NCBI GenBank assembly: GCA_015664885.1
Contig: DQPL01000086.1
Coordinates: 1 to 37,479 of the forward strand
Reading direction: 5' to 3'
Origin: Gemmatimonadota bacterium
GTDB taxonomy: Bacteria; Gemmatimonadota; Gemmatimonadetes; Longimicrobiales; Gaopeijiaceae
DNA: 37,479 bases
Positions within the stretch are counted from its first letter, which is position 1; each line of letters begins with the position of its first letter. The notes beneath the pieces were generated by a model. The model was not told where the DNA came from, made no database searches, and worked only from the letters and a program-made list of their open reading frames with translations. This document shows, one piece after another, positions 1 to 37,479 of the stretch. The position numbers and the translations under genes were made by a program.

Positions 1-395
1 CCAGGAAGTTGTCGGACCGTTTCCCGGTCTACGGCCTTTTCATCGACCCTGCGCTCGGTCGAGTCGGAATGACTGAGAAGGAGGCTGTGGCGAAGGGGCT
101 CAACGTCTTGACGGCGACGCGGCGGATGTCGCAAATCGGATGCGCCAAGGAGATGGGCGAGACACTCGGGTTTGCCAAGCTCCTCGTCGACGCCGACGCC
201 GACACCGATCTGATTCTCGGGGCCGCCATCCTGGGGCCGGGTGGAGATGAGATCGTCAACATGCTGGCCGCCTTCATGTACAGCGGATTGCCCTGCAGGC
301 GCTACCCGAAGTCAGTGCTGGTGCACCCGACCATATCGGAACTGATGCCGTGGATACTGGATTCGCTCAAGCCGGTTGAGTCGTCGGTCGGGTGA
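1..395 (+). CDS. FAD-dependent pyridine nucleotide-disulfide oxidoreductase, RclA/MerA-like (3' end only)
   Basis: This is the C-terminal dimerisation domain of a class I pyridine nucleotide-disulfide oxidoreductase. The frame is open from base 3 (first codons AGG AAG TTG TCG), so the gene starts outside the window and the TTG at base 9 is internal. Visible family marks are the GRVGMTEKEA stretch after the short 'VYGLFIDP' strand, and the C-terminal HPTISELMPWILDSLKP helix, whose His-Pro dipeptide and following Glu belong to the active site contributed to the partner subunit in this fold. The HPTxSELxP variant is typical of RclA and mercuric-reductase-like FAD oxidoreductases rather than dihydrolipoamide dehydrogenase. 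The FAD- and NAD-binding domains and the redox cysteines lie outside the window, so the substrate cannot be decided. An OsmC-family gene follows 38 bp downstream on the same strand, which would fit a redox or thiol-stress context. Confidence 0.85.
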   Translation, partial: RKLSDRFPVYGLFIDPALGRVGMTEKEAVAKGLNVLTATRRMSQIGCAKEMGETLGFAKLLVDADADTDLILGAAILGPGGDEIVNMLAAFMYSGLPCRRYPKSVLVHPTISELMPWILDSLKPVESSVG

Positions 396-433
396 GCTGA
401 CCAGACGCTCATCCCCACAACGAGGGAGAAACG

Positions 434-874
434 ATGGCGTTCGTATCCGCTGTGCTTGCAGAAGGGACCGAGGTCACCCTTCAGGCCCGGCAGTTCACTT
501 GGCATTCCGACGAGCCGCCCAGCGCCGGGGGGACCGACGTGGGGCCGACCCCGTACGAGATTCTGCTCGGTAGCCTAGCCGCGTGCATTGCGATCACGCT
601 TCGGCTCTATTCGAACCACAAGGGGATCACGCTTCCTGAAGTCGGCGTGAGGCTCGACTTCGACCGCGTGCATGCCGAAGACGGTGAAGACGGCGACGAG
701 CACGCTGACGGGTGGATCGATCAGATCACATCGCAGGTGACGATTCGCGGGACGTTCGACGAGGCGCAGCGCGCCCGGCTTACGCAGGTCGCGAAGCGTT
801 GCCCGGTGCACAAGACGCTCGCGAACGGAGTGCGCCTGGTCGATTCCGTGGTGTTCGAAGCTCCCTCGGCCTAG
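434..874 (+). CDS. OsmC/Ohr-family protein
   Basis: A 146-residue protein of the OsmC/Ohr fold, which is the usual family length. OsmC proteins reduce organic or fatty-acid hydroperoxides through a pair of cysteines in the dimer. Both candidates are visible: one in the helix 'LLGSLAACIAITLRLYS' (about residue 55) and one in 'KRCPVHKTL' (about residue 122). The segment GPTPYEILLGSLAAC is the typical family signature. The region around residues 76-90 is unusually acidic (repeated Glu/Asp/Gly). Translation starts at an ATG with a purine-rich ribosome-binding site (gagggagaaacg) directly upstream. It follows the flavoprotein gene closely on the same strand and may be co-transcribed with it. The OsmC assignment is firm; whether the substrate is a peroxide is inferred from the family. 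Confidence 0.9.
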   Translation: MAFVSAVLAEGTEVTLQARQFTWHSDEPPSAGGTDVGPTPYEILLGSLAACIAITLRLYSNHKGITLPEVGVRLDFDRVHAEDGEDGDEHADGWIDQITSQVTIRGTFDEAQRARLTQVAKRCPVHKTLANGVRLVDSVVFEAPSA

Positions 875-883
875 CAGCCTTCT

Positions 884-1186
884 CTAGTACGGCAACCCGA
901 GCATCACAAATAACTTCGTAGATTCGTCGCTGATGCCGATACCTGCGCGCACGATGTAGGGCTGACGGACCGGTTGAAACCACAGACCGCCACCAAGGCT
1001 GGTGTGCCATCCACCGGGGGAGGATCCGTCAACATAGACACGTCCCGCGTCGGCAAAGCCGAACACCCCGATGCCCAAAGGCACCACAACCCGAGGTCGC
1101 CACATCCGGAGACGGACCTCAGCGCTTCCGAACGTGCTTTCGTTCCCGGCGAAGCGCTGGTCGGCCCAGCCGCGCTCCCGCCGTCT
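884..1186 (-). pseudogene. C-terminal remnant of an Omp85/BamA-type outer-membrane barrel protein
   Basis: About 100 residues on the minus strand read as the last strands of an Omp85 (surface antigen D15) barrel. They run from 'RGWADQRFAGNESTFGSAEV', the usual RGxxxxRFxG motif followed by alternating barrel strands, through a glycine-rich turn (SLGGGLWFQP) to a terminal strand ending in ...VMLGLPY. An aromatic last residue is normal for outer-membrane barrels. The reading frame stays open further upstream to about 1399, but the residues there are arginine- and proline-rich and do not look like barrel or POTRA sequence. No start codon with a ribosome-binding site is seen, and the BNR gene begins in the opposite direction at 1384. 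I read it as a gene tail left after deletion. It could instead be a short active gene, which seems unlikely. Confidence 0.65.
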
Positions 1187-1329
1187 CGGCAGCGGGGCGA
1201 CTGGGATGCCCCAACAAGGCGAGGGTGGCCCAGAAATGGCTAAGGGTGGCGCCGGTCGCGTAGCTCGATTTAACCAGTGGCACTCGGCGCCCCCCGTGGG
1301 GCTCGAACGCCTTGCCGCATGGGCCGAGA

Positions 1330-1348
1330 CCCCGCAAGCTGAGCGGGG
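1330..1348. other. GC-rich hairpin in the leader of the first BNR gene
   Basis: CCCCGC (1330-1335) and GCGGGG (1343-1348) form a perfect 6-bp stem around a 7-nt loop, about 36 bases before the ATG at 1384. Flanking CTTGCC and GGCAAG (about 1311-1316 and 1347-1352) could pair in a competing or nested arrangement. There is no T-run after it, so it is not a convincing intrinsic terminator. It could be an mRNA leader structure of the BNR gene or simply a product of high GC content. Confidence 0.25.
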
Positions 1349-1383
1349 CAAGCCGCGCGCCATCACCCGACCGGACAGTCGAC

Positions 1384-4300
1384 ATGTGCAAGCCCACACC
1401 CCGCTGGGGCCCCCTGCTTCTCTTCGCCTTCGCCCTCCTGCTGCCCGCGTCCACCAGCGCGCAGCAGACTGAGGCGCTGAAAGGCGCCCTCTCCGCGCTT
1501 CAATTTCGCGAAGTCGGCCCGGCAGTAGCCGGCGGCCGCATTGCGGACATCAAGGTCGATCCCTCGAATTCGTCGGTCTGGTACGTCGCCGTTGGCTCAG
1601 GGGGTCTCTGGAAGACCACAAACGCAGGCACGACCTGGACCCCCGTCTTCGATGATCAGCCGAGCTACTCGATCGGCACCGTCGCGATCGACCCCACCAA
1701 CACCGAGGTGATCTGGGTCGGCACGGGCGAGAACGTCAGTGGTCGCCACGTGGGCTGGGGATCCGGCGTTTACCGGAGCAGAGATGGTGGCGCGACTTGG
1801 CAGAACGTTGGCCTCGAGTCCTCGGAGCACATCGGCAAGATCCTCATCCGCCCGGACGACGGGAGTTCGGTGTTGGTCGCGGCCGAGGGGCCGTTGTGGG
1901 CCTCGGGCGGCGAACGCGGCGTCTACAAGACGAGCGACGGCGGCGCGACCTGGCGCCATGTGCTCGACATCGACGAGAACACCGGCGTCACGGATCTCGA
2001 GTTCGACCCGAGCGATCCGGACGTCGTGTATGCCGCCGCATACCAGCGACGCAGGCACGTCTGGGGCCTGATGTCCGGGGGGGAGCGCTCCGGGATCTAC
2101 AAGTCGACAGATCGTGGAAATACGTGGCGAGAGGTCACGACGGGCCTCCCAAAGGGGGATATGGGCAAGATCGGCCTCGCGGTCACAGCAGCTGATCCGG
2201 ACCTCGTCTATGCCACCATCGAAGCCGACTCTGACGAGCGCGGCTTCTACCGCTCGATGGACAAAGCAGAGAGTTGGCAGCGCCGTAACAGCTACATCTC
2301 GGGAGGCACGGGGCCTCACTATTATCAGGAGATCGAGGCGTCGCCGACCGAGCCCGATCTCGTGATCCAGATGGACGTGTTCTACCAAATCACGCGTGAC
2401 GGCGGGGCGAGCTTCGACAACTTGGGCACCGGTCGCGAGAAGCACTCGGACAACCACGCGCTCTGGATCGATCCCGACAACACGCAGCACATGCTCTCGG
2501 GTACCGACGCGGGGCTCTACGAGACCTTCGATCGCGGCACGACATGGCGCCACTTTCCCAACCTGCCGATCTCGCAGTTCTACAAGGTCGCGATCTCCAA
2601 CACGGAGCCGTTCTACGAGCTACTCGGTGGCGCCCAGGACTTGGGTACGCTCTGGGGTCCCGCGCGCACGATGAACACCGAGGGCGTGCGCAACTCCGAT
2701 TGGCACTTCCCCATGGGCGCCGACGGGTACGGCGTCCAAATTGATCCGACGGATGCCAACATCCTCTATCTCATGACCCAGCAAGGGAATCTGTACCGGA
2801 CCGATCGCAGAAGTCAGGAATCGATTCGGATTCAGCCGCAACCAGCCCCTGGCGATCCGCCCGAGCGTTGGAATTGGGACTCGCCGATCATGATCAGCCC
2901 GCACGACTCCGACCGGCTGTACTTCGCTTCGCAGCGACTCTGGCGCAGCCCCGATCGCGGAGACTCGTGGACCGCTGTCAGCGGTGACCTAACCACCAAT
3001 ACCAATCGATACGAGTTGCCTTATATGGGCCGCGTCTGGGAGCTGGACGCGATGCACGACAACGGCGCCATGTCGCAGTACGCCACGTTAACGACGATAT
3101 CGGAGTCGCCCATCACCGAGGGTCTGCTCTACACGGGATCGGACGATGGCCTGATCCATTCCTCCACCGACGGTGGACATTCGTGGACGCGCGCTACGCC
3201 GCTTCCCGGCGTGCCCGAGCGCTCGTTCATCAACAAGGTGGAGGCGGACCTGCATTCGTCGGGCACGGTCTTCGCACTCGCCGATGCGCACAAGCTGGGC
3301 GACTACAGCCCCTACGTGTTCGAGAGCACGGACAACGGGGAGAGCTGGACGTCGATTCGCGGGGACTTGCCGGATGGCACGATCGTCTGGGCCATGCAGC
3401 AGGATCATGTGAGCCCGGATCTCCTATTTCTGGCAGCCGAATACGGCATCTATTTTTCACCGAATCGAGGTGAGAATTGGCACATGCTCACGGGCGGGGC
3501 GCCGCCGATAGCGTTCCGCGATTTGAAGCTGCACCGTCGCGACGACGACCTGGTCGGCGCCACGTTCGGACGCGGCTTCTACATTCTCGACGACTACAGT
3601 CCGCTGCGGGAGATCGCATCAGGCGCGCTCGAGGGCGAAGGTGGCGTCATGCCCGTGCGCGATGCTTGGTGGTACGTGCCCTATGCGACCAACCAGGCTC
3701 AAGGTCGGCCGACGCTGGGCAGCACGGCCTATGCGGCGCCAAATCCAGACTTTGGGGCGACGTTCACGTACTACTTGGCGGATACGCCGCAGAACGCGAG
3801 CGACCAACGAGAAGCCAACGAGAGCGAGCTCAGGGAGGAGGGCCGCGATGCGCCGTTCCCAGGCTACGAAGTGCTCCGTACCGAGGCCGCGGAGAGCGGC
3901 GCCAGGGTGCTGCTGCAGGTATCCGACGCGGCCGGCGATCCCGTGCGCTGGGTCGAAGGCCCCGCTCGAGAAGGCCTACACCGTGTGACCTGGGACCTCA
4001 GGCGTCCGGCTCCGAATCCCATCAACCTCTCCACCCCTGGATTCCGGCCGCCTTGGGCGACTGACCCCGTAGGTCCCTTGGCGCCTCCGGGCACCTATTC
4101 GGTCCAGATGGTCCTGGTTTCGGCCGATGGCGTTGAGCAGATCGGTGGCGCGCAGAGCTTCGAGGTGAAGCCCGTTCCGAGCGCACCCCCGGGCACCGAC
4201 TTCGTCGCCGTGGCGGACTTCCAATACCAGACCAGCGAGCTATCGCGTCGCGTGAGTGGCGCAGGCGGGGAGATTGGCCGCGTACGGAACCGCCTGCGCT

Positions 4301-4668
4301 ACATGCGGGCCGCGCTGGTGCGGACCCCACGCGCGGATCCGGCGATGTTCGCGCGCATGGACGAGCTCGGGCGCTCGTTGGATGGTCTGTCGCTCCGGCT
4401 CCAGGGCGACCCGATCCGCGGATCGCTCAACGAGTCGAGTATACCTACGATCTCCAACCGAGTCGGATCGGTGATCGGAGGGCATTGGTCCACGCGCCAG
4501 AATCCAACCGCGACCCAACGGATGAACGTCGAGATCGCGCAGCGTGACTTTGCGGTGCTCGAGCGGGAGCTCGGCGCCCTCGTCGATGACCGCCTGATGC
4601 CGCTGGAAGAAGCGCTGGCAGATGCGGGAGCGCCTTGGACCCCCGGAGGGAGGGTGGGGGGGAGGTAG
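1384..4668 (+). CDS. Secreted BNR/Asp-box beta-propeller protein (sortilin/VPS10-like)
   Basis: A 1094-residue exported protein. The start chosen is the ATG at 1384, because it puts a classical signal peptide at the N-terminus (MCKPTPRW, then a leucine/alanine/phenylalanine core, ending ...STSAQQ). The frame is open 72 bases further upstream but that part has no signal character. The body carries about eleven Asp-box/BNR repeats of the type S-x-D-x-G-x-T-W, for example TTNAGTTW, SRDGGATW, TSDGGATW, STDRGNTW, SPDRGDSW, STDGGHSW and STDNGESW, which form two stacked propellers as in VPS10/sortilin and GH74-like proteins. After about residue 790 there is a beta-sandwich-like C-terminal region containing RVTWDLRRPAPNP, followed by a helical tail. 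No glycosidase catalytic residues can be assigned. A paralogue of nearly equal size lies at 10690-13833. Function is unknown; binding or processing of extracellular peptides or polysaccharide is the usual guess. Confidence 0.85.
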   Translation: MCKPTPRWGPLLLFAFALLLPASTSAQQTEALKGALSALQFREVGPAVAGGRIADIKVDPSNSSVWYVAVGSGGLWKTTNAGTTWTPVFDDQPSYSIGTVAIDPTNTEVIWVGTGENVSGRHVGWGSGVYRSRDGGATWQNVGLESSEHIGKILIRPDDGSSVLVAAEGPLWASGGERGVYKTSDGGATWRHVLDIDENTGVTDLEFDPSDPDVVYAAAYQRRRHVWGLMSGGERSGIYKSTDRGNTWREVTTGLPKGDMGKIGLAVTAADPDLVYATIEADSDERGFYRSMDKAESWQRRNSYISGGTGPHYYQEIEASPTEPDLVIQMDVFYQITRDGGASFDNLGTGREKHSDNHALWIDPDNTQHMLSGTDAGLYETFDRGTTWRHFPNLPISQFYKVAISNTEPFYELLGGAQDLGTLWGPARTMNTEGVRNSDWHFPMGADGYGVQIDPTDANILYLMTQQGNLYRTDRRSQESIRIQPQPAPGDPPERWNWDSPIMISPHDSDRLYFASQRLWRSPDRGDSWTAVSGDLTTNTNRYELPYMGRVWELDAMHDNGAMSQYATLTTISESPITEGLLYTGSDDGLIHSSTDGGHSWTRATPLPGVPERSFINKVEADLHSSGTVFALADAHKLGDYSPYVFESTDNGESWTSIRGDLPDGTIVWAMQQDHVSPDLLFLAAEYGIYFSPNRGENWHMLTGGAPPIAFRDLKLHRRDDDLVGATFGRGFYILDDYSPLREIASGALEGEGGVMPVRDAWWYVPYATNQAQGRPTLGSTAYAAPNPDFGATFTYYLADTPQNASDQREANESELREEGRDAPFPGYEVLRTEAAESGARVLLQVSDAAGDPVRWVEGPAREGLHRVTWDLRRPAPNPINLSTPGFRPPWATDPVGPLAPPGTYSVQMVLVSADGVEQIGGAQSFEVKPVPSAPPGTDFVAVADFQYQTSELSRRVSGAGGEIGRVRNRLRYMRAALVRTPRADPAMFARMDELGRSLDGLSLRLQGDPIRGSLNESSIPTISNRVGSVIGGHWSTRQNPTATQRMNVEIAQRDFAVLERELGALVDDRLMPLEEALADAGAPWTPGGRVGGR

Positions 4669-4713
4669 GCTCATTCGGCCATCGGTTGGCCCCACTTGAC
4701 GGCGCATGTTTCC

Positions 4714-4738
4714 TCAGTGACTGCGTCGCTGTCACTGA
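4714..4738. promoter_or_regulatory. Perfect 8-bp inverted repeat upstream of the small acidic-protein gene
   Basis: TCAGTGAC (4714-4721) and GTCACTGA (4731-4738) are exact reverse complements separated by nine bases. The repeat lies between the end of the BNR gene and the GTG start at 4763, 24 bases before it. There is no following T-run, so it resembles an operator more than an intrinsic terminator. It could control the small gene and possibly the toxin-antitoxin pair behind it. This is seen in sequence; the binding role is inferred. Confidence 0.4.
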
Positions 4739-4762
4739 TGCCAGGAGCGTAGAGGAGGCGCC

Positions 4763-4972
4763 GTGGCCGTTCTGTGGAGAAGGGTGATAATCCAGGAGTA
4801 CAAGCTCGAGCGCCTGAAGGAGGTCGTCGATATCGAGAGCGATTGGGAGGCCGTAGATGAGGCCATCAACCGAATTCTCTTCAGCGACGAAATCCATCGC
4901 ATGCTCGATGACGATGGCGACGACCGCGGTAGCGAGGATGATGATGAGTCGCGGCTGCCGTGGGACGCCTAG
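4763..4972 (+). CDS. Small acidic hypothetical protein next to the toxin-antitoxin pair
   Basis: A 69-residue protein that I do not recognise. It starts at GTG (4763) behind a good ribosome-binding site (agaggaggcg). The N-terminal half is a mixed charged segment, then comes 'DWEAVDEAINRILFSDEI', which resembles the helix-turn-helix part of small ribbon-helix-helix or VapB-type antitoxins (EAvxEAlxxLl). The C-terminal quarter is strongly acidic (runs of Asp and Glu). It precedes the FitA/VapB antitoxin by 48 bases on the same strand, and the toxin follows. It may be an extra regulatory partner of the module or an orphan antitoxin. Coding status is supported by the ribosome-binding site and the amphipathic helix, not by homology. 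Confidence 0.5.
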   Translation: MAVLWRRVIIQEYKLERLKEVVDIESDWEAVDEAINRILFSDEIHRMLDDDGDDRGSEDDDESRLPWDA

Positions 4973-4985
4973 AGCTCGCCGGGCG

Positions 4986-5009
4986 GTTGCACATGCGTTG
5001 CACATGTGC
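4986..5009. promoter_or_regulatory. Putative operator of the toxin-antitoxin operon
   Basis: Two direct copies of GTTGCACATG (4986-4995 and 4997-5006) lie exactly 11 bp apart, one helical turn. The second copy runs into a perfect 10-bp palindrome, GCACATGTGC (5000-5009). The array ends 11 bases before the antitoxin ATG at 5021. Ribbon-helix-helix antitoxins of the FitA/VapB kind autoregulate by binding repeated short sites in their own promoter, so this is the natural operator. The repeats are seen directly; the regulator is inferred. Confidence 0.55.
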
Positions 5010-5020
5010 CATCCTCGAGC

Positions 5021-5257
5021 ATGTCTGTAATGATCCAGGTTAGAAACGTGCCGGAGTCGCTCCACCGTGAGTTGGTGCGCAGGGCGGAACTACGCGGTCA
5101 GAGCCTGACGGCCTACGTCCAGGATATTCTGGAACGAGAGGTCAGTCGGCCGCCGCGCACGGAAATCGTGCGGCGAATCATGGAGCGGGAGCCCGTCAAG
5201 CTTGATGTGCCGATCGCAGACCTCATCCGGGAAGGCCGTTACGTGAGCCCGCGATGA
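5021..5257 (+). CDS. FitA/VapB-like ribbon-helix-helix antitoxin
   Basis: A 78-residue antitoxin. The N-terminal strand 'MIQVRNVPESLHRELVRRAE' followed by 'RGQSLTAYVQDILERE' is the ribbon-helix-helix DNA-binding fold of FitA-type antitoxins. The C-terminal part (from about residue 47, RTEIVRRIMEREPVKLDVPIADLI) is the extended segment that wraps the PIN toxin in this family. The ATG at 5021 was preferred; an in-frame ATG at 5030 and an in-frame GTG at 5006 are alternatives, and no strong ribosome-binding site decides between them. The stop overlaps the toxin start by 4 bp (ATGA at 5254-5257), which indicates translational coupling with antitoxin made first. A direct-repeat and palindrome array just upstream probably serves as its own operator. 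Confidence 0.85.
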   Translation: MSVMIQVRNVPESLHRELVRRAELRGQSLTAYVQDILEREVSRPPRTEIVRRIMEREPVKLDVPIADLIREGRYVSPR

Positions 5258-5661
5258 TACGGTCGGTCATCGTCGATGCCTCGGCTATCGTGGGATTCGT
5301 CTTGGACCCACGTACGCACCCGCTGGTCTTGGAGATGGTAGAGGACGAGGGCTGCGAGATTCTCGTACCCTATGTCTGTGATATAGAGGTTGTTTCGGCC
5401 CTTCGCAGTGTCGTCCGCCGTCGGCAAGCGGATACCGGCCGGGCACGAGAGGCGATTCGTGACTACATGGAACTCCCGATCGAGCGCCTCAACCACCACC
5501 CGTTTCTCGAGCGCATTTTCGAGATGCGCGACAACTTTTCAGCATATAACGCCGCGTATGTGGCCGTAGCAGAGGCCTTCGAGGCGCCACTCTACACGAC
5601 CGATGAACGCCTCGCGCGCGCCGTCCGTGAACACACGGGGGTCGAGGTCGCAGAGGTTTGA
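5254..5661 (+). CDS. vapC: VapC-type PIN-domain toxin with an altered acidic site
   Basis: A 135-residue PIN-domain protein, the normal length for VapC ribonuclease toxins, which usually cut tRNA or rRNA using a cluster of four acidic residues and Mg2+. Visible here are D8 (IVDASAI), E45 (CDIEVVSAL) and D117 (TTDERLARA). The third conserved aspartate, normally in a 'xxYDAxYVALA' motif, is asparagine in this protein: SAYNAAYVAVAEAF, N99 (codon AAC). This could weaken metal binding or leave the toxin partly active. The start codon overlaps the antitoxin stop. The family call is firm; activity is uncertain because of the substitution. Confidence 0.88.
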   Translation: MIRSVIVDASAIVGFVLDPRTHPLVLEMVEDEGCEILVPYVCDIEVVSALRSVVRRRQADTGRAREAIRDYMELPIERLNHHPFLERIFEMRDNFSAYNAAYVAVAEAFEAPLYTTDERLARAVREHTGVEVAEV

Positions 5662-5695
5662 GCTCCACCCGCGAGCCCACGCCATAGCTAGCCCC

Positions 5696-7945
5696 CTAAT
5701 CGAGTATCCCTACCGCCTCCTCGAGTCCGTCGCTCACGCGATCCAACGCGGCGGCGATCTCCCCTACGAAGAGGCGCACCTCCTCCCACTCGCGTTCCTC
5801 GATTCCTTCACGGACGCCGGGGAGCGTCTTCACGCCGTACCCGGTCCAGAAGCCCGGCGCGTAGATCATGTGGCGGAACCAGGGGCGCCGCGGTAGACCC
5901 TCGGCGCGCGTCATGCGTTGCTCCATTCCTTGCAGAAGTGCATTGAGTCTGGAGTTCGCGTCCGCGTCCAAACCACCTTTCGCCATAGCCGACGCCAAGT
6001 GGGAGTCGTATCGCGCGGCGGCGCCTTCGAGCCGAGCCACGGCGTTGTGGAGCGGGGCGAAGTTCAGGTACGGCACCGTTTCCTTTTTCTCCGGCACCAC
6101 GTACGTCTGCTTCGGATCTGCGGCTAACGCGAAGGCATTCTGGTCGACCAGAAGGTTGTGGTGCTCGGTGTCGTCTCGCATGGTCTCGGCCAGCTGCTCC
6201 ACCTCCTGGAGATAGGTGCGCACGTTGTCCGCGAAGTTGCCGAAGCGCAGAGGCAACACATCCGCGTTAGCCAAGCGCAGCGTGGCGCGCCCCGCGGTCT
6301 TGGCCAGCGCTACCCCGTATTCGAACGTGGGATCGCCGAAGCGCACGTAGTAGTCGAACGAGTCGAAGATGGAGTGGTAGGAACCGCCTCCGTTCTCCCC
6401 ACCGTACCCGATATTGAGCGATGGAATGCCCAGGTGCTGCAGAAATGGAGTGTAGTCCGACCCGGAGCCGAGCGGCGAGATGGGCAGGTCGGTCCGGCTT
6501 GCGGCCTCGCGGTTTCCGCCCACGGCAAGCCGAGCCTTCAGACGTTCGCGGACGGTGACCCCGGTCTGCGGATCTTCGACGTCGGGGCTGATTTGGTTGA
6601 CGAAGCGCTCGAGGGTGTGGGATCCACCCACGCCCATGAAGCCTCGGCCGTTGCCGTCGGAGTTGATGTAGGCGATCGCCTTCTCCTGCAGCTCCGCGCC
6701 GTGGTGCTCGGCCCATTCGGTCGACCCCAGCAGTCCGGGCTCCTCGGCGTCCCAGCCTGTGTACACGATCGTCCGCTTTGGTCGCCAACCTGTCTGAGCC
6801 ATCTCTCCGACCACGCGGGCTTCTTCCAGCAGCGCGACCATCCCGCTCAAGGGATCTCCTGCGCCAAACGCCCATCCGTCGAAGTGGTTACCGCGAATGA
6901 CCCACTCGTCGGGGTACTCTGATCCTCGTAGGACCGCGATGACATCGTACGCGGGCGTCAGATCCCAGTTGAACGCCACTCTCATGTGGACCCGTGCGGG
7001 ACCCGGGCCAAGGTGATAGGTGAGGGGCAGCGCCCCCCGCCACGAAGTTGGGGCGACCGGTCCTCCCAGGGCCTCTAGTATCGGCAGTGCGTCGCCATAG
7101 GAGATGGGGAGCACCGGGATCTTCATGATCGTCGGCGACTCCTCTACCGTGTAGCGCTCCGCATTGGCCGTAGCGCCTACGCCGGGCGTCAGGGGGTCCC
7201 CGGGGTATTGGGGCATGTCCTGGACGGATCCTCGTTGGGCGCCATGTTCCATGCGATAGGGACCCTCCGGATATACATCGCCTTGGAAGTATCCGTCATC
7301 CCTGGGGTCGGAGTAGATGAGCGTGGCGATGGCGCCACGGTCAGCGGCCACCTTGGGCTTGATGCCACGCCACGACCCGCCGTAGCGCGCGAGTACGATC
7401 TTGCCGCGGACGTCCACCCCGTGTCGCTCCAGCTCCTCGTAGTCGGCGGGAATCCCGTAGTTCACGTAGACCACTTCCGCCTCCACGTCACCATCCGCTG
7501 AATAAGCGTTGTAGGTGGGCAGCCGATCTTGGGTGACTCCCGAGGTGGCGTCCTCTGCCAGCACGGGCTCCCCCAGCCTAAGCGTGTAGCGCGTGGGGGC
7601 GACCAGTTCGACCATGCGCTCGCGCGGCGTGGGGAACAGGACTTGGTACTCGTCGATGCGCGTATCGAAGCCCCAGGACCGGAATTGCTCGGCGATCCAC
7701 TCGGCGTTGGCCTTGGCGCCGGGCGACCCCACGTGCGTTGGATGGCGGCTGAGGTGGCGCATCCAGTTGCGGAGGTTGTCGGCGTCGAGCTGTGCGTCGA
7801 AGCGAGCCTCGAGATCGCGCTGTGCCCGTGTGCTCTCGGCGGTGAAGCCGAGCAAGGCGTGGTCGGCGCTCTGTTGGGGCGTCGCTGCGAGCGCGGCGAG
7901 GGCGGTCAGGACGGCCAGACTGATACGTACGCAAATGCGGGGCAT
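5696..7945 (-). CDS. Secreted M28-family peptidase, glutamate carboxypeptidase II-like
   Basis: A 749-residue zinc peptidase with the three-part layout of glutamate carboxypeptidase II/NAALADase: protease domain, inserted PA domain (about residues 130-310) and a C-terminal helical transferrin-receptor-like dimerisation domain (about 620-749). Two-zinc ligands and catalytic base can be read off: H354 and D364 in GNHFDGWAFGAGDP, E401-E402 in GWDAEEPGLLGSTEW, D430 in INSDGNG and H524 in GGSYHSIFD. The order and spacing match the human enzyme. The ATG at 7945 gives a signal peptide (MPRICVRISLAVLTALAALA...). A longer frame extends upstream to 8269 but lacks signal character. The start is preceded by GGAGAG in a 15-base block identical to that before the second BNR gene. 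It probably trims extracellular or periplasmic peptides. It is transcribed divergently from the creatininase-like gene. Confidence 0.93.
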   Translation of the reverse strand: MPRICVRISLAVLTALAALAATPQQSADHALLGFTAESTRAQRDLEARFDAQLDADNLRNWMRHLSRHPTHVGSPGAKANAEWIAEQFRSWGFDTRIDEYQVLFPTPRERMVELVAPTRYTLRLGEPVLAEDATSGVTQDRLPTYNAYSADGDVEAEVVYVNYGIPADYEELERHGVDVRGKIVLARYGGSWRGIKPKVAADRGAIATLIYSDPRDDGYFQGDVYPEGPYRMEHGAQRGSVQDMPQYPGDPLTPGVGATANAERYTVEESPTIMKIPVLPISYGDALPILEALGGPVAPTSWRGALPLTYHLGPGPARVHMRVAFNWDLTPAYDVIAVLRGSEYPDEWVIRGNHFDGWAFGAGDPLSGMVALLEEARVVGEMAQTGWRPKRTIVYTGWDAEEPGLLGSTEWAEHHGAELQEKAIAYINSDGNGRGFMGVGGSHTLERFVNQISPDVEDPQTGVTVRERLKARLAVGGNREAASRTDLPISPLGSGSDYTPFLQHLGIPSLNIGYGGENGGGSYHSIFDSFDYYVRFGDPTFEYGVALAKTAGRATLRLANADVLPLRFGNFADNVRTYLQEVEQLAETMRDDTEHHNLLVDQNAFALAADPKQTYVVPEKKETVPYLNFAPLHNAVARLEGAAARYDSHLASAMAKGGLDADANSRLNALLQGMEQRMTRAEGLPRRPWFRHMIYAPGFWTGYGVKTLPGVREGIEEREWEEVRLFVGEIAAALDRVSDGLEEAVGILD

Positions 7946-7957
7946 CGATCTCTCCAC
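7943..7957 (-). promoter_or_regulatory. Translation-initiation leader shared with the second BNR gene (copy 1)
   Basis: On the minus strand this is GTGGAGAGATCGATG, containing a GGAGAG ribosome-binding site and the ATG at 7945. The identical 15 bases occur at 13831-13845 around the start of the BNR gene. The in-frame GTG inside the block would add four residues (M-E-R-S) and could be a competing start. Confidence 0.5.
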
Positions 7958-8156
7958 ATGGGTTGGTCGAGCAGATGCCCCACAGGCTGGGGGCAGACAC
8001 GCGTCCCCGCAACGTCCTCGCGCGACCAGCACTTTGCTAAGGCCGGTTTCGTCGTGATCTCCCCCTAGCCACCTTGAGGGAACATGAGCCAAGGCCTCAA
8101 CATTCTCGTACCCTAACCTGTCTGGAGCGTCAGAGACTGACCTGCCGGAGACGACT

Positions 8157-9941
8157 ATGAAAACTGTCCTGACCCTCGCCCTCGCGCTCGTGCTGAGCAC
8201 GCCAGCCTTAGCGCAGCAACGGCCGGCTCCCGACCCCCGGGACTTGGGCGGCGGGCGCTGTGAAAACAACGTCTACAACTGCGCCGATACGCCGAATCCG
8301 CTGCCCACCGCAACGACGGTTTGGGTGGAGGAGATGACGTGGATGGACGTGCGCGACGCGTTGGCCTCGGGCATGACAACGGTCCTCATCCCGACGGGCG
8401 GCATGGAGCCGAACGGCCCCTGGCTCGTGACGGGCAAGCACAATTACGTGCTGCACGCGAACTGTGAGGCGATCGCGCGCCAGCTCGGCGACGCGCTGTG
8501 CGCTCCGATCATCCCGTTCGTGCCGGAGGGGAATATCGATCCCCCGAGCGGACACATGAGGAGTCCGGGCACGATCAGCGCTCGCCAGGAGACCTTCGAA
8601 GCCGTGCTCACGGATGTCGCGCACTCTTTCAAGATGCACGGCTTCGAAAAGATCATTTTCTTCGGCGACTCCGGCGGGAATCAAGGCGGCCAACGCGCGG
8701 TGGCGAACCGGCTCACGGAGCGGTGGGGTGGCAGTCCGGTCGTGGCCCACGTCCAGGAGTACTACGACTACGCGAGCGTGACGGGGTACATGGAGGACGA
8801 GCACGGCGTGATTCGGGGTGAATCGGACAACCTGCACGACGACCCGATCATCGCGCTCAACATGTTCATGGACGACCCGAGCTCGATCCGCTGGGCCGAG
8901 CGTGTCGAGGCTGGTCTCGCCACGATCAACGCCGTTTCCATCAAAGACCGGGTAAAGAACCTCGAGCTCGCGCGCGCGATCGTCGCGTTTCGCGCGGACC
9001 ACACGGTGAACGCTATCAACGCCGCGATGGAGAACGGCGGTACACTGCCCCCGCCCGTCCGTCCTCAGCGGGCGGGTGGCGGCGGCCGCGGCGCATCGGG
9101 TGGTCGGGGCGGTCGCGGTCAGCGCCCGGTGCCCGACCCGCGCACGATGGGTGGTGGGGACTGCCGTCAGAACGAGTACAACTGTTCGGACACGCCGAAC
9201 CCGCTGCCAGAAGCCAACACGGTGTGGCTCGGGGAGATGACTTGGATGGACGTGCGGGACGCGCTGGCCGCCGGAAAGACCACGGCGATCATCGCGACCG
9301 GCGGCATGGAGCCGAACGGACCGTGGCTCGTGACCGGCAAGCATAATTACGTTCTCGATGCCAACTGCGAGGCGATCGCGCGCAACCTAGGCGACGCGCT
9401 GTGCGCCCCGATCGTGAAGTGGGTCCCGGAGGGTCAGATCGAGCCGCCGAGCGGCCACATGCGTAGCCCCGGCACGATCAGCCTCCGTCAGGAGACCTTC
9501 GAGGCTCTGCTCACCGACATCGGGCGCAGCCTCGAGGTGCACGGCTTCGAGAACGTCATCTTCATCGGCGACTCGGGGGGCAACCGCTCCGGCATGGACA
9601 ACGTTGCGGAGGCGCTGACCGCCCAGTGGGCCGGTGAAGCCAAGGCGATCCACATCCCCGAGTACTACCGAGCGCCCGAAGGCTCACGGGACATCATGCG
9701 AGAGAAGGGCTTACTCGCGGACGTGCCCGGCGACGGGCTGCACGACAACCCGAAGATCACGCTGAACATGATGCTCTCCGATCCGGCTTCCGTGCGGTGG
9801 GCCGAACGAACGGAGACGGGCCAGGCGATCATCGACGGCTTCTCGCTCGAGGACCTGGAGCGCTCTCTCATGCTGGGTCGTGAGATCTCCGAGGCGCGCG
9901 CGGCACGTACGGCGGACCTGATCCGGGAGCGAATTCGGTAG
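8157..9941 (+). CDS. Exported tandem-duplicated creatininase-like protein with altered metal site
   Basis: A 594-residue protein with a signal peptide (MKTVLTLALALVLSTPALAQ) and two copies of a creatininase-family domain, about residues 22-290 and 324-594, joined by a Gly/Arg-rich linker (about 305-323). The copies share long identical stretches (EMTWMDVRDALA, GGMEPNGPWLVTGKHNY, SGHMRSPGTIS and GDSGGN) and a CxxNxYNC motif near each start. Creatininase hydrolyses cyclic amides with two metals held by Glu34, His36, Asp45, His120 and Glu122. Aligned here these are E84, N86, H95, S172 and G174 in copy 1, with the same changes in copy 2. Only the first ligand is retained, so classical creatininase chemistry is doubtful. 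The ATG at 8157 has a GGAGAC ribosome-binding site. Diverges from the M28 gene. Fold family is confident, function unknown. Confidence 0.85.
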   Translation: MKTVLTLALALVLSTPALAQQRPAPDPRDLGGGRCENNVYNCADTPNPLPTATTVWVEEMTWMDVRDALASGMTTVLIPTGGMEPNGPWLVTGKHNYVLHANCEAIARQLGDALCAPIIPFVPEGNIDPPSGHMRSPGTISARQETFEAVLTDVAHSFKMHGFEKIIFFGDSGGNQGGQRAVANRLTERWGGSPVVAHVQEYYDYASVTGYMEDEHGVIRGESDNLHDDPIIALNMFMDDPSSIRWAERVEAGLATINAVSIKDRVKNLELARAIVAFRADHTVNAINAAMENGGTLPPPVRPQRAGGGGRGASGGRGGRGQRPVPDPRTMGGGDCRQNEYNCSDTPNPLPEANTVWLGEMTWMDVRDALAAGKTTAIIATGGMEPNGPWLVTGKHNYVLDANCEAIARNLGDALCAPIVKWVPEGQIEPPSGHMRSPGTISLRQETFEALLTDIGRSLEVHGFENVIFIGDSGGNRSGMDNVAEALTAQWAGEAKAIHIPEYYRAPEGSRDIMREKGLLADVPGDGLHDNPKITLNMMLSDPASVRWAERTETGQAIIDGFSLEDLERSLMLGREISEARAARTADLIRERIR

Positions 9942-9975
9942 CACCATGTCGTAGCCCGACGCGGTAGTGGGCTGA

Positions 9976-10662
9976 CTACAGCCCCTTCCCCTGAAACACC
10001 GTCCCTGCCGAGCGCTTCAGAACCCGCAGGTCGAAGGCGAGCTTCGCCCATCCGCTCGACTCGGCGTGCATGTAGCCGATGTACGCGAAATCCAGGGCCC
10101 ACTCGTTGGGGCCGTCTTTGACACCCTTGTTGGCTTGCACGAGCCCCGTGAGCCCTGGGCGTATCAGTTGCTTTCTGAAGATCCCTTTCTCGAGCTCCTC
10201 CTAATACCCCTTGAGTGGCCATGGGCGTGGGCCGACGAAGCTCATGTCTCCTTTCAGAATCGAGAAGAGCTGCGGCCACTCATCGAGATAGAACTTCTTC
10301 AGCAGGGCGCCAGCTCTCGTGACGTTCGCCGGGTCGGATTCGATGGGCTTGATGTGTTGGTACTTCTGCGTTTTCCGGATTCTCCTGAACGCATCCATGC
10401 GAATGACCCGGAACTTGGGGAGGTGGAAGATGTCGCCCTCGGTGCCCCGGTCCTCCGTCAGAAAGAAGGGGCCCCGGTGCCCTGGGACGAGCAGCCCGTC
10501 CACCGCGATCCCGGCAAGAATGAGCAGGATGATCGGCGACAGGATGACCAAGAGCAGCAACGAGAACGCGATATCGAAGGCTCGTTTCTGCCATGCGATG
10601 GGGACGAGCTCTCCGAGGCCGCGACCGATCTTCTCGTACCGTTCGACTTCTTCAGCGGTCAC
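9976..10662 (-). pseudogene. Phosphoglycosyl (sugar) transferase interrupted by an in-frame TAG
   Basis: A WcaJ/RfbP-type bacterial sugar transferase, which moves a sugar-1-phosphate onto undecaprenyl phosphate at the inner membrane. The first part (152 residues from GTG at 10662) has the membrane re-entrant helix 'AFDIAFSLLLLVILSPIILL', then the catalytic region FHLPKFRVIRM, 'FYLDEWPQLFSILKGDMSF' and VGPRPWPLKGY. A TAG stop at 10201-10203 follows. The same frame then continues open for 74 codons with clear family sequence (LIRPGLTGLVQANKG, then FDLRVLKRSAGTVFQGKGL) to a natural TAG at 9976-9978. A one-base substitution is enough to explain the break (for example CAG, AAG or GAG to TAG). It lies 27 bases after the BNR gene and is probably the last gene of that transcript. 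Either a nonsense pseudogene, a sequencing error, or a split enzyme. Confidence 0.85.
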
Positions 10663-10689
10663 AGTCTCGGCCCCTCGTCTACGTGCCCC

Positions 10690-13600
10690 TCAACTGATCG
10701 TCCTGCGGCGCTCGGGCGGTGCGATGATCGCTCCGAGTCCGTACTGCTCCAGCAGGTCGTTGAACGCGTCGAGCCGCGGCCCGAGCAGATCCCGCACGGT
10801 CGAGCGGTGCTGAGTCCACCGTACACGCAAGTCCCCGAGCACGTCTTGCGAGCCTCGCGTCACACCCGCCTCCGCTCTCTCGGCGTTCCCGTGCAACACG
10901 ATGTATTGGAATTTTAGGCGAGCTGGAAAGTTGATCACCGTCTGGCCGTCTACCACGCGGGCCTGGTAGAGCGAGTCCGCGACGGTCTCCAACGCGGCGG
11001 TGAGTTCGTCTGCCGCTTCCCCGACCACGTCGGCGCCTTCCCGGCCTTCAACGCGACCGACCAGCGTTTCGATCTGCTGCTCCACGTCGTCCACGTCCAT
11101 GGCGGAGCGGTGGATCTCGGTCAGCTCGGCGGCGACCTGCGCGACGAACTCGTCCTGCTCGACGAACTCGGCCAGGTCGGTGTCCACGCGTGGGTCCATG
11201 CGCACCTCGAGCCGCTGGGTCATGGTGACGTCGCCCGATGTGAGCCGGACCTGGTACGTACCTGGTACGACGCGCCTGCCGGCGAGTGATCCGAAAACGT
11301 ACGCACCGGGGATGTTCGGAATCTGCTCGTGTCGGAGATTCCATACGACGCGGTTGTGTCCGGCGCTCAGTGACAGGGGCTCCGCCCGCGGGCTCAGCTC
11401 ATCGTCGGGATGTGTCGAGAACGTTCGAATCAGGTCGCCCGCCGTGCTGAGGATCTCGATAGCGACGGTGTCACCTTCCGCGGGCTCTTCAGCCAGGTGG
11501 AAGTTCAGAACCGCGCCGTTGGGCGGATTCCGCCCGACGTTGCTCGCGGAGCCGCCGAAGCCACCGCCTGCCCAGCGATAGGCGTGGCGCGGCGGCACCA
11601 AGTGGGTCGCATCAGCCTCGAAGTCCTGCGCGGTCTGCAAGGGCGTAAGGTCGTCCAGAATCCAGAAGCTCCGGCCGGACGTCGCCGCCACGAGGTCGTT
11701 TTCGCGACGCTGAATGATGAGGTCGTTGATAGGTGCATTGGGCAGGTTGAGTCGCAGAGACTGCCAGTGCTCGCCGGCATCCCAGGACACGTAGATTCCC
11801 GTCTCGGTGCCTAGGTACAACAGGCCGGGCCTCACGGGGTCCTCTCGAACCACCTTCACCCAATCTTCGTCCGCGATGCCGTTGGTGCGGTCGTGCCAGC
11901 TCTGTCCATAGTCGTTGGTGATGAGCACGTGCGGGCTGAAGTCGTTGAACTTGTAGCGCGTATACGCGACGTAGGCGGTCGCCGGATCGTGCGGCGAGAC
12001 CTCGATGGCGTTGATTTGGCCCTCCTCGAGCCCGTCCGGGGTCACGTCGTTCCAGGTGGCGCCGTCGTCGCGGGTGAGGTGGATCAGCCCGTCGTCGCTG
12101 CCCGTCCAAATGGTGCCGCGCTCGTGCTCGGACTCGATCATGTAGTAGATCGTCCCGTAGATCTCACCTCCGGCGCCCTCGCCCGTTATCGGACCGCCGC
12201 CGTAGCCCTGCTTGTCGTCCTCGTCGCGCGTCAGGTCGGGGCTGATCTCCTGCCAAGTCATGCCGCGGTCGCGCGTGCGCACGAGGTGGTTCGACGCGTG
12301 GTAGATCGCTCGGTAGTCGTGCGGTGAGGCGACGATGGGGGCGTTCCAGTTGTACCGGTATCTCATCTCGCGGCTCTGCAGCGCCGCGGGCATGACCGGA
12401 TACACGCCTACGTCCCTCGAACCAGCGGTTCGATGGTCGTATTCACTGATGATGCCCATGTAGCATCCCGCGTAGACGAAGCGCGGGTCGTCGGGGTCGA
12501 AAGCCGTGTAGGCGCTCTCGCACCCGCCCACCGGGTACCAGTCCTTCCAGGTGATGCCGCCGTTGCCCATGCTCGCGATGGCCACCGAGCTGTTGTCCTG
12601 CTGGCCGCCGTAGACGAAGTACGGGAAGCGATTGTCCACGTTGACGCGATAGAACTGCGCGGTTGGTTGATTCCGTTGCGTGGACCAGGAGTCTCCGCCG
12701 TTGAAGGAGACGTTGGCGCCGCCGTCGTTGGCGTTGATCATCGTCTCGCTGTCGTGCGGGTTGATCCACAGATCGTGCGTATCTCCGTGCGGCACCCCCA
12801 CCACGGTGAAGTTCCGCCCCCCATCGATCGACCGCATCATTGGGGCGTTGAGCACGTAGACCGTCTCTTCATCCAACGGATCGGCGAAGATCTCCATGTA
12901 ATACCAGGCGCGTGCGCGCGCCGACCAGTTGTCGCTGACCAGCTGCCACGACTCGCCTCGGTCGTCGGAGCGGAAGACCCCCCCGCCGGGATCGGCCTCG
13001 ACGATCGCGAAGACCCGGTCGGGGTTCGCTCGTGAGACGTCGATCGACGTCTTGCCGATCAGGTCGGGCAGGCCGTTCTCGAGGCGGCTCCACGTATCCC
13101 CGCCGTCGGTGGATTTCCATAGACCGCTCCCGGGTCCGCCGCTTTGGACCTGCCAAGGCAGGCGCCGGTGCTGCCAGAATGCAGCGTACAGGATGCGCGG
13201 ATTGCTCATGTCCATGGAGAGGTCGGACGCGCCCGAGTTTTCGTCGACGTAGAGGACCTTTTCCCACGTGTCGCCGCCGTCTTCCGAGCGGTAGATGCCG
13301 CGCTCCTCGTTCGCGCCGTACGGCGCGCCTTGCGCGGCGACGTACACGAGGTCGGGGTTGGTAGGATGCACCCGGATACGTGAGATCGCTCTCGTGCGAT
13401 CGAGCCCTATGTGCGTCCAGGTTCGGCCCGCATCGGTCGAACGGTAGACCCCGTCACCGTGGGACGTCATGACCCCACGGATCGCGTGCTCACCCATGCC
13501 GACGTAGACGACATTCGGGTCCGACTCTGCCACCGCGATTGCACCGACCGAGGAGGTCGCGAGCTGGCCGTCGGTAACGTTGAGCCAGGTGATGCCCGCG

Positions 13601-13833
13601 TCGGTCGTTTTCCACACGCCACCGCCCACTGTGCCCATGTAGTACGTGCGCGGGTCTGAAGGAACGCCCGCTGACGCCACGGAACGACCACCGCGGAACG
13701 GACCGATCGAACGCCACTGCATCTCCTGGAAGACCGCGGGGTCCACGATCGGCTCGGTTTCCTGTGCGCTCGTCGGACCGGGAATCCCCACCAGGACCAG
13801 TGCGAACCACAACGTGCGGCGTGTTAGGAACAT
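10690..13833 (-). CDS. Second secreted BNR/Asp-box beta-propeller protein (sortilin/VPS10-like)
   Basis: A 1047-residue paralogue of the protein at 1384-4668. The ATG at 13833 gives a signal peptide ([20 protein letters not shown], then TSAQE) and has GGAGAG four bases upstream; an in-frame GTG at 13845 is less likely. After the signal the sequence begins '[20 protein letters not shown]', the usual opening of this family, and carries about eleven Asp-box motifs ([64 protein letters not shown] and others). A C-terminal sandwich-like part contains [13 protein letters not shown], and a helical tail ends at SerTGA. It lies 35 bases after the DegT aminotransferase gene in the same direction, so it may be co-transcribed with the lipid genes. 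No enzymatic residues can be assigned. Confidence 0.85.
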
Positions 13834-13845
13834 CGATCTCTCCAC
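13831..13845 (-). promoter_or_regulatory. Translation-initiation leader shared with the M28 peptidase gene (copy 2)
   Basis: Minus-strand GTGGAGAGATCGATG, identical in all 15 bases to 7943-7957. It holds the ribosome-binding site and start codon of the second BNR gene. Both genes encode exported proteins of otherwise unrelated sequence. Confidence 0.5.
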
Positions 13846-13868
13846 GGGTGGGCGTACGTCTCGGTAGG

Positions 13869-15071
13869 CTATACTGGGACGGCCGCCATGCTCGCGGCAG
13901 CCGTCACGATCTCGCCCTGGCGCTGTAGCTCGTGCGCGGGCATCTCAGGATCGAAAGCGAGATACACACTCTCGCTGACGAGCCTCGTCGCGCCTAGGGG
14001 CGCGCTGTCCGCGTCCTCTCTGTCTGTGACTACATCGAGGCGGCCCGACATCGGGTAAAAACCCTCGCTGCGAAGTTCTCGGACCAGCGCGTCGGGGTCG
14101 GACGCGAGGACCGGCAACAACCAATAGCTGTGGAGCTCGGCGTCGCGAGTCGGCAGGTCGACGTCCGGTCCCAGCGCCGCAAAGAGCTTGCGGCCCAAGT
14201 CGGTTCGTCTCGTGATTGGCGCGTCACCCTCATGGAGCCGTCGCTCGAGCATTGCCAGCAATGCCGAGCACGGCTGGCGACGGATACTCACGAGCAGATC
14301 CTCGTCCTTCACGCTGCGGGTGCGCTGGTGGATGAGCTGTCCATGGTCAACGCGAAGCGCGTCTAGCACAGTAATGAACATGCCGAACAAGTGACGATTG
14401 CACGAAGCCTTGAGCACGCCATACGTCACCAGCCGGCCCAGATATTCGCGGGTGGGTTGCACCGGATCACGGTCCAATATCGAGCGCATGCGCTCTCTTA
14501 GCCCGGCATCCCTCACGCGCGCGAGGCCTCCCCCGATTGCGGTGGCAGTCTTCAACGGGCCGAAAGAAAAGAGGTTGAGGTCGGCCTCGGGTTGTCCCCT
14601 CCATTGCGGGCCTGCGTATGCCTCTGCGCAGTCCTCAATCACCATGATCCCGCGGCGCCGGGCGACCTCGATCGCGGGTGCGACGTCCAATCGGGCGCCG
14701 AACAGATGAGTGAGCACGACGGCCCGCGTACGCGGACCGATCAGCTGCTCGAGCTCAGCGACGTCCCACGCGGTGGTGATCGGGTCGATGTCCAGCGGCA
14801 CAGTCCGCAGGCCATGGTGGCGGGCCACCACCGGCATGTCGGGCACCGTGACCGCGGAGAAGATCACCTCGTCGCCGGGGTCCCACTGCATCGATCGTAG
14901 GAAGAGGTCGAATGCGGAGCGGACCGTGAGGCAGGCGATCGCGTCTCCTTCTTCGGACCAGAGCCGCTCGACCCGGCGCTTCACCGTCTGGCGCCGAGGT
15001 GGCGTGAGGGACGACTCGATTGCGAAGAACCAGTCTTCCCAACTGAAGTCGAAGACCTTGCATGGCCACAT
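13869..15071 (-). CDS. DegT/DnrJ/EryC1/StrS-type PLP-dependent aminotransferase
   Basis: A 400-residue fold-type I PLP enzyme of the DegT family, which usually aminates keto-sugars and sometimes other carbonyl substrates. The PLP lysine is K174 in [15 protein letters not shown], and the PLP-pyridine aspartate is D147 in VIEDCAEAY. The N-terminal phosphate-binding region reads [15 protein letters not shown], and the next segment [17 protein letters not shown] matches the family's 'GDEVIxPAxT' pattern. The lysine region is less canonical than in sugar aminotransferases (usual form SFxxxKxxxxGEGG). Start taken as ATG 15071; the GTG just before it (15074) is equally possible, and no clear ribosome-binding site decides. 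It follows the acyltransferase by 24 bases at the end of the acyl-carrier gene set, which suggests it supplies an amine that is then acylated. That link is inference. Confidence 0.88.
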
Positions 15072-15095
15072 CACGCGTGCCGCCCCAACGCCCGT

Positions 15096-15851
15096 CTAGG
15101 CCGTCGCCTGCTGTAGCGCGAAATACTTGTCCTCGAGCTGGACCAAGCGGTCCGCGATCTGCACGGCGAAGTCACGCGAGCGACGCATGCCGGAGTTCTC
15201 GGACTCAGGCCGGAACACTTCGAAGTCCACGTAGAACGAGTCGCCCCTCTTCGGCACGGTGGACCACCTGTCCTGCCGGTCGCCGCGTAGATACACGCAT
15301 AGCGCGTGACAGTCGGGGATGGAGTTCACGATTCTGCCCATCCCGTGCGCGATCGTTTCCATCTGGATGCGCCCAGTCCGACTGCGGCCGCCTTCCGCGA
15401 AAATGATCGCAGTGTCGCCGCGCGAAACCACGTGCTGGATACGCTTGAGCACCTTCGAGACCTGTTCTCGCTCCCCTCCGCGTACGATCGGGATGCACTT
15501 GGTTGCCCATGCGGCGATTCGGCTGAGCCACACCGAAGCGAAGTTCTGGTACTCCGGCAGGTTCCACGGAACCCAGCGATAGTGGAACACCAACCACCAC
15601 GGCCCACCGAGCGCCCACGTCACCAGAGCCGAATCGACCATGGTGAGATGGTTGGGGCAGATCAGGATCGGCTTGTCGGTCTCCCTGACGAGCCTACGAA
15701 ACCGGCGCCGCAGGTCCCTGACGTTCCTGATGCGATACCGCATGATGACGCTGAGCACGAAGATGGCCGTCGGCACCCAAACAACCAACCACAACCTCCC
15801 GACTTCGCGTTGCACGAAGAGGTTGAAGCGCGTGGCAGCAGGCAGACTCAT
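15096..15851 (-). CDS. PlsC-like acyltransferase (1-acylglycerol-3-phosphate acyltransferase family)
   Basis: A 251-residue membrane-associated acyltransferase. One hydrophobic segment near residues 18-37 (LWLVVWVPTAIFVLSVIM) anchors it. The catalytic HX4D motif is H68-D73 in CPNHLTMVDSAL, and the substrate-phosphate motif is FAEGGRSRTGR (E153-R156), a variant of the usual EGTRS. Family members move acyl chains from acyl-ACP or acyl-CoA to glycerol phosphate or to amines and other alcohols. Here it sits 8 bases after a dedicated acyl carrier protein and before an aminotransferase, so acyl-ACP from this cluster is the likely donor and a noncanonical acceptor is plausible. Length and motifs fit an intact enzyme. 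The acceptor cannot be read from sequence. Confidence 0.88.
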   Translation of the reverse strand: MSLPAATRFNLFVQREVGRLWLVVWVPTAIFVLSVIMRYRIRNVRDLRRRFRRLVRETDKPILICPNHLTMVDSALVTWALGGPWWLVFHYRWVPWNLPEYQNFASVWLSRIAAWATKCIPIVRGGEREQVSKVLKRIQHVVSRGDTAIIFAEGGRSRTGRIQMETIAHGMGRIVNSIPDCHALCVYLRGDRQDRWSTVPKRGDSFYVDFEVFRPESENSGMRRSRDFAVQIADRLVQLEDKYFALQQATA

Positions 15852-15859
15852 ATCGAGGA

Positions 15860-16105
15860 CTAGATCTTGGCCGCGATGAGGGAGACGGCGTCTCCGATGG
15901 TGTTCACGTTGTCGGCGTCCTCGTCTTCCACCTCGATGTCGAAGGCGTCCTCGAAGTCGAGGATGACATCTACCAGCCGCGCCGAGTTCACCTTCAGGTC
16001 CTGAAGGATGTTGGTATCGTCGGTCGCCGACGCCAAGGCATCCTTGTCTTTGGCATAGACACGGATGATTTCAACGATCTTGGCTCGGATCTCACTCTGA
16101 TCCAT
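15860..16105 (-). CDS. Acyl carrier protein with a variant modification site
   Basis: An 81-residue acyl carrier protein: four-helix size, strongly acidic, with helix II beginning at the serine that would carry 4'-phosphopantetheine. That serine is S41 in 'LQDLKVNSARLVDVILDFED'. In most carrier proteins the motif is Asp-Ser-Leu or Asp-Ser-Val; here it is Asn-Ser-Ala, so both neighbours differ. The acidic patch around residues 50-65 (DFEDAFDIEVEDED), which docks partner enzymes, is well developed. It starts with ATG at 16105 behind 'taggagcc'. It lies between the KAS II-like and PlsC-like genes, which argues for a pathway-specific carrier rather than the housekeeping AcpP. Confidence 0.9.
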   Translation of the reverse strand: MDQSEIRAKIVEIIRVYAKDKDALASATDDTNILQDLKVNSARLVDVILDFEDAFDIEVEDEDADNVNTIGDAVSLIAAKI

Positions 16106-16153
16106 GGGCGTGGTGGCTCCTATGAGTTCAATATGGGGTCGTAAAGACTAAGG

Positions 16154-17431
16154 CTAATCGGACCATTTGCGGAAGACCACGCAGACGTTCACGTCGCCGA
16201 AGCCGAAGCCGGCCTTGATGATCGTGCGCAACTCGGGCATTTCCACGACCTGTTGTGGGATCGAAGCGGCATACGGCTCGATCTCAGCGTGCACGTCCTC
16301 GCAGTTGATCGACGGGTGCACGAAGCCACCCTGCAACATGAGAAGGCACGCCACTGATTCCATCGCTCCGGCGGCGCCCAGCCCGTGCCCGATCATGGAT
16401 TTCGTAGACGTGATGAGCGGCAGCGTCTCCGGCGTACACTCCAGAGCTGCCGCCCAGGACGCGACCTCGCGGGGGTCCGCAACGGTCGCGGTAAGGTGGC
16501 CGTTGATGGCGTCGATTTCGTCGGAGGTGATGCCCGCGTTCGCGACAGCCTCTCGGATGCAGCGTCGGACACTAGTCTGGTTCGGCGCCGTCATGCTGCC
16601 GCCCTGCCGGTGTCCGCCGCAATTCAGTGAGCCCCCGAGAAGTTCGGCGTAAATGCGCGCCCCGCGTTGTTCGGCATTCTCGAGGCTCTCAAGATGGAGG
16701 ATTGCGGCGCCGCTGCCCGGAATGAAACCGGCCGCGGTGGCCGAGAGTGGTCGGGAAGCCTTCTCAGGCTCGTCGTTGAACTTTCGGGCGAGCACGCGCA
16801 TCGCGTCGAAACCGGCCCAAATGTAATGGCTGGATCCCTCGCTCCCTCCGCACAGCATGCGGTCGGCCAGCCCGTTCTTGATGCGCTCGTACCCTCCTAC
16901 GATCGCCTCGGCGCCCGTACTGCACGCGCTCGAGTTAGACGTGACCTGGTTGCCCAGCGCGAGCATGCCCGAGACCCTGGCCGAGACACCGCTGCCCATG
17001 ATCTGTTCGACGATCGTGCTACCCATGCGGCGGACCCTGCCGGCGTCCGTCATGGGCACCAGCTTCTCGCCTGCGGTGTCCAGCCCGCCGACGCCGGTAC
17101 CGATCACCGCGCCGGCCTCCCAGTACACGTGGTCGTCCCCGTGCTCCGGTCGCTCGAAGCCGGCATCGGTCCACGCGTCCACGGCCGCGATGCAACCGAA
17201 GCGCTGGTTGGAGTTCATCGCGAGCAGGTCGTCTTCGTCGAAGTATGTTCCCGCGAGCGCGTCCGCGTCTGGCGGCACACCCGCCACCGTGCAGCCGAAT
17301 TTCAATTCCTGCAGGAGCGGAATGTGACGGATGCCGGAAACGCCCGCGCGCAGTGCGGCCTCGTAGGCCTCGAGCCCATTGCCGTTCGGGGCGACCACGC
17401 CCATGCCGGTGATGACCACACGTCGATTCAC
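16154..17431 (-). CDS. Beta-ketoacyl-ACP synthase, FabF/FabB-like
   Basis: A 425-residue condensing enzyme that extends acyl-ACP by decarboxylative condensation with malonyl-ACP. The Cys-His-His triad is complete: C170 in SNSSACSTGAEAI, H312 in INGHLTATVADP and H349 in STKSMIGHGLGAAGA, with the conserved K344. The first histidine motif is INGHLTAT instead of the usual NAHGTGT/SAHGTST, which marks a divergent subgroup. The start is GTG at 17431, overlapping the FabZ-like stop (GTGA), so the two are translationally coupled. Length is normal and no frame damage is seen. Together with the neighbouring carrier protein and dehydratases it forms the elongation core of the cluster. Confidence 0.93.
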   Translation of the reverse strand: MNRRVVITGMGVVAPNGNGLEAYEAALRAGVSGIRHIPLLQELKFGCTVAGVPPDADALAGTYFDEDDLLAMNSNQRFGCIAAVDAWTDAGFERPEHGDDHVYWEAGAVIGTGVGGLDTAGEKLVPMTDAGRVRRMGSTIVEQIMGSGVSARVSGMLALGNQVTSNSSACSTGAEAIVGGYERIKNGLADRMLCGGSEGSSHYIWAGFDAMRVLARKFNDEPEKASRPLSATAAGFIPGSGAAILHLESLENAEQRGARIYAELLGGSLNCGGHRQGGSMTAPNQTSVRRCIREAVANAGITSDEIDAINGHLTATVADPREVASWAAALECTPETLPLITSTKSMIGHGLGAAGAMESVACLLMLQGGFVHPSINCEDVHAEIEPYAASIPQQVVEMPELRTIIKAGFGFGDVNVCVVFRKWSD

Positions 17432-17904
17432 TGCCTGGGCACTCCCATGCCGGAGATGGTTCCTGAGCAGACAACGGTGCCGTCGTCGAGCGTCATTTCG
17501 GCTTCAGACCGAACCTTACCCCGCCGGAAGAACACCTTGTTGGCGCGGATGGTCACGCGGTCACCCGGACTCACGAGGCCCGTGAACTCGACGTTGGCGT
17601 CGGCGAAGAGCGCCAAGGCGTCGAGTACCGCGTCGCGGCCCTGAGCGCGCGCGATCAGGTACAGGCCGAGGCCGACAACCCCGACCTGAGCGAGACTCTC
17701 GAGCAGAATCACGCCGGGCGTCACCGGGCGTCCGGGAAAATGGCCGCGATAGAAATCGTGATCCTCTCGGAAGGTGAAGCAGGCGACGATGTGCTCGTCC
17801 GAGACTTCCAGGACTTCGTCCACGAAGAGGAAGGGCTCCTTCTGGGGAAGCAGCTCGAAGACTTCCCGGGGCGTGAGTACCACGCCGTCAAATTCTTCGC
17901 TCAT
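17428..17904 (-). CDS. FabZ-like 3-hydroxyacyl-ACP dehydratase
   Basis: A 158-residue hotdog-fold dehydratase that removes water from 3-hydroxyacyl-ACP. The active-site helix reads 'YRGHFPGRPVTPGVILLESL' with H55 and the acidic partner E69, exactly the FabZ pattern. The N-terminal 'LLPQKEPFLFVDEVLEV' is also typical. It overlaps its neighbours by 4 bp on both sides (ATGA with FabA-like, GTGA with the KAS), so three consecutive genes are coupled. A second dehydratase of FabA type lies directly upstream. Having both suggests different chain lengths, or that one isomerises as well as dehydrates. Confidence 0.92.
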   Translation of the reverse strand: MSEEFDGVVLTPREVFELLPQKEPFLFVDEVLEVSDEHIVACFTFREDHDFYRGHFPGRPVTPGVILLESLAQVGVVGLGLYLIARAQGRDAVLDALALFADANVEFTGLVSPGDRVTIRANKVFFRRGKVRSEAEMTLDDGTVVCSGTISGMGVPRQ

Positions 17905-18494
17905 TCCGGTTCCATCCTGCCGCCCTTCGATCGCTCGCTCGGGTACGGATAGTCGGAATAGTCGATATCGAGAAAGGCACCGACTTTGGCGCGCTTAATC
18001 GTGTAGATCTCTTCACCGTCCACGAGTACGCGCGCGTCTCCGATGGCGATCGCGGACCCGGACTTGGGCAGGGCCTGGTAGCGGATGATATCGATCTCGT
18101 AGCGCACGAGCTTGTCGTGAGGGCGGATCTGCCCGAAAAACTCTATCTCGCCCGAGCCGAGCGCGCGCCCCGTTCCCAGGGCTCCCCGCCAGCAGCAGTA
18201 GAGGCCGATGAGCTGCCATACCGCGTCGACCCCGAGGCAGCCGGGCTGCACCGGGTCAGCGGTGAAGTGGCACTGGAAGAACCATTCGTCCAAGCGGATG
18301 TCCTTCTCGCCCACGATACGGCCCCTACGTCCGTTCTCGCTCATCTCGACCACGCGGTCGACCATGAGCATGGGTGGCGCGGGGAGGCGGGTCTTGAAGT
18401 CCTTGGGTGCGTCTTCGATCAGACGCCCGTAGGACATGGCCAGAATCTCGTCCTTCGTGAGATGTGGCCGCGCTAGAAACTCCTCGTAGGTCAT
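17901..18494 (-). CDS. FabA-like 3-hydroxyacyl-ACP dehydratase/isomerase
   Basis: A 197-residue FabA-type hotdog protein (Escherichia coli FabA has 172). Signature: LPAPPMLMVDRV, then WFFQCHFTADPVQPGCLGVDAVWQLIG, with catalytic H76 and D90, the latter being the residue that separates FabA from FabZ. GRALGSGEIEFFGQIRP also matches FabA. In FabA the enzyme can isomerise trans-2 to cis-3 double bonds and so make unsaturated chains; whether this one does is not visible. The ATG at 18494 has no clear ribosome-binding site, because the 28-bp end of an inverted-repeat element begins five bases upstream (18499). The stop overlaps the FabZ-like start. The C-terminal tail (YSDYPYPSERSKGGRM) is extra compared with the family. 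Confidence 0.92.
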   Translation of the reverse strand: MTYEEFLARPHLTKDEILAMSYGRLIEDAPKDFKTRLPAPPMLMVDRVVEMSENGRRGRIVGEKDIRLDEWFFQCHFTADPVQPGCLGVDAVWQLIGLYCCWRGALGTGRALGSGEIEFFGQIRPHDKLVRYEIDIIRYQALPKSGSAIAIGDARVLVDGEEIYTIKRAKVGAFLDIDYSDYPYPSERSKGGRMEPE

Positions 18495-18498
18495 TAGA

Positions 18499-18547
18499 AG
18501 GGTGATCGGAAAGGGGGGCGGGCCGCCACCCGTGCTGAAGCACGGGT
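18499..18547. repeat. Left arm of the inverted-repeat element with hairpin
   Basis: The 28-bp terminal repeat (18499-18526) is followed after one base by the hairpin ACCCGTGC-TGAA-GCACGGGT (18528-18547), a perfect 8-bp stem with a TGAA loop. The sixth stem pair is T-A here and C-G in the right arm. Confidence 0.7.
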
Positions 18548-18808
18548 ACCCGGGATGCCACGGCTCCAGATCCTAGGCGTGGCGATGACGCCATAGCCGT
18601 CACTACGGCTAGGAGCCCCAACGACGGAGATGGGGCCGTGCCACCCCAACCCACTCACTCGTCTGTCCATTTCATCTCGGTGTTGGGCACATGGCGGTTG
18701 CGTGGTTGATCCATCGTCTCTCCTCGTCGGACCACCACCTTCGGCGGCGGTGCCCGCTCCGCTACGACTCCTCGTCGTTCCTTGTCTGAACGCGCGCAAG
18801 CGCGGGGC

Positions 18809-18859
18809 ACCCGCGCCGAGGCGCGGGTCGCGCGGCCCACCCCCCTTTCCGATCACCCT
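18809..18859. repeat. Right arm of the inverted-repeat element with hairpin
   Basis: The hairpin ACCCGCGC-CGAG-GCGCGGGT (18809-18828) is followed after three bases by the terminal repeat 18832-18859. Relative to the left arm, the stem differs at both bases of one pair, so pairing is kept, while the loop sequence is free to vary. Confidence 0.7.
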
Positions 18860-18860
18860 C

Positions 18861-19853
18861 CTAAACCTTCCCGAACCGGTAGACGTGCCCTGACCAGGTG
18901 AGGCCTGAACCGACGCCAACCAAAGCCACGTCGTCGCCTGGTTGCCACTCGTCCCAACGCATCGAGACCACGCCCGGTGCACCTGCCGCGCCCGTATTGC
19001 CGAAGTCCACGACGCTGCTGTGGTGGAGCTCCTCGGGGATCTCGCAGCGCTGACATACCGCGTCGAGCATCCTCAAGTTCGCCTGGTGCCCCACGAAATG
19101 CAGGCGCCGGTCGGGGTCTGCAAACTCCTGCTGCAGCTTCTTGAGCACGCGTATCGTCTTCTTGATCGCGAACATCTGGACGGTCCGGCCGTCCTGGCGG
19201 AAGTGCTCGTTGGACCCGATGGTGACCTTGTCCCAACCGGCCGGGCTGCCGTCGATCGAGTTGCCGAGGATCTCGATGCGGGAAGGTACCTTGGTCGAGA
19301 CGACGGCCGCTACTGTGCCGTCTCCCCAGAGTACTGCCCCCGCTCGGTCCGAGTAGTCGACCGAGCACGTAACCGTCTCCGGCGTCACCACCAGCACGAA
19401 CTCTGGCACCGCTTCGGGCCTCATCATCGCGAGCATGTAGAGCGCGACGTGGAAGCTCGTGCACGCCGAGTTGATGTCGAACGATGGTGCTTCAATGCCG
19501 AGTTGTGCAGCTATCATGCAGGCGTCGGCAGGAGACATGGAGTCGGGATTGCAGCTTCCCGCGATGACCATGCCAATGTCGCTCGCCTGGAGCCCGGCAC
19601 GCCGGAGTGCCATCTCTCCGGCGAACTTTCCGGTCTCGGCGTGCGTGTAGTCCGACGCCTCAGCGGCCTGCGTGAAGTCCCGGTTCAGCGTCTCCTTGAT
19701 ATAGTCGAGCGACATCACGGTGCGCCGTGACTGAATGCCGACGCGCTCATCGATCCACCGGGAGTCGGTGCCGATGTCCAGATTGGTGAGGAAGTCGTTC
19801 GTGATCTGGTTCTCGGGATGGAAGTGCCCGAGCCCGTGCAAGTACATGCTCAT
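18861..19853 (-). CDS. Beta-ketoacyl-ACP synthase III-like (KAS III/FabH family)
   Basis: A 330-residue thiolase-fold enzyme of the FabH group, which starts acyl chains by condensing an acyl-CoA primer with malonyl-ACP. Catalytic residues are C131 in DINSACTSFH, H256 in FVGHQANLRML and N286 in DFGNTGAAGAP. The start is ATG 19853, overlapping the SDR stop by 4 bp (ATGA). A longer frame to 19913 adds only an arginine-rich stretch inside the upstream gene. The N-terminal 'YLHGLGHFHPENQITNDFL' and the IDERVGIQSRR segment match the FabH opening (WIxxRTGIxxR). Primer specificity cannot be told. It is the second gene of the set, and an inverted-repeat element follows its stop codon directly. Confidence 0.92.
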   Translation of the reverse strand: MSMYLHGLGHFHPENQITNDFLTNLDIGTDSRWIDERVGIQSRRTVMSLDYIKETLNRDFTQAAEASDYTHAETGKFAGEMALRRAGLQASDIGMVIAGSCNPDSMSPADACMIAAQLGIEAPSFDINSACTSFHVALYMLAMMRPEAVPEFVLVVTPETVTCSVDYSDRAGAVLWGDGTVAAVVSTKVPSRIEILGNSIDGSPAGWDKVTIGSNEHFRQDGRTVQMFAIKKTIRVLKKLQQEFADPDRRLHFVGHQANLRMLDAVCQRCEIPEELHHSSVVDFGNTGAAGAPGVVSMRWDEWQPGDDVALVGVGSGLTWSGHVYRFGKV

Positions 19854-20800
19854 CGCGACAGCCCCGAAATCGCTTCGCCGCCGTCTACGCGAATGATCTC
19901 GCCGTTGATCCACGCGGCTTCCGGCTGCGATAGGAGATAGATCACGTTGGCGACGTCCTCGGGTGTGGTGAGTCGGCCGAAGGGGTTTCGCGTCACCGCC
20001 TGTGCTTTCAGATGCCCGCTTCCGGGGATCATGCGCAGCGCAGGCGTATCAGTGACTCCTGCCTGGATGATGTTCGACCGTATCCCGAAGTGCGCCATTT
20101 CTACTGCGATGGATCGGGACACGGATTCGAGCGCGACCTTGGCGGCGGCAACCGCCGCATACCCTTTCCACGCAACGGTGTTGCCCTCGCTGGTGAGTCC
20201 GAACACGCGCGCGTCGTCGGCGAACATGCCGCGTTCGCGAAGCCGCTGAGTCCACCCGAGCAGGCTCGTGCCCATCGAATGGATGGTGCGCGCTAGGTCC
20301 TCCTCTTCGATGAACGCGTCGGCGGAGTACTCCGGTGCGGTGCTGATGCCTTGCAGGCCGTACACCTGCTGCTCGAAGAGTCCGTCGACGGTTTCCGCGA
20401 GCTGCGGGGCATCGACGTCCATCGCCGCGGCCAAACGCTCCCGGGCGTCGTTGTTGGAATCTGCTTCCGGAGCGATCAGCTTGAGGTTGCCGAACGCGAT
20501 GGAGTGCAACAGCACACGTACTTTCCCGGCGGCGCCGAGCGATTCTGAGAGGCCGTCCAGGATTTCGTCACGTTTGTCCGCGTCGAGCGCGTCGGCGTTG
20601 TATGTGAGCAGGGAGATGCCTCTCGCTCGCATCGCCTCGAACTCAGGCTCTATGCGCTTCATCGCGCCCCTGCGGTCGCGATGTACGACGCAGACGTTGC
20701 AGCCGTGACGAGAGAGCTTGTGCGCCGTGGCGAGGCCGAACCCGCTCGAGCCTCCTAGGATCAGGGCCCACCCGTTCGAATTGGAGTTTGTCGTCGACAT
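19850..20800 (-). CDS. SDR-family enoyl-ACP reductase-like protein (FabI/FabL type)
   Basis: A 316-residue short-chain dehydrogenase/reductase. The cofactor motif is GGSSGFGLA (residues 16-24). The catalytic pair is Y214 and K221 in WKGYAAVAAAKVALES, spaced Y-x6-K, which is the mark of enoyl-ACP reductases; ordinary SDR ketoreductases have Y-x3-K. The strand LLHSIAFGNL resembles the HSIAF motif of FabI, and the end (AAWINGEIIRVDGGEAISG) is a normal SDR terminus. It is longer than FabI or FabL (about 250-260) because of an insertion around residues 105-180. ATG 20800 is used; the TTG one codon before is possible. It probably performs the last reduction of each elongation round. It is the first gene of the coupled block. 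Confidence 0.85.
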   Translation of the reverse strand: MSTTNSNSNGWALILGGSSGFGLATAHKLSRHGCNVCVVHRDRRGAMKRIEPEFEAMRARGISLLTYNADALDADKRDEILDGLSESLGAAGKVRVLLHSIAFGNLKLIAPEADSNNDARERLAAAMDVDAPQLAETVDGLFEQQVYGLQGISTAPEYSADAFIEEEDLARTIHSMGTSLLGWTQRLRERGMFADDARVFGLTSEGNTVAWKGYAAVAAAKVALESVSRSIAVEMAHFGIRSNIIQAGVTDTPALRMIPGSGHLKAQAVTRNPFGRLTTPEDVANVIYLLSQPEAAWINGEIIRVDGGEAISGLSR

Positions 20801-20887
20801 CAAAGGGCGTATTCCCCTGTCCCCAGACGTTTCTGCTAGAGCCTACAAGAATACCCAAGAGGCCGAATTTGGGCTAGGAAACGGGCG

Positions 20888-22309
20888 TCAGCCTGGGCCA
20901 GACAGGGCGGCAAGATAGGGTGGACGCCCGAGCTGCTGCTCGGCCGTCCCGAGCGCTCGTTCGACCGCGAGCGCGGCCGCCAGCAGCATCTCGTCGTGAC
21001 CCGCTTGAGCAACCAGTTGCAATCCTACTGGCATGTCGGCCTCGTCGAGCCCTACCGGAAGCGTGACGGCGCACAAGCCGAGCATGCTGGCCGGACACGT
21101 GGGGCGGAGCGCCGCGGTGTTCGTCTCCACGTAGCGATCGAGATCTTGTAAATCCGAGACGAACGGGGGCGTGATGATCGCAGTAGGCAGCACGAGCAGA
21201 TCGGCGCCCTCGAAGAGCCTCTCGGCGCGCGCCATCAGTCTGGCACGTTCGGTGACCGAGTCGGCGTACCGCTCCGAGTCGCGCCCGGGCGCGCCGGCGA
21301 GGCGTGCACCCACCAACGGGTCGAGAATCTCCAACCAGCCCGGTAGGTCACGTTCGAGGAAGGCCCGACACTCCGCGCCCGCGATGCCACCCGTCATGTA
21401 CAGTCTCTGGGCTTCATCGAGAAGCGCGCCGTCTACACTAACGCGATTCCATCCGTGCGCTTCGAGGTCATCGAGCGCGCGCTGCAAGGCACTGGTGATG
21501 TCGGTCTGGCAGTCGTTCCAGATGGCGCATCTTGGCACGCCAAATCGGAGGCTAGCGGGTCCCAACGTGGAGAGGTGTCGCAGCAGTGCGTTTGCGTCGC
21601 CCCATGCGGGGTCGACCGCGCCGAAGAAGTAGGCGTTGTCCTCCGCGGTGCGCGTCAGCGCGCCGACGCTGTCGAGCGTCGTGCTCAGGGGCACGACCCC
21701 TGCCACCGACCAGCGGTCGTGCGTGGGCTTGTGGCCGACGGTTCCGGTCATGGACGCTGGAATGCGGATCGACCCCCCTGTGTCGCTGCCGAGGGCAACC
21801 AGCGCTGAGCCCTCCCAGAGGCTTACCGCCGCTCCGCAGGACGACCCGCCCGGTATGCGAGCTTGCTCGGCATCCCACGGGTTCCGGGGGGTGCCCCAGT
21901 GTGGGTTGATGCCGACGGCGCCGTAGGCGAGCTCGACGGTGTGCGTCTTTCCCATGACCACAGCGCCCTGGCTGCGCAGTCGGGCTACTAGCCACGCGTC
22001 GGTCTCCCACGAAGGCGGCAGCCGGCGTGCGGTGCCCGCAAAGGTTGGCATGCCCTGAACACCATAGAGGTCTTTGACAGACACGGGGACGCCGCAGAGC
22101 GGTCCACCCGACTCGCTTGCGAGCAGGTCATCCGCGAGGAGCGCTGCACTTTGCGCGGCTTCCTCGTCCATGTGTTTGTAGGCGTTGAGTCCGGTGCCGC
22201 GGTTTCCATGTCGCGCGAGCGCCTCTTTAACGAGTTCCACGCTGGACACGTCTCGCTTCCGAAGCGCTTCAGCGACTCGAGCGAGCGGCTGATCGATGCA
22301 ATCCGTCAT
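20888..22309 (-). CDS. Amidase-signature family hydrolase
   Basis: An approximately 473-residue amidase-signature enzyme, which hydrolyses amide bonds with a Ser-cisSer-Lys triad. The residues are K79 in PVSVKDLYGV, S157 in IPGGSSCGAAV and nucleophile S180 in LGSDTGGSIRIPAS. The rest of the signature (HKPTHDRWSVAGVVPLSTTLDSVG) is intact. It resembles members annotated as amidases rather than GatA, and no GatB/GatC genes are near. Start: ATG 22309 is preferred because the following MTDCIDQPL begins family-like sequence. ATG 22321 in the same frame is possible, and no ribosome-binding site is clear. It lies 87 bases upstream of the SDR on the same strand, so it could lead the lipid operon, but the larger gap makes this uncertain. 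Substrate unknown. Confidence 0.85.
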   Translation of the reverse strand: MTDCIDQPLARVAEALRKRDVSSVELVKEALARHGNRGTGLNAYKHMDEEAAQSAALLADDLLASESGGPLCGVPVSVKDLYGVQGMPTFAGTARRLPPSWETDAWLVARLRSQGAVVMGKTHTVELAYGAVGINPHWGTPRNPWDAEQARIPGGSSCGAAVSLWEGSALVALGSDTGGSIRIPASMTGTVGHKPTHDRWSVAGVVPLSTTLDSVGALTRTAEDNAYFFGAVDPAWGDANALLRHLSTLGPASLRFGVPRCAIWNDCQTDITSALQRALDDLEAHGWNRVSVDGALLDEAQRLYMTGGIAGAECRAFLERDLPGWLEILDPLVGARLAGAPGRDSERYADSVTERARLMARAERLFEGADLLVLPTAIITPPFVSDLQDLDRYVETNTAALRPTCPASMLGLCAVTLPVGLDEADMPVGLQLVAQAGHDEMLLAAALAVERALGTAEQQLGRPPYLAALSGPG

Positions 22310-22396
22310 GACCCGGAGCATAAGAGGGGCTTGCGGTCCCGCAAATAAGCATAGATAACTAAGCCGTTTTACCACCCCACCGGCCTTCCGGATTCA

Positions 22397-25300
22397 ATGC
22401 GTTCACTTTTCGTCGCCATTATGGCGTTCGCGGTATTCGCCGCCGCCGCGCCCTCGTCCGTCCAGGCTCAGTCCCGAACAACCTCCGCGATCCGCGGACG
22501 TGTGTACGGGACGAACGAGGCTCCCCTGATAGGCGCCCTAGTCATCGTGCGCCAGACGGACACCGGTGCTGAGCGTACCGGGCTGACGAACCAACAGGGT
22601 GCGTTCTTGATCCTGCTGCTGGCGCCGGGGGGGCCCTACACCCTCACCGTTCAGAACCTCGGGTACGCGGAGAGCAGCGTCGAGCAGATACAGTTGCGGG
22701 TGGGTGAGACGTACACCATGGAGATGTATCTCACGGTAGAGGCCGTAGAGCTGGCGGGCATCGAGGTCGCGGTCGATCGGGCTACGATCTTCACGCCGAC
22801 CCAGGTGGGGCCGGCAACTCGGCTCACCGAGAGGGTCCTCGACGCCACGCCCATCTTGTCGCGTGACATCACGCAGCTGGCGGTTCTGTCGCCACTCGTA
22901 AGGACAACCGAGGGCGGTGGCTTCTCGGTGGCGGGACAGAACGACCGCTACAACGCCATCCTGGTCGACGGACTGGTCAGCAAAGACATGTTCGGGCTGA
23001 CCGCCGGCGGGGTGCCGGGCGGTCAGGCCGGAGCCAAGCTGATCCCGATCGACGCGGTGGCACAGTACGAAATTCTGATCGCACCGTTCGACGTGCGACT
23101 CTCTGGTTTCACGGGCGGCGTGATGAATGCCGTCACCCGGTCCGGTACCAACGACTGGCGCTTCCGGGTCGGGGCAGTCCACCGAGCGGAGTCGCTCATG
23201 GGCGATCTCTCGCTACCGACGGGTCCGGTCGCGGCGTCCGGAGTGGACAGGAGCTTACTTGCCTTCTCCGGCGGCGGTCCAATCATCAGGGACAAAGGAC
23301 ACTTCTTCATTTCCGGCGAATTCGAGCGCAGGAACCAACCACCGAACGGGTACAATTTGTTCCGAGACCCGGCGACGCTCGTACGCGTCTCCGAGGAGAG
23401 CATGGATGTGTTTTCCTCGTTGATGCGGGACCAGTTCGGGGTCGATGCCGGAACACCTGGCATCTATTCGTTGGGACAGGAGCTCTCCAATATTTTTGCT
23501 CGTTCGGACTGGAACCTCGGCGGCGGCAATCGGCTCACGGTCCGTCACGTCTTCGCCAAAGCAACCAACGACGAATCTCCCAATCGTTCTGCGTTCTTGC
23601 CCTATGAGCTGAGTTCGAACGCGGTGTTCCGGGAGTCGACGAACAACATCACCTCCCTCCAACTCTTCTCCGGGTTCGGCGATCGCTTCGCAAACGAACT
23701 GGACGTGACTCTTCAGATCAGCTCCGACCAGACCACACCGGCCGTCGACTGGCCGCAGCTGGAAGTCGATGTGGCGAGCTCGGTGGACGTCGCCGGACGT
23801 CGCCGAGGACTCCGGCGCCCCGTGCGCGTAGGCGGCCAATTCTTCGCGCAACAAAACGGGCTCGATCAGACGAGCCTGCGCTTTACCAACGCCCTGGACA
23901 TACGTAGCGCGGGAGACGACGTAGTGACGCTCGGGGTGACCGCCGCCTACTACGACATTGCACACACCTTCCTGCCCGGCGCCGCGGGGGAGTACTACTT
24001 CCCGAGCTTCGGTGACCTGCAGAACAACGCGCCGTATCGCTACCAGCGCACGGTGCTCGAGGAGGGCGAGGACCCCGCAGCGAAATTCCAGGTGCTGGAG
24101 ATGGGCGCCTTCGTGCAGCACCTGATGAACGCGGGCCAGGGACTCACGATGCGTTTCGGCTTGCGCCTAGATGTGCCGCACGTGATGGGCGCGCCCCAGC
24201 AGAATACGAAGGTGCTCGACTACTACGGGTACGACACGTCGAATCTGCCCTCGGGCAACTTTCTGGTCGCTCCGCGCTTCGGCTTCAACTGGCAGAGCGA
24301 CGGTTTGCGCATGACCCAGGTCCGGGGTGGTTTTGGCTTTTTCTCTGGCCAAGTTCCGTACGTGTGGCTGTCGAACGCTTTCCACAACGACGGTAAGCGC
24401 TCGGTGACCTATACGTGTAACGGTCGGTACACCACCGAGCCCACACCCGCGCGGCCCGCTCCGCCGTTCAGCGTCGGGGCGCCGCCCACGTCGTGCTTCA
24501 ATCCGGATGCGGCAACGCAACCAGCCTTCAACGAGCTGCGCAGCGTCGTCGTGTTCGAGCCGGGCTTCAGGTATCCGCAAGACCTCAAATTCTCGGTAGC
24601 CGTCGACCGCGAACTGAGCGCGAACACGAGCTTCACGCTGGGCTGGCTCTTCAACAAAGCGTTGAACCAGATCGGGCTGCAGGACCTCAGTATCGAGAGC
24701 GGAAACACAGACCTGGTGGAGCTGGCTGGCACCGAACGCCGCTACTACGACGGTCTTGGAGGAGACTTCCAACAGTTGCTCCTGGTCACCAACGAGGGTG
24801 AGGATTGGGCTACGTCCATCAGCGCTGAGCTTCGCGGCCAGGTCAGCAACCGGCTCAACTACCAGCTCGGTTACGCGCTCGCCAAGTCGTGGGACCGCAT
24901 GAGCCTCGTCTTCCAGGACATGCACTCGAACTTTGGATTCAACCCAAGTGAGTCGGACGTGAACCGCCCACCTCTGCGCAGATCCAACTTCGACCGGCCG
25001 CACAAGTTCGTGGCGTCGGTCTTTGGCACCCCCTTCCCGGGCCTACCCACGACCGAGATCTCTCTGCTGTATACGGGCCAGTCGGGTCTCCCGTATTCGT
25101 ACGTGTACAACGGAGACGTAAACGGAGACGGCTACCCGGGCGTGGGAGGCGCGCTGGATCGCACCAACGATCTCATCCACGTGCCAGAGGATCCGTTCCA
25201 AGCTCCGCTGTCGCTTATCACGGCCATCCTCTTCACCGACGCGATCAAGAACGACCCCTGCTTAGCGAAGCACGTAGGCGAGCTCGTGCCGCGCAACGGA

Positions 25301-25639
25301 TGCAGGGCGCCGTGGGAGAATCGGCTGGACCTGCGGCTGGCCCACACCATGAGCTTCGGTGGACGCGATATCCGCCTCGAAGCCGACGTGATCAATGTGC
25401 TCAACGTCGTGAACTCCTCGTGGGGCCAGGTGCAAACCGTGAGCCCGGTAGTGCCGCTGATCGATCTGTGCAGCGTTAGTTGCGACGGCCCGCTGCCGGC
25501 GAGGTGGGGTGCCGCTGTACTGCCTACGCCAGACGATGAGGGCAACCTTCGCGCTCCGGATCCGTGGACCACTGTCAGTCCCGACTCACAGTGGCAAATG
25601 CAGTTCGGTATGCGCGTCACCCTGGGGGGAAATCGCTGA
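22397..25639 (+). CDS. TonB-dependent receptor with carboxypeptidase-regulatory domain (Oar-like)
   Basis: A 1080-residue outer-membrane receptor. The signal peptide is MRSLFVAIMAFAVFAAAAPS, ending VQAQS. A carboxypeptidase regulatory-like (transthyretin-like) domain follows at about 30-115 (IRGRVYGTNEAPLIGALVIV, TLTVQNLGYAES). Next comes a plug domain (about 140-250, with YNAILVDGLVSKDMFG and FTGGVMNAVTRSGTND), then a beta-barrel ending in MQFGMRVTLGGNR. The layout matches Oar-like receptors, common in Gemmatimonadota, Acidobacteriota and Bacteroidota. It would bring a substrate across the outer membrane using TonB-ExbBD energy; none of those genes is in the window. The lipoprotein gene behind it starts two bases after its stop, suggesting a joint unit. 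Diverges from the amidase across an 87-bp promoter region. Substrate is unknown. Confidence 0.9.
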   Translation: MRSLFVAIMAFAVFAAAAPSSVQAQSRTTSAIRGRVYGTNEAPLIGALVIVRQTDTGAERTGLTNQQGAFLILLLAPGGPYTLTVQNLGYAESSVEQIQLRVGETYTMEMYLTVEAVELAGIEVAVDRATIFTPTQVGPATRLTERVLDATPILSRDITQLAVLSPLVRTTEGGGFSVAGQNDRYNAILVDGLVSKDMFGLTAGGVPGGQAGAKLIPIDAVAQYEILIAPFDVRLSGFTGGVMNAVTRSGTNDWRFRVGAVHRAESLMGDLSLPTGPVAASGVDRSLLAFSGGGPIIRDKGHFFISGEFERRNQPPNGYNLFRDPATLVRVSEESMDVFSSLMRDQFGVDAGTPGIYSLGQELSNIFARSDWNLGGGNRLTVRHVFAKATNDESPNRSAFLPYELSSNAVFRESTNNITSLQLFSGFGDRFANELDVTLQISSDQTTPAVDWPQLEVDVASSVDVAGRRRGLRRPVRVGGQFFAQQNGLDQTSLRFTNALDIRSAGDDVVTLGVTAAYYDIAHTFLPGAAGEYYFPSFGDLQNNAPYRYQRTVLEEGEDPAAKFQVLEMGAFVQHLMNAGQGLTMRFGLRLDVPHVMGAPQQNTKVLDYYGYDTSNLPSGNFLVAPRFGFNWQSDGLRMTQVRGGFGFFSGQVPYVWLSNAFHNDGKRSVTYTCNGRYTTEPTPARPAPPFSVGAPPTSCFNPDAATQPAFNELRSVVVFEPGFRYPQDLKFSVAVDRELSANTSFTLGWLFNKALNQIGLQDLSIESGNTDLVELAGTERRYYDGLGGDFQQLLLVTNEGEDWATSISAELRGQVSNRLNYQLGYALAKSWDRMSLVFQDMHSNFGFNPSESDVNRPPLRRSNFDRPHKFVASVFGTPFPGLPTTEISLLYTGQSGLPYSYVYNGDVNGDGYPGVGGALDRTNDLIHVPEDPFQAPLSLITAILFTDAIKNDPCLAKHVGELVPRNGCRAPWENRLDLRLAHTMSFGGRDIRLEADVINVLNVVNSSWGQVQTVSPVVPLIDLCSVSCDGPLPARWGAAVLPTPDDEGNLRAPDPWTTVSPDSQWQMQFGMRVTLGGNR

Positions 25640-25641
25640 TC

Positions 25642-26310
25642 ATGGAGAAGAGAGTGGAGGTTGGCACGGGACGTCGCTTGGGCCCGAAAGTGCTAGGCTG
25701 CGCGCTCGCGATCGTTGTTGTCGCGCTCGCATGCCAGGACACCACCGGAGTGCATTGGGTGGACAGCCTCTCGCTCAAGCCTGATTCGCTTTACCTGGTG
25801 CCCGGTGAGTCTTTGCAATTCGATGTAGTTCCGCTCGATCAGCACGATCTCCCGCTGCCCGAACGCGCCGGCCGGGTCGAATGGAACCTGAGCAACCCCG
25901 ACGTTGCGGTGATCGAGACGACCGAGACCGGCGCGACGATCACGGGTGTGGCCCCAGGGGGCACCTTCGTCCGCGTCGAGCTGGGCCGCGGTTCGGCGAT
26001 TGGATCGGTCTACGTCGAACCATTCGAGCTCTCGGAGATCCGAATCGAACCCTCCCCGGTCGAGGTCAACTACCGATCGCGCAGAGTGACGGTGAGAGGG
26101 ATACTCATAGGGCCCGACGGAGAGGAGGTGCCACCAACCGACTTTCGAGCCTCCTGGCGGATCGGTGATATCCAGACCTTCATCATGGTTGGAAGGCAGG
26201 AGGTGATCACCGGCATATCCAATAGCGTTTGGGGTCGGAACCGGGGCACCGCGGCGCTGACCTTGGTTGTGGGTGACCGCACGGTGACAACTTCGGTCAT
26301 CGTGCGCTGA
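25642..26310 (+). CDS. Ig-like-domain lipoprotein encoded with the TonB receptor
   Basis: A 222-residue predicted lipoprotein. After a basic N-region (MEKRVEVGTGRRLGPK) and a hydrophobic core (VLGCALAIVVVALAC) there is a lipobox LAC with the lipidated cysteine near residue 31. Two immunoglobulin-like repeats of BIG2 character follow: 'SLSLKPDSLYLVPGESLQFD' with WNLSNPDVAVIETTETGATI, then the second from ELSEIRIEPSPVEVNY to the end. It begins two bases after the TonB receptor stop, so translation is probably coupled and the protein may be a surface partner of the receptor. The ATG at 25642 overlaps no other gene and GGGGGA lies 14 bases upstream. No enzymatic motif is seen. Confidence 0.75.
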   Translation: MEKRVEVGTGRRLGPKVLGCALAIVVVALACQDTTGVHWVDSLSLKPDSLYLVPGESLQFDVVPLDQHDLPLPERAGRVEWNLSNPDVAVIETTETGATITGVAPGGTFVRVELGRGSAIGSVYVEPFELSEIRIEPSPVEVNYRSRRVTVRGILIGPDGEEVPPTDFRASWRIGDIQTFIMVGRQEVITGISNSVWGRNRGTAALTLVVGDRTVTTSVIVR

Positions 26311-26335
26311 CGCCGCACGCCGCCCAGCCCACCCG

Positions 26336-26560
26336 TTACACGGGCGCGGCGTTTTCATCCAGCCAGGCCGTCCGTCCGTAGGCGAAAATGGCGTCGCCAT
26401 CAGAGGGTCGCACCAAGACCGGTTCGAAGGCCTGCTCGAAGCGGGGTGTCGTCATGACGCCCTTCAGCGTGTTCTCCCAAACTCGGCGTGGGCACCCGAC
26501 GCTCTCGACCACCGACAGTATCCGGGGCTCCTTTCCAGCCGGGCGAATCCTATCGACGAA
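26336..26560 (-). pseudogene. Unidentified coding-like reading frame downstream of the DUF1028 gene
   Basis: In the gap between two genes, the minus strand has an open frame of about 74 codons ending in TAA (26336-26338). It contains protein-like sequence (RFVDRIRPAGKEPRIL, VGCPRRVWENTLKGVM, FEPVLVRPSDGDAIFAYG) with high G+C at third positions. No ATG with a ribosome-binding site starts it; the first GTG (26512) would give 58 residues. AAAGGAG lies nearby but at poor spacing to any start. It overlaps the last bases of the DUF1028 gene in another frame. I do not recognise the family. It could be the tail of a lost gene, or chance. Confidence 0.3.
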
Positions 26561-27638
26561 CCGCGGTAAGCTCCCTAATGATGGCTCGGATCTCGACGGC
26601 CCTGCCAGCGTTCTCTAGTGCCGCCCACATGGCCTCTACCGTTGGGGCGTCGACGAGTCCCGGTGGGCTTCCACCCGAGTTCGGCGTAGACAGACCTTGC
26701 TCCGCCCGAAACGCGTCCACAGCGGCAACGATCTCATCATCGTAGAACTGCGAGCCGCGACTTCGTTCGAGCGACTCTGCGCCGGACTGGTAGAAGCCGA
26801 GTGCATTCATGATGAGTTTGACCTGCCAAACGTCATTGCCCGAGTGCTGCTCCAGCGTGCGGAACCCGAGCGTCCCCGAGATGGTCGTGTAGATCCGGCG
26901 TAGCTCAGCGACCGGCGTCGGGTTCTCGCACACGTTGATGTTCACGGTCAGCCCATCGGCGCGGCGTGAGCGACCCTCCCGTGGGTCTGCCACGACAACG
27001 GCGGCCGACTGCAGGCGACCCGTTCGGCGGTCGCCTCCGGCGGCCTGGCCCGCCGCCAGTGCCTCGATGAGCCGGTCAGCGAGGTGCCGTCCCGACTCTT
27101 CACTCGCTTCGAAGTTAGCCGCGACCGCGTCCAGGACCTCCGGTCCCACGAGCACATTTCCCTGTGTGGCGTAGTTGACGCCAGACCTGTGGCCTGCCCA
27201 GAACCCAGGTCCCGTGCCCGTGTGTTGTGCTGATGAACCGTCCAGGGCGATAAGGCCCACCTGGCGGCGTTCTGCTTGCTCGTCTGCGGCCGTTGCTCGG
27301 GCCAGCGCGTCCTGGGGGCTCAGCCCCTGCTCGAGCATGTCGAGCAGCTCGTCGCCGTACGCCGTACGCGTGGACGCTTGGGTAGCGACGGCACCGACAC
27401 CCGCGCGCACCCACGGGACGCCGTTCCCGACGCACGGAACCCTCGTGGTCACGGTTACCCCGGATTCTCCTGTGGCCGGGTCGACCGCCACGATCGAAAA
27501 CGTGTGGAAGACCAACTCATCCCCCCAGGCTACCGGCTCCTGCGCGTCGAGCGGCGGTGACGCGACGCCGAGTACGCAAGCAAGGATGAGAGCAGGCAGA
27601 GCGCTCCCGCGGGTGCTGGCCAGCCGGACCTCAATCAC
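26550..27638 (-). CDS. Exported DUF1028 protein with peptidoglycan-binding-like C-terminus
   Basis: A 362-residue protein. A hydrophobic N-terminal segment (ALPALILACVLGVASPPLDA) looks like a signal peptide. Residues from about 43 (FHTFSIVAVDPATGESGVTV) through 'VRAGVGAVATQASTRTAYGD', AERRQVGLIALDG and GHRSGVNYATQGNVLVGPEV form the DUF1028 domain, which has an Ntn-hydrolase-like fold and unknown activity. From about residue 275 there is a PG_binding_1-like three-helix repeat (NDVWQVKLIMNALGFYQSG, then DEIVAAVDAFRAEQGLSTPN), which in other proteins holds peptidoglycan. The start is GTG 27638, overlapping the DUF411 stop (GTGA), so the two are coupled. It probably acts in the periplasm. The fusion of DUF1028 with this repeat is known in the family; the function is not. 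Confidence 0.85.
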   Translation of the reverse strand: MIEVRLASTRGSALPALILACVLGVASPPLDAQEPVAWGDELVFHTFSIVAVDPATGESGVTVTTRVPCVGNGVPWVRAGVGAVATQASTRTAYGDELLDMLEQGLSPQDALARATAADEQAERRQVGLIALDGSSAQHTGTGPGFWAGHRSGVNYATQGNVLVGPEVLDAVAANFEASEESGRHLADRLIEALAAGQAAGGDRRTGRLQSAAVVVADPREGRSRRADGLTVNINVCENPTPVAELRRIYTTISGTLGFRTLEQHSGNDVWQVKLIMNALGFYQSGAESLERSRGSQFYDDEIVAAVDAFRAEQGLSTPNSGGSPPGLVDAPTVEAMWAALENAGRAVEIRAIIRELTAVRR

Positions 27639-28135
27639 GGACTGTTGGGATCGATCTCCGCATAGACGGCGACATTGCCCTCGTTGTCGAATGAGAGAAC
27701 CTGATACGACGGCGCGTTCGGCATGTCCATGCCGGGCGATCCGGCCGGCATGCCTGGAGCCGCGATACCGACGAGATCAGGGCGCTCAGCGAGCAGTCGC
27801 TTCAGTTGCTCGGCCGGAACGTGCCCCTCGACCACATAGCCGTCGACGAGCGAGGTATGGCAGGACGTCATAGCTGTCGGCACTCCGGCGTCGACCTTGA
27901 TCGACATGAGGTCCCGGGTATCGCGCGCGTCCACCGTGAATCCAGCCGCCCTCAGATGTTCGATCCACCCGTTGCAGCAACCACACGTCGCTGTCTTGTA
28001 CACGAGGACAGAGGGCAGGTCCGAAGAGGCCTCCGCGAGAAGCGGGAGCGGTTCGGCTGATTCGGCGGTTTCGGTCCCGCCACACCCCGCGGCGATGAGC
28101 GTGCAGGTCAGCAGTACCGGTCTCAAGAGCTTCAT
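27635..28135 (-). CDS. DUF411 metal-binding lipoprotein
   Basis: A 166-residue protein of the DUF411 family, found next to copper-handling genes in other bacteria. The start chosen (ATG 28135) yields a clean lipoprotein signal, MKLLRPVLLTCTLIAAGCGG, with lipidation at C18. ATG 28150 and ATG 28177 in the same frame would only lengthen the N-terminus. The family signature YKTATCGCCNGWIEHLRAAG contains the CxCC cluster expected to bind metal, followed by 'SCHTSLVDGYVVEGHVPAEQ' with a further Cys-His pair. The end is Met/Gly/Pro-rich (GMPAGSPGMDMPN), which could also bind metal. It overlaps the DUF1028 gene by 4 bp. Metal binding follows from the family; copper is the usual proposal. Confidence 0.85.
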   Translation of the reverse strand: MKLLRPVLLTCTLIAAGCGGTETAESAEPLPLLAEASSDLPSVLVYKTATCGCCNGWIEHLRAAGFTVDARDTRDLMSIKVDAGVPTAMTSCHTSLVDGYVVEGHVPAEQLKRLLAERPDLVGIAAPGMPAGSPGMDMPNAPSYQVLSFDNEGNVAVYAEIDPNSP

Positions 28136-28244
28136 CAAGCGATCGTCCATGGCGATAGAATCGTGAATACCGAGCATTCAAGTTATGGCAATCTGCTGAC
28201 GAGGCTATGAGCTACGGACCTTTTTCTCACCTGGAGCCCGCTAA

Positions 28245-28634
28245 GTGGCGCTCAAGATCCTGATTGCCGAAGACTCCCCGGTCGATTCGCTCGTGCTCAG
28301 GAATGTGCTGACCCGCGACGGATACGAGCCCGTGTTGGTCGAAAACGGCAAGGCGGCACTGCAAGCGCTCGAGGCCGACCCGGACATCGCGCTCGCGATC
28401 GTGGACATGCGCATGCCCGAGATGGATGGACTCGAGCTCGTGCGTGAGATGCGGTCTCGCCCGGAGCTCGAATCGACGCCCGTGCTGTTCGTGACTGCGG
28501 CGTCTGACCCCGCCTCGATTCGGGCCGCACTCGAGCTCAAAACCGTGGGGTACGTGCTCAAGCCGATCCGGGAGCCGAGCCGCATCCTACAGCTCATTCA
28601 CCAGAGCGTGGGAGAGGCGACGGTCTCGAGCTAA
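28245..28634 (+). CDS. Single-domain response regulator (CheY-like)
   Basis: A 129-residue receiver domain with no output domain. Phosphorylation residues are present: acidic D10 (IAEDSPVDS), phospho-acceptor D54 (AIVDMRMPEMDG), T84 (FVTAAS) and K106 (YVLKPI). The start is GTG 28245; a GGAG lies about ten bases upstream. It is convergent with the receiver-HPt gene, with only 8 bp between the two stop codons. No histidine kinase is in the window, so the phosphodonor must come from elsewhere, perhaps through the neighbouring HPt protein if that is functional. Likely a phosphorelay or chemotaxis-type switch protein. Confidence 0.9.
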   Translation: MALKILIAEDSPVDSLVLRNVLTRDGYEPVLVENGKAALQALEADPDIALAIVDMRMPEMDGLELVREMRSRPELESTPVLFVTAASDPASIRAALELKTVGYVLKPIREPSRILQLIHQSVGEATVSS

Positions 28635-28642
28635 GGCCCCGC

Positions 28643-29431
28643 TCAGACCACCGTGAGTTCTGCGATAGCGGCTTGCACATCGTGCAGGCTCGACTCCAGC
28701 ATCGTCAGGGCTTCGCGCAAACCCGTGAGATCTCCCTTCCTGGCACGGTGTTCGACTCCTGCCGCGTGTCGACTCGTCTCATCGGCACCGAGCGCCAGGC
28801 AGCTTCCCTTCAGGCTGTGAGAAGCCTCCACTGCTGCCGATGCATCTCCTCGCTCGAGAGCGTCTTCGAGCCGTATTAGGAGCTCTCTGGAATGTGTGGC
28901 GAAGACAGCGAGCGCCTCCCGTGCCATCTCGGGCCCCCCGATGTTGATGAGCTCCTCCATCCTGAGACTGGAGCCGTCGGAACGGGCTTCGGAGTGGGTG
29001 TGTCGAGGTTGAACCGCCGTCGCCGCGCCCAACACGCTTTGGATCATCCTCGTGAGGAACTCCCGGTTCACCGGCTTGGCGAGGTATCCATCCATGCTCG
29101 ACTCCTGTGCCTGATCGCGCGCCGTGGTCGCCTCCGACGCTGTCACGGCCACGATCGGCACGCGCCGCAGCCCCTCTGCCGCCTCCCGCTCACGAATCAT
29201 CCGTGCCGTGTCGAGGCCGTCGAGCAGCGGCATGTGTAGGTCCATCAGCACGAGCCCTTAAGTACCTGCCGGCTCCGACTCGAACTTCTCGAGTGCCGAA
29301 ACGCCGTCGGGCACGATGTCGTGCTCGAGGTCCAGCAGCCCAAGCAGCCCTTTCATCACCAACTGGTTGACAGCGTTGTCCTCGGCAACGAGAACGCGGT
29401 TCGCGGCCTGAAGCGACACGGTGTTGTCCAT
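28643..29431 (-). pseudogene. Receiver-HPt phosphorelay protein interrupted by an in-frame TAA
   Basis: Read from the ATG at 29431 (GGGGA ribosome-binding site upstream), the frame begins like a receiver domain: 'NRVLVAEDNAVNQLVMKGLL', with acidic residues E17-D18. Codon 58 is TAA (29258-29260). The same frame then continues without a break: GLVLMDLHMPLLDG with phospho-acceptor D64, VTASE, LAKPVN with K119, a linker, and an HPt domain with HSLKGSCLALGA (phospho-histidine about residue 205), ending at 28643. The expected residue before GLVLMD is Tyr, so TAC to TAA is the simplest explanation. A 202-residue product could in principle restart at GTG 29251, but that would lack the first half of the receiver. 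Nonsense pseudogene or assembly error. Lies 123 bases downstream of the amidohydrolase gene. Confidence 0.85.
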
Positions 29432-29554
29432 CGGTCTTGATGTCCCCTAGAGATGAGGCGTTGGTCCCCTCATTCAGGATCGACACTCCTGCCCGACAGC
29501 TTGATACGCGGCGCGGCGAGGTCGTCCCTGGACGCGCGGCTTCACTTCGGTGGC

Positions 29555-30952
29555 CTAACGACTGAGTTCCACCTCTGCCAGCATTCGGTCTAGCGCATCG
29601 CGGTCGTACCATTTCCCACGAAGCATCACGCCGGACGGAGTCTCAAGTTGTGAGAGGTCCACAACAGGGTTCCCGTCGAGCAGGATCAAGTCCGCTCTCG
29701 CGTTGCGCGTAACGGTCCCGAAGCTCGCGTTCGCGTCCACGAACTCACGCACGAAGCGGCCCGCGTTGCTCGTTGCGGCCGTGAGAACATCGAAGCTTGT
29801 CAGGCCGGCGTCGGCCAACGCCTCGATCTCCTCAATAAGGGCGAAACCCGGAACCATGACGGGCTTGCCGGTGTCCGTGCCGGCGAGCATGAGCACGTCC
29901 GCGTCACCGAGGGCGCGAAGCATCGGCTGCAGGAAGTCGAGCATCCTACCGATTTGCGGGCGCTCCGAAGCATAGTTGTCGGTGTAGTTGTTCGGTGCTG
30001 CCCACCGGTCTCTCAGGGATTGCGGGATGTAGCTCGCGGCACGGGAGGCGAGTCTCTCCTCGAGCCCGTCGATCGTGCCCCACTGAGTCTCGTTGTTTTC
30101 CAAGGTGGAAACCGTCGTTGTCACCCACATGCCTGCTGCTGCGATCTGCGATGCGACGACCTCGAGGTTCGACTCCTCCAGCATTGGAAACCCCGTATAG
30201 ATCAACTCCTCGGCGTGCACGATGGACACTTGACCGCCGAGTACGTGGCTCAGTGACAGGTTCTTGGGGGCGTGTCCGACGATGGGAATCCCTACCTCCT
30301 CACCCACGTCGATCATGCGCCGGTACGCATCCGCGGAGATGTTGCCGTGAATCTTCACGAAGTCGTACCCAAGGAGAGCTTGTTGCCGCACCGCTGCTTC
30401 GGCCTCCTGCGGCGTTCCGATCCTTGGCTCATTGGTGAAGGGACCGGAGGTGTACATCGTCGGGCCCACTACCTCGCCGGAGAAGATGCGCTCACGGAGA
30501 TCTAGGTGCCGCTGCTCGCCTTCCAGGTTGAAGACTGTCGTGACGCCCTTCGCAACGAAGAGCTTGAGCAACTGCTCCGCGCCCTCCTCCAAATGCACGT
30601 GCGCGTCGGTGAGTCCTGGCACGAGGTATTTTGTGCCCCCGCCCTTGATGATGAGTACATCGTTTGGGAGGTCGAATCCCTCGACTGGGCTGATACTCCG
30701 AACGAAGTCGCCCTCGACGATGACGACCTGATTGTGGAGGACGCGCGCCCGATCCCGATCCATCGGCAGCACGTTCACGTTCACGAACGCCACCGTGTTG
30801 CTGCCTACGGCCGTCGTGATGGAACCGCCAGCATCAGGGACTGTGCTCGGGTGCTTAGCCGCGTGTCCCTCCGGTCCGATATGGACGTACAGGGCGCTGA
30901 GCGTGCCGACGACCAGAAGCAGGCCGACGGTGTCTTTAGGCGTAAGCTTCAT
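29555..30952 (-). CDS. Exported amidohydrolase-superfamily metal-dependent hydrolase
   Basis: A 465-residue amidohydrolase (imidazolonepropionase/prolidase-like branch). An N-terminal hydrophobic segment (VGLLLVVGTLSALYVHIG) suggests export or membrane anchoring. The metal site is complete: H118 and H120 in LTDAHVHLEEG, K200 in YDFVKIHGN (bridging lysine), H227 in IVGHAPKN, H246 in SIVHAEEL and D360 in MLAGTDTG. The outer strands (VAFVNVNVLPMD at the start; ARADLILLDGNPVVDLSQLE at the end) form the usual beta-sandwich. Relatives hydrolyse dipeptides or cyclic amides in the periplasm. It fits the set of secreted hydrolases in the window (M28, creatininase-like, amidase). Start ATG 30952. Intact. 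Confidence 0.92.
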   Translation of the reverse strand: MKLTPKDTVGLLLVVGTLSALYVHIGPEGHAAKHPSTVPDAGGSITTAVGSNTVAFVNVNVLPMDRDRARVLHNQVVIVEGDFVRSISPVEGFDLPNDVLIIKGGGTKYLVPGLTDAHVHLEEGAEQLLKLFVAKGVTTVFNLEGEQRHLDLRERIFSGEVVGPTMYTSGPFTNEPRIGTPQEAEAAVRQQALLGYDFVKIHGNISADAYRRMIDVGEEVGIPIVGHAPKNLSLSHVLGGQVSIVHAEELIYTGFPMLEESNLEVVASQIAAAGMWVTTTVSTLENNETQWGTIDGLEERLASRAASYIPQSLRDRWAAPNNYTDNYASERPQIGRMLDFLQPMLRALGDADVLMLAGTDTGKPVMVPGFALIEEIEALADAGLTSFDVLTAATSNAGRFVREFVDANASFGTVTRNARADLILLDGNPVVDLSQLETPSGVMLRGKWYDRDALDRMLAEVELSR

Positions 30953-31025
30953 ACGTGCGTTATAGATGCTTTTGAGTAGTTATCAAGCTACCACACGTGG
31001 GGCCGATCGCCCACATCGCTACCAC

Positions 31026-31240
31026 TCAACGCATCGAGTCGTGCTGCTCTGCGCGTGCTTTCGCTTTCTCCGCAACTCCCAGCGTGCCCCTAACGCCGCT
31101 CGCTCCAGGCACGGGCAGGTTCCCTACGATGCTGTCCTTCTGTGCCTGCGTCAGTGGTTCAGCGGTTTCCTCGTCGCCGGAGCCGCCCCGCAGCCACCAC
31201 CGGCAAGCAGGGCGATGGCGACGACCATGATTCTTTTCAT
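31026..31240 (-). pseudogene. Small lipoprotein with a one-base frameshift in a G run
   Basis: An ATG at 31240 with a good ribosome-binding site (GAGGAATCAC) starts the lipoprotein signal MKRIMVVAIALLAGGGC. Just after the lipobox cysteine the frame fails, giving only 28 residues. One base shifted, the reading continues 'GGSGDEETAEPLTQAQKDSI', then GNLPVPGASGVRGTLGVAEKAK, to a stop at 31026, which is a natural continuation for a small secreted lipoprotein of about 71 residues. The break falls at four G on the minus strand (31186-31189); five G would restore the frame. It may be a sequencing error, a phase-variable tract, or a real lesion. Lies upstream of the amidohydrolase on the same strand. 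Confidence 0.65.
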
Positions 31241-31477
31241 GTGATTCCTCAAGAGTCCAAAACGTCAACCGAGTCGTTAGGATCGTTGCCTCCCAACAAC
31301 GTACTCTTGCCGGTCGCAAACCCGGACGCAAGTTGTACGGCCCGCGCCGCCCGGAGGCGAGCCGGGACGGACTCGTGCGTGGAGGGTATTGCGAGGATCA
31401 CGTCCAGAGACAACGGGCCAGAACTTGCATCGCCTTTGTGCGGAGGTCATCGAAACGGACTGGGGAAGGAGAATTCG

Positions 31478-32389
31478 ATGCATCGCTCGTCATATAGAGT
31501 GTGTCGTCACTGGATCGGGAGCCTCGCGATTGTTGCGGGCCTCGCGGTGTCTGCTTGCGCGCCCGAGGCGGACGTACAGCCCGCTGAGACGGAGCCGGAG
31601 CAGCCCGAGGTCGACTTCATCCAGGAGGCAGTTTGGTCGCCGGGCGGGGACCGCCTGGTAGCGGCGTGGCACCAGAGAGGCCGGTACCGGCTCTACGGAG
31701 TGCTGGGACCCGATACGACTGGCTCGGCGCTGGAGCCGGGCTCAGGCCTGCGTTTGTCGGAAGGACCCGACCTCTGGCCCACGTGGTCCAGAGACGGGTC
31801 ATGGGTTGGGTTCAGCTCCACGCGCAGTGGCCAGTCGGAGGTTTATCGCATGCGGCCCGACGGCATGCAGGTCGAGCGGCTCACCGACGACCCGGCCGAG
31901 GACACGGATCCCGCATTTTCTCCCGACGGTCGGAGCCTTGCCTTCATCTCCGACCGCACGGACGGCGCTCCCCGGCTTCACATCATGGATGCGGACGGTT
32001 CGAACGTGCGCATTGTCCCAGGCGGTCCTGGGACCGAGCACCGTGGCCCTGAGTGGTCTCCAGACGGGGCGCGCCTGGTGCTACAGGTCACCACCGAGAG
32101 CGGTGAGTACGTGTATGTGGCAACGCCCGCCGGCGGGTGGGGGCGCGTCAAGGCTGGCGCCTTCCCAGCTTGGGCGCCGAACGGCGACGACGTCTACCTC
32201 ACTCGAAACGATTCGGTGCTGGTCTCGCGTGTGAGCACCGGGTCACTGCGATTGGTGCTAGCGGATGGCTTCGCAGCCAGGCCGTCGCCGGATGGTCGTT
32301 GGCTGGCCTTCGTCCGCGGCAAGTGGCCCACGTCCGCCCTGTATGTGCTAGACCTCGAGACCGGCATCGAGCAGCGCCTGACACGCTGA
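31478..32389 (+). CDS. PD40/TolB-like beta-propeller lipoprotein (first)
   Basis: A 303-residue lipoprotein. ATG 31478 is chosen because it has AGGAG seven bases upstream and gives a lipoprotein signal (SLAIVAGLAVSAC, lipidation near C27). The frame is open well upstream without signal character. The body is a six-bladed propeller of WD40-like PD40 repeats: FIQEAVWSPGGDRLVAAW, LWPTWSRDGSWVGFSSTRSG, DPAFSPDGRSLAFISDRTDG, GPEWSPDGARLVLQV, AFPAWAPNGDDVYLTR and RPSPDGRWLAFVRG. It ends at LTR, as TolB-type propellers often do. Likely a periplasmic or outer-membrane protein that binds another protein; no catalytic domain is attached. A related protein is at 35985-36923. Confidence 0.85.
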   Translation: MHRSSYRVCRHWIGSLAIVAGLAVSACAPEADVQPAETEPEQPEVDFIQEAVWSPGGDRLVAAWHQRGRYRLYGVLGPDTTGSALEPGSGLRLSEGPDLWPTWSRDGSWVGFSSTRSGQSEVYRMRPDGMQVERLTDDPAEDTDPAFSPDGRSLAFISDRTDGAPRLHIMDADGSNVRIVPGGPGTEHRGPEWSPDGARLVLQVTTESGEYVYVATPAGGWGRVKAGAFPAWAPNGDDVYLTRNDSVLVSRVSTGSLRLVLADGFAARPSPDGRWLAFVRGKWPTSALYVLDLETGIEQRLTR

Positions 32390-32410
32390 GGCGGCTCTAC
32401 CACCGAGCTG

Positions 32411-32866
32411 TTAGGCGCCGCCCTCCGATTTCACCTCTTGATCGGCCGTGAGCCACGCGAGCGCGTGCAGAGGCACCGCGATCGCCGCGACGACGATCGG
32501 TTGAACGACGGGGTGTAGGAACGCGAACGGGATGAATGCGGCCGTCCAGAAGACGGTGCCCAACAAAGCGTAGCCGCGCAGTATGCGGGGAGGTGATGCG
32601 ATCCACGCCAACGTGATGCCCACAGCTCCGGAGAAAAGAAGCAACAGAGAGGTCGACACGCTGAAGACGAGAAAGGTCGTCCACATGCTCGGCTGTAGCG
32701 GATCGAGCGAGTACGCTTGCTTCATTGCGTTCATCGCAAACTCCCTCTGACCGACGAGTCCGTTCTCGAGAACGAACGTCCACACGTGCGAGCCTGTGTG
32801 GGCGAGCCCCGCGAGCACAAGCCATGCGCCGGCCGCGTAGAGCCAAACGCGCGGGCTACGAAGCAT
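32411..32866 (-). CDS. Four-helix membrane protein of unknown function
   Basis: A 151-residue protein with four hydrophobic segments: about 7-28 (WLYAAGAWLVLAGLAHTGSH), 62-85 (FLVFSVSTSLLLLFSGAVGI), 97-116 (YALLGTVFWTAAFIPFAFLH) and 120-140 (QPIVVAAIAVPLHALAWLTA). The N-terminal GLAHTGSHVWTF segment with two His and the late FAFLHP and VPLHAL motifs are the only conspicuous polar residues inside membrane parts. I do not recognise a function. The start (ATG 32866) overlaps the stop of the DUF72 gene by 11 bases, so they are probably translated from one message. Convergent with the PD40 lipoprotein gene. Confidence 0.7.
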   Translation of the reverse strand: MLRSPRVWLYAAGAWLVLAGLAHTGSHVWTFVLENGLVGQREFAMNAMKQAYSLDPLQPSMWTTFLVFSVSTSLLLLFSGAVGITLAWIASPPRILRGYALLGTVFWTAAFIPFAFLHPVVQPIVVAAIAVPLHALAWLTADQEVKSEGGA

Positions 32867-33869
32867 GTGTCGCCGCCGCGTCCGAGGCGCGGGTATCCCA
32901 CTCGGCGATGCGTTGCGCGAGTCTGAAGATGGAGAGCGGCGCCGAGCCCTCCGCTTTGTTGTTGGCGATCACGAAGACTCCCTTTTCGGCGATCGATGCG
33001 TCCAAGGCCGCGATCGCGATGCGTTCTCTTGACTCCGCGTCCTCATCGACGATCTGGTCGAAGGGTTGGTAGCGTTCATTTGCGACCTCATAGCGTAGGC
33101 CTGAGTGCAACATCCAGCGCATTATGAAGGCGGGTTGCTGATAGGCTTGCACCGAGTCCAGTTGACGCTCGAACGACGCCATCGCCGGGTGCACCGAATA
33201 ACAATGCGCGGCACCGGTGGCCGTGAGCGCGATCGAATACGAATCCGTCAGGAACGCCGCGGTACGCAACTCGATCGCATAGAGAGGACCCTTCGGCAGG
33301 GCGTCTAGGAACCCGTGCAAGCGTTCTATGAAGGGGCCACGTCCGCCGACCAGGTTGGGAGGGATTGGCGGAAATTGAAAGAGTAGGGGACCTGCCTTGC
33401 TGCCGAGCCCATCGATCATCGGCCCGATCACTTCGTTCGCCGCGTACTGAGGGTCCAGGAAACGGGGGTTGCGCCCGCGAACGCCGTATCCTTCCGGTTC
33501 GGTTGGAGATGTGAGCAGTCGATCCGCCTTCACGAGGAACCTGAAGTCCTCGGGTACCGCGTCCGCATACGCGCGGAATGCGTCGGAAGCGATGGGGCGG
33601 TAGAACGTTCGATCGATGCCTACGGTACGCAGCAACGGGTGCAGCGCATATGCAGCGAGACCGTGATTGGAAAGCGTCTGTTGAGAGGCCTGTCGGTCAT
33701 AGACGATGCCCTCCCAGCCGGGAAAACTCCAGGAAGACGTGCCCAGGCGTAGCTCGACCGGCAGCTTGTGCGCAATCTGAGTCTGTCGCGCCGTGTGCTC
33801 GACGGCGCCGACCGGAGCCGTCGCCGTTGTGGGAGCTTCATCGGGGAATAGGCCGAACTGTAGATCCAT
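32856..33869 (-). CDS. DUF72/YecE-family protein
   Basis: A 337-residue protein of the DUF72 (YecE-like) TIM-barrel family, activity unknown. The domain begins at about residue 40 with 'LRLGTSSWSFPGWEGIVYDR', the usual G-T-S-x-W/Y-x-y-x-x-W opening. It goes on through VGIDRTFYRPIASDAFRAYADAVPEDFRFLVKAD (family pattern E-x-N-x-T-F-Y-x-x-P ... FxFxxK), LLFQFPPIP and 'LYAIELRTAAFLTDSYSIAL', and ends with GVFVIANNKAEGSAP (family: NNHxxG). The N-terminal 35 residues are extra and disordered-looking. ATG 33869 is preferred; a TTG at 33890 in frame is possible. It overlaps the downstream membrane-protein gene by 11 bases. Confidence 0.88.
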   Translation of the reverse strand: MDLQFGLFPDEAPTTATAPVGAVEHTARQTQIAHKLPVELRLGTSSWSFPGWEGIVYDRQASQQTLSNHGLAAYALHPLLRTVGIDRTFYRPIASDAFRAYADAVPEDFRFLVKADRLLTSPTEPEGYGVRGRNPRFLDPQYAANEVIGPMIDGLGSKAGPLLFQFPPIPPNLVGGRGPFIERLHGFLDALPKGPLYAIELRTAAFLTDSYSIALTATGAAHCYSVHPAMASFERQLDSVQAYQQPAFIMRWMLHSGLRYEVANERYQPFDQIVDEDAESRERIAIAALDASIAEKGVFVIANNKAEGSAPLSIFRLAQRIAEWDTRASDAAATHAS

Positions 33870-33915
33870 GGCCCACCAATCTTCTTGCAACCATTAACGA
33901 CGTGTAGTCATCTCA

Positions 33916-33942
33916 TAGATATATAAGCGGTAAATATATCTA
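33916..33942. promoter_or_regulatory. AT-rich palindromic operator/promoter of the plus-strand PadR gene
   Basis: TAGATATAT (33916-33924) and ATATATCTA (33934-33942) are perfect 9-bp inverted repeats with a 9-bp spacer, 24 bases before the PadR ATG (33966) and in a short AT-rich island. PadR dimers typically bind such ATAT-type dyads in their own promoters. It is therefore the likely autoregulatory site and may also overlap the promoter of the divergent DUF72 gene. The dyad is seen; the regulator is inferred. Confidence 0.6.
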
Positions 33943-33965
33943 CGAGTTAAATAAGGGGGACGGCG

Positions 33966-34292
33966 ATGCCGGGGATTACTCCGCTCACCTACCAGATTCT
34001 GCTCGCGCTCGCGGACGGCGATGGGCACGGGTACGGCATCATCAAGGAGATCGAGCAGCGCTCGGGGAGCGCGTCCGCGCCGAGCACGGGTGCTCTGTAC
34101 CTCGCGCTCCAGCGCATGGAGGGGGAGGGGCTCATCCAAGAGGCACCCGCCCGTCCCGGCGACGACGCGCGTAGGCGCTACTACCGGCTCAGCGCCAAAG
34201 GCCGACGGCGTGCCGAGCAGGAGTCGATACACTTGGCCGTGCTCGTGGCCGCGGCTCGAGACAAGAAGCTCATCGTTGGCGGTGCCTCGTGA
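33966..34292 (+). CDS. PadR-family transcriptional regulator (with permease remnant)
   Basis: A 108-residue winged-helix regulator of the PadR family. It shows the standard opening LTYQILLALADGDGHGYGIIKEIEQRSG, the wing region 'STGALYLALQRMEGEGLIQE' and RRRYYRLSAKGRR. The ATG at 33966 has a strong GGGGGA ribosome-binding site. The stop overlaps the GTG of the following permease fragment (GTGA at 34289-34292), the standard arrangement of PadR with MacB/ADOP-type permeases. Since that permease is deleted, the regulator may now control only itself. An AT-rich dyad in front of the gene is the likely target. Confidence 0.9.
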   Translation: MPGITPLTYQILLALADGDGHGYGIIKEIEQRSGSASAPSTGALYLALQRMEGEGLIQEAPARPGDDARRRYYRLSAKGRRRAEQESIHLAVLVAAARDKKLIVGGAS

Positions 34293-34838
34293 CCCGGTGG
34301 CTGGTCGAAGCGCTGCTCGGACTCGCTCCCCTCGAGTTCCGGCGCCGTCACGGAAGGGAGTTGCTCGCCGTGGGTTGTGATCCGCGGTGACGGTGACGCG
34401 TTGGACCTGTTGCCTGGTGTGAAGTCGGTGCTGGCCGAGATGGACCCGCTTATTCCCATTGCGCGCAGCCGTACGCTCAGCGACGTACGGGACGAGTCGA
34501 TGGCCCGCGAGCAGTTCGTGCTCATGCTGCTCAGCATTTTCGGCGTCGTCGCTCTCCTGCTCGCGACTGTGGGCGTCTACGGTGTGACCGCGCAGGCCGC
34601 GCGCAGACGAACCCAAGAAATCGGTATTCGCATGGCGCTGGGCGCGGGGGCTCCCGAGGTGCTCCGCATGATGCTGCGTCACGGGTTGATGGTGGTTGGG
34701 CTCGGACTGGGTGCCGGACTCGCGGCTTCGCTGGTCGCGGTGATTGCCCTGCTGGGCGGTGTGGCTCTGGTCGCGTGTTACATACCGGCACGGCGGGCCA
34801 CGGCGGTGGACCCGGTGACTTCGTTGCACGTGGAGTAG
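34289..34838 (+). pseudogene. MacB/ADOP-type ABC permease with large internal deletion
   Basis: Only the two ends of an approximately 800-residue permease remain. The first 27 codons from GTG 34289 (TRWLVEALLGLAPLEFRRRH, then GRELLAV) are the conserved N-terminus of PadR-linked permeases; that frame stops at 34390. From about 34371, in a different frame, the C-terminal part appears: GVKSVLAEMDPLIPIARSRT, the FtsX-like membrane segment FGVVALLLATVGVYGVTAQA, RRRTQEIGIRMALGAGAPEV, and the end VALVACYIPARRATAVDPVT. A short segment is also missing between 'GLGAGLAASLVA' and VIALLGG. About 600 residues, including the MacB periplasmic domain, are gone and the junction is out of frame. Clearly nonfunctional as a transporter. 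Confidence 0.85.
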
Positions 34839-34853
34839 GTCCTACCTTGATGT

Positions 34854-35201
34854 ATGGACGTCCAGATCTTCGGCGTGAACAACCACAATGACGTGCGCAA
34901 GGCACAGCGGTTCTTCAAGGAGCGCCGAGCAAATGTGCATTTCATGGACTTCAAGCAGCGCTCGCCATCCAAGGGAGAGCTCCGCCGATTCTTCCAGAAG
35001 TTCGGCGAGCAGCAACTCATCGATCGAGAGTCGAAACGCTTCAAAGGGCTGGGCCTGCAGACCGCCTATTACGGCGACGATCGCTGGCTAGAAATCGCCT
35101 GTGAGGAGCCGCTCATCCTGCGCATGCCACTAGTGCGCCGAGGAAATGACCTGACGGTAGGGTTCGCCGAAGCCACCTGGAAGGAGTGGGCAGCCGAGTA
35201 G
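34854..35201 (+). CDS. ArsC/Spx-like thioredoxin-fold protein without the catalytic cysteine
   Basis: A 115-residue protein with the length and pattern of the ArsC/Spx family: VQIFGVNNHNDVRKAQRFFK, then SKGELRRFFQKFGEQQLIDR, and the end 'ILRMPLVRRGNDLTVGFAEA' with the arginine that binds oxyanions in true reductases. Arsenate reductases have Cys in the first loop (family form G-x-x-x-C-x-T-x-x-K-A). Here that position is His (H11), and neither Spx-type CxxC nor any other Cys occurs in the N-terminal half. It is probably not an arsenate reductase. Related non-reductase members exist but their role is unknown. Start ATG 34854, 16 bases after the permease remnant. Confidence 0.8.
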   Translation: MDVQIFGVNNHNDVRKAQRFFKERRANVHFMDFKQRSPSKGELRRFFQKFGEQQLIDRESKRFKGLGLQTAYYGDDRWLEIACEEPLILRMPLVRRGNDLTVGFAEATWKEWAAE

Positions 35202-35524
35202 CGTGCGTGCGGCCCTGTATCGGCCGCGCGACGAAAACACCGCGACCCCTGAGTCGAAGAGACGTGCGCCGTGAAGCGCTTGTACGCAGGTGCGTGGACT
35301 CGTTCGAGCGCGTGTAATGCACCCGCGTCGGGCACTAGGGCCTCGGACGCGCGCCGCCGCGCCTCATCCAACGGCAAGCCATCGGCTGCGAAACGCTCGC
35401 TGAGCGCTTCGAGGTCATAAGCCAGCTCACGTAGGATGTGCACCCGTGCCGGCAGCGGAACCGTGAGACCACTACCGACTTCACGCAACACCTGAGCGAA
35501 CGCTCCGCTCCCGTGCGCGCTCAT
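35069..35524 (-). pseudogene. Truncated 'permease prefix domain 1' protein next to PadR
   Basis: The ATG at 35524 overlaps the PadR stop (ATGA, 35521-35524). The first 80-85 residues match the small N-terminal domain seen before permeases partnered with PadR: LPARVHILRELAYDLEALSE, then RFAADGLPLDEARRRASEAL and DAGALHALERVHAPAYKRFT. Relatives continue into membrane helices, but here the frame after about 35270 is Arg/Ser-rich and runs antisense through the end of the ArsC-like gene until a stop at 35069. The gene has probably lost its 3' part at the junction with the ArsC-like gene. The first 85 codons could still be translated. Confidence 0.6.
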
Positions 35525-35874
35525 GCCGGTGCCTCCCCAGGTCGACGCAGCACGAGCATGAGTCGCGACACGATCTCCTGAACGCGGTCCGTTTCACCGC
35601 TGAGATGCCGCTCCCCGGTCCCGGTGAGCTTGTACACCTTGCGGCGCCGACCACCCTCTTTGGACCAGGAGCCCTTGATGAGCCCCTCTTCTTCGAGGCG
35701 GTGCAGGATCGGGTAGAGCGTGCCGTGTCGGAAGCGGAAGAGACCGTTGCTCTCGGTCTCCACGTCCAGAGCGACCTGATAGCCATGTTTGGCGCGCGTT
35801 CGCAGCGTCGAAAGGATCAGCAGCTCGTTGATGTCCCGGGCGAAGCCCTGGACGTCGAAGTCATCCCTGCTCAC
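35521..35874 (-). CDS. PadR-family transcriptional regulator (with truncated partner)
   Basis: A 117-residue PadR-type winged-helix protein: 'FARDINELLILSTLRTRAKH', GYQVALDVETESNGLF, RFRHGTLYPILHRLEEEGLIKG and the wing RRRKVYKLTGTGERHL. The start is GTG 35874 behind a very strong ribosome-binding site (GGGAGGGGAACGAC). It overlaps the following permease-prefix gene by 4 bp, so the pair is coupled. This is a second, distinct PadR, of the subgroup with a longer N-terminus, facing the one at 33966. Upstream lies an AT-rich repeat array that it probably binds. Confidence 0.9.
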   Translation of the reverse strand: MSRDDFDVQGFARDINELLILSTLRTRAKHGYQVALDVETESNGLFRFRHGTLYPILHRLEEEGLIKGSWSKEGGRRRKVYKLTGTGERHLSGETDRVQEIVSRLMLVLRRPGEAPA

Positions 35875-35914
35875 GTCGTTCCCCTCCCATCACAGAAGTA
35901 CAGAGTGTCTACAT

Positions 35915-35946
35915 ATCGTCCGTCTTTATATCGACGATCTTTATAT
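35915..35946. promoter_or_regulatory. AT-rich repeat/dyad upstream of the minus-strand PadR gene
   Basis: ATCGTC (35915-35920) and GACGAT (35933-35938) form an inverted repeat. TCTTTATAT occurs twice (35923-35931 and 35938-35946) with a 15-bp period, all within a short AT-rich island 41-72 bases upstream of the PadR start. It probably contains the promoter and the PadR operator. It could also affect the PD40 gene, which ends nearby at 35985 on the same strand. Confidence 0.45.
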
Positions 35947-35984
35947 AGGCATACAGCAGAGGCTCCGCAAGTGTTCCATGGTTG

Positions 35985-36923
35985 CTAGAATTCTGCGACG
36001 ATCGCGATGTGAGCCCCGTCGGGGCTCACTGCGAGACGTGAAATCGTCATGCCGATGTCGCCGAAGTTCGCGACCTCCGTCCATTCGGAGCCGGAGCCAG
36101 GTTTCCAAGCCAGCAGCGCAGAACCCTCGCCCATCAGAAGGACGCCATCGGGCGTCCATGCGTGGAAGTCCCCTCCGGCCAAGGTCGCGATGAGCAGTTC
36201 GGACTCCCCTTGATGCGGACGGAGTCGCATGATCGACGAGGTGCCGTCCTCGTGGCGTTGCACGTAGCTCACGTCGCCGGAGCCGGGGATAGGCTGGATG
36301 GAACGCCCGACATCCTGTGCCGCGATGGGGAGCATGCCGAGGTCCTCATTCCAGATCTGCAGCGTCGCGGGATCACCGAGCACGAACATCACTAGGGTGT
36401 GCTCGTCGGCCCACTTGTGATAGCCGACTGGCGCGAGGTCTGGAATCAGGACCGAGGCGTTTCGTCCGTCGGCGTCGAAGCGCCAGAGGCGCTGAGTCGA
36501 GTCGGCTTCGACTCGAATAACCGTAATCCCGGACCCATCTGGTAGCGGGGTGGCCGAGTACTCGCTTTCCGGGGCCGATTGTGTGACTTGGGCCACGCCG
36601 CCCGACGAGATGTCGTAGCGCCAGATGTCTGCCTGCCCAGAGTGGTCGTCCACCACGGTGAACCAGAATCCCGAACCGTCGGGCAAGAAATACGGTTGAT
36701 TGTCGTAGCCCGGGCGTTGGGTGATGTTCGTGGGAATACCGATACTGGGCATGCTCTCCTGCGTGCTCGTCAGGGTCGCTAGCCAGATATCGGTGCCCGG
36801 TGGGCCAGGGGGCAAAGGCCCGGAAGACCGGGCCTCAGGAGGCGCGTCCGCGCCGCAAGCGGCGATCGCGAGCGCCAGGGCGACAGCCGGGACGAAGCGC
36901 ACGCCTCTATGCCTCCGCGCCAT
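35985..36923 (-). CDS. PD40/TolB-like beta-propeller lipoprotein (second)
   Basis: Using ATG 36923 the protein has 312 residues and begins with a lipoprotein signal, MARRHRGVRFVPAVALALAI then AACG. It continues with a Gly/Pro-rich spacer and a propeller with PD40-like blades: NQPYFLPDGSGFWFTVV, YSATPLPDGSGITVIRV, YHKWADEHTLVMFVLGD, 'FHAWTPDGVLLMGEGSALLA' and LAVSPDGAHIAIVAEF at the very end. The same frame is open up to an ATG at 37121, which would add a proline-rich stretch (KPPVPQPPPRPLTWPPP) and a hydrophobic helix (LLWKAILISWAGSIIWEL) before the lipoprotein signal. No strong ribosome-binding site settles the start. It resembles the protein at 31478-32389 in design. Function: periplasmic or surface binding, unknown partner. 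Confidence 0.8.
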   Translation of the reverse strand: MARRHRGVRFVPAVALALAIAACGADAPPEARSSGPLPPGPPGTDIWLATLTSTQESMPSIGIPTNITQRPGYDNQPYFLPDGSGFWFTVVDDHSGQADIWRYDISSGGVAQVTQSAPESEYSATPLPDGSGITVIRVEADSTQRLWRFDADGRNASVLIPDLAPVGYHKWADEHTLVMFVLGDPATLQIWNEDLGMLPIAAQDVGRSIQPIPGSGDVSYVQRHEDGTSSIMRLRPHQGESELLIATLAGGDFHAWTPDGVLLMGEGSALLAWKPGSGSEWTEVANFGDIGMTISRLAVSPDGAHIAIVAEF

Positions 36924-37264
36924 GAGGTGCCGCGGCCGCATTAGGACCCGGTCTGCACCGAGGCGATCAAGGATGCGCAGCTCCCAAATGATGCTACCGG
37001 CCCAACTGATGAGAATCGCTTTCCACAAGAGACCCTGGAGTCTTTCCAATCTAGGGGGAGGCCAGGTCAGGGGGCGCGGTGGCGGCTGAGGGACCGGCGG
37101 CTTGGCATCGGCTTTGCTCATACCACAAGATTGGCGCTGAGTGAGGTGGAGCGAAACCCCGGGCTGTCACTTCCCGGCACACTCATTCGTTATCTGAGGT
37201 GCAGGCGGGAACCATCTAAACTGGAGAGTTTTGAATAATTCCAATGATTTGTGATTTGAGTGTG

Positions 37265-37479
37265 ATGCGACTCCGACTAACGACTCTGCTACTGCTCGGA
37301 GCATGTACGAGCCCGACTACGCCTGAAATGGACCAGGCCGCGATCGAGGCCAACTTGGCTGCGCTGGCTGACTACCGAACACTTTGGGCATCCCAACGCC
37401 TAACAGACTACACGTTTGATGTTAGCAGAGTCTGCTACTGCCAGTTTCGGGGGGATGTTCGGGTAACCGTTAAGGATGG
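37265..37479 (+). CDS. DUF6174-like lipoprotein (5' part, runs off the window)
   Basis: From ATG 37265 the frame is open to the window end (71 codons). It starts with a very short lipoprotein signal (MRLRLTTLLLLGACTSP, lipobox GAC). The following sequence LWASQRLTDYTFDVSRVCYC, then QFRGDVRVTVKDG, matches the DUF6174 pattern: W-x-x-x-x-x-x-D/N-Y-x-F, a Cys-x-Cys and V-x-V-x-D-G. The role of this family is unknown. An AT-rich upstream region (about 37225-37260) may hold its promoter. Divergent from the PD40 lipoprotein gene. Confidence 0.7.
   Translation, partial: MRLRLTTLLLLGACTSPTTPEMDQAAIEANLAALADYRTLWASQRLTDYTFDVSRVCYCQFRGDVRVTVKD

Follow-up and report, generated by a model that had tools for sequence, protein, structure and literature searches.

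We begin by considering the described gene sets and enzymes that lie closest to the locus of this study. The aryl polyene (APE) clusters carry an acyl-ACP synthetase, a KS-CLF pair and export genes, and have no enoyl reductase (PMC8253772). The ladderane clusters carry radical SAM and phytoene-desaturase-like genes, and have no FabA (PMC2649909). For alkyl ether lipids, the operon MXAN_1676-1674 of M. xanthus encodes AGPS (alkyl-DHAP synthase), a FAR-acyltransferase (FAR-GNPAT; FAR, fatty acyl reductase) and an NAD epimerase-like protein (PMC9131029). Finally, two aminotransferases, RtxA of Bradyrhizobium (PMC3222319) and Cj1437 of Campylobacter (PMC11800397), transaminate DHAP to serinol phosphate.

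The window that we analyse, a stretch of 37,479 nucleotides from a Gemmatimonadota bacterium (contig DQPL01000086.1), holds a gene set for acyl chains. A sequence-only reading of this DNA had named eight such genes on one strand; the open reading frames confirm all eight in the same positions on the minus strand, and Pfam and NCBIfam concur on the names. The genes, together with a repeat element that lies among them, are:

19850..20800, minus strand: enoyl-ACP-reductase-like SDR (ER); start ATG at 20800, with TTG at 20803 as an alternative; PF13561 at 140 bits; top NCBIfam FabL; dN/dS 0.12.
18861..19853, minus strand: KAS III-like synthase (initiating KS); PF08541/PF08545; solved FabH relatives; Cys-His-Asn motifs SAC/GHQAN/GN.
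18494..18864, no strand: repeat element of 371 bp whose terminal inverted repeats (TTAG...CTAA) are 33 bp long, between the KAS III and FabA genes.
17901..18494, minus strand: FabA-type 3-hydroxyacyl-ACP dehydratase/isomerase; NF003509 at 203.6 bits (cut-off 124); 46.5% identity to E. coli FabA; H/D pair.
17428..17904, minus strand: FabZ-type dehydratase; PF07977; 34% identity to E. coli FabZ; H/E pair.
16154..17431, minus strand: KAS II-like elongating synthase (KS2) with the signature NGHLTAT; PF00109/PF02801; in a clade of its own.
15860..16105, minus strand: acyl carrier protein (ACP) with the atypical phosphopantetheine motif NSARLVD; PF00550.
15096..15851, minus strand: PlsC-like acyltransferase, HX4D; PF01553; dN/dS 0.06.
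13869..15074, minus strand: DegT/DnrJ-type PLP aminotransferase of a distinct subfamily; PF01041 at 98 bits; Lys175; dN/dS 0.20.

Overlaps of 4 bp, which had been described as the rule, are found at three of the seven junctions only, the remaining gaps being 48, 8, 21 and 366 bp. The last of these, between KAS III and FabA, is occupied by the 371-bp element, which is akin to a multi-copy repeat with about a dozen further sites in the genome. In a sister species (L048) this element is missing and the KAS III and FabA genes abut, and the element is outside the fatty acid synthase (FAS) system. Comparison of the two species of the window's genus shows each of the eight genes to be under purifying selection (NG86 dN/dS 0.06-0.20, with the PlsC-like gene the most constrained), and they are therefore no chance open frames. 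A search of viral contigs and plasmids with PlsC gave no relative, and an origin from phage or plasmid was set aside.

The discrete KS, dehydratase, enoyl reductase and ACP, all with their catalytic residues, place the operon among the type II (dissociated) FAS systems. The presence of both FabA and FabZ types, as claimed in the sequence-only reading, is borne out by the H/D and H/E pairs, which are kept in alignments with the E. coli proteins. It was also right about the missing ketoreductase; neither this enzyme nor a malonyl transferase is encoded in the window's operon. The operon is thus not a complete type II cycle in one unit, and "self-contained" holds in part only here. Both activities are available elsewhere in the genome, which is 99% complete: a canonical fabH-fabD-fabG-acpP-fabF run with an ordinary DSLDTVEL carrier protein lies on a separate contig (L015, G000:C118). 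This run excludes the operon as the housekeeping FAS. It upholds the idea of a special set for acyl chains that runs on a carrier protein of its own, against which a genome devoid of other fatty-acid synthesis genes would have spoken.

The individual proteins are recognizable members of their families with features of their own. The enoyl-reductase Y-x6-K spacing is found in the window's ER and in 38 of 39 homologues. FabA exceeds the NF003509 cut-off, which places it in the FabA family, though it falls below that of TIGR01749. KS2 is closer to E. coli FabB (35%) than to FabF (31%) by pairwise BLAST, whereas its profile scores are in the opposite order. In the tree it belongs to a clade separate from both (support 100/100) on a branch 2.24 long; the tree program flagged a convergence of long branches at FabB, so that KS2 may or may not be kin to FabB. 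Within this clade, two Gemmatimonadota families (f1 and f7) cluster together beside Myxococcota and a third (f5) is placed elsewhere, which suggests that the Gemmatimonadota operons were acquired separately. The PlsC-like HX4D motif is present in 41 of 42 homologues. The carrier protein departs most clearly from the housekeeping pattern: all 42 operon homologues have NSxRLVD, in contrast to DSLDTVE in the E. coli ACP and in the organism's own housekeeping ACP. The arginine that replaces the acidic 38th position should alter docking, and, judging from general knowledge of ACPs, the changed motif would insulate the second FAS from the housekeeping one.

The distribution of the operon can be followed with the FabA protein as the search marker, which is found in 18 of 395 Gemmatimonadota (E<=1e-20) and in 14 of 247 Spirochaetota (E<=1e-30). 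In a collection of named genomes the marker is also present in Marinicella, Myxococcota, Acidobacteriota, KSB1, Calditrichota, Desulfobacterales and Syntrophobacterales, and in Omnitrophota, Oligoflexia, Spirochaetota and Leptospiraceae contigs. The 42 non-duplicate loci, drawn from Gemmatimonadota, Myxococcota, Acidobacteriota, KSB1, Marinicella and others, have the exact order ER-KS3-FabA-FabZ-KS2-ACP-PlsC in 31 cases; the other 11 have one or more genes absent, partly through contig ends. Several loci of the Spirochaetota type have no KAS III, a FabG-like SDR between FabA and FabZ, and FabD in front; the Leptospiraceae form also goes without KS III. In all, FabD precedes the operon in eight relatives and FabG is inside it in five, some relatives having both within the operon. 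Most loci with enough flank have a PF01648 phosphopantetheinyl transferase (PPTase) after PlsC, and several have ACC-type (carboxylase) genes downstream. No PPTase adjoins the operon in the window's genus; one of the same type lies unlinked on another contig (C130) and may serve the operon's ACP. We found no published description of the seven-gene operon (most subscription journals were outside the literature covered, and absence from it is weak evidence), and NCBIfam has no name for it.

From these observations we propose, with somewhat better than even confidence, that the seven genes from ER to PlsC are a second, self-contained type II FAS working on its own ACP, to which DegT was added later, in the window's genus, from an ether-lipid set. 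The operon would then be a variant of type II FAS, apparently undescribed, plus a lineage-specific addition. In this scheme KAS III would start the chain and the KAS II-like enzyme would elongate it, with processing by FabZ, FabA and the enoyl reductase. Once complete, the chain would be moved off the private ACP and onto a lipid acceptor by the PlsC-like enzyme. The window's organism would have to draw on its housekeeping FabD for malonyl transfer and on FabG for 3-keto reduction, and with these two the gene set has the predicted activities for initiating, extending and reducing an acyl chain. Because a FabA gene is present, the chain is likely to receive a cis double bond without oxygen. We infer the substrates, the order of the reactions, the product, and that both gene sets feed one lipid, from the genes themselves.

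Could the operon instead be the classical FabA/FabB route in operon form, making monounsaturated chains for ordinary phospholipids, with PlsC placing them at sn-2? We regard this as doubtful. It fits a FabA that is genuine by profile and identity, a KS2 that BLAST puts nearer to E. coli FabB than to FabF, a PlsC at the operon's end and the many carriers from lineages that are anoxic, judged by name (Desulfobacterales, Syntrophobacterales, Omnitrophota). The classical route, however, consists of FabA and FabB on the housekeeping ACP, whereas here an atypical private ACP, KS III, ER and PPTase come together, and carriers are rare in both phyla counted above. The window's genome also has a desaturase-family gene (PF00487), and desaturase genes are not anticorrelated with the operon in Gemmatimonadota (12 of 18 carriers compared with 258 of 395 overall); these data therefore give no support to a need for making double bonds without oxygen. 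A different view is that the operon is the main or only FAS of Leptospiraceae and some other lineages, and a horizontally acquired spare in the window. Four carriers (G433, G434 and G437 of the Spirochaetota type, and G429) have no other FabF-family match at E<=1e-60, these being draft MAGs that may be incomplete, and the Spirochaetota forms include FabD and FabG, so that the operon may be the main synthase in some lineages. With KS III absent from the Leptospiraceae form and a full housekeeping set in the window's genome, we consider this view as a whole unlikely. A cluster of the aryl-polyene, ladderane or PUFA-synthase type, the first two of which had been offered as the comparison, is very improbable. 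The general likeness is real (KS, ACP, dehydratase and LPLAT genes in addition to those of the fab operon), but the defining features are not there: the operon and its flanks lack the acyl-ACP synthetase, KS/CLF pair and export genes of aryl polyene clusters (PMC8253772, Table 1), the radical SAM and phytoene-desaturase-like genes of ladderane clusters (PMC2649909) are absent, and there are no multidomain Pfa proteins. The operon has, moreover, an enoyl reductase and a true FabA, the latter a gene that ladderane clusters do not have. On gene content both the aryl polyene and the ladderane-type cluster are ruled out.

The eighth gene has a different history. Conservation of both DegT and PlsC beside KS and ACP had been expected; PlsC is retained there across phyla, and DegT stands behind it in two of the 18 operon-bearing Gemmatimonadota only, within the window's genus, so that DegT falls outside the conserved unit and half of that expectation fails. 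DegT belongs to the DegT/DnrJ/EryC1/StrS fold family by its PF01041 match and by Lys175, which is invariant in four subfamily members. A profile from four sequences, combined with a family search, detects the subfamily in six further Gemmatimonadota. Full-length AGPS is encoded in 6 of the 8 genomes with DegT and in 0 of 72 others (Fisher p 9e-8, 80 genomes), and at genus level in 5 of 7 compared with 0 of 38 (p 1.7e-5); in both, the statistics ignore kinship and the 72 comparison genomes were chosen by hand, not at random. The gene orders point the same way: FAR, AGPS, GNAT, DegT in G062; AGPS, FAR-acyltransferase, DegT in G380; FAR-AGPS adjoining KS, TPR, GNAT and DegT in G325; and in G113 GNAT-DegT retained with a 48-residue remnant of AGPS. 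The window's own genome has both AGPS and FAR, adjoining on one contig (G000:C106), the AGPS matching alkyl-DHAP synthase structures at E=2e-119, and another contig (C59) carries a GNAT-HAD phosphatase-deacetylase-PAP2-GT4 group. GNAT is not an exclusive partner of DegT, having a homologue in 45 of 80 genomes at 1e-20; only its closest copies track DegT, and the copy in G056 is probably contamination, by the evidence of a contig that carries genes 100% identical to those of G088.

Since the subfamily co-occurs with AGPS and adjoins FAR and AGPS elsewhere, DegT probably belongs to ether-lipid synthesis. It would have been gained later, in the window's genus, from a set of FAR, AGPS, GNAT, HAD phosphatase and glycosyltransferase, the other members of which are found at separate sites of the window's genome. 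The chemistry is speculative; our low-confidence suggestion is that alkyl- or acyl-DHAP is the substrate aminated by DegT. The full pathway is a long shot: an alkyl-/acyl-DHAP aminotransferase would give a 1-O-alkyl-2-amino-glycerol (serinol ether) phosphate, to be N-acylated by the private FAS and the PlsC-like enzyme, or by GNAT, then dephosphorylated and glycosylated to a ceramide-like ether glycolipid. To our knowledge no such bacterial lipid class has been described. That the acyl chain is put on an amine, as the sequence-only reading proposed, may be compatible with the subfamily's tie to ether-lipid genes; its link to the phosphoglycosyl transferase downstream found no support. The alternative is an ordinary sugar aminotransferase whose amino sugar would go into a glycolipid and whose position after PlsC would be incidental. 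The nearest solved relatives are indeed perosamine synthases and other sugar aminotransferases, and the neighbourhoods of DegT relatives repeatedly contain polysaccharide deacetylase and GT4 genes. Against this, the profile match to solved enzymes is confined to residues 43-210, the PLP-binding half, the other half matching nothing, so that similarity over the sugar-binding half, expected of a sugar-nucleotide aminotransferase, is missing (a single-sequence AlphaFold model with pLDDT 43 was discarded). The DegT operons of G380 and G062, furthermore, contain AGPS, FAR and acyltransferase genes only, and the co-occurrence with AGPS also weighs against a sugar substrate, which we hold to be doubtful.

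If the proposal of a second FAS is correct, a synthase shielded from the housekeeping one by a changed docking helix of its carrier protein occurs widely, though at low frequency, across ten or more bacterial phyla; lipid engineering would gain from it a naturally orthogonal FAS, and it could explain unassigned lipids of uncultured lineages. The question that the operon raises is which lipid carries its chains. The link of DegT to alkyl-DHAP synthase, if proven, would extend the ether-lipid pathway by an amination branch, and the gain of DegT, with its relatives among ether-lipid genes, beside the second FAS is a hint that a membrane lipid of an unknown kind is made.

We return to the known systems. 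With the housekeeping type II FAS (fabH-fabD-fabG-acpP-fabF, FabZ, FabI) the operon has in common the enzyme classes, the catalytic motifs and discrete proteins acting on a carrier. It differs in its own NSxRLVD ACP, a distinct KS clade, FabA and FabZ side by side, and PlsC and (in relatives) PPTase in one operon, and it coexists with the housekeeping set. With the E. coli FabA/FabB pathway, which it may overlap, it shares a FabA homologue (above the curated cut-off, 46.5%), and its KS is somewhat FabB-like by BLAST though not by profile; the operon adds a private ACP, KS III, ER and an acyltransferase, and its isomerase activity is predicted only. The APE clusters likewise represent an additional FAS-like set, made up of ACP, KS, dehydratases and a lysophospholipid acyltransferase among others, and their ACPs use an orphan PPTase; unlike them, the operon is without starter ligase, CLF, methyltransferase, thioesterase and Lol/RND export, and has an enoyl reductase and FabA. 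The likeness to MXAN_1676-1674 and the elb operon of Myxococcus xanthus is that AGPS and FAR(-acyltransferase) genes lie beside the DegT relatives. One genome (G218) has the same three-gene order as MXAN_1676-1674 (AGPS, FAR-acyltransferase, NAD epimerase-like), whereas G380 has DegT in the third slot and the window's DegT is apart from AGPS, beside the FAS operon. RtxA and Cj1437, PLP aminotransferases whose target is the keto group of DHAP and which are compared here with DegT by reaction, are a precedent for the chemistry alone; the substrate proposed for DegT differs from theirs in bearing an alkyl chain.

Between the KAS III and FabA genes of the operon lies a repeat element:

18494-18864, repeat element of 371 bp with 33-bp terminal inverted repeats and the ends TTAG...CTAA

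The target of this element is likely of the TA type, and its inner 240 bases match about 12 further genomic sites at 77-93% identity. Elsewhere in the window, the reading frame at 10201-10662 matches the Bacterial sugar transferase family (PF02397) over family positions 1-110 of 179 only, and may be truncated or carry a frameshift.

Turning to the operon-bearing relatives, the myxococcote locus L081 encodes, immediately 3' of the operon, a 1856-aa protein (14645-20215), apparently an acetyl-CoA carboxylase in fused form; similar proteins occur in L072 and L098. Downstream of the operon in the Spirochaetia locus L088 (14788-15975), there are genes for an acyltransferase-like protein of the SAT/FAS type and for a long protein resembling biotin carboxylase. 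The Leptospiraceae-type loci L086 and L096 contain FabD and FabG without KAS III, and no further FabF-family match was seen in their draft genomes at E<=1e-60.

In the genome G056, contig C2 (L224) has genes 99-100% identical to those of G088, and is probably contamination within the G056 assembly. In G113, a C-terminal remnant of alkyl-DHAP synthase (48 residues, L226:15309-15452), probably a decayed gene, adjoins DegT. The window's own genome contains a run of genes (L221:6067-11059) for a TPR protein, a polysaccharide deacetylase, a membrane protein, a GNAT protein and a HAD phosphatase, followed by PAP2 and GT4, which looks like a glycolipid locus akin to that of G325.
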